From contig JAUSJX010000022.1 of assembly GCA_030647435.1 (NCBI GenBank), positions 1 to 64,000 on the forward strand: 64,000 nucleotides of DNA. The letters run 5' to 3'. This document shows, piece after piece, positions 1 through 64,000 of this stretch. The translations under genes were made by a program, and so were the position numbers. The notes beneath the pieces are model-generated. The model was not told where the DNA came from, did not search any database, and saw nothing but the letters and a program-made list of their open reading frames with translations. The stretch comes from Candidatus Rokuibacteriota bacterium (GTDB lineage Bacteria; Methylomirabilota; Methylomirabilia; Rokubacteriales; CSP1-6). Numbering within the stretch: the stretch's first letter is position 1; each line of letters opens with the position of its first letter.

Positions 1-27
1 GCCAAGTATCCGGGGGTGCTCGTGTAG
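1..27 (+). CDS. C-terminal tail of a gene cut by the window start
   Basis: Reading frame 1 gives AKYPGVLV followed by a TAG stop, 10 bp before the next start codon. It may be the last eight codons of an upstream gene on the same strand. Nothing about its product can be said from eight residues, and the frame could be open by chance. Confidence 0.3.
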   Translation, partial: AKYPGVLV

Positions 28-37
28 ACTCGGCCGC

Positions 38-904
38 ATGTGGGAAGCCCTGGCGCTCACCGCCGCGCTCTGCCAGGTGCTGCGGAACACGGTGATGAAG
101 CGCCTGGGCCACGAGCTGGACGAGTACATGGCGGTGTGGGGGCGCTTCACCTTCCTCCTGCCGTTCCCCGCGCTCTTCGTCCTCTGGCACGGCGCCCCGG
201 TGATCAAGCCCGGCTTCGCCTGGGCCTGCCTCCTCTTCGCGGTCTGCCAGATCATCTCGACGATGGCGCTGTCGAAGGCGCTCAAGCTTTCGCCCATCTC
301 GATGGTGACGGCGCTGTGGAAGGTGAGCCTCCTGGTCCTGGTCGTCCTGGGCTACGTGACGCTCAAGGAGACGCCGAGTCTCCTCGGCATCGCGGGCATC
401 CTGATCAGCATGAGCGGCGTCTACCTCCTGAACGTCCAACGGGCGCACATCTCGTGGTGGGCGCCGCTGGCCGTGCTCTTCACCGACCGCGGGCTGCGCT
501 ACACGCTCCTGGCCGCGCTCTTCTTCGCGCCGTCAGTCGTCACCATCAAGTGGGCGATGCAGCTCTCGGACCCCTACATGGGCACGCTGGGCGGCTACCT
601 CGCGGCGAGCCTCCTCGTCACGCCCATTGTCCTCGTGACTTCCCGGAGATACTTCGCCGCCGTTCCCCGCCACTGGATGGCCTTCGTCTCCTTCGGCCTG
701 TTCGCGGCGCTGACCACGGTCAGCCAGGGGCACGCGTACCTGATGACGCTGTCGTCCTACGTCGAGGCGGTCAAGCAGGTCGAAATCCTCTTCGCCCTGG
801 GTATCGGGGTCCTGCTCTTCCACGAGAAGCAGAAGGTTCGCGAGATCGCCCCCGGCGCGGCCGTCATGCTCGCCGGGGTCGTGCTATTGTCTTTGGCGGC
901 CTAG
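38..904 (+). CDS. EamA/DMT-family membrane transporter
   Basis: This 288-residue, highly hydrophobic protein has the length and about ten-helix layout of the drug/metabolite transporter superfamily, two EamA-like halves joined near residue 150. The first half carries the usual charged turn after the second helix (KALKLSPISMVTALWK), and the C-terminal half contains the typical helix with SSYVEAVKQVEILFALG. Substrate cannot be assigned; relatives export metabolites or amino acids across the inner membrane. It is followed 21 bp downstream by a small lipoprotein gene on the same strand. An overlapping +1 frame that is also open is an arginine/proline-rich shadow. Confidence 0.85.
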   Translation: MWEALALTAALCQVLRNTVMKRLGHELDEYMAVWGRFTFLLPFPALFVLWHGAPVIKPGFAWACLLFAVCQIISTMALSKALKLSPISMVTALWKVSLLVLVVLGYVTLKETPSLLGIAGILISMSGVYLLNVQRAHISWWAPLAVLFTDRGLRYTLLAALFFAPSVVTIKWAMQLSDPYMGTLGGYLAASLLVTPIVLVTSRRYFAAVPRHWMAFVSFGLFAALTTVSQGHAYLMTLSSYVEAVKQVEILFALGIGVLLFHEKQKVREIAPGAAVMLAGVVLLSLAA

Positions 905-925
905 CCTAACCGTGGAGGTGCCACC

Positions 926-1201
926 ATGACTGGACGGATCTGGAGCCTCGTCACCTGCGTCGCGCTCGCCTTCGTGCTCGTGGGCTGTGGACCGCCGAGC
1001 AAAACGGACCTCGTCACCAAGGCAAGAGACGTGAAGACACGCGCCGATCTCGAGAAGGCGCTCGGCAAGCCCGACGATATCGGCAAGCTCGGCCCCGTCG
1101 AGAAGTGGACCTACAAGGCCAAGGACGGCCGGGTCGTCTTCATCTTGGTCGGGGACACCGTCACGATCGAGAAGACCGGCGAGCCGGAGAAGAAGAACTA
1201 G
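926..1201 (+). CDS. Small SmpA/OmlA-like lipoprotein
   Basis: A 91-residue protein with a lipoprotein signal peptide: a hydrophobic stretch ends at a lipobox FVLVGC, so Cys21 would be lipidated. The mature part (TRADLEKALGKPDDIGK, then a WTYKAKDGRVVFIL strand) resembles the compact SmpA/BamE-like fold of many small envelope lipoproteins, but the match is by shape rather than a diagnostic motif. A GGAGGTG ribosome binding site lies 6 bp before the ATG. Its TAG stop overlaps the stop of the convergent DUF2071 gene in a shared CTAG. Confidence 0.7.
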   Translation: MTGRIWSLVTCVALAFVLVGCGPPSKTDLVTKARDVKTRADLEKALGKPDDIGKLGPVEKWTYKAKDGRVVFILVGDTVTIEKTGEPEKKN

Positions 1202-1908
1202 AGGAGCCCGCGCGGGTAGACGGACACGGGCGACCCCGCCGCCAACACGACGGACGCCGGCTTTTCGGCTGACAGGAAGCCCCAGCTCGGGCCGTAGAGC
1301 GCCGCCCAGTCGAAGTCGAGGCTCCACGAGCGCACCGGGTAGACGTCCCAGAGCGGATGCCTGACCTCGTAGACCAGTGTCCGGCCCCGCCTGTCGCGCC
1401 CGAATCCCCACTGGTGCTCTTTGAAGAAGTGCTCCTCGCTGTCCTCTCCCGGCCGGACAGCGGGCTTGTTCCCGGTGACCTCGATGGCGTGGGAGCGCCC
1501 GCGCCAGCGCAGGCGGCGTATGGTCACGATCGCCGACGCCTCTTCCGCGACGCCGCTCTCGATCGGCGCGACCAGGTAGGGCTCGTTGTAGATCGCGCGC
1601 GCAAGCCATGAGACAAGGGGCTGAGGCACGAACTCGCGGATGAAGACGACGCCGCGGCGATTACCCTGCCTGACGTAGAAGCGAAGATTGATCTCGGGGA
1701 ACCTGCGCAGGCCGGGCCACGCGACGCCCCACACTCGAGTGTCCTGGAAATCGAAGGCGACCAGGCTCGCGAACGCCGACCCGCCGCGCTTGTCGAGCTC
1801 GAGCCCCGCAGGCAGGTGAGGGTCGAGCAGCGCCGGCGGCACCTCGTACGTCAGGATCGCGAGGTTCGACCACCGCGCCGTGAGGAGCGGGCGGCGGATG
1901 GTCTTCAT
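1198..1908 (-). CDS. DUF2071 family protein (YqjF-like)
   Basis: About 236 residues. The N-terminus (RPLLTARWSNLAILTYEVPP, then LLDPHLPAGLELD) and later FPEINLRFYVR are characteristic of DUF2071, a family with an acetoacetate-decarboxylase-like fold and no established biochemical role. I chose the ATG at 1908. An in-frame GTG at 1923 exists, but it belongs to a 17-bp tandem repeat that lies upstream of the gene and whose period is not a multiple of three. It follows queF on the same strand by about 68 bp. Confidence 0.8.
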   Translation of the reverse strand: MKTIRRPLLTARWSNLAILTYEVPPALLDPHLPAGLELDKRGGSAFASLVAFDFQDTRVWGVAWPGLRRFPEINLRFYVRQGNRRGVVFIREFVPQPLVSWLARAIYNEPYLVAPIESGVAEEASAIVTIRRLRWRGRSHAIEVTGNKPAVRPGEDSEEHFFKEHQWGFGRDRRGRTLVYEVRHPLWDVYPVRSWSLDFDWAALYGPSWGFLSAEKPASVVLAAGSPVSVYPRGLL

Positions 1909-1912
1909 AGGA

Positions 1913-1963
1913 ACAGTACTCACTGGGGGACGGTGCTCACTGGGTCACGGTGCTCACGGGGAG
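1913..1963. repeat. 17-bp tandem repeat, three copies, upstream of the DUF2071 gene
   Basis: Three consecutive 17-bp units at 1913-1929, 1930-1946 and 1947-1963. The core ACGGTGCTCAC is identical in copies two and three and has two changes in copy one. On the minus strand each unit offers a GTGAGCACC/GTGAGTACT start-like codon, but the period shifts the frame, so only the nearest copy is in frame with the downstream gene. Confidence 0.8.
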
Positions 1964-1975
1964 CCCCGCGCCCGC

Positions 1976-2341
1976 TCAGATCTCGGGGCGCTTGCCGTGG
2001 GTGGCGCGCACGACGGTCTTGATGCCGCCGCGCACGCTGAAGTCGCCGACCACCTCGATCCAGCGCGGCCCGGCCGCCGCCACGAAGTCGTTCAGGATTC
2101 GGTTGGTCACGTCCTCGTGGAAGGCTCCCTCGTCTCGGTATGACCAGATGTAGAGCTTGATGCTTTTGAGCTCGACGAGGTTCCGGTCGGGGACGTACGT
2201 GATCCTGATGGTGGCGAAGTCCGGCTGGCCCGTCTTGGGGCAGAGGCAGGTGAACTCGGGGATCTCGAGCGCGACCTCGTAGTCGCGGTCGGGATGCGGG
2301 TTCGGGACGACCTCGAGCTGCTTCCCGGGCCGGCTCGGCAT
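1976..2341 (-). CDS. queF: NADPH-dependent 7-cyano-7-deazaguanine reductase QueF
   Basis: QueF reduces the nitrile preQ0 to the amine preQ1 in the queuosine tRNA-modification pathway, in the cytoplasm. At 121 residues this is the short, type I (YkvM-like) form. The catalytic segment [16 protein letters not shown] holds the nucleophilic cysteine and the conserved Asp, and the downstream [20 protein letters not shown] stretch holds the substrate-binding Glu and His. No other queuosine genes are nearby. It lies 9 bp downstream of the metallopeptidase gene, so the two may be co-transcribed. Confidence 0.95.
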
Positions 2342-2350
2342 GCGCCTATT

Positions 2351-3655
2351 CTACCGCGACGCGCCCACGGGCCGCGCGCGCCAGACGGCGTCCCGGGCGC
2401 GGTCGAAAACCTGCGCCGGCACCTGCTCCAGCAGAACGACGCTCGTCCCGCGGCCTTCCACCGCGAAGACCCGTCCGCCGTCAACCCAGGTCACGAGCCC
2501 GCCCCCCCGGACCGCGGCCTTCCCGGCGAGCTCGGGGTGTCGCTTCTCGACCGAGGCCTGGAGATTGGTCGCCAGCGCTGCCGCGATCTGGGCGTCCGCC
2601 GTGACCACGCGGTAGGCGATCACGAAGCGCCCCCCGTCGTCCTCCCAGATGCGGTAGCGGTCGCCGCGCCAGCCGGCCGCCGCGCGCCGCCCATCGACCT
2701 CGCCCAGGTGGAGCGCCAGCACGGCGCTGAGGGCGAATTCGCCGAGGTCGTCGTCCGCCACGAGGCGGCCGCCGGGCAGGAGGCGCGAGAGGTCCGGGAT
2801 CACGACGGGGAGCGGATGCTCGCGTGCGTCGAGGTATTTCTCCGGGTGCAGGATCTGGGTCGTCGAGCGCGGCGGATCGCGGTAGACGGCGCTCGTGTCC
2901 GACCACGGATGGCGCTTCCTGAACTGGTAGACGAAACCGAGGCCCTCGACGTAGGGGAAGAGCAGGAGGTCGCGCAGGAACTTGGGCGCCTTGCTGACGA
3001 CGGGCCCGCCGGCGCTCGAGACGATCAGGCCCTGCGCCATGGAGAGATCGGACAGCCCGCTGATGTCCATGCCCTGGGGCTTCAGCATCAGGTCGAAGCT
3101 GAGCGCCACGGCCTCGCCTTCGATGAGCGCCTGGCGGGCGAGCAGCCGGTCGCCGTGGCCGGGGTCGGGCGCGATGAAGTTGTCGAGCGGCAGCTCGCGG
3201 TCCTGGAGCGCGTGGACCAGCTCGTGCATGAGCGCCGCGCGCTGCTGCTCGGGCGGGAGCCAGTCGCCGACGACCATGACCTTGCCGCGCGGGTCGTAGT
3301 ACGCGGAGACCTGCTCTTCGAGGAGATCCAGGAAGAGACGGCGGAGGTCGTAGTCGGGCGGGATCATTCCCCAGGCGACCATGCTCTTGCGCTCGGCCTC
3401 GAGCAGGGCGGGCGAGTAGCGGCGGGCGATCTCCTGCTCGATGAAGCGGCGGTTCTCCGCCCGCGAGCGGAGGAGGACCGGCGGCGGCGGGCCGGGGGAG
3501 GCGATGCCCTTGAGCGCTGCCAACTGCTGGTAGAGCGGGGCGGCGACGGCATCGAGCGCGGCCTGCGCCGGGCTCGGCTGCTGGGCGCGGAGCGCCGGCG
3601 CCGCGGCAAGGGCGGCGGCCAGGGCGAGGAGCGCGAGGGCCGGGGCGCGGCGCAT
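2351..3655 (-). CDS. Secreted zincin-like metallopeptidase
   Basis: From the ATG at 3655 the product is 434 residues with a Sec signal peptide (MRRAPALALLALAAAL, cleavage near ALRAQ). About 170 residues in, ALMHELVHALQDREL gives an HExxH zinc motif followed by a conserved DREL, as in putative metallopeptidases of the DUF6782 type; substrate unknown. The frame stays open upstream through a 21-bp repeat that places four more in-frame ATG codons at 3676, 3697, 3718 and 3739, so the start is ambiguous. I chose the ATG that gives a normal-length signal peptide. Located in the envelope or outside the cell by inference. Confidence 0.75.
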   Translation of the reverse strand: MRRAPALALLALAAALAAAPALRAQQPSPAQAALDAVAAPLYQQLAALKGIASPGPPPPVLLRSRAENRRFIEQEIARRYSPALLEAERKSMVAWGMIPPDYDLRRLFLDLLEEQVSAYYDPRGKVMVVGDWLPPEQQRAALMHELVHALQDRELPLDNFIAPDPGHGDRLLARQALIEGEAVALSFDLMLKPQGMDISGLSDLSMAQGLIVSSAGGPVVSKAPKFLRDLLLFPYVEGLGFVYQFRKRHPWSDTSAVYRDPPRSTTQILHPEKYLDAREHPLPVVIPDLSRLLPGGRLVADDDLGEFALSAVLALHLGEVDGRRAAAGWRGDRYRIWEDDGGRFVIAYRVVTADAQIAAALATNLQASVEKRHPELAGKAAVRGGGLVTWVDGGRVFAVEGRGTSVVLLEQVPAQVFDRARDAVWRARPVGASR

Positions 3656-3741
3656 GAGCCCCACGATTCGGCGCATTGACCCCACGCGTCTGCGCATTGG
3701 CCCCACGCTTCGGCGCATTGGCCCCACGCTTCGGCGCATTG
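3653..3741. repeat. 21-bp tandem repeat carrying five in-frame ATG codons
   Basis: Units of 21 bp with the CAT of each unit at 3653, 3674, 3695, 3716 and 3737 (plus strand). The two copies starting at 3695 and 3716 are essentially identical and the others diverge slightly. On the minus strand the array reads as heptads MRRSVGP, MRRSVGP, MRRRVGS, MRRIVGL leading into MRRAPAL, the start of the metallopeptidase signal peptide. Because 21 is a multiple of three, every copy adds a usable in-frame start. Confidence 0.85.
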
Positions 3742-3753
3742 GCCGATGATACC

Positions 3754-4638
3754 TCACCGGCGCATGGTCAGCGCGATGCCGACCACCACGAGCAGTGTGG
3801 AGAGGACGAGCTCCGGCGCCAGCGCCTCCCCCCCGATCGCGGCGGCGATCAGCACGCCCCAAATCGGCGTGGTCAGGGCCACGGTGGCGAGCGCGCTCGG
3901 CCGGTAGATCTGCAAGAGCCGCGCGTTCATGACGAAGTTGAAGCCGCCGATGATGACACCCTGGAAGAAGATCGACACGATGAGCGTTGTCGTCCAGCGG
4001 GTGGGCCGTCCGGACTCCGCGGCGAGGCTGATCAGAAAGAAGCCCACACTGCCGATGACGGACTGGTAGAGCATGAGGCGCACCGGATCGACGCGCTGGA
4101 CCGTCTTGGCGATGTAGACGATGCGCTCGCCCAGCAGCAGCGCGGAGAGCGCGACGATGAGGTCGCCCAGAAGCGTGCTGCTCGACGTCGTGAAGCTGCG
4201 CCCGAAGAGGATGATGACGCCGCTGTAGGCCACGAGCACTCCGGCGAGCTTGCGCGGGGTCAGCCGGTCGCCGGGAATCATGAAGTGGGCGAAGACCACG
4301 GTGTGGATGGCGTAGGAGTTGAGCACGATCACGCCGTGGGCCGCCGTGGTGCGCTCGAGGCCGACGTTCATGAGCGCGATCTGGAGCACGAAGAGGAGGC
4401 CGAGCGACCAGATCGGTTTGGCCTCGCCGGGGCGGATCACGAAGACGTCGGGACGACCGCTCGCCAGAGCGTAGGCGGAGATCGCAACGGCGCTGACCAC
4501 GAAGCGCAGGAGCGCCATCTGGAGCGGCGCGACGTCGGAGAGGCCGAGCTTGATGGCAACGGGATTGGCGCCCCAGAGGGCGGCGAGCAGCAGCGCCAGC
4601 GCGGCGCCTTTGGGGTCGAGGGAGCGATGCTCGAGCAC
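3754..4638 (-). CDS. EamA/DMT-family membrane transporter
   Basis: A 294-residue hydrophobic protein with two EamA repeats; LLLAALWGANPVAIKLGL is the classic first helix with the (F/W)G-N motif, and the second repeat ends in IALTMRR. Function is export of an unknown small molecule across the inner membrane. The frame is open further upstream to 5364 but that part is antisense to ychF, so I take the GTG at 4638, which gives the family length. It is divergent from ychF, with 28 bp between the two starts. Confidence 0.85.
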   Translation of the reverse strand: MLEHRSLDPKGAALALLLAALWGANPVAIKLGLSDVAPLQMALLRFVVSAVAISAYALASGRPDVFVIRPGEAKPIWSLGLLFVLQIALMNVGLERTTAAHGVIVLNSYAIHTVVFAHFMIPGDRLTPRKLAGVLVAYSGVIILFGRSFTTSSSTLLGDLIVALSALLLGERIVYIAKTVQRVDPVRLMLYQSVIGSVGFFLISLAAESGRPTRWTTTLIVSIFFQGVIIGGFNFVMNARLLQIYRPSALATVALTTPIWGVLIAAAIGGEALAPELVLSTLLVVVGIALTMRR

Positions 4639-4666
4639 GGGACGGGCTATGGTAGCATGAGCCTCA

Positions 4667-5746
4667 ATGAAGATCGGCCTCGTCGGGCTTCCCAAGAGCG
4701 GAAAGACCTCGCTGTTCAACCTGCTGACCGGTGCGTCGCTGGCGACCTCGTCGTTCGGGGGCTCGCGCGCGGAGATGCACGCGGGCGTGGCGCGCGTGCC
4801 CGACCCGCGGGTGGACACGCTGACCGCGCTCTTCAAGCCGAAGAAGACGACCTTCGCGTCGTTCGAAGTGGTAGACCTCGCCGGGATCACCAAGGGCGAC
4901 CGCGAGGGATTGGACGCCAAGGAGTTCAGGAACGCGGACGCGCTGTTGCACGTCGTGCGGGCCTTTCCCGACGCGGCCGGCGCGGCGCCCAACCCCAAGG
5001 GCGACATCGCGGATCTCGAGACCGAGCTGATCCTGGCCGACCTCGAGGTGGTGGAGCGCCGGCTGGAGCGGCTCGAGGCCTCCATCAAGAAGAAGCGCAC
5101 GGACGCCGACGTCAAGGAGCAGGCGGTCCTGCTGCGCCTCAAGCCCGCGCTCGAGTCCGAGACGCCGGTCCGTGCGGCTGAGTTGTCGGACGACGACGCC
5201 CGTGCGATCCGCGGCTTCACGTTCCTCTCGCAGAAGCCCATCCTCCACTGCCTGAATCTTTCGGAGAAAGAGATCGACCGCGGCAAGACTCTCGTCGAGA
5301 GCTTCGGGCTCGGAGAGATCGCCCGGCGCCCGGGCACTGGCGTCGGCTGGGTCTCCGCCGTCATCGAGGCCGAAGTGGCGCAACTGGCGGGGGAGGAGCA
5401 GGCGGCCTTTCTCGCGGACCTCGGGCTGAGCGAGCCAGCGATCAGGCGGGTGCTTCGCGACTGCTATGCGCTCCTCGGACTGATCTCCTTCTTCACCGTG
5501 GGCGAGGACGAGGTGCGAGCATGGTCCGTCCCGCGCGGGACACGCGGCCAGGACGCCGCGGGCGCCATCCACTCGGACATCGCGCGCGGTTTTATCCGCG
5601 CCGAGGTCGTGGGCTACGACGAGCTGGTCGCCGCCGAGGGCTCCATGGCCGCGGTGCGCGAGAAGGGGCAGTTCCGCCTCGAGGGCAAGGACTACGTCGT
5701 CCAGGACGGCGAGATCTGCCACTTCCGCTTCAACGTCGCCAAATAA
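4667..5746 (+). CDS. ychF: Redox-responsive ATPase YchF (OLA1 family)
   Basis: YchF is a ribosome-associated Obg-family P-loop ATPase. The 359-residue length fits the family (about 363). The P-loop GLPKSGKTS is at residues 7-15, the DLAG of the G3 motif follows near residue 67, and the NKxD box is replaced by NLSE (LHCLNLSEKE), the change that makes YchF prefer ATP. A helical insert and a C-terminal TGS domain with the usual final FRFNV follow. Stand-alone on the plus strand; its 3' end faces a minus-strand operon across a palindromic repeat that probably terminates both. Confidence 0.96.
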   Translation: MKIGLVGLPKSGKTSLFNLLTGASLATSSFGGSRAEMHAGVARVPDPRVDTLTALFKPKKTTFASFEVVDLAGITKGDREGLDAKEFRNADALLHVVRAFPDAAGAAPNPKGDIADLETELILADLEVVERRLERLEASIKKKRTDADVKEQAVLLRLKPALESETPVRAAELSDDDARAIRGFTFLSQKPILHCLNLSEKEIDRGKTLVESFGLGEIARRPGTGVGWVSAVIEAEVAQLAGEEQAAFLADLGLSEPAIRRVLRDCYALLGLISFFTVGEDEVRAWSVPRGTRGQDAAGAIHSDIARGFIRAEVVGYDELVAAEGSMAAVREKGQFRLEGKDYVVQDGEICHFRFNVAK

Positions 5747-5749
5747 TCC

Positions 5750-5921
5750 CCCCTCACCCTCTCAGCCCTCGCCTCACCGCTCGAAGCGAGCGTCTCGGCT
5801 CGAACTGCGACCCTCTCCCCCTTGGGGGAGAGGGAAACACAAGGGATCCCTTTTCCTCTCCGGGGGCGACGTTCACACACTGGGTCCCTCTCCCCTCATG
5901 GGGAGAGGGTAGGGTGAGGGG
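5750..5921. repeat. Nested palindromic intergenic element (REP/BIME-like), copy 1
   Basis: An outer 11-bp inverted repeat (5750-5760 with 5911-5921, CCCCTCACCCT/AGGGTGAGGGG) encloses two perfect inner palindromes: 5811-5834 (11-bp arms, CCCTCTCCCCC type) and 5886-5909 (10-bp arms). A related element with the same outer and inner core sequences lies at 20566-20655. Both sit between convergent genes, so they could act as bidirectional terminators as well as being mobile palindromic repeats. Confidence 0.75.
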
Positions 5922-5926
5922 TGGAG

Positions 5927-6079
5927 TTACGGTTCCGGAGTTAGCGGCCCGTGGGAGATCACGAGTATCCGGACGTCGGTGAGCGCGCGCTCGGGGCCGT
6001 AGACCAGGGGCCCGACCTGCCACCGGCCTTCGAGCACCAGGACCTCCACCGTGCTCTTCCTTGCGATAGCACCTCTCAT
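5927..6079 (-). CDS. 50-residue ORF translationally coupled to a methyltransferase gene
   Basis: The ATG at 6079 overlaps the TGA of the upstream methyltransferase gene in an ATGA, with AGGA about 9 nt upstream, which is what supports it as a real small gene. The sequence (VEVLVLEGRWQVGPLVYGPE, then TDVRILVISHG) alternates like a beta-rich domain. I do not recognise a family and it has no signal peptide or membrane segment. It is the last member of a five-gene minus-strand run, and its stop lies just before the palindromic element. Confidence 0.5.
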   Translation of the reverse strand: MRGAIARKSTVEVLVLEGRWQVGPLVYGPERALTDVRILVISHGPLTPEP

Positions 6080-6765
6080 GGCGGTGGTCCTTTCTGTACG
6101 CCCTTGGGAAGGTGGCCCCAGACGATCCAGTGACGGTCGCTGGCGAGCTCGCACACGAGCCCTCCCAGGCCGCGCGAGCGGACCTGGTAGCGGATCTCGC
6201 GCAGCGTGAAGGCCGCGCAGAGCGAGTTGAAGAAGTCCTCCTTGAGCACCGGCGCTTCGGTGCCGGAATACTGCTCGACGATCTCGTGAGCCCGCCCGGG
6301 AGACTCTGGGCGGAAAAGATCCATGATCAGCACGGCCGCACCCGGCTTGCCGAGCCGCACGAGCTCGTTCCAGAAGAGATACGGGTCGGGCATGTGGTGG
6401 ACGAGGCTGTTCGACACGACGGCGTCGAAGCTCTGGAGCGGCAGCGGCAGCATGGGCAGCCGGGCGCAGCGCGGGTGCACGCGGGCCTCCACGCCGGCCG
6501 CCTTCACCGCCTGCCGCGCGAGCGCGATCATCGGCTCCGAGCCGTCTACCGCGGTGATGGTGAAGTCGGGCAGGGCCCGGGCGAAGCGCACGGGAATGTC
6601 GCCCGGGCCGCAGCCGAGATCGACCATGGCGCCGCCGACGGTCTTGGGGAAGCACGCGCGGAAGCGATCCACGAAGCCCTGGTTGACCTGGACGAAGTCG
6701 GCCCTCGCGTAGGCGACGGCCTGGGCCTCGTCGGTCATCAGCTCGGGCTCGAGGATACGGTCCAT
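6076..6765 (-). CDS. Class I SAM-dependent methyltransferase
   Basis: A 229-residue Rossmann methyltransferase. Motif I is MVDLGCGPGDIPVRF (residues 47-61), followed by TAVDGSEPMIALAR (motif II acidic residue) and a motif IV region FDAVVSNSLVHHMPDP. The product is cytoplasmic and the substrate unknown. It starts 3 bp after the stop of the M23 peptidase gene and overlaps the 50-residue ORF at its end, so it is part of the same operon. Confidence 0.85.
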   Translation of the reverse strand: MDRILEPELMTDEAQAVAYARADFVQVNQGFVDRFRACFPKTVGGAMVDLGCGPGDIPVRFARALPDFTITAVDGSEPMIALARQAVKAAGVEARVHPRCARLPMLPLPLQSFDAVVSNSLVHHMPDPYLFWNELVRLGKPGAAVLIMDLFRPESPGRAHEIVEQYSGTEAPVLKEDFFNSLCAAFTLREIRYQVRSRGLGGLVCELASDRHWIVWGHLPKGVQKGPPP

Positions 6766-6768
6766 GCG

Positions 6769-7350
6769 CTACTGCCCGCGGATCCAGAAGAGGCACGTGA
6801 CAGGAAAGGTGAGGACGAGATGGTCGCGTGGATAGGCCTTGTCGGGAGCAAAGCAGCCGTCGGCGCTCGCGAGAGGATCCGCGGTGCCCGAGAGGTCGCC
6901 GTCGGCGTGGGAGGCGCAGGCGGACGTGCAGAGCTCCAAGTGCACGTGCGGGATGTTCACGGCGTTGCCGCTCATGCCGACCAGGCCGATCTGCTCGCCG
7001 CGGCTCACCCGCTGGCCCTGGACCACCGTGAGGCCCTGCATGTGGCAGTAGGCCGTCCAGCGCTTGAAGCCCGGGTGCTCGATGACCACACCGTTGCCGC
7101 AACCGGGAGGCCAATTGAGGACCCGGCTCACGACGCCGTCGGCGGCGGCGAGGACCGGCGCGCCCAGCTGGCCGCCGAAGTCCACACCGGCATGGCGCCT
7201 GAGCCGCGGCCGGTTGTTGGCGCCGTTGTACGAGCGGTAGGTCGAGAGGATGACGACCTCGTCCGTTCCGGCGGAGGTCTGACTTGAAGCCGGAGGGGCC
7301 ACGAGGACCGCCGACAGCAGAAGTCCCGAGACGGCGCCGCGCCAGGCCAT
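6769..7350 (-). CDS. Secreted M23 (LytM-type) peptidase
   Basis: A 193-residue protein with a Sec signal peptide (cleavage near PASSQ, residue 24) and one M23 domain. Zinc ligands and catalytic residues are visible: RHAGVDFGG (His53, Asp57), YCHMQG (His103) and NIPHVHLEL (His135, His137). M23 enzymes cut peptide cross-links of the cell wall or other glycine-rich peptides. Extra cysteines in the C-terminal third (ELCTSAC, DGCF, TCLFW) suggest disulfides in an exported protein. It lies 1 bp downstream of the UroD-family gene, an unusual functional pairing. Confidence 0.88.
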   Translation of the reverse strand: MAWRGAVSGLLLSAVLVAPPASSQTSAGTDEVVILSTYRSYNGANNRPRLRRHAGVDFGGQLGAPVLAAADGVVSRVLNWPPGCGNGVVIEHPGFKRWTAYCHMQGLTVVQGQRVSRGEQIGLVGMSGNAVNIPHVHLELCTSACASHADGDLSGTADPLASADGCFAPDKAYPRDHLVLTFPVTCLFWIRGQ

Positions 7351-7351
7351 C

Positions 7352-8359
7352 TTATTGAGGCTTGATCCCCATGAGCTTGACGCTGCCCCCGAGGGACTGC
7401 ACGAGTTCGATCATGCTGGCGTCCGAGTGCTGGGTCAAGAGGACGCAGCCCGCGCCGAGGATGATGCCAATGCCGGCCGTCTGGCCGAGCGCGTCCTGCG
7501 CCTCGGCCTTGGCGTCCGGGCCCGTGCCGTCCTTGAGCGTGCTCCACTGATTGAGCCCGCCCTGGACCGCGCCCGGCACCAGGGCCTTGCCCTCGGCGAG
7601 CGTGGGCCCGGCGCGGCGGTCGTCCCAGTTCCACACGTCGGCCGGAAGCGCTGCCAAGCGGTCGAACATCAGCCGCTCGCCGTGGCAGTGGAGCACGGTG
7701 AGGCGCGAGTGCTCGCGCACGGCCTCGAGGATGCGGCGGTCGTAGGGTTCGCCGAAGCGCGCGTACTCTTCTTCCGTGTGGAAGGCGTGGCTCGCGGCCT
7801 GGATGGAGTAGAAGATTCCTTCCGCGCCCTCCCGGAAACACGCCTCCATGAAGGCGAGGATCGTCTCAGTGATGGCGACGAGCGCGTCCTCGACGAGGCG
7901 CGTGTTCTCCTTGAGGTCGTAGTCGAGCCGGTCGCCCGAGAGCTTGCGCGCCAGCGACAGCGGGCTGAACACCGTCGGGACGACCGAGCAGTCCGCGCGG
8001 CGGTCCACCACGCAGCGGATGACGGACTCGATGTGGGACGCCCAGCCCGTGGACTCCATGGCGACGGGGCGGATCTTCTTCCAGTCCTCGGGAGCGTTCA
8101 CCGCATGGCGCAGGCAGGGGCGGTGGCCGTCCGGCGCCAGCTCCTCGCTCTCGACGCAGCCCCAGTCCTCGACCGCATAGCCGCCGGCGGGCGTGACCTT
8201 GAGGAAGTCCGAGCCGTAGCGCTCGTGGAAGCGGAGCGTGGTCTGGGCCAGCGCCGCCGGCGAGCGGTCCACGTTGGGGAAGTGGCGCCAGAACGCATAC
8301 GGCGGCCGGTCGGTCGGCTCGCGCTTGATCGCCGCCAGGATCCTCTCGCGCTTGGTCAT
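7352..8359 (-). CDS. Uroporphyrinogen decarboxylase-family (MtaA/UroD-like) methyltransferase
   Basis: A 335-residue TIM-barrel protein of the UroD superfamily: N-terminal MTKRERILAAIKREPTDRPP and the late LHCHGERLMFDRLAALPADV are typical of the branch that moves methyl groups between corrinoid proteins and a second acceptor rather than making haem. This assignment is supported by the gene directly upstream, which encodes a corrinoid-activation-type ferredoxin/ASKHA protein. No corrinoid-binding protein gene is present in the window. True haem-pathway genes lie far away, at 58-63 kb. Confidence 0.8.
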   Translation of the reverse strand: MTKRERILAAIKREPTDRPPYAFWRHFPNVDRSPAALAQTTLRFHERYGSDFLKVTPAGGYAVEDWGCVESEELAPDGHRPCLRHAVNAPEDWKKIRPVAMESTGWASHIESVIRCVVDRRADCSVVPTVFSPLSLARKLSGDRLDYDLKENTRLVEDALVAITETILAFMEACFREGAEGIFYSIQAASHAFHTEEEYARFGEPYDRRILEAVREHSRLTVLHCHGERLMFDRLAALPADVWNWDDRRAGPTLAEGKALVPGAVQGGLNQWSTLKDGTGPDAKAEAQDALGQTAGIGIILGAGCVLLTQHSDASMIELVQSLGGSVKLMGIKPQ

Positions 8360-8371
8360 GGTCTCCTTGCC

Positions 8372-10225
8372 TCAGCTGCGGGGGAAGTTCATGCAGTCCA
8401 CGAAGACGTCCTGGAAGTCCGGGTGGGCAGCGAGGGAGATGTGCTCGATGCTGCGGGCGATCTGTTCGGCGCGGCCGCGCTCGGCCTCCGAGAGCAGCGC
8501 CAGCTGTGCCCCCAAGACGGCCGCATTGCCGACGTAGCGGATGCGCGACTCGGGCAGGGCGGGGATGAGGCCGATCCTGAGTGCGCTCCGTATCGAGAGG
8601 TAGTTGCCGAAGCCGCCCGCCAGCATGAGCTCGGCGACCTTGTCGTCGGGCACGCCGGCGATCTTCTGGAGCATGGCCGCGCCCGAGGCGATGGCGCCCT
8701 TGCAGAGCTGCACCTGGCGGACGTCGTCCTGGGTCAGGACGATCTCCTGGGTGGCTCCGCTCTCGCCCGGGCGGGCGAGGATCACGGCCCGCTCGTCGCC
8801 TCGCTTGATCACGCGCGCGCGCAGCGGCGCGGGCAGGCGGTCCAGATGCTCGAGATCGATGAGCCCCGTCCAGTCGATGACGCCCGCGTCCAGCAGGACG
8901 GCGATGGCGTCGATGAGGCCGGAGCCGCAGATGCCCTGCGCCGCGGCCTCGCCGATTGTGTGGAGCTTCAGGTCGCCGCCCTCGAGCGTGACCCGGTCGA
9001 TGGCGCCCAGCGCCGCGCGCATGCCGTGGCGGATCTGCGCGCCCTCGAGCGCGGGGCCCGCCGGCGCCGAGCAGGCCCAGAGGTGCTCGCGCGATCCAAG
9101 CAGGACCTCGCCGTTGGTGCCGATGTCCACCGCGATCCTGATCTCGGGCGAGTCGTCCATGCGCGTGGCGAGCGCCACGGCGACGGCGTCGGCGCCGACG
9201 AAGCCCGCGACGATGGGCAGGAGGCAGACGCGCGCCTCCGGGTTGACCTTGAGGAAGAGCTCGCGCGCGGCGAGCGTCAGCGGATGGCGCATGACGGGGG
9301 CGTAGGGAGCGAGCCCCACGTACGAGGGGTCTATCCCCAGGAGGACGTGGTGCATGCAGGTGTTGCCGACGACGACGACCTTGTATATCCACTTCGCGAG
9401 CACGCCGGAGTCGCGGCACACCTGCTCGATGTGCTGGTTGAGGAGCCCGATGATGCGCGTCTGGAGCTTGCGGAGCTTGCCCGGGTCGAACTGTGCGAAG
9501 GCGATGCGCGACATGAGGTCTCCGCCGAAGATGGCCTGCGGGTTGAGACTCGACACCGACGCGAGCTGCTCGCCCGAGGCGAGCTCCATCAGCGTCGTCA
9601 CCACGCTCGTGGTGCCGACGTCGATGGCGAGGCCGAAGGTCAGGAGATGCGTGTCGCCGGGCTCGACGGACAGGATGCGGCGGCCGAAGGAGGCGACGGT
9701 CACCTCGCCCTCGTGCTCGCGGAGCGCCTGCGGAAGCGTCTTCAGGACCTCCGGAGAGCAGTCATCGGGTGTCCGGCCGACGGCGGCGAGAACGGCCTCG
9801 AGGTCGGACGTCTGGTGGTGCTCCTCAGTGGGCAGCGTGACGCGCACCAGCCGCTTGGTCACGCCCGCGTCGATCGTGACCGGCATCGGGGCGCCCGCAG
9901 GGCGCTCGCCGCCCAGGATCTGGAAGCTCTGGTCGTCCACCGGCGGAGAGACCCGCACCGTGATCGGATCGCTTACCCGGCACTGGCAGGAGAGGCGGTA
10001 GCCCTCGCGGACGAGCGCGTCTCCCAGCTGCACCTCGTCCATGATGGTAGGCGGCGGGACGATGCCCGAAACGAACTTGACGCGGCATGAAGTACAGCGG
10101 CCGCGCCCGCCGCAGGTCGCTTCGATGTCAACCCCGGCGGCGTGGGCTGACGCGAGTATGGTCGCGCCGGATTTGGCTTGGAGGGTGAGCCCGGCGGGCA
10201 GGAGGGTGAGCGCCACCGTCGCCAT
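8372..10225 (-). CDS. Ferredoxin-ASKHA protein, RACo/RamA-like corrinoid activator
   Basis: From the ATG at 10225 the product is 617 residues. An N-terminal plant-type [2Fe-2S] domain has Cys38, Cys44, Cys47 (CGGRGRCTSC) and Cys80, and is followed by a linker and an ASKHA ATPase domain (DUF4445 family) with AIDVGTTSVVTTLMEL and IAVDIGTNGEVLLG as phosphate-binding motifs. Such proteins use ATP to reduce inactive Co(II) corrinoid proteins back to Co(I). An in-frame ATG at 10291 would add 22 poorly conserved residues. It is the first gene of the minus-strand operon and diverges from an ABC transporter operon. Confidence 0.87.
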   Translation of the reverse strand: MATVALTLLPAGLTLQAKSGATILASAHAAGVDIEATCGGRGRCTSCRVKFVSGIVPPPTIMDEVQLGDALVREGYRLSCQCRVSDPITVRVSPPVDDQSFQILGGERPAGAPMPVTIDAGVTKRLVRVTLPTEEHHQTSDLEAVLAAVGRTPDDCSPEVLKTLPQALREHEGEVTVASFGRRILSVEPGDTHLLTFGLAIDVGTTSVVTTLMELASGEQLASVSSLNPQAIFGGDLMSRIAFAQFDPGKLRKLQTRIIGLLNQHIEQVCRDSGVLAKWIYKVVVVGNTCMHHVLLGIDPSYVGLAPYAPVMRHPLTLAARELFLKVNPEARVCLLPIVAGFVGADAVAVALATRMDDSPEIRIAVDIGTNGEVLLGSREHLWACSAPAGPALEGAQIRHGMRAALGAIDRVTLEGGDLKLHTIGEAAAQGICGSGLIDAIAVLLDAGVIDWTGLIDLEHLDRLPAPLRARVIKRGDERAVILARPGESGATQEIVLTQDDVRQVQLCKGAIASGAAMLQKIAGVPDDKVAELMLAGGFGNYLSIRSALRIGLIPALPESRIRYVGNAAVLGAQLALLSEAERGRAEQIARSIEHISLAAHPDFQDVFVDCMNFPRS

Positions 10226-10249
10226 GCGTTTGAAGATACCACTTCCCGC

Positions 10250-10278
10250 TTGACTTACCCGAGGGCTTTGCCGATAGT
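10250..10278 (+). promoter_or_regulatory. Predicted sigma-70 promoter of the first ABC transporter operon
   Basis: TTGACT at 10250-10255 and GATAGT at 10273-10278 are separated by 17 bp, and the transporter GTG start follows at 10336, leaving a leader of about 50 nt. It overlaps the 5' region of the divergent ASKHA gene, so the two transcription units may influence one another. Confidence 0.55.
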
Positions 10279-10335
10279 GACCGCACCCCATGAACCCTTG
10301 GGCGCGTCCGGCCCGCAGGTGATCAGGGAGGCCCG

Positions 10336-11262
10336 GTGCTCAACTACACGCTCCAGCGGCTTCTCTGGCTGATCCCGACCCTCCTCGCGATGGCGCTCGT
10401 CACGTTCCTCGTGATGCACGCCACGCCGGGCAGCCCGCTGGACCCTGTCGCCGAGGGCGCCAACCCGCTCTCGCCCGAGGCGCAGAAGAACCTCGCCGAG
10501 GCCTACGGGCTCGACAAGCCGCTCTGGGAGCAGTTCGGCATCTTCGTCGGCAAGGCGCTGCGGGGCGATTTCGGCCAGTCCTTCGTCTACAAGACGCGGA
10601 CGGTGAGCGAGATCCTGATCGACGCCTTTCCGGTGTCGCTGCTCCTCGGCAGCATGGCGCTGGTGCTGGCCGTCACGGGCGGGGTGACGCTCGGCGTGCT
10701 GGCCGCCGTGTACCAGAACCGCTCGTGGGACTATGTCTCAGTCACGGTGGCGACCCTGGGTGTCAGCGTGCCTAACTTCGTTCTGGCTGTCTTTCTCATC
10801 GTGCTGTTCTCCTTCGTACTGCCGATCTTCCCAACCGGCGGCTGGAACGAACCCAAGGACTGGGTTCTGCCCACCGTGACGCTCGCGCTCGGCCCGATGG
10901 GCATCATCGCGCGCTTCACGCGCTCGAGCATGGTCGAGGTCATCCGCTCCGACTACATCCGGACGGCCCGCGCCAAGGGGTTGGCCGAGGCCCCGGTCAT
11001 CCTCAAGCACGTGCTCAAGAACGCCTGCATCCCGGTGGTGACGCTCCTCGGCCCGCTCTTCGCTGCGATCGGCACCGGCTCCTTCTTCGTCGAGTCCATC
11101 TTCCGCGTCCCAGGCATGGGGCGCTTCTTCGTGCTCTCCATGACCGGCCGCGACTACCCGATGATCATGGCCGTGATCCTGCTCTACGGGGGATTCCTGA
11201 CCCTCATGAATCTCGCGGTGGACCTCCTCTATGGCTTCATCGACCCCCGCATCAGGTACTAG
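10336..11262 (+). CDS. ABC transporter permease, DppB/OppB type
   Basis: A 308-residue inner-membrane permease with the N-terminal MLNYTLQRLLWLIPTLLAM helix, the EAA-loop region (YIRTARAKGLAEAPVILKHV) that contacts the ATPase, and the typical C-terminus YGFIDPRIRY. It would pair with the next gene to import peptides, nickel or other solutes delivered by the family 5 binding protein. Start is GTG. No ATP-binding subunit gene is in the operon, so ATPases must come from elsewhere. Confidence 0.93.
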   Translation: MLNYTLQRLLWLIPTLLAMALVTFLVMHATPGSPLDPVAEGANPLSPEAQKNLAEAYGLDKPLWEQFGIFVGKALRGDFGQSFVYKTRTVSEILIDAFPVSLLLGSMALVLAVTGGVTLGVLAAVYQNRSWDYVSVTVATLGVSVPNFVLAVFLIVLFSFVLPIFPTGGWNEPKDWVLPTVTLALGPMGIIARFTRSSMVEVIRSDYIRTARAKGLAEAPVILKHVLKNACIPVVTLLGPLFAAIGTGSFFVESIFRVPGMGRFFVLSMTGRDYPMIMAVILLYGGFLTLMNLAVDLLYGFIDPRIRY

Positions 11263-12145
11263 CCTCGACGTTGCGGACCTCCTGGCGGCCGCGCCGTCCG
11301 CGGCGACGTCGGGTCTCTGGCGGGACGCCTGGCGACGACTCCTCCGCAACAAACTCGCCGTCGCGGGTGGCGTCACCGTCGTGCTGCTCTGCCTCGTAGC
11401 GATCTTCGCGAACGTCCTGGCGCCCCAGTCGTACACGAAGGCCAACTTCGGGAATATCTACGAGTTCCCCTCGCGCGAGTTCCCGTTGGGCACGGACCAG
11501 CTGGGCCGCGACGTGCTCTCGCGGATGATCTACGGCGCGCGCGTGTCCATGCTCATCGGGCTGGGATCGCAGGTGATCGTCGTGCTGCTCGGCGTGCCGC
11601 TCGGCGCGATTGCGGGCTATGTCGGCGGGCGGACCGATATCCTGATGACGCGCTTCATCGACGTGATGTACGCGTTCCCGCGCCTCCTCTTCGTGATTCT
11701 CGTCATGTCCATGCTGGGCGCGGGGCTCATGAACATCTTCATCGCGCTGGGGCTGACGGGCTGGGTCGGAATTGCCCGTCAAACCCGCGCCCAGGTGCTG
11801 GCGCTCAAGGAGAAGGAGTTCGTCGAGGGCGCCCGCGCCCTCGGGGCCCGCGGCTGGCGAGTCCTGGTGCGCCACATCCTCCCGAGCGCGCTCACGCCCA
11901 TCGTGGTGTCGGTCACCTTCGGCATCCCCGAGGCCATCTTCACCGAAGCCGCGCTGTCCTTCATCGGCGTGGGCATCAACCCGCCGACGCCGTCCTGGGG
12001 GCAGATGGTCGGCGAGAACCAGCAGTTCCTCCGCTCTTACTGGTACCTGTGCGTCTTTCCGTCTATCGCCATCGCGGTCACGATGCTGTCCTTCACCTTC
12101 TTCGGCGACGGCGTCCGTGACGCCCTCGACCCGAAGATGAAGTAA
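11231..12145 (+). CDS. ABC transporter permease, DppC/OppC type
   Basis: A 304-residue second permease of the same system: an N-terminal cytoplasmic arm, then LLRNKLAVAGGVTVVLLCLV, an FPLGTDQLGRDVLSR segment diagnostic of DppC proteins, and an EAA loop (FVEGARALGARGWRVLVRHI). Its ATG lies inside the last codons of the upstream permease gene, giving a 32-nt overlap. The C-terminus GDGVRDALDPKMK is typical. Confidence 0.93.
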   Translation: MASSTPASGTSLDVADLLAAAPSAATSGLWRDAWRRLLRNKLAVAGGVTVVLLCLVAIFANVLAPQSYTKANFGNIYEFPSREFPLGTDQLGRDVLSRMIYGARVSMLIGLGSQVIVVLLGVPLGAIAGYVGGRTDILMTRFIDVMYAFPRLLFVILVMSMLGAGLMNIFIALGLTGWVGIARQTRAQVLALKEKEFVEGARALGARGWRVLVRHILPSALTPIVVSVTFGIPEAIFTEAALSFIGVGINPPTPSWGQMVGENQQFLRSYWYLCVFPSIAIAVTMLSFTFFGDGVRDALDPKMK

Positions 12146-12158
12146 GGGAGGTTCCACC

Positions 12159-13889
12159 ATGCGCATTCCGGACCAGCAATTGGCACTCTTCGAGCAGCGC
12201 CTCCAGGCCATTGGCCTCGGCCGGCGCGACTTCCTGAAGGCGGTCGGCGCCATGGCCGCGTTCGGCGGCCTCGGTTTCGCCACCACGGCCGAGGCGGCCA
12301 AGCCCTCCAAGCCCGCGCCCGGCGACAAGCTCGCGAAGGAGCAGGTCTTCCGCTACGGCGGAGGCGGCTACTATGCGAACGATCCCGCCAGCCACGACTA
12401 CAACAAGGACCTCTACTGCGGGGGCCTACCCGCGCTCTTCGCGGGCCTGATGGTCTTCAACGCGGACTTTCTCGCGGTACCGTACTTGGCGACCAAGGTC
12501 GAGGGCAACAAGGACGGCTCGGTCTGGACCTTCACGATCAGGAAGGACTCGCGCTGGTCGGACAACGCGCCCGTCTCGGCGCGCGACTTCGAGTACTCGT
12601 GGAAGCGCCAGCTCAATCCCGAGAGCAAGGCGCCCTACGCCGCGTACCTCTACGACATCAAGAACGGCGAGGCGTTCAACAAGAAGCAGATCACCGACCC
12701 GAGCCAGGTCGGGGTCCGCGCCAAGGATGACTGGACGCTCGAAGTCACCCTTGAGGGACCCCGCGGCTACTTCCCGGTCCTCGCGGCCTATCTTGCCGCG
12801 CTGCCGGCGTACCAGCGTGCCGTAGAAAAGCACGGCGACAAATGGACGGAGGCCGCCAACATCGTCTGCAACGGCCCCTTCGTGCTCGAGTCCTGGGAGC
12901 ACAACAAGCAGATGGTCATGCGCAAGAACCCGTACTTCTTCGGCGCCAAGGACGTCCACCTGACCCGTGTGGTCGTGCCCATTATCCCGGTCGCCTCGGG
13001 CGCGCTGCCCTATGAGGGCAACGAGCTCGACCTGACGCTGCTCCAGGCGGGCGACCTCAGGCGCCTTCAGTCGGATCCCCGCGCGTCCAAAGACGTGTTC
13101 CGCTACCCGTTCCCCGGCACCTGGTATCTCGTGCCGCAGGTGACGAAGCCGCCCTTCGACAACCTCAAGGTGCGTCGCGCCGTGGCCCACGCCATCGACC
13201 GCGACAACGTCGTCAAGGTTGCGCAGGGGCTGGCGGTGCCGGCGTGGTCCATGATCCCGCCCGGCTTCCCCGGCGCCGTCGACACTCCGGCGATCAAGGC
13301 CATCCAGCGCTTCGACAAGAAGGCCGCCATTGACATGCTCAAGGGCACGCCCTTCGAGGGCGGCAAGAACTGGCCGAAGATCACGCTCTCGATGCGTGAC
13401 GAGGCGCTCGGCGCCAAGTCGCTCGCCGAGGCCGTGCAGGCCGTCCTCCTCGAGAACCTCAACATGAAGACGGAGCTCGACGTGCTCGAGCCGCGCGTGT
13501 TCCGCGAGCGCCTGTGGAAACAGGACCTCCAGTTCGTCTGGATCCGTTGGTTCATGGACTACCCGGACCCGCACAACGAGTACTTCGACACCTTCTACGG
13601 CAAGAAGACCACGGGCAGGCGCCAGGCCTGGGTCAACGAAGCCTTCGACAAGGAGCTCGAAGCCGGACGCGACACCCGCGACGCGGCCAAGCGCATGGCG
13701 CACTACGCCAAGGCCGAGGAGATCATGCAGACCGACGTGGGCTACGTCCCCGTCGCGTGGGTCGTCCGCTACGCGGCGGCCAAGCCGTGGGTCAAGGGCA
13801 TCGAGAAGAACAAGAAGGGCGAGTTCGTCGTGGACGGCAACATCTACGTCGACATGCTCCAGCACATCTACATCACGGAGAAGGGCTAG
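12159..13889 (+). CDS. ABC transporter substrate-binding protein, family 5, TAT-exported
   Basis: A 576-residue periplasmic binding protein of the peptide/nickel family. The N-terminus has a twin-arginine motif (RRDFLK, residues 22-27) followed by a hydrophobic AMAAFGGLGFATT stretch, so it is probably exported folded. Family signatures are RKDSRWSDNAPVSARDFEYSW and RRAVAHAIDRDNVVK. Ligand unknown. An RBS (GGGAGG) precedes the ATG. It completes a permease-permease-binding protein operon, and its end overlaps the convergent permease gene by 17 bp. Confidence 0.92.
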   Translation: MRIPDQQLALFEQRLQAIGLGRRDFLKAVGAMAAFGGLGFATTAEAAKPSKPAPGDKLAKEQVFRYGGGGYYANDPASHDYNKDLYCGGLPALFAGLMVFNADFLAVPYLATKVEGNKDGSVWTFTIRKDSRWSDNAPVSARDFEYSWKRQLNPESKAPYAAYLYDIKNGEAFNKKQITDPSQVGVRAKDDWTLEVTLEGPRGYFPVLAAYLAALPAYQRAVEKHGDKWTEAANIVCNGPFVLESWEHNKQMVMRKNPYFFGAKDVHLTRVVVPIIPVASGALPYEGNELDLTLLQAGDLRRLQSDPRASKDVFRYPFPGTWYLVPQVTKPPFDNLKVRRAVAHAIDRDNVVKVAQGLAVPAWSMIPPGFPGAVDTPAIKAIQRFDKKAAIDMLKGTPFEGGKNWPKITLSMRDEALGAKSLAEAVQAVLLENLNMKTELDVLEPRVFRERLWKQDLQFVWIRWFMDYPDPHNEYFDTFYGKKTTGRRQAWVNEAFDKELEAGRDTRDAAKRMAHYAKAEEIMQTDVGYVPVAWVVRYAAAKPWVKGIEKNKKGEFVVDGNIYVDMLQHIYITEKG

Positions 13890-14916
13890 CCGGGTGCGCC
13901 GGAAGTAAGAGGCACGGCGGCCGAGGCGCTGTCGATACGCCTCGGCCGCCGGCGGGTACCAAACCCCCCATGAGACGCGGGTCCAGCAGGTCGCGAAGCG
14001 CGTCCCCCAGCATATTGAAGCCGAAGACCGCGAGCGACAGCGCCACGGCCGGCCAGATCGCGAGCCACGGCGCCCGGTACATGTGGTCGAGACCCGCGAG
14101 CGACAGCATCCCGCCCCAGGTCGGGTAGGGCGGTGGCACGCCGAGCCCGAGGAACGAGAGACTCGCCTCGGTCAAAATGACCGTCGAGAGGCCCGTCGTA
14201 GCGACCACGATGAGGGTCGGCATCACGTTGGGCAGGATGTGCGTCATCGTCGTCCGGAGGTGGCCGGCGCCGAGCGCCCGCGCGCTCTCCACGAACGTAT
14301 GCTCCTTGACCACGAGCGCCACGCCTCGGACGATCCGCGAGTTTTGTATGCCGAACGCGACGCCGAGCACGATGGTGATGTTCCAGACGCTCGGGCCCAG
14401 CATCGACATGATGGACATCAGCAGGAGGAGGCCCGGGAAGGCCATCCACGCGTCCACGCCGCGCTGGAGCAGGAGATCGAGCCGGCCGCCGAAATAAGCG
14501 GACAGCATGCCGATCGCCGTCGCGAGGACGCTGCCGAGGGCGACGGCGCCGAAGCCCACGTAGAGGGAGATCCGCGCGCCGTAGATGAGGCGCGTGAGGA
14601 GATCGCGGCCGATCTCATCGGTGCCGAGCCAGTGCGCGCCGTTCATGGAGATGAAGCGCTCGCGGAGACTCGTCTGGGCGAAGCCGTACGGCGCGATCCA
14701 TTCCGCCAGCACCGCTGCGGCGAGCATGACGACCACGATGACGCTCCCGATCGTGCCGAGCGGCTTCCGCTTGAGCATCTGGATCCAGACGTCGGCCCAC
14801 CACGGCCGCGTGCCCTGCAGGCGCCGCGCCGGGAGCGCGACGGCGCCGCCGGCGACGCGCGCCCCGGCCAGCGCCGGCTCGCGGCTAGTAGCGGATGCGC
14901 GGGTCCAGGAACGCAT
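13873..14916 (-). CDS. ABC transporter permease, DppC/OppC type (second system)
   Basis: A 347-residue DppC-like permease with the WLGTDEIGRDLLTRLIYGAR signature and the EAA loop FVESARALGAGHLRTTMTHI. The C-terminus is longer than usual (proline/alanine-rich tail after LLDPRLMGG). The ATG at 14916 falls within the last codons of the upstream permease gene, a 32-nt overlap; a start about 40 codons further in would still leave a complete transporter core. Last gene of a minus-strand operon. Confidence 0.9.
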   Translation of the reverse strand: MRSWTRASATSREPALAGARVAGGAVALPARRLQGTRPWWADVWIQMLKRKPLGTIGSVIVVVMLAAAVLAEWIAPYGFAQTSLRERFISMNGAHWLGTDEIGRDLLTRLIYGARISLYVGFGAVALGSVLATAIGMLSAYFGGRLDLLLQRGVDAWMAFPGLLLLMSIMSMLGPSVWNITIVLGVAFGIQNSRIVRGVALVVKEHTFVESARALGAGHLRTTMTHILPNVMPTLIVVATTGLSTVILTEASLSFLGLGVPPPYPTWGGMLSLAGLDHMYRAPWLAIWPAVALSLAVFGFNMLGDALRDLLDPRLMGGLVPAGGRGVSTAPRPPCLLLPAHPASPSP

Positions 14917-15829
14917 ACGAGAGGTCGATCAGGAGATTCAGCCCGACGACCATCGCGGCGATGATCAGGTTGACGGACTGGACGACGGGGTAGTCGAGCC
15001 GGGTGAGGGCCTCGAAGAAGAAGAGCCCGACCCCGGGAAGCCGGAAGATCGATTCGATGATCACCGAGCCGCCGATGTACAGCGGCGCCTGCAGGCCGAT
15101 GAGGCTGATCACCGGGATCATCGCGTTCTTGAGGGCATGGCGCAGCACGATGGTCCGCTCTCCGAGCCCCTTCGACCACGCGGTACGGATGTAGTCCTGG
15201 CGGAGCACGTCGAGGAGCGCCGAGCGCATGATCCGCATGATCGGTCCCGCGCGCGTCACCCCGAACACGAGCGCCGGGACCAGCATGATCTTGAGGTTCG
15301 CGAGCGGATCGGCTGAGAAGGCGACGTACGTCCAGACCGGCGTCCACTTGAAGTAGATGGAGGGGAGGACGACGACGAGCACTGCTAAGCCGAAGTACGG
15401 GACCGAGAGCGCTAGGATCGCCAGGACGCGGCCCACGTAGTCCGACGCGGTGTCCTGTCGCACGGCCGAGACGATGCCGATGGCGACCCCCAGCACCACC
15501 GAGACAAGGATGGTCAGCGCCGCCAGCTCGAGCGTGACCGGAAAGCGCCGGACGAATTCCTCGAGGATGGGCTGGCGCGTCCAGTACGACCGGCCGAAAT
15601 CCCCGTGGAGCGCGATGCCCTTGATCCACTCGATGTATTGGACGTGGACCGGCCGGTCGAGGCCGAGGTCGTGCCGGAGCGCCTGGAGGGTCGGCGCGTA
15701 GGCGTGCCCCTCGACCATTCGCGTCGCCACGTCCCCGGGCATGAACCGCATCAGGGCGAACACGATGACGCTCACGAGGAAGAGCGTCGGGATCGCGAGG
15801 GCGACCCTGCGGAGGATGTACCGCTTCAC
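14885..15829 (-). CDS. ABC transporter permease, DppB/OppB type (second system)
   Basis: A 314-residue permease: N-terminal YILRRVALAIPTLFLVSVIV helix, MRFMPGD loop, EAA loop (YIRTAWSKGLGERTIVLRHA) and C-terminal SYAFLDPRIRY. Its GTG start overlaps the TGA of the binding-protein gene (GTGA), indicating coupled translation. It forms one uptake system with the flanking genes. Confidence 0.93.
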   Translation of the reverse strand: MKRYILRRVALAIPTLFLVSVIVFALMRFMPGDVATRMVEGHAYAPTLQALRHDLGLDRPVHVQYIEWIKGIALHGDFGRSYWTRQPILEEFVRRFPVTLELAALTILVSVVLGVAIGIVSAVRQDTASDYVGRVLAILALSVPYFGLAVLVVVLPSIYFKWTPVWTYVAFSADPLANLKIMLVPALVFGVTRAGPIMRIMRSALLDVLRQDYIRTAWSKGLGERTIVLRHALKNAMIPVISLIGLQAPLYIGGSVIIESIFRLPGVGLFFFEALTRLDYPVVQSVNLIIAAMVVGLNLLIDLSYAFLDPRIRY

Positions 15830-17436
15830 TTATCCAGCCACGTGTACAGGAGCCGCATGCCGAGGCCGTAGCCGTCGTGATGCTTGAAGCCCTTCACGTA
15901 GGGCGGGTGCGCCACGTACTGTGGCCACTGCGGGACGTAGACGTAGTACGCCTTGTCGGCGAGATAGCGCTGGATGTCGTCCACGATCTGCTTGCGCTTC
16001 TTCGGATCCATCTCCCGCCGCTGGGCGATCAGCATCTTGGTCAGCTCGGCGTCGGCGACGTGGCTCTGATTGGTTGGCAACTCGGGATAGAAGCGTCCGA
16101 ACAGGAAGTCGTCCACCTCGGTGAAAGGCGTCGAGGGGCCCATGGCCGCGCCCTCGTACTTGCCAAGCGCGGTCGTGGAGATGTACTTGCCGTATTCCTC
16201 GGGCTTCAACTCGACGGTGATCCCGACCTTGCCGAGATTCTCGGCGGCCAGGTCGTAGTAGCTCCGCCAGGGCACGACATAACCCGGCCAGTGGAAGATG
16301 GGCATCGTGAAGCCCTTCGCGAGGCCGGCCTCAGCGAGGAGACGCTTGGCCTCCGCGGGGTCGTGGCCGACCAGGTACTTCGCCTTGGCCGGGTCGATTT
16401 TCGACGCGTCGAGCTTCCAGTCCTTGAGCGCGCAGGGCACCGGGCCCGCGTCGACGCACCCCTCGCCGAAGAGGAGCGCGTCGTTCCATCCCTTCCGGTC
16501 GAGGGCGAGGGCGACAGCGCGGCGGACCCGGACGTCGTTGAACGGCGGCCGGTCGGTGCGCATGTAGATGAAGCCCTGGCCTATCACCTGATACGGGGTC
16601 ACGCTCATCTCGGGGTTGGTCTGCTTGAGCGCGCGGGATTCCTCCGGGCTGATCCAGCCCCAGATATGGGGCAGCTCGGCCTTGCCGGCGCGCAGCACGG
16701 CGAGGCGGGCCGCGGCGTCGGGCGTGATCTCGATGACGGCGCCGTCGAGATAGGGGAGCCCCTTCATGAAGTAGCTCGGGTTCCGCTGGAAGACCACCTT
16801 GACGCCCTTCTCGTATGACTTGAGCACGAAGGGGCCTGTGCCGATGACCGCGTCGGGGTGGTTGAAGTCCTTGAACTTTTCCTCAGCCTCGCGCGGCAGG
16901 ATCGCGCAGAAGCTCGGGTTGGCCAGGTGATTCAGGAACGGCGCGTACGGCTCCTTGAGGGTGATCCGGACGGTGTAGCGGTCCACGGCGTCGATTGCCT
17001 GCACGGGTTCGAAGCGGTCACGGAAGCCGGACTTGGCCATGAAGCGCTCGAGCGAGTACTTGACGTCCTCGGCAGTGAGCTCCCGGCCGTTGACCGGGGG
17101 CTTGTTGTGAAAGCGCACGCCTTTGCGGAGGCTGAAGGTGTAGATCTTCCCGTCCTTGGACACAGCCCACTTCTCGGCGAGGTCCGGCATGATAGAGAAG
17201 TCAGTCGGGGACTTCTGCTCCGGCCCGTTGGGGAAGCGCACGAGCTGGCTGTACGTGAGGCTGACATACGAGTGGGTCAGGAAGCTGATCGAGATGTGCG
17301 GGTCGAGCCCCGGAGCCTCCCGCTCGGCGATGCGCAGGACGCCGCCCTGCTTGGGCTGCTGGGCAAGCGCGGGCCCAGCGGCGACGAGGACGGCGAGCAG
17401 CACCAGGAACCCAGGGAAAGCGGCGCGTCGCGCCAT
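15826..17436 (-). CDS. ABC transporter substrate-binding protein, family 5 (Sec-exported)
   Basis: A 536-residue periplasmic binding protein with a Sec signal peptide (cleavage at ALAQQ, about residue 25). Family 5 signatures include FSLRKGVRFHNKPPVNGREL, DVKYSLERF and RRAVALALDRKGW. Unlike the binding protein of the first system it has no twin-arginine motif. It is the first gene of a binding protein-DppB-DppC operon; again no ATPase genes are present. Ligand unknown. Confidence 0.92.
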   Translation of the reverse strand: MARRAAFPGFLVLLAVLVAAGPALAQQPKQGGVLRIAEREAPGLDPHISISFLTHSYVSLTYSQLVRFPNGPEQKSPTDFSIMPDLAEKWAVSKDGKIYTFSLRKGVRFHNKPPVNGRELTAEDVKYSLERFMAKSGFRDRFEPVQAIDAVDRYTVRITLKEPYAPFLNHLANPSFCAILPREAEEKFKDFNHPDAVIGTGPFVLKSYEKGVKVVFQRNPSYFMKGLPYLDGAVIEITPDAAARLAVLRAGKAELPHIWGWISPEESRALKQTNPEMSVTPYQVIGQGFIYMRTDRPPFNDVRVRRAVALALDRKGWNDALLFGEGCVDAGPVPCALKDWKLDASKIDPAKAKYLVGHDPAEAKRLLAEAGLAKGFTMPIFHWPGYVVPWRSYYDLAAENLGKVGITVELKPEEYGKYISTTALGKYEGAAMGPSTPFTEVDDFLFGRFYPELPTNQSHVADAELTKMLIAQRREMDPKKRKQIVDDIQRYLADKAYYVYVPQWPQYVAHPPYVKGFKHHDGYGLGMRLLYTWLDK

Positions 17437-17448
17437 GGCCGATCCTCC

Positions 17449-17470
17449 TCGTTTTTGGCTCGTTTTTGGC
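17449..17470. repeat. 11-bp perfect tandem duplication between dctP and the ABC operon
   Basis: TCGTTTTTGGC occurs twice back to back (17449-17459 and 17460-17470), just after the dctP stop codon on the minus strand. On that strand it reads GCCAAAAACGA twice, immediately before the binding-protein start, so it may affect translation initiation. Confidence 0.8.
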
Positions 17471-17471
17471 G

Positions 17472-18479
17472 CTACTTCGTGTTGACGATCTTGTCCCAGA
17501 ACTCGGCGTACTGCTGCTTGTACTGGGGCCAGATCTTCTCCTCAGCGAGCTTCCGGAACGAGGCGACGTCGGCCTGGTTGACCTTCATGCCCTTGGCCTC
17601 GAGGATCTCCTTCGCCTTGGCGTAGTTGTCCACGCTCTCGGTGGCCTCGCGGATCTTCTTCTGCGCCTCCATCCCCACGTCCATGATGAGCTTCTGCTGG
17701 TCCGGGGGGAGGCTCTTCCAGATGTCGAGGTTCATCACCAGCAAGGTCGGCCCGTAGTTGTGGTAGGTCATCGAGGCGTACTTCGACACCTCGTAGATCT
17801 TCAGAGCGTTGATGTTGACGATCGGCAGGTCCGCGCCGTCAATGACCCCCTGCTGGGCGGCGGGGATGACCTCGCCGAACGGCATGGGGACGGCGCTGGC
17901 GCCGAGGCCGTTCACGGTGTCGGCGAAGACGCGCCCCTGCTGCACGCGCATCTTCAGGCCCTTGAGGTCGGCCGGGCTGTTGATGGGCCGCTTGTTGTTC
18001 CAGAAGTGGCGGAAGCCGTAGTCGAAGAAGAACAGGATCTTGACCTTGTACTTCTTCTGGAAGGTTTCGTCGAGGTCCTTGCCGATCTGGCCGTTGAACA
18101 TCGAGTAGGCGTGCTTGTAGTCGCGGACGAGGTAGGGCGTCAGGAAGACACCCATCTCGGGGAACACGGTGGAGGCGGCGCCGATGGGGCTTCCGATCGC
18201 GACGTTGCCCGACTTGACGGCGTCCATGATCTCGAGCTCCTTGTTCAGGAGCGTCCCGCCGTGGAACACCATGTTGATCGAGCCGTTGGAGCGCCGCGTG
18301 ACCTCCTCGGCCATGAACTTGAGCCCGACTGCGCCCGACTCTGGCGGGGCGAGCAGGTAGGCGAGGTCCAGCTTCCTCGCCCCCGGCTTGGTCTGGCTGG
18401 AGACGGACGTGACGTAGCCGGCGACAGCCACTGTAGTGACGAGCGTGATGGCAGCGAAACCGCGGAACAGTGCTCGCAT
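17472..18479 (-). CDS. dctP: TRAP transporter substrate-binding protein DctP
   Basis: A 335-residue periplasmic solute receptor of the DctP/TAXI-independent class, with an N-terminal hydrophobic signal (FAAITLVTTVAVAGYVTS). The GLKMRVQQGRVFADTVNGLG region carries the conserved arginine that binds the ligand carboxylate, and GVIDGADLP is the usual dimer/hinge motif. I chose the ATG at 18479; the frame is open to 18578 but without a signal-like start. TRAP systems take up organic acids using the sodium gradient. The membrane subunits are on the opposite strand. Confidence 0.9.
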   Translation of the reverse strand: MRALFRGFAAITLVTTVAVAGYVTSVSSQTKPGARKLDLAYLLAPPESGAVGLKFMAEEVTRRSNGSINMVFHGGTLLNKELEIMDAVKSGNVAIGSPIGAASTVFPEMGVFLTPYLVRDYKHAYSMFNGQIGKDLDETFQKKYKVKILFFFDYGFRHFWNNKRPINSPADLKGLKMRVQQGRVFADTVNGLGASAVPMPFGEVIPAAQQGVIDGADLPIVNINALKIYEVSKYASMTYHNYGPTLLVMNLDIWKSLPPDQQKLIMDVGMEAQKKIREATESVDNYAKAKEILEAKGMKVNQADVASFRKLAEEKIWPQYKQQYAEFWDKIVNTK

Positions 18480-18608
18480 GGGGCCCCCTCTCGTGTAACG
18501 ACGCGTCAGCGCGTGCGCGGCCGGCCCTGCCGCCGGCCTGGTCGCCTCTATAGCGCTCATTTCGCCCCCTGAAGTCAAGCCCGTTCTCGCGCCGGCGCCG
18601 ATCGCGCC

Positions 18609-18638
18609 TTGACGGGGGGCTGCGGCGCGGTCTACGAT
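18609..18638 (+). promoter_or_regulatory. Predicted promoter of the TRAP membrane-subunit operon
   Basis: TTGACG at 18609-18614 and TACGAT at 18633-18638 with an 18-bp spacer. Transcription would begin at about 18645, so the dctQ-type mRNA (ATG at 18647) would be almost leaderless. This lies in the 167-bp divergent region shared with dctP. Confidence 0.45.
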
Positions 18639-18646
18639 CCCGCGTC

Positions 18647-19207
18647 ATGATATTGGCTGCGCGCTGGATCGCCGCTGTTCCGCCCGTCTTCGTGACCGTC
18701 CTGATGCTGGTCGCCATCGCGGACATGCTGGCCGGCGTCTTCCTCCGTTACGTGATGACCCAGGTGTCCGCCGTCTTCGACCTTCCGAGCATCCGGTTCT
18801 TCTGGGTCGAGGAGATCGGTGAGCTCTGCCTCGCCTGGATGTCCTTCGTCGGCGCGGCGATCGGCGTCCGGCGCGGCGTCCACTTCTCGGTGCAGATGAT
18901 CACCGATCGCCTCCCGGCCGGGGCGCGCCGAGCGGTGCTCACGGCGCACTACCTCCTCATCGCGGGGTTCGGCGCGCTGGTGGCGATCTTCGGTTGGCAG
19001 GTGGCCGAGCTCAACAGCCAGTCGTTCTCGCCGGCGCTGAACCTCAACCTGCGCTGGCTGTACCTCTCGTCGGTGGTCGGCGGCGTGCTGATCGTGATCT
19101 ACAGCGCGGCGTCCATCGCCGACGGCTGGCGTGGGCGGTGGCCCGGCCTCCCGGTTCCAGGGTCGCCCGTTTCAGGGTCGCCCGTTTCAGGGTCGGAGAT
19201 CCACTAG
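18647..19207 (+). CDS. dctQ: TRAP transporter small membrane subunit DctQ
   Basis: A 186-residue protein with four membrane segments, the length and layout of DctQ; WVEEIGELCLAWMSFVGAAI is the family signature, with the conserved E and W before helix two. The C-terminus after the last helix is an unusual tail of pentapeptide repeats (PGSPV SGSPV SGSEIH) produced by a 15-bp tandem duplication. It is followed 1 bp later by dctM. Confidence 0.92.
   Translation: MILAARWIAAVPPVFVTVLMLVAIADMLAGVFLRYVMTQVSAVFDLPSIRFFWVEEIGELCLAWMSFVGAAIGVRRGVHFSVQMITDRLPAGARRAVLTAHYLLIAGFGALVAIFGWQVAELNSQSFSPALNLNLRWLYLSSVVGGVLIVIYSAASIADGWRGRWPGLPVPGSPVSGSPVSGSEIH
19158..19195. repeat. 15-bp in-frame tandem repeat at the end of dctQ
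   Basis: Two perfect copies of CAGGGTCGCCCGTTT (19158-19172, 19173-19187) followed by a half copy. The period is five codons, so it only lengthens the cytoplasmic or periplasmic tail of DctQ. It ends 14 bp before the dctM start and could alter coupling between the genes. Confidence 0.8.
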
Positions 19208-19208
19208 C

Positions 19209-20492
19209 ATGCTCTTCGGCGCCGTCGGCATCTCGTTCATCGTCCTGGCGGCCCTGTCCATGCCCATCGTCTTCGCGCTGGGCCTCTCGGGCTTCCTGGG
19301 GCTCCTGATCGGCAACTTCTCGCTGCAGAAGCTTCCGTCGAGCCTGGTGGCCGGCACCCAGCACTGGGTCCTCCTCGCCATCCCGACGTTCGTCTTCGCC
19401 GGCAACCTCATGGAGCGCTGCGGGATGTCCTACGCGCTCGTGGATCTCGCGCGGGTGCTGGTGGGCTGGGTGCGGGGCGGGCTCGGCATGTCGGTGGTGC
19501 TCGCCGAGTACTTCTTCTCGGGCATCTCGGGCTCGACCATCGCCGACGTCTCGGCCATCGGTTCCATGATGACGCCGCCGATGCTGCGCGCGGGCTACAA
19601 GCCGGAGCATGCCGTGTCCCTGGTGGCGTCGGCCACGGCGATGGGCATCCTGGTGCCGCCTGCCATCTTCATGATCGTGCTCGCCCAGATCACCGACACC
19701 TCCGTCGTCGGAATCTTCCTCGGCGGCTTCATCCCGGCGGCGGTGACGGCGGCCTGCCTGATGTCGGTGATCTTCGTCCAGGCGCACCGGCTCGGCTGGC
19801 CCAAGGACGAGCGCCCGACGTGGCCGCGCTTCGTGAAGGCCGGCAAGGCGTCGCTCGTGCCGCTGGTGGTCCCCATCGTCATCGTGCTGGGGTTCTTCTT
19901 CGGGGTGTTCACGGCCACGGAGGCGGGCGCCCTCGTCGCCGCGTACGCCATGGCGGCGGCGCTTTTCTACTACAAGAACGTGACCTGGCGGGAGATGCTG
20001 ACGATCGTCCACGAGAGCGCGCTGCTCACGGCGGCCGTGATCTTTCTCCTGGCTGTCGCGAGCATCTACCAGTTCCTCATGGGCATGCTGGGCGTGCCGC
20101 GGATGCTGGGGGAGCTGCTCGGCCCCCTGCACGGGACGCCGTGGCTCTTCCTCGTGGCCGTGAGCGTCATCGTGATCATGTTCGGCATGGTGCTCGAGGG
20201 GCTGCCGGCGGCCGTCGTCCTCGTGCCGGTGGTGTTCCCGCTCGCCAAGGAGATCGGCATCCACCCGGTGCACTTCAACATCGTGCTCACCGCCGCGGTG
20301 GGCATCGGGCTGTTCCTGCCGCCCATCGGTGTCGGGCTCCTCATGGCGCTGCGCTTTGCGAACATCTCCGTCGGGCAGCACTTCCGGGCGTACTGGCCCT
20401 ACCTCTTGGCGCTGTTCTTCGGCCTGCTGCTCCTCATCCTGTTCCCCGAGATCACGCTGTTCCTGCCCCGCCAGGCCGGCGCCGTCCGCTGA
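19209..20492 (+). CDS. dctM: TRAP transporter large membrane subunit DctM
   Basis: A 427-residue, twelve-helix-type permease of the DctM family; GNLMERCGMSYALVDLARVL, YFFSGISGSTIADVSAIGSM and the LPPIGVGL stretch are family signatures around the substrate and sodium sites. I use the ATG at 19209, one base after the dctQ stop region; upstream open sequence only reads the 15-bp repeats. It works with DctQ and the divergently encoded DctP. Confidence 0.94.
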   Translation: MLFGAVGISFIVLAALSMPIVFALGLSGFLGLLIGNFSLQKLPSSLVAGTQHWVLLAIPTFVFAGNLMERCGMSYALVDLARVLVGWVRGGLGMSVVLAEYFFSGISGSTIADVSAIGSMMTPPMLRAGYKPEHAVSLVASATAMGILVPPAIFMIVLAQITDTSVVGIFLGGFIPAAVTAACLMSVIFVQAHRLGWPKDERPTWPRFVKAGKASLVPLVVPIVIVLGFFFGVFTATEAGALVAAYAMAAALFYYKNVTWREMLTIVHESALLTAAVIFLLAVASIYQFLMGMLGVPRMLGELLGPLHGTPWLFLVAVSVIVIMFGMVLEGLPAAVVLVPVVFPLAKEIGIHPVHFNIVLTAAVGIGLFLPPIGVGLLMALRFANISVGQHFRAYWPYLLALFFGLLLLILFPEITLFLPRQAGAVR

Positions 20493-20565
20493 GCCGGCCC
20501 CCGCCCCGCCGGATCGCCTCTCGTGCGCGCGCGCGCCTAGCGCGGATTATTCGTGAAGACATCGC

Positions 20566-20655
20566 CACCCTCACCCTACCCTCTCCCTCTCCGAGGGAGA
20601 GGGAGCCATTTCGATCCCCTCGCCCCCGAGGGGGAGGGGGCAGGGTGAGGGGGTG
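20566..20655. repeat. Nested palindromic intergenic element (REP/BIME-like), copy 2
   Basis: An outer inverted repeat (CCCTCACCCT at 20568-20577 with AGGGTGAGGG at 20642-20651) surrounds a perfect palindrome with 11-bp arms (20579-20589 and 20593-20603) and a second GC-rich palindrome. It shares the outer and inner cores of the element at 5750-5921 but is about half as long. It lies between the convergent dctM and SnoaL-like genes. Confidence 0.75.
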
Positions 20656-20692
20656 GGTAGGACGCGCAACACGCGTTCGTGAATAAAGCAGG

Positions 20693-21112
20693 CTAGGCGC
20701 CGAGCCTGCCGTGGGCAGACTCGGACTGCGTGGGGTGGAGAGAGACGTGGCTGTGCACGCAGAGCCAGCGGCCGTCGCGGCGCGCCAGGATGAAGGTGGC
20801 GCGGCCGGGGCGGGTGAAGGGCTTGCCGTCCGGGCCCGTGGCCTCGGATCGCCAGCCGGCGGCGATCCACGCGGTGTCGCTGTCCGCGCGGACCTCCGGC
20901 TCCGGCTCGAAGGTGAAGCCGCGGATCCGCGGCCAGACATTGCGCCACTGCTCCCGCTCGATGTTGTCGAGCCCGTGGACGGCCATGGCCCAGGTGCCGA
21001 AGGCGACCGCGTCTTGGGCGAACATGAGGCGGCCGGTGTCGAAGTCCCTCGCGCGGCATGCCGCCTCGAACTCCCGCAGCCAGGTGAGCACGCCCTGATC
21101 GGGTGTGGGCAT
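20693..21112 (-). CDS. SnoaL-like / nuclear transport factor 2 family protein
   Basis: A 139-residue cone-fold protein: a helical start (VLTWLREFEAACRARDFD), LMFAQDAVAFGTWAM, the central WRSEATGPDGKPFTRPGRAT hairpin and the ILARRDGRWLCVHSHVSLHP strands match SnoaL/DUF4440-like domains used as small hydrolase, isomerase or binding scaffolds. The exact activity cannot be told. It stands alone on the minus strand; its start is 29 bp from the divergent AtzG-like leader. Confidence 0.75.
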   Translation of the reverse strand: MPTPDQGVLTWLREFEAACRARDFDTGRLMFAQDAVAFGTWAMAVHGLDNIEREQWRNVWPRIRGFTFEPEPEVRADSDTAWIAAGWRSEATGPDGKPFTRPGRATFILARRDGRWLCVHSHVSLHPTQSESAHGRLGA

Positions 21113-21140
21113 GGGCCGGATTATGCGCTATCCTGCGTCC

Positions 21141-21168
21141 ATGGAAAAGCTGCCATGGAAAAGCTGAC
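21141..21168 (+). repeat. 14-bp duplication that doubles the start site of the AtzG-like gene
   Basis: ATGGAAAAGCTG with its flank occurs twice with a 14-bp period (ATG at 21141 and 21155). Because 14 is not a multiple of three, the first ATG opens an eight-codon ORF (MEKLPWKS) that ends at a TGA overlapping the start of the real gene, so it could act as a leader peptide or decoy start. Confidence 0.7.
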
Positions 21169-21331
21169 GGTAGACGCGCTTCGCACGCTGGCAAAGGCGC
21201 AGGGCCTGGAGCTCTCCGACGCGGAGCTGGCCGCCCTGCTCCCGCTCGTTGAAGCGGGGCGGAACGGGCTTGCCGCCATCCGCGACATCCCGCTCGAGAC
21301 CGAGCCGGCCTCGCAGTTCCGCATCTTCTGA
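21155..21331 (+). CDS. AtzG/GatC-like small amidase partner
   Basis: A 58-residue protein beginning MEKLTVDALRTLAKAQGLEL with a second helix SDAELAALLPLVEAGRNGLA and the C-terminal IPLETEPASQFRIF. Helical layout, length, the final proline/phenylalanine-rich tail and position directly before an amidase-signature gene match AtzG-type GatC homologues that stabilise their amidase partner. The assignment rests on this context. The start is the second of two duplicated ATG sites. Confidence 0.65.
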   Translation: MEKLTVDALRTLAKAQGLELSDAELAALLPLVEAGRNGLAAIRDIPLETEPASQFRIF

Positions 21332-21348
21332 GCGAAGAGAGGATCTCC

Positions 21349-22767
21349 GTGAGCGACCTCTGCTGGACCTCCATGACCGAGCTGGCTCGTATGATCGCCT
21401 CGAAGAAAGTCTCGCCCGTCGAGGTCGTGCAGGCGCATCTCGACCGCATCGCGGCGCTGGACGGCAAGCTCAAGTCGTACATCACCATCCTGGGGGACGC
21501 TGCGTTGGCCGCGGCCAAGGCCGCGGAGGCCGCCGTGACATCGGGCGGGACGCTGGGGCCGCTTCACGGCGTGCCCGTGGGCCTCAAGGACCTGTACTGC
21601 ACCAAGGGTGTCAGGACTACTGGAGGCTCGAAGATCCTCGCGGACTGGGTGCCCGAGGAGGACGCGAGCGTGGTCGCGCGCCTCGTGGGAGCCGGGGCCA
21701 TCGTGCTCGGCAAGCTCAACATGCACGAGTTCGCGTTCGGTCCCGAGGGGCTCAACCCGCACTACGGCACGCCGTGGAATCCGTGGGACGCCAAGACCCA
21801 CCGCATCTGCGGCGGGTCCTCGTCGGGCTCGGGCGCCTCGGTGGCGGCCGGCATCTGCCCCGGCGCCCTCGGCTCAGACACCGGCGGCTCGATCCGCATC
21901 CCGGCCTCGCTCTGCGGGCTCTCCGGCATCAAGCCGACCTACGGCCGCGTGAGTCGCGCGGGCGTGCTGCCGCTCGCGTGGTCCATGGACCACGTCGGGC
22001 CGATGTGCCGGAGCGCGGCGGACTGCGCCCTCATGCTGGCGCCCATGGCGGGCTACGACCCGCGTGATCCCACGACAAGCGTCTTGCCCGTGCCCGACTA
22101 CGCGGCCGCGCTCACGGGCCAGCTCAAAGGGCTCCGCGTGGGTATCCTGCGCTCCTTCTTCCTCGAAGGCGCGGCCCCCGCCCAGCAGGCCGCCGTCCTA
22201 GCCGCGGCCAAGGCGCTCGCGGGGCAGGGCGCGTCCATCGAGGACGTCAACCTCAAGACGGTCAACCTCGCTCCGGCGGCGTCGCACGCGGTCCTCGCCC
22301 CCGAGGCCTACGCCTACCACGAGGAGTGGCTGAAGACGCGCGCGGCCGAGTACGGCGCGGACGTCCGCGAGAGGCTGCGCGTGGGCGCGTTCGTCACAGG
22401 CGCCGAGTACGTCAAGGGCCAGCGGCTGCGCACGCTCCTCAAGAACGAGGTGGATGCCGCGCTGGCGAAGCTCGACGTCCTGCTGGCTCCGACGACGCCG
22501 ATCGAAGCGACCGCCGTCGGGCAGAGCGAGGTCCGCATCGGGGACCAGAGCCTGCCGGTGCGGGCCAGCCTGATCCGCTTCACCCGCCCCTTCAACCTCA
22601 CCGGCCACCCGGCCGCGTCGGTGCCCTGCGGCTTCACTGCCGAGGGCCTGCCGATGGGGCTTCAGATCATCGGCCGTCCCTTCGACGAGGCGACGGTGCT
22701 CCGCGTCGCAGACGCCTACCAGCGGCTCACGGACTGGCACACCCGGCGCCCTACGGTCGCCGCATGA
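21349..22767 (+). CDS. Amidase-signature family hydrolase
   Basis: A 472-residue amidase with the full Ser-cisSer-Lys triad: Lys80 in [10 protein letters not shown], the GGSSSGSG loop at about 155-162 and the nucleophile Ser181 in GSDTGGSIR. It is GatA/AtzE-like in sequence but is not in a gat operon, and with the AtzG-like gene upstream it more likely hydrolyses a small amide, perhaps in ureide or heterocycle breakdown. Starts at GTG 21349. Its TGA overlaps the start of the following lipoprotein gene (ATGA). Confidence 0.88.
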
Positions 22768-23060
22768 TCGGTGCCCGGCGGATCGCGATCGCTCTCGCTC
22801 CGGCTATGGCCGCGGCCGGCTGCATGACAGGGGCGCAGACCTTCGAGCAGGACCTCGCCTACCAGCGCTGGAAGCGGTGCGACACGTTCGCGACCATCGT
22901 GCTCCAGCGCATCGACACCGACGGCCGGGTGATCGTCACCGGCCGAGAGACAGAGCAGTACCAGTTCCTCAACTGCATGGCCGCGCAGGCCCGCGAGCAG
23001 CAGAGGAGCAAGCCCAGCCTCGTCGTCCCCGATCCTATCGTCAATCCCATTCCGCGCTGA
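22764..23060 (+). CDS. Small putative lipoprotein
   Basis: A 98-residue protein with a signal peptide and lipobox AMAAAGC, giving lipidation at Cys20. The mature part ([16 protein letters not shown], then [17 protein letters not shown]) contains two further cysteines that could form a disulfide, and ends in a proline-rich tail. I do not recognise a family. It overlaps the amidase stop by ATGA, so it is part of that operon. Confidence 0.65.
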
Positions 23061-23072
23061 GCGCCCGGTGCG

Positions 23073-23348
23073 ATGGACCCATCCGAGCCGGTCAGCCTGC
23101 CGATCGAGGACTCGCTCGATCTCCACTCCTTCGCGCCGAAGGATGTCCGGCCGGTCGTTGAGGAGTACTTAAAGGAGGCTGCGGCGCGGGGCTTCAGCGA
23201 GGTCCGGCTCATTCACGGCCGCGGCATCGGCTTCCAGCGGGCGAGCGTCCAGGGGCTGCTTGCGGGGCATCCCCTGGTGGAGCGCTTCTTCGATGCGCCG
23301 CCCGAGCGCGGCGGCTGGGGAGCGACCGTCGTGGTGTTGAAGCCCTAG
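23073..23348 (+). CDS. Smr domain protein
   Basis: A 91-residue stand-alone Smr domain, the MutS2 C-terminal-type DNA/RNA nicking fold: SLDLHSF at residues 14-20 and LIHGRGIG at residues 47-53 are the two signature motifs, followed by HPLVERFFDAPPERGGWGAT. Smr proteins act on branched nucleic acids or on mRNA in collided-ribosome rescue. It follows the lipoprotein gene by 12 bp. Confidence 0.92.
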   Translation: MDPSEPVSLPIEDSLDLHSFAPKDVRPVVEEYLKEAAARGFSEVRLIHGRGIGFQRASVQGLLAGHPLVERFFDAPPERGGWGATVVVLKP

Positions 23349-23436
23349 GCTACTCGGCTGATCGTCTCACCGCTGATCCACTCGGGCCTCACCTCACGGC
23401 TTCGCCGCTCAGTTCGAAGGGCCACGTTTCGGCTCC

Positions 23437-24213
23437 TCAATCCCTGTCCGCGCGGAGCAGGATCATCCGGTCCGTGAAGGACTCGATGCGGCCCCACTCG
23501 ATCCTGAAGCGGAAAGCCTCCCGGCAGCGCGCCGGCGCCGCAAGCACGAAACGCTCGAGGTCGGCCTTGGCTTCCGGGCTCATTCTCATCCGCTCCGTCC
23601 ACTCCTCCCACTTGCGCACCTTGCTGACCATGCCCTCGTCGATCACCGTCATTCCCGCCGCCTTGAGGAAGGCCGCCCACTCCCGCTGGGGCAGTGAACG
23701 CACGTGCGAAGGGTCCCGCCGCTTCTCGACCTCGAGAATGAAGGCGGCCAGCTCCCGGTCGTCGTGACCCAGGATGTCCTGGAGGAGGAAGGAGCCGCCG
23801 GGCCTGAGCACGCGGGCGACTTCTCTGAGGGCGGGCAGGATGGCGGGGAAGTGGTGCGCGGCGATGCGGCACGTCACGACGCCGAACGAGGCATCCCGGA
23901 AGGGCAGGGCCTCGACGTCCGACGCCAGGAAACGGACATTGACCGCGCCCTTGCCCCGGACGAAGCCGCGCGCGGCCTCGAGCATTGGCGGCGTCAGGTC
24001 AATCGCGACCACGGAGGGCGTGAAGCCGGCGAAGGCGAGCGCAGTGTGGCCGCCGCCCGTCGCGACGTCGAGCACGCGTAGGGCTCCGCGCCGGCGCCCC
24101 CACGCGACGAGGCGCTCGAGGTCCTCGCCTCCCGCGTGGCCGGCGCTCGTGACGTAGTCCTGGGCGCTCTGGCCGAACTCCGCCTGGACCTGCGCCTTCT
24201 GGCTGTCGCTCAC
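23437..24213 (-). CDS. SAM-dependent methyltransferase (UbiE/COQ5-like)
   Basis: A 258-residue class I methyltransferase. Motif I is VLDVATGGGHTALAFA (residues 47-62), then a VVAIDLTPPMLEAARG acidic-loop motif and FGVVTCRIAAHHFPAI. Substrate unknown. The GTG start at 24213 overlaps the TGA of the 62-residue ORF upstream (GTGA), so it is the last gene of a tightly coupled trio whose first member has a caspase-like pattern. Confidence 0.88.
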   Translation of the reverse strand: MSDSQKAQVQAEFGQSAQDYVTSAGHAGGEDLERLVAWGRRRGALRVLDVATGGGHTALAFAGFTPSVVAIDLTPPMLEAARGFVRGKGAVNVRFLASDVEALPFRDASFGVVTCRIAAHHFPAILPALREVARVLRPGGSFLLQDILGHDDRELAAFILEVEKRRDPSHVRSLPQREWAAFLKAAGMTVIDEGMVSKVRKWEEWTERMRMSPEAKADLERFVLAAPARCREAFRFRIEWGRIESFTDRMILLRADRD

Positions 24214-24398
24214 GCGGCGGGGCCCTTCGGGCGTTCGGCGACGTGGCGGAAGAGGAAGTCCGAATCGAGGGGCGTCAGGTCGAAGCGCCGGCCGGCCTCG
24301 TCCACCAGCTTCACGCGGTCGGCGGCCGGCTGCTCCCGCAGCCGCTCCTCGATCCACGCGACGGCCTGCTTGATCGGCGCTTCACTCCGCCCGCTCAC
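24210..24398 (-). CDS. 62-residue protein of unknown function, coupled between two genes
   Basis: The GTG at 24398 overlaps the TGA of the upstream gene and its own TGA overlaps the GTG of the methyltransferase, both as GTGA, which supports translation. The sequence (APIKQAVAWIEERLREQP, then KLVDEAGRRFDLTPLDSDFL) is a helix followed by a short strand-turn-helix. I do not recognise a family; its position suggests a partner or adaptor of one of its neighbours. Confidence 0.6.
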   Translation of the reverse strand: MSGRSEAPIKQAVAWIEERLREQPAADRVKLVDEAGRRFDLTPLDSDFLFRHVAERPKGPAA

Positions 24399-25141
24399 AG
24401 GTCGCGCACCTGTCGGCGCGCCCGGTCGACGCTCTGCCGGTACGTCTCGAACGAGCTGACCAGCCGCGGCTTCCTTCCCCGCTGCCGGTCGAGGGTGAAG
24501 CACGAGAAGGTGATGTCGTGAGCCAGCGGGAAGTCGCGGTAGAGCATGCCGGCGACCTTCTGCGGCCTCTCCGTGTGCGTGATCTCGAAGGTCTCCGTCT
24601 GTCTCAACGGCGGCACCCGCTCGCCGTGCTTGGTGCGCACCCATTTCATGCTACCGCCGAGAAGGTACGACAGGAAGAGGCTGTCCACCAGCATGGACTC
24701 CGTCCACGGGATCTCCTTTTGGTAGCCCGCCAAAAAGCGCGCGCCCGTGGCATCGAGGAACTTCCGCGCCGTGTCAGGGGAGACGAAGTCGCAGGCGCCG
24801 ACGATGTAGCCCGTTGTCCGGCTGGGCCGGCAGTACCCGATCAGGCTCTCGAGGCGGATGACCTTGTCGCCGAGCCCGGTCAGCTTGCGCTGCTCTCCGT
24901 GCGACGAGATGTAGCAGACTTGGCGCTTGCGGTGGCGGCGCACCTCCTTGAGCAGCAGGCCCAGGTCGTAGTGCGAGTAGAAGCGGCGGTAGACGAGGTT
25001 GATACGGATGCCCTCCCAGGCCAACGACTGCCGAATGGCCTTGAGGTAGGGCAGCACCGACGGCTCCTCGTTGAGGAGCTTGCCCTTGGGATTCCACATC
25101 GACTCGAGGACGACCAGGCGCGCCATGGCTAGGACGCGCAT
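24395..25141 (-). CDS. Protein with a caspase-like His/Cys dyad pattern
   Basis: A 248-residue protein I cannot place in a named family. Its central part alternates predicted strands and helices, with RQVCYISSHGEQ (His81-Gly82 at the end of a strand) and GYIVGACDFVSP (Cys117 after another strand), a spacing of 36 that resembles the HG...C dyad of C14 caspases, CHAT and gingipain-like peptidases. A helical region and a beta-rich C-terminus (FEITHTERPQKV) follow. The frame is open upstream to 25411 but that overlaps the divergent regulator gene; starts at 25141 or 25126 are reasonable. First gene of a three-gene coupled operon. Confidence 0.6.
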   Translation of the reverse strand: MRVLAMARLVVLESMWNPKGKLLNEEPSVLPYLKAIRQSLAWEGIRINLVYRRFYSHYDLGLLLKEVRRHRKRQVCYISSHGEQRKLTGLGDKVIRLESLIGYCRPSRTTGYIVGACDFVSPDTARKFLDATGARFLAGYQKEIPWTESMLVDSLFLSYLLGGSMKWVRTKHGERVPPLRQTETFEITHTERPQKVAGMLYRDFPLAHDITFSCFTLDRQRGRKPRLVSSFETYRQSVDRARRQVRDL

Positions 25142-25165
25142 GATACCACGCAGAAAGGGGCCTCT

Positions 25166-25226
25166 AATTGGATGATTCCAGACCCATCCAATTGGCGCTT
25201 TACATCGTACCAAATGTCTGGATAAT
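25166..25226 (+). promoter_or_regulatory. Promoter and operator candidate of the PdxR regulator
   Basis: TTTACA at 25199-25204 and GATAAT at 25221-25226 are 16 bp apart. Upstream lies a perfect 9-bp inverted repeat AATTGGATG/CATCCAATT (25166-25174 and 25185-25193). A second pair, CCAGAC at 25178-25183 and GTCTGG at 25216-25221, extends into the -10 element. The ATG follows at 25245. The AT-rich character stands out from the surrounding coding sequence. MocR regulators usually bind such repeats near their own promoter. Confidence 0.6.
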
Positions 25227-25244
25227 GGCTGGCACGAGAGGGCC

Positions 25245-26777
25245 ATGAGAATACCGCTCGACCGATCCAAGGACCGCAAGGGACGGCTGCCGCTGGCGCG
25301 CCAGATCCAGCTGCACCTGGAGCGGCTGATTACCCAGCGACTGCTCGCGCCGGCCGTGAAGCTGCCCGCGACCCGCGACCTTGCGCGTGACCTCGGCGTG
25401 AATCGCACCACGGTGGCGCAGGCCTACGAAGACCTGATCGCGGGCGGCTGGGCACGCGCTCATGTCGGCCAGGGCACCTTCGTCGCCGAGCAGGCGCCCG
25501 CCCCGGCCCAGGCCGCGGCGCACGTGCCGCGCTTCGAGTGGACGGGTCACCTCTCCAAGGCCGCACTGATCGTCGCGGCGGACGCGCGCCGCCGCGGCGC
25601 CTACAGCCAGACGGCCCGGACGGCCTCGGGCGTGATCTCGTTCGCCGGCGGCATGCCGGACAGCGCCCTCTTCCCGACCGACGCGTTCCGCCGCGTCCTC
25701 AACCGCGTCATCCGCGAGGAGGGGCGCGAGCTCCTCCAGTACTACCCGTCATCCGGCTACCCGCCGCTCCGCCAGTACCTCTCGGGCTATCTCCTCCGCT
25801 TCGGGCTCGAGGCGCGCCCCGAGGATATCCTGATCGTCAACGGCACGCAGCAGGGCTTCGATCTCGTCGCTCGCACCCTGCTCGACCCCGGCGACTTTGT
25901 GGCCATCGAGCAGCCGTCGTACCCGCGGGCGATGCAGGTCTTCCGCGCGTTCGGCGCGCAGCTCCTGCCGGTGCCGATGGCGGGCGGCGGGCTGTCGGTG
26001 GACCACCTGGAGAGGCTGCTCGAACGGCAGGCGCCCAAGCTCCTCTACTGCCAGCCGAGCGCGCACAACCCGACGGGGCTCCACATGCCCGCGGCGGCCC
26101 GGCGCCGGCTGCTGGACGTGGCCGCGCGCCACCGCCTGCCCATCGTCGAGGATGCCTTCGACGGCACGCTCTTCTACGGCGAGCGGCCGCCGGTGCCGCT
26201 CAAGGCGGCGGATGCCTCGGGGCAGGTGATCTACCTCGGCACTTTCTCCAAGGTTCTCTTCCCAGGTCTCCGACTGGGCTGGATCGTGGCGTCGCCCGAG
26301 CTGATCGAGCGGCTCGAGATGGCCAAGCAGCTGGCCGACATCCACACGAGCCCGCTCATTCAGGCCGCCGTCTACCACTTCTGCCGCCAGCGGCTCCTCG
26401 ACCGTCACCAGGCGCGCGCGCTGCGCGAGTACGCGCGGCGGCGCAATGCGCTCCTGGCCGCCCTTGGCCGCCGCATGCCTGAGGGCGTGAGCTGGACCGA
26501 AACGCAGGGCGGCTTCTCGCTGCTGCTCGAGCTGCCCGAGGGGCTCGATGCCGGAGCGCTTCTGCCGCGCGCCCTCGAACGCGGGGTCGCCTTCACGCCG
26601 GGCAATGCCTTCTTCAGCGACGGCGGCGGCGAGCGGGCGCTGCGACTGTCCTTCTCTGCGGTGCCCTTCGGGCAGATCGAGGAAGGCGTGCGTCGGCTGG
26701 CCGACAGCATTCGCGAGGCGCAGCGTCGGCCGGAGCGCGGGACCCGCGAGCGCGGGCCCGCCGTGCCGCTGGTCTAG
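25245..26777 (+). CDS. pdxR: MocR/PdxR-family transcriptional regulator with aminotransferase domain
   Basis: 510 residues: an N-terminal GntR winged helix (PATRDLARDLGVNRTTVAQA, residues 41-60) fused to a fold-type I aminotransferase domain that binds PLP at Lys336 (GTFSKVLFPGLRLGW); NPTG, LQYYPSSGY and the NGTQQGFDL motif are present. PdxR proteins sense PLP and activate pdxST when vitamin B6 is low, which fits the presence of pdxS and pdxT 1.8 kb downstream. I therefore infer PdxR rather than another MocR role. RBS GAGAGGG precedes the ATG. Confidence 0.88.
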   Translation: MRIPLDRSKDRKGRLPLARQIQLHLERLITQRLLAPAVKLPATRDLARDLGVNRTTVAQAYEDLIAGGWARAHVGQGTFVAEQAPAPAQAAAHVPRFEWTGHLSKAALIVAADARRRGAYSQTARTASGVISFAGGMPDSALFPTDAFRRVLNRVIREEGRELLQYYPSSGYPPLRQYLSGYLLRFGLEARPEDILIVNGTQQGFDLVARTLLDPGDFVAIEQPSYPRAMQVFRAFGAQLLPVPMAGGGLSVDHLERLLERQAPKLLYCQPSAHNPTGLHMPAAARRRLLDVAARHRLPIVEDAFDGTLFYGERPPVPLKAADASGQVIYLGTFSKVLFPGLRLGWIVASPELIERLEMAKQLADIHTSPLIQAAVYHFCRQRLLDRHQARALREYARRRNALLAALGRRMPEGVSWTETQGGFSLLLELPEGLDAGALLPRALERGVAFTPGNAFFSDGGGERALRLSFSAVPFGQIEEGVRRLADSIREAQRRPERGTRERGPAVPLV

Positions 26778-26790
26778 AGGAGGAACGCGC

Positions 26791-27954
26791 GTGGATTTCG
26801 AAACCCTGGCAGCCCGCGGAGGCCGCGACGTTCCGTCCGCCAGCCGGCCGCTCACGCCGCCGATCTACCAGACCAATGTCTACGTCTTCGAGGACATGGA
26901 CACGGTCGAGTCGGTCTGGGAGGGCAAGAAGCCCGGCTTCGTCTACGGCCGCTACGGGACGGCCAACCACACCATGCTCGAGGATCTCGTGGCGGCGCTC
27001 GAGGGCGCAGAGGCGGCCTGCGCCTGCGCCTCGGGCATGGGCGCAACGACGGCGCTGCTCTTCGGGCTCTTCGCGGCGGGCGATCACATCGTGGCGGCGC
27101 GCGATCTCTATGGCTCGACCACGGCGTTCCTGGATGACGAAGGGCGCCGGCTCGGCATCGAGACCGTCTTCGTCGACGCCACCCTACCCGCGGCCCTGCT
27201 GGCGGCCCTCCGGCCGAATACCCGCGCGGTCTTCGTCGAGTCGCTCTCGAACCCGCTCTTGCGCCTGGTCGACCTCGAGGCCGTGGCGCCGCACCTCGCG
27301 GAGCGGAGAATCGAGCTGATCGTGGACTCCTCGCTGGCCTCGCCCGCGGTGATGCGCCCACTCGAGCACGGGGCGACCATCGTCATGCACAGCCTGACCA
27401 AGTTCATTTCGGGGCACGGTGATGTCACCGGCGGCATGGTGCTGGGACGCAAGGCGACTATGGATCGCGTCCGCGCTGCGATGATTCGCTCGGGCACGAA
27501 CCTCGGGCCCTTCGACGCGTGGCTTGCGACTCGCGGGGTCCGGACGTTGAGCGTGCGGGTCGAACGGCAGTCGGCCAATGCGCTCGCGCTGGCCCGCTTC
27601 CTCGAGACCCGCCCGGCCGTGAAGCGCGTGTACTATCCCGGGCTCGACTCGCACCCGCAGCGCGCGCTCGCCAAACGCCTCATGCCCGGCCCGGCCGGGG
27701 CCATTCTGTCCGTGGACCTAAAGGGCGGGGCGCTGGCTGTCGAGCGATTCATGCGGCGCTCCCGACTGATGGAGTTCGCCCCGAGCTTTGCCGACGTGGC
27801 GACCACCTGGACGTACCCCGCGCGGACGTCCCACCGACGCGTGTCCGATGAGACGAAGGTGGAGATGGGCATCGGCGCCGGGCTCATCCGGATTTCCGTT
27901 GGTCTTGAGAAGGTCGAGGACCTGATCAGCGACGCGACAGAGGCCCTCGCCTGA
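26791..27954 (+). CDS. Cys/Met metabolism PLP-dependent enzyme (cystathionine gamma-synthase/lyase type)
   Basis: A 387-residue fold-type I PLP enzyme. It has YGRYGTANHTMLED (phosphate-binding Tyr and Arg from the partner subunit), ASGMGATTALLF, and the PLP lysine Lys204 in HSLTKFISGHGDVTGG. Members are cystathionine synthases, lyases or methionine gamma-lyases; which one cannot be told from sequence alone. GTG start preceded by GGAGGA at 26778. It sits between a PLP-sensing regulator and PLP synthase genes. Confidence 0.88.
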   Translation: MDFETLAARGGRDVPSASRPLTPPIYQTNVYVFEDMDTVESVWEGKKPGFVYGRYGTANHTMLEDLVAALEGAEAACACASGMGATTALLFGLFAAGDHIVAARDLYGSTTAFLDDEGRRLGIETVFVDATLPAALLAALRPNTRAVFVESLSNPLLRLVDLEAVAPHLAERRIELIVDSSLASPAVMRPLEHGATIVMHSLTKFISGHGDVTGGMVLGRKATMDRVRAAMIRSGTNLGPFDAWLATRGVRTLSVRVERQSANALALARFLETRPAVKRVYYPGLDSHPQRALAKRLMPGPAGAILSVDLKGGALAVERFMRRSRLMEFAPSFADVATTWTYPARTSHRRVSDETKVEMGIGAGLIRISVGLEKVEDLISDATEALA

Positions 27955-28601
27955 TGCCGGCGACCGAGCGCGTGACCCGGGTGCGGCCCGTGGTGCTCGA
28001 GGGCCGGCACGTGCGGCTCGAACCGTTGGCCGTCGATCATGCCCGGGACCTGCTCGCCGCAGCGAGCGGCCCGCGCGAGACCTACGGATTCACCACGGTG
28101 CCGGCCGACGAGCCGTCCATGGTGGGCTACATCGAGGCGGCGCTGCGCGATCAGGAGGCGGGCCGGGCACTGCCGTTCGCGACCGTCGCGAAGGCGACGG
28201 GCCGGGTGGTCGGCAGCACGCGCTTCGGCAATATCGAGTTCTGGCCGTGGCCGTCGGGGAATGCGAACCAGCGCGGCCGGGACGTGCCCGATGTGGCTGA
28301 GATCGGCTGGACCTGGCTGGCGGCCGACGTCCAGCGGACGCCGGTCAACACCGAGGCGAAGCTGCTGATGCTCGCCCACGCCTTCGAGGCGTGGCGGGTA
28401 CACCGGGTGAGCCTCATGACCGACGCGCGCAACGAGGGCTCACGTCGCGCGATTCTGAGGCTGGGCGCGCGCTTCGACGGCGTAATCCGGGCGCAGCGGC
28501 CCGGCTCGAACGGGGCGATCCGCGACACGGCGGCGTTCTCGATTCTCGATCACGAGTGGCCGATGGTGAAGCAGCAGCTGCAATCACGACTGAACCAGTG
28601 A
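27954..28601 (+). CDS. GNAT N-acetyltransferase (RimJ/RimL type)
   Basis: A 215-residue GNAT acetyltransferase starting [20 protein letters not shown], with a core strand [20 protein letters not shown] and the acetyl-CoA/terminal region [20 protein letters not shown] typical of RimL-like enzymes that acetylate protein N-termini or small amines. The start overlaps the preceding stop by one base (TGATG). Role within the vitamin B6 cluster is unknown. Confidence 0.87.
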
Positions 28602-28615
28602 AAGGAGACACTCGC

Positions 28616-29497
28616 ATGGAACTCGGAACGATGAGGCTCAAGGTCGGGCTGGCGGAGATGCTCAAGGGCGGCGTGATCATGGACGTGACCAACGCCGAGC
28701 AGGCCAAGATTGCGGAGGATGCGGGCGCCGTGGCGGTGATGGCGCTCGAGCGCGTGCCGTCGGACATCCGCAAGGATGGGGGCGTGGCGCGCATGTCACC
28801 CGTGAAGAAGATCAAGGAGATCCAGCAGACGGTGTCCATCCCGGTCATGGCCAAGTGCCGCATCGGCCACTTCGTCGAGGCGCAGATTCTCGAGTCGTTG
28901 GGCGTGGACTTCATCGACGAGTCCGAGGTGCTGACCCCCGCCGACGAGCACTTCCACGTGGACAAGTTCGCCTTCAAGGTGCCCTTCGTCTGCGGCTGCC
29001 GTGACCTGGGCGAGGCGCTCAGGCGCATCGGCGAAGGCGCGGCCATGATCCGCACCAAGGGCGAGGCCGGCTCGGGTAACATCGTCGAGGCCGTCCGCCA
29101 TATGCGTGCTGTCATCTCCGGGATCAAGCGGCTCAAGGCGCTCGGGCCGGAGGAGCTGATGACCGAGGCCAAGAACCTCGGCGCGCCCTACGAGCTGCTG
29201 CGCTGGGTTGCCGAGCACGGCAAGCTGCCGGTGCCGAACTTCTCCGCGGGTGGCATCGCCACGCCGGCAGATGCGGCACTCATGATGCAGCTGGGCGCCG
29301 AGGGCGTCTTCGTCGGCTCCGGCATCTTCAAGTCGGCCGATCCGGCGGCGCGCGCCAAGGCCACCGTGCAGGCGACCACCCACTTCAAGGACGCCGATAT
29401 CCTGGCCAAGGTCTCCGAAGACCTGGGCGACGCCATGCCCGGCATCGAGACCTCCAAGCTCAAGGAGTCTGACCTGTTCCAGACCCGCGGCTGGTAG
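28616..29497 (+). CDS. pdxS: Pyridoxal 5'-phosphate synthase subunit PdxS
   Basis: A 293-residue TIM-barrel synthase that condenses ribose 5-phosphate, glyceraldehyde 3-phosphate and ammonia into PLP. Catalytic residues match the family: Asp23 ([12 protein letters not shown]), Lys80 ([15 protein letters not shown]) and Lys148 ([12 protein letters not shown]). It forms a dodecamer decorated with PdxT, whose gene follows 53 bp downstream. I use the ATG at 28616, preceded by AAAGGAGA; the open frame upstream is noncoding. Confidence 0.98.
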
Positions 29498-29550
29498 GCG
29501 CCCGCGACTGGTAATCGGATGATGGGCATCCCCAACACCGGGGCGCGCGC

Positions 29551-30132
29551 ATGACCATCGGGGTCCTCGCCCTCCAGGGCGACTTCGACCTGCACCGGAA
29601 GGCGCTCGCCCGGATCGGCCACGAGTCGGTCGAGGTGAGGCTGCCGCGCCAGCTCGAGCAGGTGGACGGGCTCATCATGCCCGGGGGCGAGAGCACCACG
29701 CTGCTCAAGCTTCTCGAGGAATGGGACTTCGTCCCGGCGCTCGGGAAGTTCCACGCCGCGGGCAAGCCCATCTTCGGCACCTGCGCGGGGCTGATTCTCC
29801 TCGCGCGCGAGGTCGAGAGCCCGACGCAGCCGTCGCTCGGGCTCATCGACATCACGGCCGAGCGCAACGCCTACGGCCGGCAGAAGGAGAGCTTCGAGAC
29901 GGAGGGGGAGGCCGACCTGGGGCAGGGGCCTCAGCCGATCAAGATGGTCTTCATCCGGGCGCCCCGTATCCGGCGGATGGGGCCGGCCGTCACGCCGCTG
30001 GTGATGCATCAGGGCGAGTGCGTCATGGCACGCCAGGGCACGGTGCTGGTCGCGGCCTTTCATCCAGAGCTGACGGACGACCAGACGGTACACCGCTACT
30101 TCGCTTCGATGGTCCGGCAGGCCGCGGGCTAG
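29551..30132 (+). CDS. pdxT: Pyridoxal 5'-phosphate synthase glutaminase subunit PdxT
   Basis: A 193-residue class I glutaminase that supplies ammonia to PdxS. The triad is visible as Cys78 (FGTCAGL), His171 and Glu173 (AFHPELTDD), and the MPGGEST and RAPRI motifs that contact PdxS are present. Last gene of the vitamin B6 cluster; a new promoter lies downstream. Confidence 0.98.
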   Translation: MTIGVLALQGDFDLHRKALARIGHESVEVRLPRQLEQVDGLIMPGGESTTLLKLLEEWDFVPALGKFHAAGKPIFGTCAGLILLAREVESPTQPSLGLIDITAERNAYGRQKESFETEGEADLGQGPQPIKMVFIRAPRIRRMGPAVTPLVMHQGECVMARQGTVLVAAFHPELTDDQTVHRYFASMVRQAAG

Positions 30133-30156
30133 TCCGGACGCACTAGCACTTCATCA

Positions 30157-30206
30157 TTGACAGCGTCCCGCGACAGAGGGCATAGTCTGGTCCAACCACC
30201 GGACCA
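30157..30206 (+). promoter_or_regulatory. Promoter with FadR-type operator before the oxidoreductase genes
   Basis: TTGACA at 30157-30162 and CATAGT at 30181-30186 (18-bp spacer) form a plausible promoter. Immediately after the -10 element, TGGTCCAACCA at 30188-30198 matches the FadR-family consensus TNGTNNNACNA at every fixed position, and TGGTCC/GGACCA (30188-30193, 30201-30206) gives a longer inverted repeat over the start of transcription. A FadR-family regulator is encoded at 37748-38503 at the end of the same gene run. Confidence 0.6.
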
Positions 30207-30275
30207 ACACTTCGCCGGCACCGGGCGGCAGGCCCGGCCCAGATCGAGCTCCCAGATCGAGCCCTAGGAGGAGCG

Positions 30276-31484
30276 ATGGCGCACTTCACGTGTGAGGTTG
30301 TCTACCGCGGTATCTTCCAGAAGAACCTCGCCGCGCGGATCTGCCGCGGCATCGTTCTCTCGTCGCGCAAGGCCGGCCGGTGGGGCATCGCCTTCGGCCG
30401 CTACGGCGACAGCCCCCAGCGCAATGGCATTCCCGCCAAGGACTTCGCCATCGTCGCGGACACGCAGGAAGAGCTCGAGCAGAACATGGCGCGCTACGAG
30501 CCCAAGGAGGTCGACGTCACCATCTGTGTGGACGACACGCTGTCGAAAGGCGTCGAGTCGTGGGCGTGGTACGGGCTCCAGCCGATCAACCGCCTGACGG
30601 TGCCGAACGGCACCGTGTTGATGACCTCGCTTCAGAGCCCGGCCGACCTTCTCAAGGACATCCACAAGAAGGAGGCGCCCTACAATCTGGCGCTGATCCC
30701 CGCCAAGGCGTCCTTCTCCGGCCTGTGGGTCTACAAAGAGGACCATACGGAGGCGCGGATCCTGGGCGCGCTCGCCAAGCTCCAGCCGGGCTTCCTCTCG
30801 CTCGACGCCGTCTGCGCCGCGATCCAGGAGGCCGAGTGGGGCTCCGAGCTGAAGGCGGCTTCCGCCCGCAAGGCCCATGACCGGCTCGAGACGCGCCCGG
30901 TCAAGAGCACCGAGGGCAACCGGGAGACGCCGTTCTCCTTCGAGAAGCCCAAGTGGTGGGAGATGCGCGAGGGTGTCACGATCCCGGCCATCCCGGTCGG
31001 CAAGCCCATGGAGGACGGCAAGGGCTACGTCCCCGAGCGCAACCCCTACTTCAAGAAGTTCGCGACGCGCACCATGCGCCCGGTCATCGACTTCGACAAG
31101 TGCGTGAAGTGCACGCTCTGCTGGATCCAGTGCCCCGACTCCTGCTTCGACGTGACGCCCGAGGGTCTCTATGACGCCAACATGGAGTCCTGCTGCGGCT
31201 GCGGGGTCTGCGAGGCGGTCTGTCCCGCCAAGGAATGCGTCACCATGGTCAGCGAGGCGGCTTTCGAGGACAACGCCAGCCAGTGGGAGATGTGGCGCAA
31301 GGACAAGGGCGCGTACCAGACCTGGATGACCAACAAGATCCACTCGAAGGAGCACATCACGCGCTCACACGGCTTCCGCTTCCGCGGGCAATATGACCAG
31401 GAGATCAAGCAGGACCTGGACCAGGGCGGCATCGACATCACGGCGGGCATCCCGGGCGAGAACGCCGCGGGCAAGCAGCGCTGA
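30276..31484 (+). CDS. 2-oxoacid:ferredoxin oxidoreductase, fused gamma-delta subunit (oxalate oxidoreductase-like)
   Basis: 402 residues. Residues 1 to about 190 are the gamma domain of the pyruvate:ferredoxin oxidoreductase superfamily. After a linker, a delta domain holds two [4Fe-4S] clusters: FDKCVKCTLCWIQCPDSCF from about residue 272 and CCGCGVCEAVCPAKEC from about residue 307. A gamma-delta fusion with separate alpha and beta subunits is the architecture of oxalate oxidoreductase of Moorella, though other family members are also fused. An RBS AGGAGGAGCG precedes the ATG. The enzyme is cytoplasmic and passes electrons to ferredoxin. Confidence 0.87.
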   Translation: MAHFTCEVVYRGIFQKNLAARICRGIVLSSRKAGRWGIAFGRYGDSPQRNGIPAKDFAIVADTQEELEQNMARYEPKEVDVTICVDDTLSKGVESWAWYGLQPINRLTVPNGTVLMTSLQSPADLLKDIHKKEAPYNLALIPAKASFSGLWVYKEDHTEARILGALAKLQPGFLSLDAVCAAIQEAEWGSELKAASARKAHDRLETRPVKSTEGNRETPFSFEKPKWWEMREGVTIPAIPVGKPMEDGKGYVPERNPYFKKFATRTMRPVIDFDKCVKCTLCWIQCPDSCFDVTPEGLYDANMESCCGCGVCEAVCPAKECVTMVSEAAFEDNASQWEMWRKDKGAYQTWMTNKIHSKEHITRSHGFRFRGQYDQEIKQDLDQGGIDITAGIPGENAAGKQR

Positions 31485-31502
31485 GGCGGGGAGGACATCC
31501 CA

Positions 31503-32741
31503 ATGGCAGTGGAGACGAAGACACCAGCGGCGGGCAAGGCGGCGTCCGATGACCGCGAGATGCTCATCTCGGGCAGCGAAGCCTGTGCCGAGGCCCTGAC
31601 ACTGGCAGATCTCGACGTGGTGACGGCCTACCCGATCCGTCCCTATGACACCGTCATGCAGGCCATCGCGAAGAAGATCGCCAACGGCCAGCTTGTGGCC
31701 GAGTACATCGTGGCCGAGGGCGAGCACAGCCAGTTCGAAATAGTCAAGCACGCGTCGACCGTGGGCGCGCGCGTCTTCTGCGGCTCCTCGGGCGTGGGCT
31801 GGATGTACGCCATGGAGTGCCTGACGGTGACGCCGCCGCTTCGCGTCCCCATGGTCGCCATGGTCGGGAACCGGGCGCTCGACGACCCGGGCGCCTTCGG
31901 CGTCGAGCACAACGACGCGCTCTCGGTGCGCGACCTGGGCTGGATGCTGATCTGGGTCGACACGGCGCAGGAGATGCTCGACACGACGCTCCTCGCCTAC
32001 CGCATCGCCGAGGACCGGCGGGTCTTCCTGCCGTGCGCCATCTCGGCCGACGGCGCCTTTCTGACCCACTCGCAGACGATCGTGCAGGTGCCGACCAGGG
32101 CCAAGGTGGACAAGTTCCTGCCGCCCTACAACCGCGGCGACTTGCAGCTGCACCCGGACAACCCGATCACGGTTGCGCCCCAGGCCAACGAGGACTGGGT
32201 CATCGAGATCCGGCGCCAGAACAACGAGGCGATGAACCGCGCCTACACGGTGATCGAGGAGGCCTACGCGGATTTCCGCCGCATCTTCGGCCGCGGTCCC
32301 GAGAACCCGTGGTTCGAGGAGTACATGACCGAGGACGCCGACGTCATCCTGATGGGCATGGGCACGATCTCCCTGCCGTTCAAGGTGGGCATCCGCAACA
32401 TGCGGGCCAAGGGGATGAAGGTGGGTCTCATCCGGCCGCGCTGGTTCCGGCCCTTCCCGACAGAGAAGCTGGTCGCCGCGCTCCAGCCGGCCAAGGCCAT
32501 CGGCGTCATCGATCGCGACTACTCCTTCGGCTCGCCTTTCGGCTCGGGCGTGGTCGCCAACGAGATCCGGGCGGCGATGTACAACGCCGAGAAGCGGCCG
32601 CCGCTCCTGTCCTTCATCTGCGGCCTGGGCGGCCGCGAGGTGACGCTCGAAGACGTCTACAAGGTCACCGACCTCTGCTTCGAGGCGGCGAAGTCCGGCA
32701 AATCTCCCCTGAAGACGCAGTGGTTGGGCGTGAGAGAATAG
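31503..32741 (+). CDS. 2-oxoacid:ferredoxin oxidoreductase alpha subunit (oxalate oxidoreductase-like)
   Basis: A 412-residue alpha subunit, spanning the PP-like domain I (VAEGEHSQFEIVKHASTVGA holds the Glu that activates thiamine) and domain II (IGVIDRDYSFGSPFGSG). The N-terminal substrate loop reads TAYPIRPYDTV, with Arg46 where pyruvate enzymes have Thr in YPITPS. To my knowledge an arginine at this place is a hallmark of oxalate oxidoreductase, where extra positive charge accommodates the dianion. RBS GGGGAGGAC. Works with the flanking subunits. Confidence 0.85.
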   Translation: MAVETKTPAAGKAASDDREMLISGSEACAEALTLADLDVVTAYPIRPYDTVMQAIAKKIANGQLVAEYIVAEGEHSQFEIVKHASTVGARVFCGSSGVGWMYAMECLTVTPPLRVPMVAMVGNRALDDPGAFGVEHNDALSVRDLGWMLIWVDTAQEMLDTTLLAYRIAEDRRVFLPCAISADGAFLTHSQTIVQVPTRAKVDKFLPPYNRGDLQLHPDNPITVAPQANEDWVIEIRRQNNEAMNRAYTVIEEAYADFRRIFGRGPENPWFEEYMTEDADVILMGMGTISLPFKVGIRNMRAKGMKVGLIRPRWFRPFPTEKLVAALQPAKAIGVIDRDYSFGSPFGSGVVANEIRAAMYNAEKRPPLLSFICGLGGREVTLEDVYKVTDLCFEAAKSGKSPLKTQWLGVRE

Positions 32742-32749
32742 CGTACTGC

Positions 32750-32856
32750 GAGCTGCAGGACGTCGCGGGGCTGGGGCCCCGCCGTCCGAGGCGAGCGAAG
32801 AGGGAAGGCCGAGCTGCAGGACGTCGCGGGGCTGGGGCCCCGCCGTCCGAGGCGAG
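32750..32856. repeat. 46-bp direct repeat with GC-rich hairpins between alpha and beta genes
   Basis: A 46-bp segment beginning GAGCTGCAGGACGTCGCGGG occurs at 32750-32795 and again at 32811-32856, identical by eye and with a 61-bp period. Each copy includes the hairpin CGGGGC-TGGG-GCCCCG. The second copy ends about 10 bp before the RBS of the beta gene, so the mRNA between alpha and beta would fold into two identical stem-loops. Confidence 0.85.
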
Positions 32857-32876
32857 TGAATAAGGAGAGAGAGACC

Positions 32877-33884
32877 ATGACCGAAACGTTCACGAACGCG
32901 ACGCAGATCCTCGAGCCTTTCCGGGGGGTTAAGAAGGTTACCCTCGAAGAGTACTTTACGTCGGGCCACCGCACCTGCCAGGGGTGCGAGTCGGCGCTGG
33001 TGATGAAGCTCATGGTCAAGGCGGCGGGGCCGCGGACCATCGTCCTTGGCGCGACGGGTTGCATGTATGTCGCCAACACGACGTACTACACGACTCCGTG
33101 GGTGGTGCCGTGGATGCACACGCAGCTCGGTTCCTCGGGCTCGGCGGCGCTCGGCACGGCCGCAGGGCTCAAGGCGCTCATGAAGAAGGGCAAGATGAAG
33201 GCCGAGCCCATCAACGTCATCGCCTTCTGCGGCGACGGCGGCGGGGCGGACATGGGCCTGGGGGCGATCTCCGCGACCCTGACCCACAAGGAGTACAACT
33301 CGCTCATCCTGATGTACGACAACGAGTCCTACGCCAACACGGACATCCAGGCCTCGGGCTCTACGCCGTACGGCGCCAACACCACGTTCAGCCCGCCCGG
33401 CTCGGTCAAGCGGCTGATGCACACCCGATGGAAGAAGAACATGGCGGGTATGCTGGCGGCCGGCCACCCCGAGTGCCGCTACGTCGCCACGGTGGACGCC
33501 TCGTACGCCGTCGAGATGATGAACAAGGTCAGGAAGGCCCTCTCCATCGGCGGGCCGACCTTCATCCACTCCCTCGACCCGTGCCCGAAGGGCTGGGACT
33601 ACGACCCCATGCTCTCCCACGAGCTCGGCGAGCTGGCCGTCGAGACCGGCGTCTTCCCGCTCTACGAGGTCGAGGACGGCGTGGTCCGCCACTACGGCAA
33701 GTCCAAGGCCATCGCCGAGGGACGGCCGCGCAAGCCGGTGCGGGAATATCTCCTCAAGCAGGGCCGGTTCGCCCACTTCCTCGAGGAAGACATCGAGTAC
33801 TTCCAGGCCAAGGTGGACGAGATGTGGAACAAGTGGGAAATCCCGGGCGTGATCCCTTTCTGGAAGGAAGGCCGCCCGCGGTAG
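32877..33884 (+). CDS. 2-oxoacid:ferredoxin oxidoreductase beta subunit (oxalate oxidoreductase-like)
   Basis: A 335-residue thiamine-diphosphate-binding beta subunit. Cysteines for the proximal [4Fe-4S] cluster are seen at Cys34 and Cys37 (RTCQGCES), Cys62 (ATGCMYV) and in SLDPCPKGW, and the TPP/Mg motif is CGDGGGADMGLGAI...YDNESYANT. Start ATG 32877 is set by the RBS AAGGAGAG; an in-frame upstream start lies inside the 46-bp repeat. It ends 145 bp before the carboxylate-transporter genes. Confidence 0.88.
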   Translation: MTETFTNATQILEPFRGVKKVTLEEYFTSGHRTCQGCESALVMKLMVKAAGPRTIVLGATGCMYVANTTYYTTPWVVPWMHTQLGSSGSAALGTAAGLKALMKKGKMKAEPINVIAFCGDGGGADMGLGAISATLTHKEYNSLILMYDNESYANTDIQASGSTPYGANTTFSPPGSVKRLMHTRWKKNMAGMLAAGHPECRYVATVDASYAVEMMNKVRKALSIGGPTFIHSLDPCPKGWDYDPMLSHELGELAVETGVFPLYEVEDGVVRHYGKSKAIAEGRPRKPVREYLLKQGRFAHFLEEDIEYFQAKVDEMWNKWEIPGVIPFWKEGRPR

Positions 33885-34029
33885 TAGACTGTGTCGCACC
33901 GGGGGGCGGGCCGAGGCCCCGAGCCGCGGTTCGCCCCCACACCTCTCACCCGCCGTCCCGGCGCCACGCGCGCCTCGAACAGCCTTCGCCCCGTCCTCCA
34001 AACCGACCGCTTTGCGAGGAGGCTAGAAC

Positions 34030-35025
34030 ATGACACGTCAATGGCGACCGTTCACCGGCCTGGTTCTCGCATCTGTCCTTATTGCTGGAGCGCCCTGCGT
34101 CGCCCAAGCAGCCTGGGAGCCCACCAAGCCCATCGAGTTCGTCGTCCCCGCCGGGACAGGCGGCGGCGCGGACCAGATGGCCCGCCTCATCGCCGGCCTT
34201 GCCGAGAAGCACAAGCTCTCGCCCAGGCCGCTCATTGTGGTGAACAAGTCGGGCGGCGCCGGCGCCGAAGGATTCCTGCACGTCAAGGGCAAGAAGGGCG
34301 ATGCCCACACCATCATCATCACGCTCTCCAACCTCTTCACGACGCCGCTCCACACCGGCGTGCCGTTCAACTGGAAGGACTTGACGCCGATCACCCGCAT
34401 GGCCCTTGACGAATTCATCCTCTGGGTCAACGCCGAGACGCCGTACAAGACCGCCAAGGAGTATCTGGGCGCGGTCAAGGAGCGTTCGGGCGGCGACAAC
34501 CGCATGAAGATGGCCGGCACCGGCACGGCCCAGGAGGACCAGATCATCACCATCCAGATGGAGCAGGCGCTCGGGGTGAAGTTCACCTATGTGCCGTTCA
34601 AGGGCGGCGGCGAGGTGTGTGTCAACCTGGTCGGCAAGCACGTGGACTCCACGGTGAATAACCCCATCGAGTGCGCCAGCCACTGGAAGGCGGGACGGGT
34701 GCGTCCGCTGGCCGTGTTCGACGCCGCCCGCATTCCCATCGCCGAGTGGAAGGAGATCCCGACCGTCAAGGAGGCGCTCGGCGTGGACATTCAGTACCTG
34801 ATGCTCCGTGGCATCTTCGGCGCCCCCGACATGCCCAAGGACGCCGTGGAGTGGTATCAGGGCTTCCTCAAGAAGGTCTACGAGACCCCCGAGTTCAAGG
34901 ACTACCTCAACCAGGGCGCGCTCAAGCCCTCCTGGCTCACCGGTCCCGACTACGTGAAGTGGCTTGAGGCCGCCGAGGCGCAGCACAAGGACTTGATGGT
35001 CCAGGGCGGGCTGCTCAAGAAGTAG
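34030..35025 (+). CDS. tctC: Tripartite tricarboxylate transporter substrate-binding protein TctC
   Basis: A 331-residue periplasmic receptor of the Bug/TctC family with a Sec signal peptide (cleavage near VAQAA, residue 28). The mature start WEPTKPIEFVVPAGTGGGAD holds the carboxylate-binding Gly-rich loop, followed by NKSGGAGAEGF. Members bind citrate, dicarboxylates, aromatic acids and other carboxylates, so the ligand is open; an anionic substrate fits the neighbouring oxidoreductase. The 145 bp before it contain no clear promoter. Confidence 0.93.
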   Translation: MTRQWRPFTGLVLASVLIAGAPCVAQAAWEPTKPIEFVVPAGTGGGADQMARLIAGLAEKHKLSPRPLIVVNKSGGAGAEGFLHVKGKKGDAHTIIITLSNLFTTPLHTGVPFNWKDLTPITRMALDEFILWVNAETPYKTAKEYLGAVKERSGGDNRMKMAGTGTAQEDQIITIQMEQALGVKFTYVPFKGGGEVCVNLVGKHVDSTVNNPIECASHWKAGRVRPLAVFDAARIPIAEWKEIPTVKEALGVDIQYLMLRGIFGAPDMPKDAVEWYQGFLKKVYETPEFKDYLNQGALKPSWLTGPDYVKWLEAAEAQHKDLMVQGGLLKK

Positions 35026-35036
35026 CCCCCCTGCTC

Positions 35037-35498
35037 ATGCGCGCGGCCGACCTCACGACCGCTGCCCTGCTGATGGCGGTAGGAGCCCTGGTGGTCCGCG
35101 ACGCCCTCCGCCTCGGCGTCGGGTGGGGGACCGACGGACCCAAGAGCGGGTTCTTCCCCTTTTGGCTGGCCGTGGTCCTTCTCGCCTGCTGCCTCGGTAT
35201 CGTCGTGCAGGCCCTGAGGCGCGCCGACAGGGCACCCTTCGTGGCGCGCGGGGCACTCGGCCCGGTGCTCAAGGTGTTGTGGCCGGCCACTGCCGCGGTG
35301 CTGCTGATGCAGTTCGTCGGCCTCTACGTCGCCTCGGCGCTCTACATGGGCTTCTACATGCGCTGGATCGGGCGGAACTCGTGGCTGGCCGTGGTGGCGG
35401 TGAGCGTGGGCTTCTCGGTCTCCACGTTCCTCTTGTTCGAGACATGGTTTCTGGTCCCCATGCCCAAGGGGCCGCTCGAGACCTGGCTCGGCTACTAG
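35037..35498 (+). CDS. tctB: Tripartite tricarboxylate transporter small membrane subunit TctB
   Basis: A 153-residue protein with four predicted membrane segments, matching TctB in length and layout (SGFFPFWLAVVLLACCLG, then AAVLLMQFVGLYVASALYMG). Directly between tctC and tctA. Sequence conservation in this family is low, so the assignment leans on position and topology. Confidence 0.9.
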   Translation: MRAADLTTAALLMAVGALVVRDALRLGVGWGTDGPKSGFFPFWLAVVLLACCLGIVVQALRRADRAPFVARGALGPVLKVLWPATAAVLLMQFVGLYVASALYMGFYMRWIGRNSWLAVVAVSVGFSVSTFLLFETWFLVPMPKGPLETWLGY

Positions 35499-35501
35499 CC
35501 C

Positions 35502-37022
35502 ATGGGTTTCGAGAACCTGCTGCTGGGCTTCCAGGTCGCGCTCCAGCCGCACAACCTCCTCTTGGCCGTCATCGGCGTCGCGCTCGGCACCATCATCGGC
35601 GTGCTGCCGGGGCTCGGCGGCGCCAACGGCGTCGCCATCCTGCTGCCGCTGACCTTCTCCATGCCGCCGACCTCGGCCATCATCCTCTTGACGAGCATCT
35701 ACTGGGGGGCGCTCTTCGGCGGCGCCATCACGTCCATCCTCTTCAACATCCCGGGTGAGCCCTGGTCGGTGGCCACGACCTTCGACGGTTTCCCGATGGC
35801 CCGGCGGGGCGAGGGTGGGCCGGCGCTCACGGCCGCCTTCACTTCGTCCTTCGTCGGCGCGCTCTTCTCCGTGATCCTGATCACGCTCTTCGCGCCCATC
35901 CTGGCCGAGGTGGCCCTCAAGTTCGGCCCGCCCGAGTTCTTCGCCATCCAGCTCCTGACCTTCTCGTCGTTTATCGGCCTCGGCGGCGGCAGCCCGCTCA
36001 AGTCGCTCGTCTCGATCCTTATCGGCTTCATCCTGGCCTCGGTCGGGCTCGACATCGTCACGGGCGCGCTGCGACTGACCTTCGGCTTCACCGACCTCAT
36101 GAAGGGGTTCGACTTCATCGTGGCGGTGATCGGCCTCTTCGGCATCGGCGAGATCCTGCTGACCATGGAGGAGGGCCTCTCGTTCAAGGGCGCCTCGGCG
36201 AAGATGAGCCCCCGCGTCGTCTGGGACACGTGGCACATCCTGCCGCGCTACTGGCGGACGTTCCTGCGAAGCTGCTTCATCGGCTTCTGGATGGGCTTTA
36301 AACCGGGCGGGGCGACGCCCGCCTCGTTCATGAGCTACGCCTTCGCGAAGCGCTTCTCGCGGCACCCGGAGCGCTTCGGCAAGGGCGAGATCGAAGGCGT
36401 CGTGGCGCCGGAGACGGCCGCGCACGCGGCCGGCGGCGCCTCGCTCCTGCCCATGATCACGCTCGGCATCCCGGGCTCGCCGACGGCGGCGGTCATGCTG
36501 GGCGGGCTCATCATCTGGGGGCTCCAGCCAGGGCCCATGCTCTTCAAGGAGAAGCCGGAGTTCGTGTGGGGTCTCATCGCCAGCATGTACACGGGCAACG
36601 TCATCGGCGTCATCATGGTGCTGGCCTTCGTGCCGGCCTTCGCCGCCATCCTGCGCGTGCCCTTCGCCATCCTCACGCCGCTGATCATCTCCATCTGCGC
36701 TGTCGGGGCCTACTCGGTCAATGGCCGCATGCTCGACATCTGGTATATGCTCATCTTCGGCGTGATCGGCTATGCCTTCAAGAAGCTCGACTACCCTCTG
36801 GCGCCGCTGGTGCTGGCCCTCGTCCTGGGCGACCTGGCTGAGAACGCCTTGCGCCAGAGCCTCATCATATCGCAGGGCTCGCTCCTGATCTTCTTCGTGC
36901 GGCCGATCTCGGGGGCCATCACCGCTGTCGCGCTGTTCTTCTTCGCGCTGCCCGTCATCACGCCGTGGTGGCGCCGTCTCCGGGGCGTGTCGGTGCCGGA
37001 CGTATCGCCCCGGGAGACCTGA
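35502..37022 (+). CDS. tctA: Tripartite tricarboxylate transporter large membrane subunit TctA
   Basis: A 506-residue integral permease with about twelve membrane segments. GTIIGVLPGLGGANGVAILL is the first TctA signature motif and GIPGSPTAAVMLGGLIIWGL the second; FNIPGEP and the PEFFAIQLL motif are also present. It drives sodium- or proton-coupled uptake of a carboxylate delivered by TctC. The gene starts 3 bp after tctB. Confidence 0.96.
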   Translation: MGFENLLLGFQVALQPHNLLLAVIGVALGTIIGVLPGLGGANGVAILLPLTFSMPPTSAIILLTSIYWGALFGGAITSILFNIPGEPWSVATTFDGFPMARRGEGGPALTAAFTSSFVGALFSVILITLFAPILAEVALKFGPPEFFAIQLLTFSSFIGLGGGSPLKSLVSILIGFILASVGLDIVTGALRLTFGFTDLMKGFDFIVAVIGLFGIGEILLTMEEGLSFKGASAKMSPRVVWDTWHILPRYWRTFLRSCFIGFWMGFKPGGATPASFMSYAFAKRFSRHPERFGKGEIEGVVAPETAAHAAGGASLLPMITLGIPGSPTAAVMLGGLIIWGLQPGPMLFKEKPEFVWGLIASMYTGNVIGVIMVLAFVPAFAAILRVPFAILTPLIISICAVGAYSVNGRMLDIWYMLIFGVIGYAFKKLDYPLAPLVLALVLGDLAENALRQSLIISQGSLLIFFVRPISGAITAVALFFFALPVITPWWRRLRGVSVPDVSPRET

Positions 37023-37029
37023 TCGGCAC

Positions 37030-37746
37030 TTGGCTGTGACCGCCTCCGTCTCCGACCCATCGTTCTGGATCGGCGTCTCCAAGATCGTCCTCATCGACCT
37101 GGCATTGGCCGGGGACAATGCGCTGGTCATCGCGCTCGCCGTGCGTACGCTGCCCAGGCGCCAGCAGTTCGTGGGCCGGATCTGGGGAACGGTGGGGGCG
37201 GTGGCGCTCCGGCTCCTCTTCATCACGATCATCAGCTACCTGCTCAGCATCCCGCTCCTCCAGGTGGTGGGCGGCCTCCTGCTGATCTGGATCGCCATCA
37301 AGCTGGTGCGACAGAGCGAGGAGGCGGGCGACGGGAGCGCGAAGGCCGGCACCACGCTGCTCGAGGCCATCTGGATCATCATCGTGGCCGATGTGGTCAT
37401 GAGCCTCGACAACGTCATCGGGGTGGCAGGCGCTGCCGAGGGTGACCTCCGCCTCGTGATCTTCGGGATCGGGCTCTCGATCCCCATCGTCGTCTGGGGC
37501 AGCGGGGTGCTGGCCACCCTGATGAACCGCTACCCGTGGATCATCCTGATCGCCGGGGGCATCCTGGGCGAGGTGGCGGGCAAGATGATCCTCCACGACC
37601 ACTTCGTCGTGAGCCGGCTCGGTGAGGTTCCCGGTCTTGTCGAATGGGCGGTGCGGCTCGGCCTCGCGGGGGGCATCATGCTCATCGGCTGGATCACCAC
37701 CCGGCGGCGCGCTGCGGCGGCGCACGGCAAAGTCGCGGGAAGGTAG
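37030..37746 (+). CDS. TerC-family integral membrane protein (YjbE type)
   Basis: A 238-residue protein with seven predicted helices. LIDLALAGDNALVIALAVRT and VVADVVMSLDNVIGVAGAAE carry the two conserved acidic D-N motifs of TerC proteins, several of which export manganese during protein secretion. Start is TTG 37030 or GTG 37036, both close behind tctA. Its link with carboxylate uptake is unknown, but spacing indicates a shared transcript. Confidence 0.87.
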   Translation: MAVTASVSDPSFWIGVSKIVLIDLALAGDNALVIALAVRTLPRRQQFVGRIWGTVGAVALRLLFITIISYLLSIPLLQVVGGLLLIWIAIKLVRQSEEAGDGSAKAGTTLLEAIWIIIVADVVMSLDNVIGVAGAAEGDLRLVIFGIGLSIPIVVWGSGVLATLMNRYPWIILIAGGILGEVAGKMILHDHFVVSRLGEVPGLVEWAVRLGLAGGIMLIGWITTRRRAAAAHGKVAGR

Positions 37747-37747
37747 C

Positions 37748-38503
37748 GTGGACCTCGAGCCCGTCAAGTCCGTCCGGATCTACGAGGACATCGTCCGCCA
37801 GGTCAGGGCCTTGATCGCCGACGGCCGTCTCAAGTCCGGCGACAGGCTGCCGCCGGAGCGGGACCTGGCCGAGCGCTTCCGTGTCAGCCGCACCTCGGTG
37901 CGCGAGGCGCTGCGGTCGCTGCAGAGCCGCGGCTTGATCGACATCAGGGCGGGGGAAGGCGCCTTCGTCCGTGACGTCTCGGTCGAGGCCCTCATCGAGC
38001 CCCTGGCGCTTGTCATCCTGCCTTACCGCGAGGCGGTGGCAGAGCTCTTCGAGGCGCGCCGCCTCCTCGAGCCCGCGATCGCGGCTCTAGCGGCGCGGCG
38101 CGCGACCCGGGACGAGCTCGCCGAGATGGAGCGCATCCTCGCCGAGCAGGCGCGCGAGGTCGCGCGCGGGCGTACAGGCATGGCCCAGGACTCGGCGCTC
38201 CACGCGGCCATTGCCGCCGCCGCCCACAACCGGGCGATCGTTCGCATCGTCAACGCGCTCGTGGATCTCCTCGCGCAGAGCCGGGAGGAGAGCCTGCACA
38301 CTCCCGGCCGGCCGAGACGCTCCCACCAGGACCACAGGCGGATCCTCGGCGCTATCCGCCGCCGCGACGAGGCCGGGGCGCGGCGGGCGATGCTCGACCA
38401 TCTGACGGCGGTGGCGAAGCTCGTCGAGGGCTTGCCGGGCGGGCGCCGACCCGACCGCCGGGCTTCCAAGGCGAAACCACGGCAGAGAGAGAGACCCCGC
38501 TAG
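37748..38503 (+). CDS. FadR-family (GntR, FCD domain) transcriptional regulator
   Basis: 251 residues: a winged helix near the N-terminus (LKSGDRLPPERDLAERFRVS, then RTSVREALRSLQSRGLI) and an all-helical FCD domain that in this family binds a metal and a carboxylate effector; HAAIAAAAHN and HQDHRRILGAI supply metal-ligand histidines. The GTG start follows the TerC stop by 1 bp. It likely controls this gene run: a matching FadR box overlaps the promoter at 30157-30206. Confidence 0.88.
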   Translation: MDLEPVKSVRIYEDIVRQVRALIADGRLKSGDRLPPERDLAERFRVSRTSVREALRSLQSRGLIDIRAGEGAFVRDVSVEALIEPLALVILPYREAVAELFEARRLLEPAIAALAARRATRDELAEMERILAEQAREVARGRTGMAQDSALHAAIAAAAHNRAIVRIVNALVDLLAQSREESLHTPGRPRRSHQDHRRILGAIRRRDEAGARRAMLDHLTAVAKLVEGLPGGRRPDRRASKAKPRQRERPR

Positions 38504-38526
38504 AGCCTCGTAAGTGCCTGTTGCGG

Positions 38527-38567
38527 ATGAATATTCATTGACACCTAGCTGCCCCTCGGAGTAACAT
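38527..38567 (+). promoter_or_regulatory. Promoter and palindromic operator candidate upstream of ppdK
   Basis: TTGACA at 38538-38543 and TAACAT at 38562-38567 (18-bp spacer). The perfect 12-bp palindrome ATGAATATTCAT at 38527-38538 touches the -35 element and is the most AT-rich stretch of the region, as expected for an operator or activator site. Confidence 0.5.
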
Positions 38568-38578
38568 TCTTGGATAAC

Positions 38579-38632
38579 GCAGGCCTCTTCTGGGCCTGCC
38601 TTTGTTTCTCTGCAGCCATTGTTTCTCTGCAG
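38579..38632 (+). promoter_or_regulatory. Hairpin with T-rich tail and 14-bp duplication in the ppdK leader
   Basis: GCAGGCC/GGCCTGC (38579-38585, 38593-38599) form a hairpin followed by CTTTGTTTCT, a terminator-like arrangement. It could end the FadR-type transcript or attenuate ppdK, because the predicted promoter lies upstream of it. Directly after it TTGTTTCTCTGCAG occurs twice (38602-38615, 38619-38632). Confidence 0.5.
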
Positions 38633-38662
38633 AATGTCCGGCCCGACCGAGGGGGTCTCTGT

Positions 38663-41401
38663 ATGGCGCGCGCCACGTCACGCCGGAGAGCACGGACAAA
38701 GGCCCCGAGCCCTGCCGCTCGCCGGCCCAAGTACGTGTACTCCTTCGCCAACGGCAAGGCGGACGGCTCGAGCGCCCTCCGCCACCTCTTGGGCGGAAAG
38801 GGGTGCGAGCTGGCGGAGATGACCAACCTGGGGGTGTCGGTGCCTCCCGGCTTCACGATCACGACGGAAGCCTGGGCCGCGTACAGCTCCGGGAGCCGCA
38901 AGCATCCGGCGGGGCTCTGGGAGCAGGTCGAGGGCGGGATGGCGCGCCTCGAGGCCGCGGTCGAGCTTCGGCTCGGGGACCCGGCCAAGCCGCTCCTCGT
39001 GTCGGTGCGCTCGGGCGCGCGCGCGTCGATGCCCGGCATGATGGATACCGTCCTGAACCTCGGGCTCAATGACCGGACGGTGATCGGCCTCGCGCGCTGG
39101 ACCAAGAACGAGCGCTTCGCGTGGGACTGCTACCGGAGGTTCATCACCATCTTCGGCGACGTCGTGCTCGGCATCGAGCGCCGCGCCTTCGATGAGCTGC
39201 TCGACCGCGCGAAGGCCGTCGCGCGCGCGAAGAGCGACGCGGATCTCCAGCCCGAGCCCCTCAAGGCCCTCGTGGCCGAGTTCAAAAGCCTCGTCCAGGC
39301 GCGTACGGGCAAGCCCTTCCCTCAGGATCCGCCCGAGCAGCTCAAGCTTGCGGTCAACGCCGTCTTCGACTCGTGGTTCGCGAAGAAGGCCGTGGACTAC
39401 CGGCGCATCCACCGGCTGCCGGACGACTGGGGCACCGCGGTCACGGTGATGGCCATGGTCTTCGGCAACCTCGGGGAGAGCTCCGGCACGGGCGTCTGCT
39501 TCACGCGCGACCCGTCGAGCGGGGAGCGCCGCTTCTTCGGCGAGTTCCTCATCAACGCCCAGGGCGAGGACGTCGTCGCGGGCATCCGCACCCCGCAGCC
39601 CATCGCCGCCCTCAAGGAGAGCATGCCGGCGGTCTACGACGAGCTCGTGACCATCAAGGACCGCCTCGAGCGCCACTACCGCGACATGCAGGACATCGAG
39701 TTCACCGTCCAGGAAGGGCGGCTCTTCATCCTCCAGACGCGTTCCGGCAAGCGCACCGCGGGCGCGGCCGTGCGCATCGCCGTCGAGATGGTGCGGGAGC
39801 GCCTGATCGACCGGGACACGGCCCTGCTGCGCGTCGAGCCGGCCTCGCTCAACCAGCTCCTGGTCAAGACGGTCGACCCGAAGGCCACGTACACGGCCAT
39901 CGCTCGTGGACTGGCCGCCACGCCCGCGGCGGCGGTGGGCAAGGTCGTGTTCGACCCCGAGAAGGCTGTCGAGATGGCGCTCCGCGAGGAGCACGTCATC
40001 CTGGTCCGGCAGGAGACCTCGCCGGAGGACGTGGCGGGGATGCACGCGGCTCAGGGGGTCCTGACCTCCCGGGGCGGCCTGACTTCTCACGCGGCCGTCG
40101 TGGCCCGCGGCTGGGGCAAGAGCTGCGTGGTGGGCGCGGGCGATGTGATTGTGGACGAGGAGAACCGGCTCTTCCGTGCCGGCCGAGCGGTGGTGCGCGA
40201 AGGGCAGGTCGTCACGCTGAACGGCGCCACGGGCGAAGTGGTCATGGGAGCCCTGCCGCTCGTGGACCCGAAGCTCTCGGCGGAGTTCCGGCAGCTCCTG
40301 GCCTGGGCCCGGAAGGCGAGCACGACACGGGTGCGTGCCAACGCCGATACGCCGAACGATGCCGCCAAGGCGCGGGAGGAGTTCGAGGCGGAAGGCATCG
40401 GTCTCGTCCGCACCGAGCACATGTTCTTCAAGGACGACCGCATCCCGATCGTCCGCGAGATGATCATGGCCCCCGACGAGCAGGCCCGGCGCAAGGCCGT
40501 CGACAGACTCCTCCCATTCCAGCGTGAAGACTTCATCGGGATCTTCACGGCGATGGATGGCTACCCGGTGACGATCCGGCTGCTGGATCCGCCGCTCCAC
40601 GAGTTCCTGCCCAAGTACAAGGAAGTGCTCGAGGAGTACACGCGGCTCGACGCGCTCGGCATCAACCCGGCGCGCCGCGACGGGCTGGGCGCGGTCAAGG
40701 CGCGGATCGAGGCCCTCCAGGAAGCCAACCCCATGCTCGGCCACCGCGGCTGCCGGCTCGGCATCACCTTTCCCGAGATCTACGAGATGCAGGTGCGGGC
40801 GATCATGGAGGCGGCGTGCGAGGTGGCGAGGCGGGGCGTGCGGGTGGAGCCCGAGATCATGATCCCCCTCACGGGCACCGTCCCCGAGATGAAGGTCACG
40901 CGCGACATGACCGTGCGCATGGCCGACAAGACCGTGGCCGAGATGGGCGCGAAGGTCGCCTACACCGTCGGCACGATGATCGAAGTGCCGCGCGCCGCCC
41001 TGATCGCCGACAAGCTCGCCGAGCACGCGGACTTCTTCTCGTTCGGCACCAACGACCTGACGCAGATGACATTCGGTTACAGCCGGGACGACATCGGCAA
41101 GTTCCTGCCTTTCTATCTCGAGAAGAAACTGCTCCCGGATGATCCCTTCGCGGTGCTCGACCAGGAAGGTGTCGGGGAGATGATCGAGATCGGGATCCGG
41201 CGAGGCCGCAAGACGAAGCCCAAGCTCAAGGTGGGCATTTGTGGCGAACACGGTGGCGAGCCGTCTTCGGTCGAGTTCTGTCATCGCGTGGGCATGGACT
41301 ACGTCTCCTGCTCTCCGTACATGGTGCCGATCGCGTGGCTCGCGTCGGCCCAGGCGCGGATCAAGGAGAAGGCCTCGAAGGCCCGGAGGGCGGCGCGGTG
41401 A
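38663..41401 (+). CDS. ppdK: Pyruvate, phosphate dikinase
   Basis: A 912-residue three-domain enzyme interconverting pyruvate + ATP + phosphate with PEP + AMP + PPi. Domains in order: N-terminal ATP-grasp nucleotide domain ([20 protein letters not shown]), central swivelling domain with the phosphohistidine near residue 476 ([20 protein letters not shown]), and C-terminal PEP/pyruvate barrel ([20 protein letters not shown], catalytic Cys in GICGEHGG). ATG 38663 is chosen because GAGGGGG lies 8 bp before it; a TTG at 38570 would extend it by 31 residues through the leader repeats. Confidence 0.96.
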
Positions 41402-41613
41402 GGGATTTCCACGGCGTCTACGTCCCTGTGCCCACGCCCTTCCGCGGCGACGAGATCGCGGTCGAGCGCCTGAAGTCGAACCTCGCCAAGTGGAACGAGA
41501 CGCCGCTCAGCGGTTACGTCTACGGCGGCCCGTGTCGGGCGCCGCTCGGCACGCCGGACGGCGACGGCATCGAAGAGATCAAGGAGAGCCTGGCGTCGGC
41601 GGGGCTCCTCTAA
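41398..41613 (+). pseudogene. Internally deleted dihydrodipicolinate synthase (DapA) family remnant
   Basis: A 71-codon ORF starting at a GTG that overlaps the ppdK stop (GTGA). Its first 41 residues ([20 protein letters not shown], then [17 protein letters not shown]) are the N-terminus of a DapA/NAL-family aldolase. Its last 30 ([20 protein letters not shown], ending ESLASAGLL) match the C-terminus of the same family, in the same frame. The roughly 220 residues between, with the Schiff-base lysine, are missing. It therefore cannot be active. It could be a real deletion or an assembly error. Confidence 0.7.
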
Positions 41614-41640
41614 CCAGATGCACCGATGGAGGGAAGGGCA

Positions 41641-43395
<1,755 letters not shown>

Positions 43396-43397
43396 CC

Positions 43398-43988
43398 GTG
43401 GCCGACGCGCCTGAGATCACGAAGCACACGATCGCGGTCCTGGTCGAGAACAAGTTCGGCGTGCTCTCGCGCGTTGCCGGGCTCTTCTCGGCCCGCGGCT
43501 ACAACATCGAGAGCCTGTCGGTGGGGGAGACGCTCGACCCGTCCGTCTCGCGCATGACGCTCGTCGTCAGCGGCGACGCCTTCGTCATCGAGCAGGTCAT
43601 GAAGCAGCTGCACAAGCTCATCGACGTCATCAAGGTGATCGACCTGAGCGAGGAGACCCACGTGGAGCGGGAGATGCTGCTGATCCGCGTGAACGCGGAG
43701 CCCGCCGCCCGAGCCGAGATCCTCCGGATCGCGGACATCTTCCGCGCGAAGGTCGTCGACGTCACCGCCGCGAGCTACACCCTCGAGGTCACGGGCGAGG
43801 AGTCCAAGATCGAGGCCATCCTCGAGCTGCTCCGGCCCTTCGGCATTCAAGAGGTCGTGCGCACGGGCAAGGTCGCCATCGCGCGGAGCCCGAAGGCGCG
43901 GCTGCGGCGCGTGGAGGAGAAGCTCGGCAAGGCCGCCCCGGCGCGCCCGGCCAACCAGGACCCGCGCGTGGTCGGGTTCGCGGACTAA
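43398..43988 (+). CDS. ilvN: Acetolactate synthase small (regulatory) subunit
   Basis: A 196-residue regulatory subunit with an N-terminal ACT domain ([20 protein letters not shown], then [12 protein letters not shown]) that mediates valine feedback inhibition, and a C-terminal domain (GKVAIARSP). Slightly longer than the usual 160-175 because of a C-terminal tail. GTG start right after the ilvB stop. Confidence 0.95.
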
Positions 43989-44011
43989 CAACTCAGAGGA
44001 GAGCACACGTC

Positions 44012-45016
44012 ATGCCGGCGAAGATTTTCTACGACCAGGACGCTGACCTCGGGCTGATCAAGGGCAGGAAGATCGCCATTATCGGTTACGGCAGCCAGGG
44101 GCACGCGCACGCGCTGAACCTGAAGGACTCGGGGCAGGACGTCGTCGTGGGGTTGTACAAGGGCTCGAAGAGCTGGGCGAAGGCCGAGAAGGATGGGCTC
44201 AAGGTGATGACGGTCAACGACGCCGCCGCCGCGGCCGACATCATCATGATCCTGCTTCCGGACCAGACCCAGCGGCAGGTCTACGAGGAGTCGATCAAGG
44301 GTGTGCTCGGCAAGGGCAAGACGCTCATGTTCGCCCACGGGTTCAACATCCACTTCAACCAGGTTGTGCCCTCGCCCGACGTGGACGTCTCGATGATCGC
44401 GCCGAAGGCTCCCGGCCACGTCATGCGCGACCTCTTCACCCAGGGCCCGGGCGTGCCGGCCCTCGTTGCGGTGTACCAGGACGTCTCGGGAAAGGCGCGG
44501 GACGTCGCGCTGGCCTACGGCAAGGGCGTCGGCTGCACGCGCGCGGGCGTCATTGAGACCACGTTCAAGGAAGAGACGGAGACGGATCTCTTCGGCGAGC
44601 AGACGACGCTGTGCGGCGGCGTCTCGCACCTGATCACAGCCGCCTTCGAGACGCTGTGTGAGGCGGGCTACCAGCCGGAAGTCGCGTACTTCGAGTGCAT
44701 GCACGAGATGAAGCTGATCGTGGACCTCTTCTACCAGGGCGGCCTCGCCTACATGCGGTATTCCGTCTCCGACACGGCCGAGTACGGCGACTACACGCGC
44801 GGTCCGCGCGTCGTCAGTCCGGAGACCAAGGCGGAGATGAAGCGCATCCTGGGCGAGATCCAGTCCGGCCAGTTCGCGCGCGAGTGGATCCTGGAGAACC
44901 AGGCCCACCGCGCCGGGTTCCTCGCGATGAGGAAGCGCGAGGCCGAGCACCAGATCGAGGAAGTCGGGGCGCGGCTGCGCAAGATGATGTCCTGGATCAA
45001 GCCGCCGCGGATGTAG
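44012..45016 (+). CDS. ilvC: Ketol-acid reductoisomerase (NADP+), class I
   Basis: A 334-residue class I enzyme for the second common branched-chain step. The Rossmann motif [21 protein letters not shown] starts at residue 21. The knotted C-terminal domain has the magnesium-binding acids [12 protein letters not shown] and [28 protein letters not shown] precedes the ATG. Confidence 0.98.
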
Positions 45017-45021
45017 CGGCG

Positions 45022-45660
45022 GTGGGGGAGCGCGTGCGCATTCCCGTCGCCGCCGAGGGGTGGCCCTTTATCTTCCCACCCGCGGCGGCGGCGTGTATTC
45101 TGGGTTGGATGGGCTGGTGGCCGGCGGCTGCCGCCCTGGGGGCGGTGACGCTGTGCTGCCTGGGCTTCTTCCGCGACCCCGATCGGACCGCGCCGGCTGT
45201 CCCAGGCGCGGTCCTGGCCCCGGCGGATGGCCGCGTGATGCGGGTCGTGGAGATCGACGATCCGTGGGTGGGGCGGGCGGTGCGGGTTTCCATATTCCTG
45301 TCGCCGCTCGACGTGCACATCAACCGGTCGCCGGTAGCGGCCCTGGTCGAGGGTGTCCAGCACGCGGCCGGGCGCTTCCTGGCCGCGTACCGTGACGAGG
45401 CCTCGGAGCTGAACGAGCGCTGCACGCTCGCGCTCCAGGGCGAGGCCGCGCGGGTCGGGGTGAAGCAGATCGCGGGTGTGCTCGCGCGGCGCATCGTGTG
45501 CCGGGCGAGGCAGGGGGACAAGCTCCAGGCAGGCGAGCGCTACGGGCTGATCCGGTTCGGCTCGCGGACGGACCTGGTGGTACCGCAGGGTACTGAGATC
45601 AGAGTGCGGGTGGGTGACAGAGTCAGGGGTGGCGAGACGATCATGGGGGTGCTGAGGTGA
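45022..45660 (+). CDS. psd: Phosphatidylserine decarboxylase proenzyme (short form)
   Basis: A 212-residue short-type decarboxylase that makes phosphatidylethanolamine. One hydrophobic helix pair near the N-terminus anchors it to the membrane; LSPLDVHINRSPVA is the conserved substrate motif and LIRFGSRTDLVVP the autocleavage site, Gly-Ser being cut to leave a pyruvoyl group. Start is GTG 45022 or 45034. Its stop overlaps the start of pssA, the preceding enzyme in the same pathway. Confidence 0.93.
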   Translation: MGERVRIPVAAEGWPFIFPPAAAACILGWMGWWPAAAALGAVTLCCLGFFRDPDRTAPAVPGAVLAPADGRVMRVVEIDDPWVGRAVRVSIFLSPLDVHINRSPVAALVEGVQHAAGRFLAAYRDEASELNERCTLALQGEAARVGVKQIAGVLARRIVCRARQGDKLQAGERYGLIRFGSRTDLVVPQGTEIRVRVGDRVRGGETIMGVLR

Positions 45661-46469
45661 GACGCCGACATCAGAGCGGAGACGGGGCGCGGCATCCGCG
45701 CCGCCGGCGCTGGCAGGAGCTGCGCGAGCATCCGCGCCGCGGCATCTTCCTGCTCCCGAGCCTGCTCACGACCGGCAACCTCTTCTGCGGCTTCCTCGCC
45801 ATCGTGCTTTCCGCCCAGGCCCGCTTCGTCGAGGCGGCGGTGGCCGTCTTCGTCGGCATGGTGCTGGACATCCTCGACGGTAAAGTCGCGCGGCTGACCC
45901 GGACCACGACCCAGTTCGGCGTGGAGTTCGACTCGCTGGCCGACGTGGTGTCGTTCTGCGTCGCCCCGGCCTTCATGCTCTACGCGCTGGCCCTCTCGCA
46001 GGCCGGCCGCGTCGCCTGGCTCGGCGCCTTCCTCTTCGTGATCTGCGGCGCCCTTCGGCTCGCCCGCTTCAACGTCCACCAGGGCGTCACGGACCGCCGC
46101 TACTTCGTGGGATTGCCGACGCCGGCCGCGGCCGGCGTCGTCGCCTCGACCGCGCTCCTGCTCGAGGGCGTCGAGATCACGCGCTGGCAGGCGGCGGCCA
46201 TCAGCGTGGGGACCGTCGTGGTCGCGCTCCTCATGGTCTCAACGTTCCGCTACTACAGCTTCAAGGAGGTGGACTTCGCGCGCCGCAAGCCCACCCAGGT
46301 GCTCGTGCTCGTGGTCCTGGGGGTGCTCATCGTCGCGACACACCCGCAGTGGTTCCTGTTCATCCTCTTCTCGCTGTATCTGCTGAGCGGTCCTACGCGC
46401 CCCGTGTGGGCGCGCCGCTTCTTGGATCGGGCACTGGCCAGCGAGAAGGGAACCAGGGACGCGCACTAG
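45657..46469 (+). CDS. pssA: CDP-diacylglycerol-serine O-phosphatidyltransferase
   Basis: A 270-residue CDP-alcohol phosphatidyltransferase with about seven helices. The signature runs [20 protein letters not shown] then FDSLAD, giving the DxxDG..AR...G...D...D pattern. It makes phosphatidylserine, which Psd then decarboxylates. GTG start overlaps the psd stop (GTGA). Confidence 0.95.
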
Positions 46470-46488
46470 CGCGGTGAGGAGACAGGCC

Positions 46489-48036
46489 ATGGATCGCATC
46501 ATGATCTTCGACACGACGCTCCGGGACGGCGAGCAGGCGCCCGGGTTTTCGATGAACACGCAGGAGAAGCTCGAGATGGCGCGGCAGCTCGCGCGGCTCA
46601 ACGTGGACGTCATCGAGGCCGGCTTCCCCATCTCCTCGGACGAGGATTTCGAGGCGGTGCGCGCGGTCGCCAAGCAGGTGGGCTCGCTGGAAGGTTCGCC
46701 TATCATCTGCGGTCTCAGCCGCGTGGGCCTGGGCGACATCGACCGGGCGTGGGAAGCGGTCAAGTACGCGCGCCGGTCGCGCATCCACACGTTCGTGGCG
46801 ACCTCCGACATCCACCTCAAGTACAAGCTCAGGAAGAGCCGCGCGGAGGTGCTGAAGGCCGCGGTGGAGGCCGTCAAGCACGCGCGCGGGTACTGCGAGG
46901 ACGTCGAGTTCTCGCCCGAGGACGCCTCCCGCACGGACTTCGACTACATGTGCGAGGTCCTGGAGGCGGTCATCGATGCCGGAGCCGGGACGATCAACAT
47001 CCCGGACACGGTCGGCTACGCGATCCCCGAGGAGTGGTTCAACCGGATCATGAAGATCCGGGAGCGGGTCAGGAACAGCGCCAAGGCCGTGCTCTCCGTG
47101 CACTGCCACAACGACCTGGGGCAGGCCGTCGCCAACTCGCTGGCGGCGATCCGGGCGGGGGCGCGGCAGATCGAGTGCACCGTCAACGGCATCGGGGAGC
47201 GCGCCGGCAACGCCTCCCTCGAAGAGATCGTGATGGCGCTCAAGACCCGCCGGGACTTCTTCGAGACCGACACCCAGGTGCGGACGGAGGAGATCTTCAA
47301 GTCCTCGCGCCTGCTGTCGTCGATCACCGGCGTGCGTGTCCAGCCCAACAAGGCCATCGTCGGCGAGAACGCCTTCGCGCACGAGGCGGGCATCCACCAG
47401 GACGGTGTGCTGAAGGAGAAGCTCACGTACGAGATCATGCGGCCCGAGGACATCGGCCGGGCCGCCAACAAGCTCGTCATGGGCAAGCACTCGGGCCGGG
47501 CCGCGCTGTCGTCGCGCCTGAAGGAGCTCGGGTTCGAGCTGGACGACGCCGAGCTCGGCAAGGCGTTCAAGCGGTTCAAGGACCTCGCCGACAAGAAGAA
47601 GGAGATCTTCGACGAGGACCTGATCTCGATCGTCAAGGACGAGATCGCCCAGGTGCCGGAGACGTACGCGCTCGACTACCTGCACACGATCAGCGGCACG
47701 GGCATCATCCCGTCGGCGACCGTGCGGCTCAAGAAAGACACGGAGGTCTTCCAGGACTCGGGCGTCGGCGACGGCCCCGTGGACGCCGTGCTCAACGCCA
47801 TCGACGCGATCACGGGGCTCAAGGGCAGGCTGCAGGACTACCAGCTCCGATCCGTCACCTCGGGCAAGGACGCGCTCGGCGAGGTGTCGGTCCGGGTGGA
47901 CTTCGACGGCACCGTGGTGCCGGGCAAGGGCAGCTCGACGGACGTGATCGAGGCGAGCGCGCGGGCATACGTCAACGCGCTCAACCGCCTGGTGCAGTCC
48001 GCGGGCGGACAGAAGGTCAAGGAAGTCGGCCCGTAG
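46489..48036 (+). CDS. leuA: 2-isopropylmalate synthase
   Basis: A 515-residue LeuA, first step of leucine synthesis: the N-terminal barrel begins [18 protein letters not shown] with metal and substrate ligands, [14 protein letters not shown]-type motif ([18 protein letters not shown]) follows, and a C-terminal LeuA-dimer regulatory domain starts near residue 385. I choose ATG 46489, preceded by GAGGAGA; the GTG at 46474 lies before this site. Confidence 0.96.
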
Positions 48037-48065
48037 CCGACGGAGAAAGTGAAGACTCCATTGCA

Positions 48066-48146
48066 ATGACGATCACCGAGAAGATCCTGGCCGCAGGAGG
48101 GCTGATGAAGCACGTCGCTCGCAAGAAAGGCCTGAGGGCTCCCTGA
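48066..48146 (+). pseudogene. Collapsed leuC-leuD remnant (LeuC start fused to LeuD end)
   Basis: A 26-codon ORF between leuA and leuB, where leuC and leuD are expected. The first ten residues MTITEKILAA are the typical LeuC N-terminus. The rest (GGLMKHVARKKGLRAP) resembles LeuD C-termini, which often end in a GGLxxxxxKK segment. The frame is intact from start to stop, and the stop overlaps the leuB ATG (TGATG). All catalytic and iron-sulfur residues of isopropylmalate isomerase are gone. Confidence 0.65.
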
Positions 48147-49234
48147 TGGCGACACACAAGATCGCGCTCCTGGGCGGCGACGGCATCGGGCAAGAAGTCA
48201 TGCCCGAGGCCCGCAAGGTGCTCGAGGTGGTGGGCCGGGCGACCGGCGCCTCGTTCGAGTTCGAGACGGCGCTCGTCGGCGGCTCGGCCATCGACGCCAC
48301 CGGCGACCCCCTGCCGCCGTCCACGCTGGCCCTCTGCGAGCGGAGCGACGCCATCCTCTTCGGCGCGGTCGGCGGACCCAAGTGGGACGACCTGCCGCAG
48401 GAAAAGCGTCCCGAGCGGGGGCTCCTGGGGTTGCGCAAGGAGCTCGACCTCTTCGCGAACCTCCGGCCCGCGAGGTGCTTCCCCATGCTGGTGGACGCCT
48501 CGCCGCTCAAGCGCTCCGTCGTCGAGGGCACGGACATCATGGTGATCCGCGAGCTGACGGGCGGTCTCTACTTCGGCGAGCCGCGCGGCCGGGAGGAGTT
48601 TGCCGACGGCGGCGCGCGGGCGATCAACACGATGGCCTACACCTCCCGCGAGATCGAGCGCGTGGCGCGGGCGGCCTTCGACGTCGCCATGAAGCGGAAG
48701 AAGCGCCTGGCGTCGGTGGACAAGGCCAACGTCCTGGTCGTGTCCCAGCTCTGGCGCGAGGTCGTGACCCGCGTATCGAAGGACTATCCACAGGTGGAGC
48801 TCGAGCACGTGCTCGTGGACAACTGCGCCATGGCGCTGGTCCAGAAGCCGACGCACTTCGACACCATCGTGACCGAGAATACCTTCGGCGACATCCTGTC
48901 GGACGAGGCGGCGATCCTGGCGGGCTCCATGGGCATGCTGCCCTCGGCGAGCCTGGGCGGGCGCGTCGGCCTCTACGAGCCGGTGCACGGCACCGCGCCC
49001 GACATCGCGGGGCAGGGGGTCGCCAACCCCATCGCGGCCATCCTCTCGACGGCCATGCTGCTGCGCTACTCGCTCGACAAGGGCGCCGACGCGGACCGGA
49101 TCGACGCGGCCGTCCTGCGGGTGCTCGAGCAGGGGCACCGCACCCGCGACATCGTCGGGGCCGGGGCGAAGATTTGCGGCACGAAGGAGATGGGCGACCT
49201 GATCTCCACGGAAGTCGAGAAGTCCTACTCTTGA
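48146..49234 (+). CDS. leuB: 3-isopropylmalate dehydrogenase
   Basis: A 362-residue beta-decarboxylating dehydrogenase of leucine synthesis. Characteristic motifs: LLGGDGIGQEVMPEA, the substrate loop around ERGLLGLRKELDLFANLRP, the catalytic Tyr in RELTGGLYFGEPRG, DNCAMALVQ and the NAD site EPVHGTAPDIAGQGVANP. Start overlaps the stop of the leuCD remnant by one base. Confidence 0.97.
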   Translation: MATHKIALLGGDGIGQEVMPEARKVLEVVGRATGASFEFETALVGGSAIDATGDPLPPSTLALCERSDAILFGAVGGPKWDDLPQEKRPERGLLGLRKELDLFANLRPARCFPMLVDASPLKRSVVEGTDIMVIRELTGGLYFGEPRGREEFADGGARAINTMAYTSREIERVARAAFDVAMKRKKRLASVDKANVLVVSQLWREVVTRVSKDYPQVELEHVLVDNCAMALVQKPTHFDTIVTENTFGDILSDEAAILAGSMGMLPSASLGGRVGLYEPVHGTAPDIAGQGVANPIAAILSTAMLLRYSLDKGADADRIDAAVLRVLEQGHRTRDIVGAGAKICGTKEMGDLISTEVEKSYS

Positions 49235-49255
49235 CGGGCAGGAGACGCTAGAGAC

Positions 49256-50260
49256 ATGGCATCCGGCGTGACGGTCGCGATCGTTGGCGTGACGGGAGCG
49301 GTCGGGCAGACGACGCTCAGGATCCTCGAGGAGCGCAAGTTCCCCGTGAAGGCGCTCCGCGCTTTCGCCTCCGAGCGCTCGGTGGGCAAGACCGTCACCT
49401 TCAAGGGCGAGACGATCCGCGTCGAGAAGGTGGGGCCCGAGGCCTTCAAGGGCGTCGAGGTCGCCTTTTTCTCGGCCGGCTCAGCCCAGGCCAGGGAGTA
49501 CGCGCCGCAGGCGGTCAAGGCAGGCGCGGTCGTCGTGGACAAGTCGAGCGCATATCGGATGGATCCCAACGTCCCGCTCGTCGTGCCGGAGATCAATGCC
49601 CACGCCCTCCAGGGACACCAGGGCATCGTCGCGTGTCCCAACTGCACGACCATCGTCACCGTCATGCCGCTCAAGCCGCTCCACGACGCCGGGCGCCTCA
49701 CGCGCGTGATCGCCACGAGCTACCAGGCCGTCTCGGGCGCCGGTGTCAAGGGGGTCGAGGAGCTTCGGGAGCAGACGCTCGCCTGGGCCCGCGGCGAGGC
49801 TATGACGCCGAAGTATTTCCCGCACCAGATCGCGTTCAACGTCATCCCCCACATCGACAAGTTCGTCGAGGGCGGCTACACGGGGGAGGAAATGAAGCTG
49901 GTCAACGAGATCCGGAAAGTTCTCGAGCTGCCGGACCTGCGCATCTCGCCCACGACCGTGCGCGTGCCGGTTTTCACCGCGCACTCCGTGGCGGTCAACG
50001 CCGAGACCGAGAGGGCCGTGGGCCCCGACCGGGCGCGTGAGCTCTTCGCCGCGTTTCCGGGCCTCACGCTGTGGGACGATCCCGCCCAGAACCGCTACCC
50101 GATGCCCATCTCTGTGGAGGGGCAGGATGACTGCTACGTCGGCCGCGTCCGCCAGGATCTCTCGCTGCCCAATGCGATCAACTTCTGGGTGGTAGGCGAC
50201 CAGCTGCGCAAGGGCGCCGCGTTGACCGGGGTCCAGGTCGCCGAGCTGCTGATCCGCTGA
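49256..50260 (+). CDS. asd: Aspartate-semialdehyde dehydrogenase
   Basis: A 334-residue NADP-dependent enzyme at the branch to lysine, methionine and threonine. The nucleotide motif VAIVGVTGAVGQTTL is at the N-terminus. The catalytic cysteine is Cys130 in IVACPNCTT, and AFNVIPHID and the His in TAHSVAVN follow. It belongs to the same gene run as the leu genes. Confidence 0.97.
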   Translation: MASGVTVAIVGVTGAVGQTTLRILEERKFPVKALRAFASERSVGKTVTFKGETIRVEKVGPEAFKGVEVAFFSAGSAQAREYAPQAVKAGAVVVDKSSAYRMDPNVPLVVPEINAHALQGHQGIVACPNCTTIVTVMPLKPLHDAGRLTRVIATSYQAVSGAGVKGVEELREQTLAWARGEAMTPKYFPHQIAFNVIPHIDKFVEGGYTGEEMKLVNEIRKVLELPDLRISPTTVRVPVFTAHSVAVNAETERAVGPDRARELFAAFPGLTLWDDPAQNRYPMPISVEGQDDCYVGRVRQDLSLPNAINFWVVGDQLRKGAALTGVQVAELLIR

Positions 50261-50269
50261 GGGCGCGAC

Positions 50270-51022
50270 TTGCGCACCCTGCGCCTGACGCTGGCCTACG
50301 ACGGTACGGACTTCGCGGGCTGGCAGGTTCAGCCCGACTGCCCGACGGTGCAAGGCCGTGTGCGCGATGCCTGCGCGCGAATCCTGGGCGAGCCGGTGAA
50401 GCTGACGGGGGCGAGCCGCACCGACGCGGGCGTCCACGCCCTCCGCCAGGTCGCGAGCCTCGCGACTGCGTCCTCTCTCGATCCGGCCAGGCTCGCCCGG
50501 GGTCTGAACGCCCTCCTGCCAGACTCGATTCGAGTGCTCCAGGCATCCGAGGTGCCGGCTGGATTCGACGCCAGGCGCTCGGCCCTGGGGAAGCGCTACC
50601 TCTACGTGATCGACCGCGGCCGGGTCGCCCACCCATTGGGACGTCGCTACGCCTGGCACCCGCGCTTCGCTCTCGACGTTGGGGCGATGCGGAGCGCGCT
50701 TGGCGCGCTCAGGGGCAAGCACGATTTTTCCGCCTTTTGCGCCGCGCCCGGCCGCGGGCGCACCCCCACCTGCACGGTGCGCTCGGCGCGCCTGGTCGAG
50801 CGTGGCGACCGCATCGCAATTGTCCTCTCCGCCGACAGCTTCCTTCATCACATGGTGCGCAACATCGTGGGCAGTCTCGTCGAGGTCGGGCGGGGGGCCC
50901 AGCCGGCTTCCTGGATGGCCGGCCTCCTGGCGGGACGCGATCGCACCCGGTCGGGCCCCACCGCCCCGCCCCAGGGGCTCATGCTGGTGAGGGTGCTGTA
51001 CGGGGAGGCCTGTCGTGGATGA
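50270..51022 (+). CDS. truA: tRNA pseudouridine synthase A
   Basis: A 250-residue TruA that isomerises uridines 38-40 of tRNA anticodon arms. LRLTLAYDGTDFAGWQVQP begins the protein, and the catalytic aspartate is Asp52 in SRTDAGVHA; RYLYVID and the conserved FLHHMVRNIVG motif follow. Start is TTG 50270. Confidence 0.96.
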   Translation: MRTLRLTLAYDGTDFAGWQVQPDCPTVQGRVRDACARILGEPVKLTGASRTDAGVHALRQVASLATASSLDPARLARGLNALLPDSIRVLQASEVPAGFDARRSALGKRYLYVIDRGRVAHPLGRRYAWHPRFALDVGAMRSALGALRGKHDFSAFCAAPGRGRTPTCTVRSARLVERGDRIAIVLSADSFLHHMVRNIVGSLVEVGRGAQPASWMAGLLAGRDRTRSGPTAPPQGLMLVRVLYGEACRG

Positions 51023-51341
51023 GGCGTCCGGCGAGCCTGTCCGCGACCGGGGCTTCAAGGCCCGCAAGCGGGAAGACCACGCGCTCGTGCTGATCGAGCG
51101 GCTCAAGGAGAATCTCGCGGACCTGGCTGAAGTGCGTAGAATCCTTCGAGAGCTCGGACGCTACTACGACCCAGTGCTGGGCGGAGCCATCATGGAGGTC
51201 CGCCACCAGCGGGCCATCGTCGAGGCGCTCGAGGCGGGCCGGCAGGCCGACGCGCTCGCCGTGGTCGAGCAGCGCTACGAGCTTTATTTAAAGGATAGGG
51301 CCCACTTGGGTCACGGCGGGGGAAGCGGCGGGGAGGCCTGA
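51015..51341 (+). CDS. Small helical protein of unknown function
   Basis: A 108-residue product from GTG 51015, overlapping the truA stop by 8 bp. It is helix-rich and charged (LVLIERLKENLADLAEVRRI, then HQRAIVEALEAGRQADALAV), with a glycine-rich tail. The HQRAIVEALEAG segment looks like the effector helix of GntR FCD domains, but no DNA-binding part is present; it may be a degenerate or stand-alone FCD-like protein. Function unknown. Confidence 0.55.
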   Translation: MDEASGEPVRDRGFKARKREDHALVLIERLKENLADLAEVRRILRELGRYYDPVLGGAIMEVRHQRAIVEALEAGRQADALAVVEQRYELYLKDRAHLGHGGGSGGEA

Positions 51342-51371
51342 CGCGAGGCGTTACGATCGCTGTCTCGAAGC

Positions 51372-51400
51372 TTGACACCCAGACGTTCCCGCACGATAAT
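51372..51400 (+). promoter_or_regulatory. Strong sigma-70 promoter of the formate dehydrogenase operon
   Basis: TTGACA at 51372-51377 and GATAAT at 51395-51400 with a 17-bp spacer, a nearly perfect consensus. Transcription from about 51407 leaves a leader of 110 nt before the fdh start at 51518. This is the best promoter-like sequence I saw in the window. Confidence 0.7.
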
Positions 51401-51517
51401 CCGCGCAGTTCCGCAGCACCGTCGCTCGCCCGCTCAGATTCGATGAGAAGTTGACGTGGATCATGGACCTTGTCACACGTTCGAAATATTGAACGCTCCA
51501 AAGAAGGAGACGCGGCC

Positions 51518-54500
51518 ATGAGCCTCTCACGCAGGGACTTCTTCAAGTATGCGGGATCGGCCGGCGCCGGCGCGGCGCTGGGCACGGCGACGCTGGACCT
51601 CAAGCCGGTGGCGGCGGCGGCCACCGCGCTCAAGCTCAAGGAAGCCAAGGTCCATTCGGGCGTCTGTCCTTACTGCGCGGTTGGGTGTATCCAGCTGATC
51701 TATTCCAAGGGCGACAAGATCATCGATATCGAGGGACATCCGGACACGCCGCACACTCTCGGCCGCCTCTGCCCAAAGGGCGCTGCGACCATTCAGCTCT
51801 CCAATAACCCCCTGAGGCCGACAAAGCCGATGTACCGCGCGCCGGGCTCGGACAAGTGGGAGGAGAAGCCCCTGGAGTGGATGTACGAGCAGATCGCCAA
51901 GCGCTACTACGACACGCGCGAGAAGTACTTCATCGAGAGCGAGAAGGACAAGGACGGTAAGACCGTGGTCGTCAATCGGCTCGACGCCATCGCTTCGCTC
52001 GGCTCGGCCTGCATCGACAACGAGGAGTGCTATCTCCTCAGCAAACTCAACCGCGCCTTCGGCATCGTCTACCACGAACACCAGGCCAGAGTCTGACACT
52101 CCGCCACGGTCCCAGCTCTGGGGACCACGTTCGGGCGGGGGGCGATGACCACGAACCTGATCGACATCCAGAACGCGGATGTCATCATGTGCACGAACAA
52201 CATGGCCGAGAACCACCCGGTCGGTTTCCAGTGGGTGATGAAGGCCAAGGAGCGCGGCGCCAAGGTCATCCACGTCGACCCGCGCTTCACCCGCACGAGC
52301 GCCGTGTCGGACATCCACGTTCCGCTGCGCTCCGGCACGAACATCGCGTTCTTCGGCGGGTTGATGAGCTACGCGATCCAGAACAACCTGTACTTCAAGG
52401 ACTACGTCGTCTACTACACGAACGCCTCCTTCCTCATCGACCCCGCTTTCAAGACGCCGACCGACCTCGGCGGGCTCTTCGAAGGTTTCGAGCACACCGG
52501 CAAGGGCGGCACGGACCCGCACGTCGCTGAGACGTACAACAAGTCGTCCTGGAAGTACCAGCTGGACGGCGAGGGCAACCCCAAGCGTGATCTCACGCTC
52601 AAGGACCCGAACTCCGTCTTCCAGCTCCTCAAGCGCCACTACAGTCGCTACACGCCCGAGATGGTCGAGCGGATCTGCGGCATCCCCAAGGCCAAGTTCG
52701 TCGAGGTCGCCCAGCTCTACTGCGGCACCTCCGGGCGTGAGAAGACCGGCGCCATTACGTACGCGTTGAACCTGACCCAGCACACCAACGGCGTGCAGAA
52801 CATCCGCTCTCTCTGCATGCTGCAGCTCCTGCTCGGCAACATCGGGCGGCCGGGCGGCGGCGTCGTCGCGCTGCGCGGCCACGCCAACGTCCAGGGCGCC
52901 ACCGACCTCGAGCTGCTCTACCATGAGCTGCCCGGGTACATGGCGATGCCGCTGCGCGACGTGCATCCCGACCTCAAGACCTACCTTGAGAAGGAGACGC
53001 CCAAGGGCGGCTTCTGGGTCAACAAGCCCAAGTTCTTCGTGAGCCTGCTGAAGGCCTTCTACGGCGACGCCGCCACCAAGGAGAACGAGTTCGGCTACCA
53101 GTGGCTGCCCAAGCGCGCCTCGGCCGACGCCTACAGCCACCAGCACATCTTCGTGGACATGTACAAGGGCAAGATCAAGGGCTTCCTCGCCGACGGGCAG
53201 AACCCGGCGGTGGGCGGGCCCAATGCGAAGCTCGCGCGGGCTGCCATGCAGAAGCTCGACTGGATGGTGGTCAAGGATATCTTCGTCACGGAGACGGCGG
53301 ACGTGTGGAAGACGCCGGGCACAAACCCCAAGGACGTGAAGACCGAGATGTTCTTCCTGCCGGCCGCGCCTGCCGCAGAGAAGGACGGGTCGCTGACGAA
53401 CACGATGAGGCTGATCCAGTGGCACGAGAAGGCGGTCAATCCACCTGGCGATGTCACGTCGGACGCCGAGTTCTTCGTGTCGCTGGCCAAGCGGCTGCAA
53501 AAGATGTACGCGGGCTCCAAGAAGGATAGGGACAAGGGTTTCCTGGCGGCCAACTTCCAGTACGGCGACAATCCGAAAGAGCCGAACATGGAGCTGGTCC
53601 TCAAGGAGATCAACGGGTACGCCACCGAGGAGATGAAGGACAAGGACGGCAAGGTTGTCTACAAGAAGGACCAGGCGCTCAACACCTTCGCCCACATGAC
53701 GGACGACGGCAAGACGGCCGGCGGCTGTTGGATCTACACCGGCGTCACGGTCGAGGGTCCGGACGGCAAGCTCATCAACAAGGCCAACTCGCGAAAGCCC
53801 GCCGACGAGAAAGACTACCTGGGCCACGGCTGGGGCTTCGCGTGGCCGGCCAATCGGCGGATCCTCTACAACCGCGCCTCGGCCGACCTCGCCGGCAAGC
53901 CCTGGAGCGAGAAGAAGAAGCTCATCTGGTGGGACCCCGAGGCGCCGGGCCAGACCCCGGACAAGAAGGGCAAGTGGGTCGGGCTCGACGTGCCGGATTT
54001 CAACGCCTTCCTGGCGCCCGACGCCAAGGGCGGGGACAAGCCGTTCATCATGCGCGCCGACCTGGTCGGCGCCTTCTTCGGCCCGCTCAACGACGGGCCG
54101 TTCCCCGAGCACTACGAGCCGATCGAGTCGCCGACGCGGAACCTGCTCTCGAAGCAGCAGAACAACCCTGTCGTCAAGATCTGGAGTCTGCCGGACCACA
54201 AGAACGACCTGATCCCGCTCGGCTCGAAGGACTACCCGTACGTCATCACGACGTACCGGCTGACGGAGCACCACCTCTCCGGCGTCATGTCGCGGTACCT
54301 GCCGATGCTGGCGGAGATGTTCGAGTCCCACTTCGCCGAGATCAGCCTGGAGCTGGCGAAGGAGATCGGTATCGCCAACGGCGACAAGGTCACCGTGTCG
54401 ACGCCGCGCGGGAAGATCGTCGTCAAGGCCATGGTCACGCACCGCCTCAAGCCCTTCAAGATCGACGGCAAGACCGTGCACCAGATCGGCGTGCCGTGGC

Positions 54501-54643
54501 ACTGGGGGTGGAAAGGCGTGGATTCGCTTCCGGGCAGCAAGGGCGACATCACCAACGACCTCTCGGCGACGGTGGCCGACCCGACGGTGTACATCCAGGA
54601 GACGAAAGCCTTCATGTGCAACGTGAAGAAGGGGGAGGTGTAG
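51518..54643 (+). CDS. fdhA: Formate dehydrogenase catalytic subunit, selenocysteine-containing, TAT-exported
   Basis: A 1041-residue molybdopterin enzyme read through an in-frame TGA at 52094-52096 as selenocysteine 193. The context ARV-Sec-HSATVPAL followed by FGRGAMT is the conserved active-site segment of FdnG-type formate dehydrogenases. The N-terminus has a twin-arginine signal (SRRDFFK) and a [4Fe-4S] site at Cys50, Cys53, Cys57 and Cys85. Without Sec the gene would split into two ORFs (ending 52096, restarting 52145), both in one frame. It oxidises formate on the periplasmic side with the beta and NrfD subunits. RBS AAGGAGA. Confidence 0.92.
52094..52138 (+). promoter_or_regulatory. 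Selenocysteine codon with SECIS-like stem-loop
   Basis: Directly 3' of the TGA, GGTCCC (52108-52113) pairs with GGGACC (52121-52126) around a 7-nt loop AGCTCTG. An outer stem CCGCC (52101-52105) with GGCGG (52134-52138) can extend it. Size, distance from the UGA and a G/U-containing loop fit bacterial SECIS elements recognised by SelB. No selABCD genes are in the window. Confidence 0.65.
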
Positions 54644-54645
54644 CC

Positions 54646-55431
54646 ATGGCCCGCACGCTGGCGATGTTCACGGACACGTCGCTGTGCATCGGCTGTCGCG
54701 CCTGCCAGGTCGCCTGCAAGCAATGGAACGAGCTGCCGAGCGAGCAGCCGGAGTGGACGGGCTCCTACCAGAACCATTCCACGTTCACCGACAAGACCTA
54801 CCGCCTGGTGCGGTTTATCGAGAAGCCGCAGGCGAACGGCGAGCTCTCCTGGCTCCTCATGTCGGACGTGTGCAAGCACTGCGCTCAGGCCGGCTGCCTG
54901 GACGCGTGCCCGACCGGGGCCATCTACCGGACCGAGCACGGCACCGTCAACATCAACCAGGATGTCTGCAACGGCTGCCGCTACTGCGTCAGCTCCTGCC
55001 CCTTCGGCGTGGTCTCCTTCAACCACGACACGGGGCGGGCCAACAAGTGCACCTTCTGCAACGACCGCATCCACAACGGCCTCGGGCCCGCCTGCGCCAA
55101 GACGTGCCCCACGGAGTCCATCCAGTTCGGCTTCCGGGACGAGCTGGTGACCAAGGCCGGCAAGCGCGTCGCGGCGCTCAAGGAGATGGGCTACAAGCAG
55201 GCGCAGCTCTACGGCGCCGACAGCAACGGGCCGCTGGGAGGGCTCAACGCCTTCTTCCTGCTGCTCGACAAGCCGTCCACGTACGCCCTTCCCGAGAAGC
55301 CGCTTCTGCCCCAGCGCAACGTGCTGGTCGATTCCCTGCTTTCGGTGGGCTCGGCGCTGCTGGTCGGCGTGGGGGCGGTTCTGGCCTTCCGCGAGCGCGG
55401 TGGCAGCACCAAAGGAGGCGGCGATGCTTAA
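54646..55431 (+). CDS. fdhB: Formate dehydrogenase iron-sulfur (beta) subunit
   Basis: A 261-residue electron-transfer subunit with four [4Fe-4S] cysteine groups: Cys14, 17, 20, 24 (CIGCRACQVAC), then CKHCAQAGCLDACPTGA, CNGCRYCVSSCPFGV and CTFCNDR with CAKTCP. A C-terminal hydrophobic helix (SLLSVGSALLVGVGAVLAF) anchors it in the membrane, as in FdnH. It passes electrons from the catalytic subunit to the NrfD-type protein. Confidence 0.95.
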   Translation: MARTLAMFTDTSLCIGCRACQVACKQWNELPSEQPEWTGSYQNHSTFTDKTYRLVRFIEKPQANGELSWLLMSDVCKHCAQAGCLDACPTGAIYRTEHGTVNINQDVCNGCRYCVSSCPFGVVSFNHDTGRANKCTFCNDRIHNGLGPACAKTCPTESIQFGFRDELVTKAGKRVAALKEMGYKQAQLYGADSNGPLGGLNAFFLLLDKPSTYALPEKPLLPQRNVLVDSLLSVGSALLVGVGAVLAFRERGGSTKGGGDA

Positions 55432-56239
55432 GGCGCCCGACTGGCATCTCCTGATCGTCTGGTACTTCTTCCTTGGCGGCATCGCCGGCGGCGCCTACTT
55501 CACGGCCGCGATCGCCGACAACTTCGGCAGCCCCAGGGACAAGAGCGTATTCCGCATCGGCTACGTGCTGGCCCTGCTGCTGATCGGCCTGTGCGGCGTC
55601 CTGCTGATCCTCGACCTCGGCACGCCGAGCCGCTTTCTCAAGATGGTCATGAACTTCAGGTTCTGGAACCCGATGTCGATCGGCGCGTGGATGCTCGGCA
55701 TCTTCGGGATTTTTGCTTTCGTCTCCTCGGCGCTGTCCTTCGCCGGCGGGGAGGGCGTTGCCCCGTTCAGGCGGCGGCTGAGCCTGCTCGGCACCATCTC
55801 CGGCTTCTTCATCGCGGCCTACACGGGCGTGCTCCTCTCCGGCACGGCGCTGCCGTTCTGGACCGACGCGCGGCTCATGGGCGCGCTCTTCCTGGCGTCG
55901 GGGGCTTCGACGGGCATGGCGGCGATCTCGCTGCTGCTCTACCTCTCCGGCGAGTCGGCGGGCGAGGGATTCGGCAAGGTCAAGCGCGCCGACCGCTACA
56001 CCATCATGTTCGAGATAGTGGTGCTCGCGGCCTTCCTTGTGCTGTTGGGGGGGGCGGCCGGGCCGCTCGTCTCGGGCCAGCTGGCTCCGCTCTTCTGGGG
56101 AGGCCTCGTGGTTGTCGGGCTCGTCATCCCGCTGCTGGTGGATCTTGTCGGGCTCAAGCTGCCCGGGGCCGTGCCCGCCGCCCTTGTGCTGGTCGGCGGA
56201 TTCATCCTGCGCTACGTCATCGTCATGGCCAACGCCTGA
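55424..56239 (+). CDS. nrfD: NrfD/PsrC-type membrane anchor subunit of formate dehydrogenase
   Basis: A 271-residue polytopic protein of the NrfD/PsrC family with about eight helices; WYFFLGGIAGGAYFTAAIAD and ILDLGTPSRFLKMVMNFRFW are family signatures near the quinone site. It replaces the cytochrome b-type gamma subunit of E. coli FdnI, so no haem is needed. ATG 55424 overlaps the beta gene by 8 bp, preceded by a strong RBS AAAGGAGGCG. Confidence 0.93.
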   Translation: MLKAPDWHLLIVWYFFLGGIAGGAYFTAAIADNFGSPRDKSVFRIGYVLALLLIGLCGVLLILDLGTPSRFLKMVMNFRFWNPMSIGAWMLGIFGIFAFVSSALSFAGGEGVAPFRRRLSLLGTISGFFIAAYTGVLLSGTALPFWTDARLMGALFLASGASTGMAAISLLLYLSGESAGEGFGKVKRADRYTIMFEIVVLAAFLVLLGGAAGPLVSGQLAPLFWGGLVVVGLVIPLLVDLVGLKLPGAVPAALVLVGGFILRYVIVMANA

Positions 56240-56250
56240 ACCATTTGGTT

Positions 56251-56401
56251 CCGGGGGGGAGCGGACCGCCGCTCCTCCCCCGGCCCCCCCCACCGGCTTC
56301 CGCTGCTTCCGGGGGGGAGCGACCGCCGCTTCCACTGAGGGTTGGCTCGGCTCGCCTCCGGCTGCGCCTCACAGTGCTTCCCCGGGCCCCCCACCGGCTT
56401 C
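56251..56401. repeat. GC-rich hairpin and short direct repeats downstream of the fdh genes
   Basis: A long hairpin, CCGGGGGGGAGCGG (56251-56264) against CCGCTCCTCCCCCGG (56269-56283), follows the nrfD stop. Its 5' arm recurs at 56309-56321, and CCCCCCACCGGCTTC recurs at 56286-56300 and 56387-56401. It probably terminates or processes the fdh transcript before fdhD. No ORF is credible here. Confidence 0.6.
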
Positions 56402-56481
56402 TGTTTCAGGTTTGGCGATAGAGCAAGGGTCTCCCAAGCGGGGCCCTTTGCCTTTCCCGGCGGGCATGGCACGATAGGGCG

Positions 56482-57240
56482 ATGCGCACCTATTTCCAGC
56501 TCAAGAGCGGCCGCCTGGACGAGGTCAAGGGCGAAGTCGTCCGCGAGCAGCCGCTGACAGTCTACGTCGACGGCGAGCGCTTCCTGACTCTCCTCTGCTC
56601 GCCGTTCGAGCTGGATGCCCTCGTCCTGGGGTACCTCTGGATGGAGAAGGTCATCGGGAGTCTCGACGAGGTTGCGGGGCTCCAGATCTCAGAGGTGGAC
56701 GGCCGCGCCGACGTGACGCTGACGCGGCCGGTGACGCTGCCCACGGAGCGCATCCTGACGTCCGGCTGCGGCGGCGGCATCACGTTCCGCATAGACCCGC
56801 GGCTCTTCCCGCGCATTACGTCGGACCTGCGCGTCCGCCCGGCGGAGCTGCGGGACCGGATGCGCGATCTCATCCAGGAGGCCGTCCACTACCGCGCTTC
56901 GCGGGGCATCCACGGCGCCGCCTTGGCCGACCGCGACCGCATCCTGCTGGTCGCCGAGGACGTGGGCCGTCACAACGCCGTGGACAAGCTCATGGGCATG
57001 GCGCTGCTTCGCGGCATCCCCGCGACGGACAGGATTCTCCTCTCCACTGGGCGCGTGTCCTCCGAGATGCTGCTCAAGGCCGCCCGCATGCGCGTGCCCG
57101 TCGTCGCCTCGCGCACCTCGCCCACGGAGATGGCCGTCGCGCTCGCCGAGCAGCTCGGCGTGACCGTGGTGGGCTATCTCCGCGGCGAAAGCCTCAACCT
57201 GTACGCCGGCCAGGCCCTCGAGCTGCCGGACGCCTCCTGA
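56482..57240 (+). CDS. fdhD: Formate dehydrogenase sulfurtransferase FdhD
   Basis: A 252-residue FdhD, which sulfurates the molybdenum cofactor of formate dehydrogenase. The flexible active loop reads LTSGCGGGITF, with Cys96 but without the second cysteine of the common CGxCG form; some FdhD branches share this. AEDVGRHNAVDKLMGMALL and STGRVSSEMLLKA are family motifs. Downstream of fdhA-nrfD and followed 3 bp later by fdhE. Confidence 0.93.
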   Translation: MRTYFQLKSGRLDEVKGEVVREQPLTVYVDGERFLTLLCSPFELDALVLGYLWMEKVIGSLDEVAGLQISEVDGRADVTLTRPVTLPTERILTSGCGGGITFRIDPRLFPRITSDLRVRPAELRDRMRDLIQEAVHYRASRGIHGAALADRDRILLVAEDVGRHNAVDKLMGMALLRGIPATDRILLSTGRVSSEMLLKAARMRVPVVASRTSPTEMAVALAEQLGVTVVGYLRGESLNLYAGQALELPDAS

Positions 57241-57243
57241 GCC

Positions 57244-58155
57244 ATGCCGGACTACGCGGGACTGTGTGCCGAGTGGCAAGAGATGCTCACGCGGCGGCGC
57301 GCCATGGGCGACGCGCTCGCCCTGTGGACCTCGGTGCTTGATGGCTGGCGCGGTTGGCAGGACCCCGGGGTTGAGCCCTTAAAGTGGAGCGCGGAGGAGT
57401 GCCGGGAGCGCTGGGAGAGGGGCGTACCGCTCCTTGCCGAGGCTCTACCCGCCATCGCACCCGAGTCCCTCGAAGACCTCCTGGGGCCGGTCATGGAGCG
57501 GCTTGCCGCTGCCGGACCCGACGACGCCCTGGCGCTCGGACGATTCGCCGAGGCCTGGGACGCGGGACGCATCGGGCCGGCCGCGCTCTTCCCGGCCTCC
57601 GGCAAGGACGCGGCCGCGGCGCTCCAGCCCGCGGCGCTCCAGCCCGCGGCGCTCCAGGACGAGGCCGGTCTCCCCGCCCACCTCGCGGGTTTCCTCGCTC
57701 ACGCCGGGGTGCGTCCCGCGCTCGAGACCTTCTTCTCACTCGTCCGCGCGCTGCCGGAGGGCGGCTGGGACCGGGGCTTCTGCCCGTGGTGCGGCGGCCT
57801 GCCGTCCTACGGCGACCTGCTTGAGGACGGCCGGCGTCGGCTGTCCTGCCATCTCTGCGGCGGCGCCTGGACGGCCGCGCGCCTTCGCTGTCCCTTCTGC
57901 CAGGCGTGGCAGTCGGGCGACATGGTGCGGCTCGTAGGCGGGGGCGCCGAGGAGGGCTACTTCGTGGAGGCGTGCCTGGCCTGCCGGGGCTATCTCAAAG
58001 GCGTGGACCGGCGGGAGCGCTGGAACGCGGCCTCGCCGCTCGTGGAAGATTGGGCCTCGCCCCACCTCGACTACTACGCCGCGCGGGAAGGGTACTGGCG
58101 GGGCACGCCGTCGCTCGCCCAGCTCCTGCCGCCGGACGGAGACCCCGCTGCATGA
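57244..58155 (+). CDS. fdhE: Formate dehydrogenase accessory protein FdhE
   Basis: A 303-residue FdhE-like protein required for assembly of formate dehydrogenase. It has an N-terminal helical part and a C-terminal rubredoxin-like zinc/iron region: FCPWCGGLPSYGDL, LSCHLCGGAWTAARLRCPFC and a final CLACRGYLKG. A 15-bp tandem repeat adds ALQPA units near residue 130. The ATG of the next gene overlaps its stop. Confidence 0.85.
   Translation: MPDYAGLCAEWQEMLTRRRAMGDALALWTSVLDGWRGWQDPGVEPLKWSAEECRERWERGVPLLAEALPAIAPESLEDLLGPVMERLAAAGPDDALALGRFAEAWDAGRIGPAALFPASGKDAAAALQPAALQPAALQDEAGLPAHLAGFLAHAGVRPALETFFSLVRALPEGGWDRGFCPWCGGLPSYGDLLEDGRRRLSCHLCGGAWTAARLRCPFCQAWQSGDMVRLVGGGAEEGYFVEACLACRGYLKGVDRRERWNAASPLVEDWASPHLDYYAAREGYWRGTPSLAQLLPPDGDPAA
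57616..57658. repeat. 15-bp in-frame tandem repeat inside fdhE
   Basis: GCGGCGCTCCAGCCC is repeated twice perfectly with a third partial copy (57616-57630, 57631-57645, 57646-57657). It encodes AALQP repeats in a linker between the helical and zinc-binding parts of FdhE, so copy-number change would only alter linker length. Confidence 0.8.
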
Positions 58156-58958
58156 ACGCCGTCGTCTTTGACGTCGCGCTCACGGCCTACATCGTCGCCG
58201 CGGCGGCGGCTCTGGGCTCGCTCTTCGGGCGACGGGAGGATCTGGCGCGCTTCGCGCGCCTGCTGACCGCGGCCGGCTGGGTGTGCCACACCGGGGCGAT
58301 CATCTTGCGCGGGGTGGAGCTCCGGCGAGCGCCGGTGCTGACACTGGCCGAGAGCGTCTCGGTCGTGATCTGGGTCGCGGTGCTCTTCGGCCTCTGGATC
58401 GAGTACCGCTACGGGATCACGACCTTCGGCGCCTTCTTCCTGCCGGCGATCCTGGCTCTCGGCCTGGGGCTACCGACCGGGCTCAGGGGCCTGGCTCTCG
58501 AGCCGCAGTCGCAGAGCGGCTGGACCGTCGTCCACGTGGCGCTGATCCTGGTGGGGTTGGCCGCGCTGGTCCTCAACTTCGGCAGCGCCCTCATGTACGT
58601 GCTCCAGGAGCGGCAGATCAAAGCCAAGCGCCGCGGCGCCTTCTACTACGGGCTCCCGGCGCTCGAGACGCTCGACCATCTGACGCTGGTGACGCTCACC
58701 GTGGGTTTCCCGTTCCTCACGGTCGGGCTCCTCCTGGGCGTGCTCCAGGCTGGGCGCTCGTGGGCCAGCCTGCTGGCGGGCGACCCGCTGGCGCTCTTCT
58801 CGTTGGTCATGTGGCTGGTCTACGCGGCGACGCTGTCGGGCCGCGCGGTCGGGCGGTGGCGGGGCCGTCGGGCGGCCTACTTCGCGATCGCCGGCTTTTG
58901 CGTGCTGCTGGCAACGCTCGGCGCGGGCGCCCTCTTCCACGGGCGGCACGGCTCGTGA
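58152..58958 (+). CDS. hemX: HemX/CcsA-type cytochrome c assembly membrane protein
   Basis: A 268-residue protein with eight predicted helices of the CcsA/HemX family. LRGVELRRAPVLTLAESVSV and conserved histidines in the helices (VCHTGAIIL, TVVHVALI) fit haem-handling proteins. Position immediately before hemA is typical of HemX, which limits the amount of glutamyl-tRNA reductase in Bacillus. ATG overlaps the fdhE stop (ATGA). Confidence 0.85.
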   Translation: MNAVVFDVALTAYIVAAAAALGSLFGRREDLARFARLLTAAGWVCHTGAIILRGVELRRAPVLTLAESVSVVIWVAVLFGLWIEYRYGITTFGAFFLPAILALGLGLPTGLRGLALEPQSQSGWTVVHVALILVGLAALVLNFGSALMYVLQERQIKAKRRGAFYYGLPALETLDHLTLVTLTVGFPFLTVGLLLGVLQAGRSWASLLAGDPLALFSLVMWLVYAATLSGRAVGRWRGRRAAYFAIAGFCVLLATLGAGALFHGRHGS

Positions 58959-60250
58959 TCCACACCGTCTTCGTCGCCGGGCTGTCCCACCGCACGGCGC
59001 CCATCGAAGTCCGCGAACAGCTCGCCCTCGAGGAGGACAAGCTGCGCGAGGTCCTGCGAGACGTCGCGGGGCGCGGGGTCTGCTCCGAGCTGATGATCCT
59101 CTCCACGTGCAACCGCGTCGAGGTCTACGGCATCGCGGAGGTGCCCGGCGAGGCGCACGGAGCAGCCTTTCGGCAAATGAGCGCCCAGCGGGGCATGAAC
59201 TTCGAGGCTCTCGAGCCGCTGCTCTACACGAAGACGGGCGCCGACGCGGTCCTGCACGCCTTCCGGGTCGCCGCGAGCCTCGACTCCATGGTGCTGGGCG
59301 AGCCGCAGATCCTGGGCCAGGTCAAGGACGCCTTCGCGCTCGCCCAGTCGTGCCGCGTCGTGGGGCCGATGCTGCACGCGCTGATGAGCCAGGCCTTCGC
59401 TGTCGCCAAGCGTGTGCGCACCGAGACGGAGATCGGGCGCTTTGCCGTGTCCGTGTCCTTCGCCGCCGTCGAGCTGGCGCGAAAGATTTTCGGCACGCTC
59501 GACGGCAAGACGGTGCTGCTGATCGGGGCGGGGGAGATGGGCGAGCTGGCCGCCCGGCACCTCCAGGACCAAGGGACACTGCCCGTCTACGTCGCCAACC
59601 GCACCTGGGGCCGCGCCCAGGACCTAGCGCGTGACCTCGCGGGCCCGGCCGTCAGGTACGAGGATTTCCCGTCGGTGATGGCCGAGGTGGACATCGTCAT
59701 CACCTCCACGGCAGCCCCCGAGCCCATCATCAGCGTAGCCGACGTCGAGGCGGTGCTGCGCGCGCGCCATGAGCGTCCGCTCTTTTTCATCGACATCGCC
59801 GTGCCGCGGAACGTCGAGCCGGCCGTCAACGACCTCGACAACGCGTTCTGCTACGACGTCGACGACCTCCGCTCGGTCGTCGAGTCCAACTTGCGGGAGC
59901 GCCAGCGGGAAGCGCAGCGGGGCGAGGCGCTCGTTGAGCGGGAGGTTGCCAAGTTCGCCGACCGTCTCAAGGACCTCGAGGTGGTGCCGACCATCGTGTC
60001 GTTAAGGGAAAAGCTGGAGGCGATTAGGCGGGGCGAGGTGGCGCGCGCGCTCGGGCGCCTGCCGGGAGCGGATGAGGCGACGAAGCAGGCGCTCGAGGCG
60101 CTCTCGCAGGCCATCGTGAACAAGGTCCTGCACGGCCCCACGGTCAAGCTGCGCGACTCGTCGCGGGCCGGCCACGGGCGCCGCTGGGTCGAGGTCATCT
60201 CGGAGGTGTTCGGGCTCGGGGCCAAGGGCCGGACCGGGCCTCCGTCATGA
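58955..60250 (+). CDS. hemA: Glutamyl-tRNA reductase
   Basis: A 431-residue enzyme that reduces glutamyl-tRNA to glutamate-1-semialdehyde, the committed step of C5-pathway tetrapyrrole synthesis. The nucleophile is Cys52 in LSTCNRVEVYG; GLSHRTAPIEVRE, SLDSMVLGEPQILGQVK and the NADPH site VLLIGAGEMGELAA are present. GTG start overlaps the hemX stop (GTGA). Confidence 0.97.
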   Translation: MIHTVFVAGLSHRTAPIEVREQLALEEDKLREVLRDVAGRGVCSELMILSTCNRVEVYGIAEVPGEAHGAAFRQMSAQRGMNFEALEPLLYTKTGADAVLHAFRVAASLDSMVLGEPQILGQVKDAFALAQSCRVVGPMLHALMSQAFAVAKRVRTETEIGRFAVSVSFAAVELARKIFGTLDGKTVLLIGAGEMGELAARHLQDQGTLPVYVANRTWGRAQDLARDLAGPAVRYEDFPSVMAEVDIVITSTAAPEPIISVADVEAVLRARHERPLFFIDIAVPRNVEPAVNDLDNAFCYDVDDLRSVVESNLRERQREAQRGEALVEREVAKFADRLKDLEVVPTIVSLREKLEAIRRGEVARALGRLPGADEATKQALEALSQAIVNKVLHGPTVKLRDSSRAGHGRRWVEVISEVFGLGAKGRTGPPS

Positions 60251-61164
60251 GGACGCTCCGCCTCGGCACCAGAGGCAGCCGGCTCGCCGTCGCACAGGCT
60301 GGGCAGGTCGCCGACGCGCTCCGGGCGCGCGGCGCGGAGATCGAGATCGTGGTCATCCGCACGTCGGGCGATCGTCTGGCGGATGTCGCCCTCGCCGATT
60401 TTGGGGGCAAGGCGCTCTTCGTGCGGGAGATCGAGGAGGCTCTCCTCGACGGCCGGGTGGACGCGGGTGTTCACAGCCTCAAGGACATGCCTGCTGTGCT
60501 GCCCGCCGGTCTCTGGCTGCCGGCCTATCCGCCGCGCGAAGACCCGCGCGACGTGCTGCTCACGCGCTCGGGCGGCGGGCTCGACGAGCTGCCGCGGGGC
60601 GCCCGCGTCGCCACCTCGAGCCTGAGGCGGCGCGCCCTGCTCCTCGCCCGGCGTCCCGACCTCAGCATCGAGCCTATCCGGGGCAACGTGGACACGCGGC
60701 TGCGCAAGCTCGATGAAGGTCTCTGCGACGGCCTCGTCATGGCCCGCGCGGGGCTCGAGCGCCTGGGCCTGAAACCCGATCACGCCCACGCGCTGCCCGT
60801 GGAGGAGTTTCTTCCCGCCGTGGGACAGGGCATCCTGGGCGTGGAGGCGAGAACGGCCGACGCCGAAGTGCTCGAGGCGCTGCGGGGCGTGGACCACGCC
60901 GAGACGAGGATGCAGGCCTTGGCGGAGCGCGCGTTCCTCCGCCGTCTCGGCGCGGGCTGCCACACGCCAGTGGCGGGCCACGCGCGCCTCGACGGCGACG
61001 CCATCTCGATGGCCGGGCTCGTGGCGAGCGCCGACGGCGTGACCGTGCTCACGGGCGAGGTGAGCGGACCGGGCTCACGGGCGGAAGCGCTCGGCGAGCG
61101 TTTGGCGGGCGATCTGCTGGCCCGCGGGGCGCGCGCACTACTCGACGCCGGAGGCCCCGCATGA
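60247..61164 (+). CDS. hemC: Porphobilinogen deaminase (hydroxymethylbilane synthase)
   Basis: A 305-residue enzyme that polymerises four porphobilinogens. Motifs: LGTRGSRLAVAQAGQVAD, FVREIEEALLDGRVDAGVHS, and the cofactor-binding cysteine at Cys238 in LGAGCHTPVAGHARL. ATG overlaps the hemA stop (ATGA). Confidence 0.97.
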   Translation: MRTLRLGTRGSRLAVAQAGQVADALRARGAEIEIVVIRTSGDRLADVALADFGGKALFVREIEEALLDGRVDAGVHSLKDMPAVLPAGLWLPAYPPREDPRDVLLTRSGGGLDELPRGARVATSSLRRRALLLARRPDLSIEPIRGNVDTRLRKLDEGLCDGLVMARAGLERLGLKPDHAHALPVEEFLPAVGQGILGVEARTADAEVLEALRGVDHAETRMQALAERAFLRRLGAGCHTPVAGHARLDGDAISMAGLVASADGVTVLTGEVSGPGSRAEALGERLAGDLLARGARALLDAGGPA

Positions 61165-61985
61165 CGGCCGTCGCGGCCGCGCGGCCGCTCCGCGGCAGGG
61201 TCGTGGTCGTGACGCGCCCGCGCGCCCAGGCCCAGGCCTTCGCCGGCCTGCTTGAAGCGGCCGGCGCGCGAGTCCTCCTCGTGCCGACCATCGCCATCGA
61301 GCCTCCCGCCTCGTGGGAGCCGCTGGACCGCGCGCTCGAGCGTCTCGACGACTACCGGTGGGCGGTTTTCACCAGCGTCAACGGCGTCGAGATGACGCGG
61401 CGCCGTCTCGAGGAGACGGGCCGCGGCGCCGACGCGCTTCGCGGGCGCCGGTTGGCCGCGATCGGTCCCGCCACTGCCGAGGCTCTCCACGCGATGGGAC
61501 TCGAGACCGAGGTCGTGCCCGAGGAGTATGTCGCCGAGGCGCTCGCCGAGCGGCTGCGGGCCCTGATCAGGCCCGGGGAGCGCGTCCTTCTCGCCAGGGC
61601 CGCCGAGGCTCGCGATGTGCTCGTGACGCTGCTGGAGGCCGCGGGCGCCCTGGTCGACGAAGTGCCGGCCTACCGGACGCGGCCGGAACGAGCCGAGGAC
61701 GCGGGCGAGCTCCGCGGGGCGCTCGGCGAGGGCAGGGTCGACGTCGTCACCTTCACCAGCTCGTCGACCGTCCGTCATTTCGCCGAGCTCTTCCCCGGCG
61801 AGGACCTGCCGGGGCTCCTCCGCGGCGTAGCCGTGGCCTGCATCGGCCCCGTGACGCGCGCCACCGCCGGGGCCCTCGGACTCGAGACACGCATCGTCCC
61901 GAGGGAGTACACTATTCCAGCGCTGGCCCGAGCCATCGCCGACCACTATGCCTCGGGACCATCGCGCGCGAGTGACCCAACATGA
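61161..61985 (+). CDS. hemD: Uroporphyrinogen-III synthase
   Basis: A 274-residue HemD that closes hydroxymethylbilane to uroporphyrinogen III. The two-domain fold is recognisable by VVVTRPRAQAQAFAGLLEAA, WAVFTSVNGVEM and the VVTFTSSSTVRHFAELF strand. The family is weakly conserved, but operon position between hemC and hemB makes it secure. Start overlaps the hemC stop. Confidence 0.93.
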   Translation: MTAVAAARPLRGRVVVVTRPRAQAQAFAGLLEAAGARVLLVPTIAIEPPASWEPLDRALERLDDYRWAVFTSVNGVEMTRRRLEETGRGADALRGRRLAAIGPATAEALHAMGLETEVVPEEYVAEALAERLRALIRPGERVLLARAAEARDVLVTLLEAAGALVDEVPAYRTRPERAEDAGELRGALGEGRVDVVTFTSSSTVRHFAELFPGEDLPGLLRGVAVACIGPVTRATAGALGLETRIVPREYTIPALARAIADHYASGPSRASDPT

Positions 61986-61997
61986 TTGAACTACGGT

Positions 61998-62064
61998 CAA
62001 CATGCCGAACGGCATCTTGAAGCGATTGAATTGGCCCACGGTCAACATGCCGAAAGGCATGTTG
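61998..62064 (+). promoter_or_regulatory. Two related hairpins between hemD and hemB
   Basis: A perfect hairpin with 9-bp arms CAACATGCC/GGCATGTTG and a GAAA tetraloop lies at 62043-62064. A diverged copy lies at 61998-62019, with the loop changed to GAAC and one mismatch in the stem. The flanking GATTGAA also recurs at 61984 and 62024. The second hairpin ends 10 bp before the hemB RBS (GAGGAGG), so it may protect, process or control the downstream message. Confidence 0.7.
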
Positions 62065-62088
62065 AGGATGAATGAGGAGGCCTGATTT

Positions 62089-63072
62089 ATGCCGTATCCA
62101 CTGTACCGGCCCCGCCGGCTCCGCGAGTCTCCGCTCCTGCGCAAGATGGTCCGCGAGACCGTGCTCCGCACGGACGACCTCATCTATCCGCTCTTTGCCG
62201 TTCACGGTCGTGGCGTGCGCGAGCCCATCGGCCCCATGCCGGGGCAATTCCGCCTATCCATAGACGAGCTGCTCAAGGAGTGTAAGGACGCCGCGTCCAT
62301 GGGCATCCCCGCGGTGCTGCTTTTCGGCCTGCCGGCGGAGAAGGACCCGCGCGGCGGCGAGGCGTACGCGGAGGACGGCATCGTCCAGCAGGCCGTGCGC
62401 GCGGTGAAGGAGACCATCCCCGATCTCCTCGTCGTGACCGATGTCTGCCTCTGCGAGTACACGAGCCACGGCCACTGCGGCGTCGTCGAGGACGGCAGGG
62501 TCAAGAACGACCCGACGCTCGATCTTCTCGCGCGCACGGCGGTGTCTCACGTCGAGGCGGGCGCCGACATGGTGGCGCCGTCCGACATGATGGACGGGCG
62601 CGTGGCGGCCATCCGCGAGGCCCTCGACGAGTCGGGCTACCAGGAGACGCCGATCATGGCCTACTCGGCCAAGTACGCCTCGGCGTTCTACGGGCCGTTT
62701 CGGGAGGCGGCGGACTCGACGCCGCAGTTCGGCGATCGGCGCTCCTACCAGATGGATCCCGCGAACTCGGTCGAGGCGATGCGCGAGGTCGCGCTCGACA
62801 TTGACGAGGGCGCCGACATCGTGATGGTCAAGCCGGCGCTGCCGTACCTCGACGTCATTGCCAGGGTCAAGAACGAGTTCGGGCTTCCCGTGGCGGCCTA
62901 CTCGGTGTCCGGCGAGTACGCCATGCTTCGCGCGGCGGGCCAGCTCGGCTGGCTCGACGAAGAGGCCGCCATGATGGAGGCGCTGACGGGCATCAGGCGG
63001 GCCGGCGCCGACATCGTCATCACCTACTTCGCCAAGGAGGCGGCGCGGATTCTGGAGCGGGGGCGGAGGTGA
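62089..63072 (+). CDS. hemB: Delta-aminolevulinic acid dehydratase (porphobilinogen synthase)
   Basis: A 327-residue enzyme that condenses two 5-aminolevulinates. The active-site lysines are about Lys195 ([12 protein letters not shown]) and Lys248 ([12 protein letters not shown]). [14 protein letters not shown] is the cysteine-rich zinc-site version. SD GAGGAGG lies 8 bp before the ATG. It completes a run of the enzymes from glutamyl-tRNA to uroporphyrinogen III, except hemL. Confidence 0.98.
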
Positions 63073-63515
63073 GGATCTCCGCGAAGGGCGAGTACGCCAT
63101 CAAGGCGATGCTCGACCTCGCCCTGTGCGACGACGGCGAGAGGCTCCAGCCGATCCAGGACATCGCCAGGCGGCAAGGCATTCCCCAGCGCTACCTCGAG
63201 CAGGTGCTGCTCGGGCTCAAGCGGGCGGGGTTTCTCCACTCGCGGCGCGGCTCGGCCGGCGGCTACCGCCTCGCGAAGCCGCCCGCCCAGATCACGGCCG
63301 GCGCGCTGCTCCGCGCCGTCGAGGGCCAGCAGGGGGTCGGTTCCGCCGGGCGCTCCGCGCGCGGGTCGGTCGGTGATGCGGGCGGCGACCTCATGCACCT
63401 CTGGCGGGCGGTGTGGGAGGCCGTGGATTCGGTGGTGGACGGCACGACCCTCGAGGATCTCAGGCGGCAGGCGTTGGAGCGGCGGGCGTCGACCAAGCCG
63501 ATGTACCACATCTGA
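63069..63515 (+). CDS. Rrf2-family transcriptional regulator (CymR-like)
   Basis: A 148-residue Rrf2 regulator with the winged helix [17 protein letters not shown]...[33 protein letters not shown]. The region that in IscR binds an [Fe-S] cluster (three Cys around residues 90-105) has none, so it is not an Fe-S sensor. CymR, the cysteine-metabolism repressor, also lacks them, and a cysK gene lies directly downstream. GTG overlaps the hemB stop. Confidence 0.85.
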
Positions 63516-63516
63516 C

Positions 63517-63546
63517 CTTTTTTTTTGGCTGGGAACCTGCGTTCCC
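63517..63546 (+). promoter_or_regulatory. T-tract and inverted repeat before cysK
   Basis: A run of T after the Rrf2 stop is followed by the perfect inverted repeat GGGAAC-CTGC-GTTCCC (63531-63546), 17 bp before the cysK ATG. It could be a hairpin or the operator of the neighbouring Rrf2 protein. No clear -35/-10 pair is seen here. Confidence 0.4.
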
Positions 63547-63562
63547 GATAGGATTGGACGCC

Positions 63563-64000
63563 ATGACCCAACGTAGACCTTCAGCGGCCGCTCGCCCGCG
63601 CATCGCCGCGTCGGTGCTCGATCTCGTGGGAGGCACGCCGCTCGTGAAGCTCAACAGGTTGCCCGCTGCCGGCGGCGCCGCGGTCCTCGCGAAGATGGAG
63701 TCGCTCAACCCGGGAGGCAGCGTGAAGGACAGGATCGCCGTCGCCATGATCGAGGACGCCGAGCGCCGGGGGCTGCTCAAGCCCGGCGCCGTCGTGGTCG
63801 AGCCGACGAGCGGCAATACGGGCATCGGGCTCGCCATGGTCTGCGCGGTCCGCGGCTACCGGCTCATCCTGACCATGCCCGATGACATGAGCGTGGAGCG
63901 CCAGCGTCTCCTCGCGCGCTACGGCGCCGAGATTCACCTGACCCCGGCCGTCGAGGGCATGAGCGGCGCCGTGTTCGCCGCGCAGGAGCTCCGGCGCGAG
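63563..64000 (+). CDS. cysK: Cysteine synthase (O-acetylserine sulfhydrylase), 5' part
   Basis: The first 146 codons of a fold-type II PLP enzyme, cut by the window end. [16 protein letters not shown] begins the domain, the PLP lysine is in [14 protein letters not shown], and the phosphate-binding loop is [15 protein letters not shown]. This is a CysK/CysM-type enzyme making cysteine from O-acetylserine and sulfide. Confidence 0.93.

Follow-up and report, generated by a model that had tools for sequence, protein, structure and literature searches.

Caspases are proteases whose best-known role is in the death of animal cells. The described proteins closest in fold to the one reported here are the CHAT proteases (PF12770), with the SAVED-CHAT protein 8tl0 as best match, and the caspases, metacaspases and orthocaspases of family C14. 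We analysed a 64,000-nucleotide stretch of DNA from a Candidatus Rokuibacteriota bacterium (hereafter the window) that encodes a protein which, with a probability of about two in three, is a small cytosolic cysteine peptidase that consists of a single domain of the caspase/haemoglobinase fold, probably controlled by the PLP-sensing regulator PdxR, the adjoining genes for a 62-aa protein and a methyltransferase being neighbours. Unlike the CHAT proteases the protein stands alone, without TPR, SAVED or other sensor domain, and has no Pfam CHAT match. Unlike in the C14 proteins, the Cys strand and strand 5 are predicted to be connected by a helix, where caspases have the p20/p10 linker; this helix is a CHAT-like rather than a caspase-like trait.

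The first-pass annotation, made from the letters of the DNA alone, had described three open reading frames tied together by two consecutive GTGA overlaps, and indeed all three were present on the minus strand, with an overlap of 4 bp at both junctions (Table 1). The first frame had been started at an ATG at 25141. Since the homologues of the caspase-like protein begin at the Met preceding LVVLES, which is equivalent to 25126, and since the ATG at 25141 coincides in part with a conserved -10-like box, we assign a length of 243 amino acids to the protein. Counted from this Met, the former His81 and Cys117 become His76 and Cys112; the strand-HG...strand-GACD pattern noticed around them was borne out and goes beyond chance, as its His, Gly and Cys are invariant in the homologues. 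The third product had been recognised as a SAM methyltransferase, and profile matching confirmed it as class I (Methyltransf_11, 81 bits). Because none of the 25 NCBIfam models listed matched it above cut-off, no substrate is proposed.

Table 1 Features of the locus in the window
Feature	Coordinates	Strand	Remarks
Class I SAM-dependent methyltransferase (Methyltransf_11)	23437..24213	-	profile match
62-aa three-helix protein (predicted), without named family	24210..24398	-	widespread in Methylomirabilota
Predicted caspase-fold protein, distant DUF6642 relative	24395..25126	-	243 aa; alternative start of the first-pass annotation at 25141
Putative extended -10-like box TGGTATCAT for the caspase-like gene	25140..25145	-	read from sequence
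Operator-like ATTGG-N19-ATTGG	25167..25195	not assigned	contains palindrome CCAATTGG at 25188-25195
Conserved pdxR promoter-like sequence	25199..25226	+	TTTACA 25199-25204, GATAAT 25221-25226; read from sequence
PdxR, MocR-type PLP-dependent transcription factor	25245..26777	+	NF052282, 357.8 bits (cut-off 320); divergent from the caspase-like gene
PdxS (SOR/SNZ), PLP synthase subunit	28616..29497	+	
PdxT (SNO), PLP synthase glutaminase subunit	29551..30132	+	

The structure of the caspase-like protein was predicted by AlphaFold2 from 16 sequences (pTM 0.80, pLDDT 77). The elements of the model follow each other in the order β1-α1-β2-α2-β3(His)-small β pair-α3-β4(Cys)-β5-α4-α5-β6. Strand 3 leads up to the His and strand 4 to the Cys, an arrangement that defines the core of clan CD, and the order of strands and helices as well as the placing of His and Cys match the published description of the clan (PMC4357240). 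A Foldseek search of the PDB gave 101 matches at E ≤ 1e-3, of which the best 50 were all caspases or SAVED-CHAT, with 8tl0 at the top (E 8.1e-6, probability 1.00); caspase-3, -7, -9 and CED-3 were found as matches from C14. TM-scores were moderate (0.34–0.48 by query length) and the rmsd amounted to 4–11 Å over long, flexible alignments and, therefore, the likeness is one at the level of the core fold. When the PDB was searched with the sequence profile, the 60 matches listed comprised only caspase-3 chains, many of them copies of one protein; these matches were weak (best E 0.12) and not significant alone, with the catalytic HG in register. A search with the single sequence returned only a designed protein (E 0.053), which was taken as chance. 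Alignment by hhalign to CHAT and C14 proteins from relatives brought both His and Cys into register with CHAT (probability 10.4) and His with C14 (18.8), whereas six unrelated controls aligned with the same profile reached 2.6 at most; with a second, Rokubacteria-wide profile the values were 2.7 and 4.9 versus 4.3 for the methyltransferase and thus not separated from controls. In sum, the structure prediction and fold comparison proposed earlier as a check came out in favour of a caspase/CHAT-like fold, and the model and the Foldseek matches make a caspase fold with a conserved dyad well supported.

In a set of 20 sequences (the window protein and 19 homologues) His76, Gly77, Cys112, E8, W11, W141 and S144 were invariant, together with other residues. 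A divergent set with 20–39% identity to the window protein, which takes in Acidobacteriota and a proteobacterium (L053 and L123 being one protein in this set), still retained L7, E8, W11, P26, H76, G77, C112, G134, W141 and S144. The sole Pfam match of the window protein is DUF6642 (PF20347) and, with 21.7 bits against a curated cut-off of 27, the protein is not a member by score; DUF6642 was matched by all 16 members scanned, and distant relatives such as L034, L123 and L125-L131 exceeded the cut-off. The earlier statement that the protein fits no family was, therefore, nearly right: nothing lies above the cut-off, but a match below it exists. DUF6642 and the Rokubacteria branch have the core and the invariant E8, W11, P26, HG, C, G134, W141 and S144 in common, and the latter differs by its score below the cut-off, a longer C-terminus and an additional basic conserved segment at ~157–186. 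This segment (MKWVRTKHGER...) follows helix 4, is specific to Rokubacteria, was modelled with low confidence and is not at the position of the caspase p20/p10 linker. Profiles of CHAT (PF12770) and Peptidase C14 (PF00656) matched none of 16 members at E ≤ 5, and nothing informative came out when the caspase-like and the 62-aa proteins were scanned against PADLOC, PHROGs and NCBIfam. No relative of the caspase-like protein was found in the viral contigs searched, and 399 genomes of the proteobacterium's phylum contained no DUF6642 besides the one already known. A caspase fold appears to be common to the entire DUF6642 family. One homologue (L065, genome G088) carries an in-frame TGA, which makes it a pseudogene, an assembly error or a case of recoding. 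Furthermore, the host genome (G000) encodes two proteins with a CHAT domain and one of the C14 caspase-like kind (G000:C135:41590-42384, G000:C132:21723-22703 and G000:C142:7113-7859).

A caspase fold does not have to be a peptidase, and the conserved residues could instead serve ligand binding or another reaction. The protein has no substrate, partner or protease-family match, DUF6642 being reached only below threshold, and the invariant E8, W11, W141 and S144 beyond the dyad could make a ligand site. However, both residues of the dyad, whose conservation had been named as a check, are invariant down to ~20% identity, and so is Gly77, the Gly adjoining the catalytic His that is common to all clan CD families, whereas in the pseudo-orthocaspases, which are known as inactive homologues of caspases, the dyad is replaced (PMC6426788). 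We therefore regard a non-peptidase function as unlikely, although it fares best among the alternatives, and take the caspase-like protein to be a probable peptidase.

The caspase-like gene lies in a chromosomal slot that is bounded by the divergent pdxR, with pdxS and pdxT downstream, and by a convergent Smr/amidase block; most of the Rokubacteria loci examined retain this frame, whether or not they have the caspase-like gene. The pdxR intergenic region (window 25127-25244) is strongly conserved, and in it CCAATTGG adjoins TTTACA/TTGAC and a -10 box. CCAATTGG was found in 29 of 31 divergent intergenic regions and ATTGG-N19-ATTGG in 17 of the 31 loci, compared to 0.005 expected by mononucleotide shuffling, which ignores common descent. 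Published operators of MocR-type regulators consist for the most part of direct and inverted repeats, and PdxR proteins are described as acting on intergenic regions that they have in common with divergent genes (PMC5320631). Together with the conserved operator-like sequence, this arrangement makes control of the caspase-like gene by PdxR plausible. Since the operator-like element is also present in genomes without the caspase-like gene, it may serve only pdxR.

One could go further and regard DUF6642 as a so far unrecognised family of clan CD peptidases with a link to vitamin B6, the Rokubacteria member acting under PdxR and tuning PLP-dependent metabolism via limited proteolysis, with a PLP enzyme or a regulator as target. 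The idea comes from the fact that one branch faces pdxR-pdxST across the divergent promoter and the other abuts a PLP aminotransferase gene in four of six loci; we consider it improbable, if worth stating. In these four Rokubacteria loci (L034, L037, L038 and L039, ~4766-7586) DUF6642 proper and the class-V PLP aminotransferase are separated by 2 bp or overlap by 1 bp. Two of the four abutting aminotransferases were scanned, and both are 2-aminoethylphosphonate aminotransferases.

The first-pass annotation had further seen a coupled trio in the three genes, possibly a unit of peptide maturation or signalling. For the 62-aa gene and the methyltransferase gene the coupling held: they overlap by 4 bp in 13 of the 16 loci in which the one is followed by the other, and the overlap is also seen in genomes without the caspase-like gene, so the link is old. 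The overlap of the caspase-like and the 62-aa gene, in contrast, was found only in the window genome among the loci compared. In the nearest relative 342 bp lie between the two and contain a short gene; compared to this relative, a net 344 bp are absent from the window and the start of the 62-aa gene is altered accordingly. If its TGA is read as selenocysteine, the short gene would encode an AhpD-like protein with a CTSU motif; its downstream half gave a Pfam CMD match under the cut-off, and the gene is absent at this place in the window genome. In L021 (5664-5957, minus strand), and also in L104 and L105, standard gene calling splits it at the in-frame TGA, which would give a C-x-x-U motif if translated as Sec; a tRNA-Sec is encoded in the host genome (G000:C56:40615-40708). 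Elsewhere, the caspase-like and the 62-aa gene are 72 to ~5000 bp apart, and selenoprotein, zinc-ribbon or ABC-transporter genes usually intervene. In several caspase-bearing genera (L028-L032, L121) the methyltransferase gene is not at the locus; there, genes for an ABC ATPase and an ABC_tran_2 permease lie between the caspase-like and the 62-aa gene and a selenoprotein gene is likewise missing. The three-gene order, which was to be compared among homologues, is thus not maintained.

The 62-aa protein was found in 62 of 95 genomes of the phylum, nearly always as a single copy and mostly without the caspase-like gene, versus 24 of 95 for all DUF6642-like matches. It is strongly conserved over its full length and was modelled with confidence as a compact three-helix domain; a fold search against the PDB revealed homeodomain-like helices only, none significant (best E 0.59). 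The protein is, therefore, predicted to be a folded domain and not a precursor peptide with a variable core and, since the genes are also not kept together with a protease and a modifier, the locus does not resemble a RiPP-like cassette. A dedicated system, in which the caspase-like protein would process or be controlled by the 62-aa protein and the methyltransferase would modify the latter, would agree with the two overlaps in the window genome and with the observation that the caspase-like and the 62-aa gene share strand and slot in all loci spanning the slot. The young junction, the intervening genes, the absence of the methyltransferase gene from the locus in several genera and the wide occurrence of a 62-aa protein, predicted to be folded, on its own make such a system very unlikely, and the idea of a peptide-maturation or signalling unit is not supported. 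What looks like a system of three genes is probably an old operon of two, to which the caspase-like gene was joined by a recent deletion.

The caspase-like gene is conserved like its housekeeping neighbours (70–98% identity) and has a dN/dS of ~0.09 in the closest pair and up to ~0.36 where dS nears saturation, demonstrating purifying selection. Distances of the caspase-like protein track those of PdxR (Spearman 0.87); the gene is inherited vertically, does not evolve fast and is not mobile. Judged from the midpoint-rooted PdxR tree, it appears to be old and to have been lost from one clade; two gains instead of one loss may be an alternative. A regulated cell-death or anti-phage effector, like the CHAT proteases in type III-E CRISPR, is brought to mind by the SAVED-CHAT filament as nearest fold match and is hardly to be expected of a gene with a core chromosomal position and the slow, vertical evolution of its housekeeping neighbours, with no sensor, CRISPR or other effector fused or adjacent and no PADLOC match in 13 members.

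We propose that the caspase-like protein is of clan CD type and represents a branch of Rokubacteria proteins that is related to DUF6642 but divergent from it. The predicted catalytic dyad consists of His76, which follows strand 3, and Cys112, at which strand 4 ends. Glu8 and Trp11 in loop 1, like Trp141 and Ser144 in loop 5, are invariant, occupy clan CD substrate-pocket positions and may line such a pocket; a preference for a basic P1 residue would be a guess from Glu8. The gene is probably expressed from the promoter region it has in common with the divergent pdxR, under control of PdxR, and the product would cleave a few specific proteins of the cytosol, or a single one. Its dedicated substrate and modifier would not be the 62-aa protein and the methyltransferase, whose genes are rather taken as neighbours that are co-transcribed with it in a chromosomal slot of variable content.

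Most likely, then, the protein is a specific cysteine peptidase of the cytosol, and its family is not so described in the open-licence literature searched, where no mention of DUF6642 was found. DUF6642, listed only as of unknown function, gains a testable identity as a caspase-fold cysteine peptidase, and the nearby PdxR makes PLP a concrete first condition for the caspase-like gene. A minimal, stand-alone and vertically inherited caspase-fold protein without sensor or death domain offers a simple case for bacterial roles of this fold outside defence and cell death.

What the first reader, a model, noticed from the sequence alone, without database searches (positions are those of the whole stretch)
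30157..38503. Candidate regulated carboxylate-import and oxalate-oxidation module
One same-strand run joins a three-subunit thiamine-dependent oxidoreductase with fused gamma-delta subunit, TctCBA, a TerC protein and a FadR-family regulator whose expected box overlaps the first promoter. The alpha-subunit motif points to oxalate as the substrate, so the tripartite transporter may import oxalate or a related dianion. A tripartite tricarboxylate transporter genetically tied to an oxalate-oxidoreductase-like enzyme is not something I know to be described.
Basis: partly seen in the sequence, partly recalled or inferred. Interest (0 to 1): 0.8.

Follow-up and report, generated by a model that had tools for sequence, protein, structure and literature searches.

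The report
Oxalate import and oxidation operon
An uncultured soil bacterium carries a regulated gene set that most likely pulls the plant and fungal acid oxalate into the cell with an unusual importer and oxidises it to carbon dioxide for electrons; the same pairing recurs in related genomes and suggests a new route of oxalate breakdown outside the few anaerobes where this enzyme was known.

Summary
One operon in a Ca. Rokubacteria genome encodes a three-subunit thiamine-dependent oxidoreductase with fused gamma-delta, TctCBA, TerC and a FadR-type regulator. A near-palindromic operator (TGGTCCAACCA plus GACCA) sits against the promoter and is the only exact match in the genome.

Alpha and beta are sister (full support) to the clade holding the crystallised Moorella oxalate oxidoreductase (OOR), apart from pyruvate-type enzymes. 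They keep the diagnostic YPIRP arginine. They form a distinct second clade in which the switch aspartate Asp116 is Ala and an Asp stands at position 113.

The transporter link is strong. In 28 of 29 Rokubacterial loci that could be scored, TctC follows the beta gene. Close TctCBA relatives also follow canonical OORs that pass NCBI's OORalpha cut-off. OOR-linked TctAs form one clade, with unlinked paralogs outside apart from two rows. In six loci outside Rokubacteria and in one Rokubacterial sister, an OxlT-type oxalate/formate antiporter with OxlT's binding residues fills the slot instead.

Best explanation (0.78): high-affinity oxalate import plus ferredoxin-dependent oxidation. PPDK and TerC have unclear roles. 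No prior report of a TTT-OOR pairing was found in the open-access library searched. Substrate and oxygen tolerance need assays.

The parts
30157..30186 (+). Sigma-70-type promoter: TTGACA (30157-30162), 18-bp spacer, CATAGT (30181-30186)
   Evidence: Sequence; TTGAC upstream of the operator in all 24 Rokubacterial loci with the operator
30188..30206 (.). FadR-type operator TGGTCCAACCA-CCG-GACCA directly after the -10 element (consensus in relatives TGGTCWGACCAnnnGACCA)
   Evidence: only exact match in the genome; 24 of 30 Rokubacterial loci; 11 of 27 loci of other groups upstream of the regulator gene; shuffle expectation 0.1 and 0.07
30276..31484 (+). OOR-like fused gamma-delta subunit, two [4Fe-4S] motifs, with a conserved C-terminal extension absent from canonical OOR
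   Evidence: delta part best to 5c4i_B; alignment; low-to-moderate-confidence model; the 8 best PDB matches are all Moorella OOR chains
31503..32741 (+). OOR-like alpha subunit: YPIRP Arg46 (= OOR Arg31), Arg124 (= Arg109), Asp127 (= Asp112), Asp128 (= Pro113), Ala131 (= Asp116)
   Evidence: (5c4i_A 323 bits vs pyruvate enzyme 9bt4_B 212)
32742..32876 (+). Intergenic stretch between alpha and beta holding two direct copies of a GC-rich hairpin
   Evidence: z = -2.2
32856..33884 (+). OOR-like beta subunit (TPP, four cluster cysteines); probable start ATG at about 32877
   Evidence: (5c4i_C 302 bits vs 9bt4_C 208)
34030..35025 (+). TctC solute-binding protein with the pocket signature shared by all OOR-linked TctCs (W29 T98 L99 F129 Q168 G192 N210)
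35037..35498 (+). TctB small membrane subunit
   Evidence: PF07331
35502..37022 (+). TctA large membrane subunit, member of the OOR-linked TctA clade
   Evidence: (PF01970, 511 bits)
37030..37746 (+). TerC/YjbE-family membrane protein (putative metal transport)
   Evidence: TIGR03717, 215.7 bits, cut-off 134.8; recurs beside OOR-linked TctA but absent or missed in several
37748..38503 (+). FadR/GntR-FCD regulator, probable GTG start at 37748 just after the TerC stop
   Evidence: PF00392, PF07729; same regulator, 40-54% identical, upstream of gamma-delta in other groups
38570..41401 (+). Pyruvate phosphate dikinase, conserved next to the module in Rokubacteria; operon membership not shown

Best explanation
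The operon is an oxalate uptake and oxidation module. TctC captures oxalate in the periplasm and TctAB carries it in, driven by an ion gradient. The alpha-beta-gammadelta enzyme binds it at thiamine pyrophosphate, with Arg46 and Arg124 holding the dianion, splits it to two CO2 and passes two low-potential electrons through three [4Fe-4S] clusters to ferredoxin, with no CoA. The FadR-type repressor binds TGGTCNGACCA next to the promoter of the operon in which its own gene lies, and lets go when the substrate or a close metabolite is present. Shown by computation: gene content and order, OOR kinship, active-site residues, the conserved operator, the recurrent TctCBA link, and replacement of TctCBA by an OxlT-type antiporter. 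Inferred: the ligand of TctC, the reaction itself, the effector of the regulator, the electron acceptor, and use as an auxiliary energy source in an aerobically respiring soil bacterium.
For: (1) Alpha is sister to the clade with crystallised Moorella OOR, 100/100, and apart from pyruvate-type enzymes; beta gives the same split. (2) YPIRP and the Arg109 and Asp112 equivalents are kept in the window clade wherever those columns are filled; outgroups have YPITP, FPITP or YPISP. The Arg of YPIRP is the oxalate-binding Arg31 that replaces Thr (PMC5020499). (3) Transporter swap: six loci outside Rokubacteria have an OxlT-family gene directly after beta; the three scored against TIGR04259 reach 450-515 bits, cut-off 335. 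Rokubacterial MAG AR_45 has it in place of TctCBA although the DNA is 91% identical to AR5, which has TctCBA, up to the end of beta. The ten OFA proteins compared keep OxlT Q34, Y35, N268, R272, W324 and K355; a lactate transporter lacks Q34, W324 and K355 (PMC10070484). (4) Enzyme swap: TctC 63-76% identical to the window's follows canonical OORs in five same-class genomes; three of their alphas score 561-620 against the OORalpha equivalog cut-off 500. (5) All OOR-linked TctAs form one clade (99/100); paralogs including the host's own lie outside, except two unlinked rows inside. (6) Seven TctC positions are fixed in 44 linked proteins and rare in unlinked ones; some align with the TphC ligand pocket. 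(7) Conserved operator and regulator.
Against: The window proteins score below NCBI's OOR equivalog cut-offs (368 vs 500, 350 vs 590, 79 vs 230). The switch residue Asp116 is Ala throughout the clade, with an Asp at 113 instead, so the catalytic cycle or substrate range may differ. Several SAR202-type loci have no adjacent carboxylate transporter, and Firmicute and Nitrospinota/Tectomicrobia loci carry a lactate/glycolate-permease-family gene. The host also has a CoA-transferase next to a thiamine enzyme distantly like frc/oxc, both below cut-off. No RuBisCO was found, so how carbon would be assimilated from oxalate alone is open. Most OFA proteins are untested functionally (PMC10070484). I know of no biochemistry on any member of this clade.
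Confidence: 0.78

Rival explanations
1. The enzyme acts on another small acid (glyoxylate, mesoxalate, oxamate or a C3-C4 2-oxo-diacid) and TctCBA imports that acid; oxalate is only the substrate of the sister clade.
For: Asp116 to Ala and Pro113 to Asp change the switch loop throughout the clade. Known TTT ligands are mostly larger di- and tricarboxylates (PMC5812351). SAR202-type loci lie beside an FMN-dependent 2-hydroxyacid dehydrogenase-family gene and a CoA-transferase.
Against: The same TctCBA lineage also serves canonical OORs, and OxlT-type antiporters with the oxalate-binding residues replace it in members of this very clade. The oxalate-binding arginine is kept throughout.
Confidence: 0.14
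2. The enzyme is an oxalate oxidoreductase, but TctCBA imports a different carboxylate whose use is merely co-regulated.
For: Co-location is not proof of a shared substrate; TTT systems are diverse (PMC5812351) and the TctC ligand is untested.
Against: Adjacency persists across two OOR clades and several groups, the linked TctAs are one clade with a fixed TctC pocket signature, and a dedicated oxalate-type antiporter takes the same slot.
Confidence: 0.06
3. The window clade is a pyruvate- or other CoA-dependent 2-oxoacid:ferredoxin oxidoreductase misread as OOR.
For: Same superfamily; the pyruvate-synthase alpha model also scores well (332 bits).
Against: Alpha and beta trees, YPIRP instead of YPITP, and better scores to OOR than to pyruvate models or structures for every subunit.
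Confidence: 0.02

Closest known systems
Oxalate oxidoreductase of Moorella thermoacetica (OOR; PDB 5c4i, 5exd, 5exe)
   Same: Alpha-beta-fused gammadelta make-up, YPIRP Arg31, Arg109 and Asp112 equivalents, cluster cysteines, closest solved relative of all three subunits
   Different: Sister clade; Asp116 is Ala and position 113 is Asp; gamma-delta has an extra conserved C-terminal stretch; the host here probably respires oxygen; below NCBI equivalog cut-offs
Tripartite tricarboxylate transporters (TctCBA; BctCBA, TpiBA/TphC, MatC, AdpC)
   Same: Complete TctC-B-A in operon; TctC model matches only TTT binding proteins at high score
   Different: A distinct OOR-linked clade with its own TctC pocket signature; oxalate does not occur in the text of a major review of the family (PMC5812351)
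OxlT oxalate:formate antiporter (OFA family, TIGR04259)
   Same: Occupies the same genomic slot in six loci outside Rokubacteria and in one Rokubacterial relative, with OxlT's oxalate-binding residues
   Different: No OxlT-type protein over the threshold used in the window genome; TctCBA is an unrelated, binding-protein-dependent carrier
FadR/GntR-FCD regulators of carboxylate operons (LldR, PdhR, GlcC, NanR)
   Same: Domain make-up and TGGTNNNACCA-type operator (known for the family from general knowledge)
   Different: Orthologue tied to OOR genes in several bacterial groups; effector unknown

Membership tests
Oxalate oxidoreductase (OOR) | Alpha and beta group with characterised OOR to the exclusion of pyruvate-type enzymes | tested here: met
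   (100/100); sister to, not inside, the canonical clade
Oxalate oxidoreductase (OOR) | YPIRP motif (Arg31) and Arg109 | tested here: met
   motif meaning from PMC5020499
Oxalate oxidoreductase (OOR) | Switch-loop Asp116 | tested here: not met
   Ala in every member of the window clade with this column filled; Asp at position 113 instead
Oxalate oxidoreductase (OOR) | NCBIfam equivalog cut-offs NF045790/791/792 | tested here: not met
   79/230, 368/500, 350/590 bits, though these are the top families
Oxalate oxidoreductase (OOR) | Fused gamma-delta subunit | tested here: met
Oxalate oxidoreductase (OOR) | CoA-independent oxidation of oxalate to 2 CO2 | not testable with these tools
   Needs assay
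Tripartite tricarboxylate transporter | TctA, TctB and TctC together | tested here: met
   all above Pfam cut-offs; TctC fold
Tripartite tricarboxylate transporter | Carboxylate ligand | not testable with these tools
   Ligand inferred from neighbours only
FadR/GntR-FCD regulator | GntR HTH plus FCD domain | tested here: met
FadR/GntR-FCD regulator | TGGTNNNACCA-type operator at the target promoter | tested here: met
   binding itself not tested
Type II oxalate pathway (frc/oxc) | Oxc and Frc equivalogs in the host | tested here: not met
   Best 383 vs 739 and 425 vs 504 bits; a pair of distant relatives exists

The most novel reading that the evidence does not exclude
A second class of oxalate oxidoreductase, with a relocated switch aspartate and an extra gamma-delta extension, works in respiring bacteria of many groups (Rokubacteria, Acidobacteria, SAR202-type Chloroflexota, Nitrospinota, Tectomicrobia and others), tolerates oxygen, and in Rokubacteria is fed by a dedicated oxalate-specific TTT importer, making soil and dark-ocean oxalate a ferredoxin-level electron source.
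Probability: 0.4. Interest if true: 0.75.

Novelty: new variant of a known kind. Interest (0 to 1): 0.62.

Why it matters
Oxalate is abundant in soil, and a recent survey of oxalotrophy looked only for oxdC, oxc, frc and oxlT (PMC10192776), so it would miss organisms that have only this system. If right, a whole uncultured lineage and several other groups gain a predicted oxalate metabolism, OOR is no longer a speciality of a few anaerobes, and a transporter family with no oxalate carrier that I know of gains one. Every step is directly testable with purified proteins.

Tried and rejected
PFOR/VOR/KOR identity: rejected by trees and motif. Neighbouring thiamine enzyme in SAR202-type loci as oxalyl-CoA decarboxylase: not supported (best models sulfoacetaldehyde acetyltransferase/acetolactate synthase, below cut-off); the tandem CoA-transferase there is Frc-like but below cut-off. 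TerC as an obligatory part: it recurs next to TctA even with canonical OOR but was not found in several Rokubacterial loci (at the sensitivity of one query sequence only). Hairpins between beta and TctC as a special element: not better than shuffles (z = -0.4). Chimeric assembly as the reason for the OFA swap in AR_45: the flank is collinear with AR5 to the end of beta and GC content is unchanged, though the contig ends inside the OFA gene. The primary OOR structure papers are not in the library, so residue roles rest on PMC5020499.

Full report
THE OBSERVATION. The window lies on contig 22 of a 5.8-Mb, 98% complete genome whose closest named relatives are Candidatus Rokubacteria. ORF and family searches place, on one strand, fused gamma-delta (30276-31484), alpha (31503-32741), beta (32856-33884), TctC (34030-35025), TctB (35037-35498), TctA (35502-37022), TerC/YjbE (37030-37746) and a GntR-FCD regulator (about 37748-38503), followed by pyruvate phosphate dikinase. 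PdxT lies upstream.

THE ENZYME. All three subunits score best against NCBI's oxalate oxidoreductase models but below their equivalog cut-offs. Against solved structures, alpha scores 323 bits to Moorella OOR and 212 to the next (a Methanosarcina pyruvate enzyme), beta 302 and 208, and the gamma-delta ferredoxin part is also closest to OOR. A maximum-likelihood alpha tree of 97 proteins puts 73 window-like sequences as sister to 11 canonical OORs, including the crystallised one, with 100/100 support on each side and pyruvate-type enzymes outside. Beta gives the same three groups (quick method). A model of gamma-delta has low-to-moderate confidence (mean pLDDT 71), but its eight best PDB matches are all Moorella OOR chains.

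ACTIVE SITE. Every canonical and window-clade alpha with these columns filled keeps the YPIRP arginine (one canonical member reads FPIRP) and the Arg109 and Asp112 equivalents; the outgroups have YPITP, FPITP or YPISP. A structural paper reports that Arg31 of YPIRP binds oxalate and that Arg31 and Asp116 drive the bait-and-switch mechanism (PMC5020499). Canonical OORs read RxLDPPGDFG; the window clade reads RALDDPGAFG. So Asp116 is lost and an Asp appears three residues earlier. That is a fixed difference between the clades and the main reason not to call this a plain OOR. Gamma-delta also carries a conserved stretch after the second cluster motif that canonical proteins lack. Its role is unknown; shielding a cluster from oxygen is only a guess.

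THE TRANSPORTER LINK, ENZYME SIDE HELD. Of 29 Rokubacterial loci with enough sequence after beta, 28 have TctC next and one has an OxlT-family antiporter. 41 of 57 family genomes have the alpha gene. In Acidobacteria and one Deltaproteobacterial locus the gene after beta is an OFA antiporter (L064, L066, L067, L068, L072, L114); the three scored reach 450-515 bits against TIGR04259, cut-off 335. Rokubacterial MAG AR_45 carries one where its close relative AR5 has TctCBA; the two are 91% identical in DNA until just past the end of beta. All ten OFA proteins compared keep OxlT's Q34, Y35, N268, R272, W324 and K355, which matter for oxalate binding or transport (PMC10070484); a lactate transporter of the same superfamily lacks Q34, W324 and K355. 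Three of those ten (L139, L143, L144) are not next to an OOR gene.

THE TRANSPORTER LINK, TRANSPORTER SIDE HELD. In five genomes of the same class TctC follows beta of a canonical OOR (L115-L118, L120). TctC there is 63-76% identical to the window's. The three canonical alphas tested score 561-620 against the equivalog cut-off 500. A TctA tree puts all OOR-linked TctAs (Rokubacterial, canonical-linked, Nitrospinota, G070) in one clade at 99/100, with unlinked paralogs, including the host's second TctA, outside; two unlinked rows fall inside. Seven TctC positions are fixed in 44 linked proteins and rare in 12 unlinked ones. L99 and G192 align with ligand-pocket residues P86 and G178 of the terephthalate-binding TphC, and N210 lies beside the residue aligned with N197 (pairwise alignment at about 20% identity, so approximate). 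The TctC model (pLDDT 88) matches TTT binding proteins far above anything else.

REGULATION. In Rokubacteria the operator TGGTCWGACCA with a third half-site lies directly after the -10 element of the promoter ahead of gamma-delta: 24 of 30 loci against 0.1 expected. In other groups the regulator gene sits upstream of gamma-delta, and the same operator lies upstream of it in 11 of 27 loci against 0.07 expected. In the host genome the extended pattern has one exact match. Regulator and operator have stayed with the enzyme genes through a change of gene order.

HOST CONTEXT. The host has haem-copper oxidases, so it probably respires oxygen. It has no OFA antiporter over the threshold used, no bicupin oxalate decarboxylase and no RuBisCO. 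It has an adjacent pair distantly like Oxc and Frc, below cut-offs, which could be another route or something else. If OOR sends all carbon to CO2, oxalate would serve mainly as an electron source unless CO2 is fixed some other way; this was not resolved.

WHAT IS KNOWN. Full-text searches of the open-access library found no paper that ties a TTT to oxalate oxidation or reports OOR in Rokubacteria. A review of the TTT family does not mention oxalate. A survey of oxalotrophy used oxdC, oxc, frc and oxlT only. A paper on Tectomicrobia infers oxalate use in that group, which agrees with the window-type OOR found in a Tectomicrobia record (L084), though the passage does not name OOR. Subscription papers were not searchable, so novelty is provisional.

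VERDICT. I file the enzyme as an OOR-like sister clade rather than a full member, because the switch aspartate and the curated cut-offs fail. Oxalate as the shared substrate has about 0.78 probability. TerC (recurrent) and PPDK (conserved in Rokubacteria) are unexplained neighbours; metal-oxalate import with metal export by TerC is a guess that the binding assay with and without divalent cations would test.

Noticed in passing
window 32742-32876: Two direct copies of a roughly 45-base GC-rich hairpin between the alpha and beta genes (fold z = -2.2); possibly a processing or stoichiometry element.
   Followed up: partly
L086 12294-13181, L084 12301-13209 and other Nitrospinota/Tectomicrobia loci: A sulfatase-modifying-factor (FGE) family gene lies directly after OOR beta, ahead of a convergent TctABC or an LctP-family permease.
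   Followed up: partly
L108 4068-5666, L111 12226-13884, L112 12287-13918, L084 13324-14979, L086 16781-18397: An LctP (lactate/glycolate permease) family gene lies near OOR in Firmicutes and in Nitrospinota/Tectomicrobia; a third candidate oxalate carrier.
   Followed up: partly
L076-L083, L092, L096: SAR202-type Chloroflexota loci place the window-type OOR beside an FMN-dependent 2-hydroxyacid dehydrogenase-family gene, a tandem Frc-like CoA-transferase and an acetolactate-synthase-like thiamine enzyme; no carboxylate transporter was recognised nearby.
   Followed up: partly
L201 4315-7169 (G000 contig 76): Adjacent thiamine enzyme and formyl-CoA-transferase-like genes in the host genome, both below Oxc/Frc cut-offs; similar thiamine enzymes occur in many Rokubacteria.
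   Followed up: partly
L118 2738-3307, L120 1646-2317, L190 4505-5149, L193 733-1410, L189 414-1070: A TerC-family gene recurs within a few kilobases of OOR-linked TctA even beside canonical OOR; its link to the module is unexplained.
   Followed up: partly
L194 2300-3280: A TctC with the OOR-linked signature whose TctCBA does not lie next to OOR, in a genome (G093) that has a window-type OOR on another contig.
   Followed up: partly
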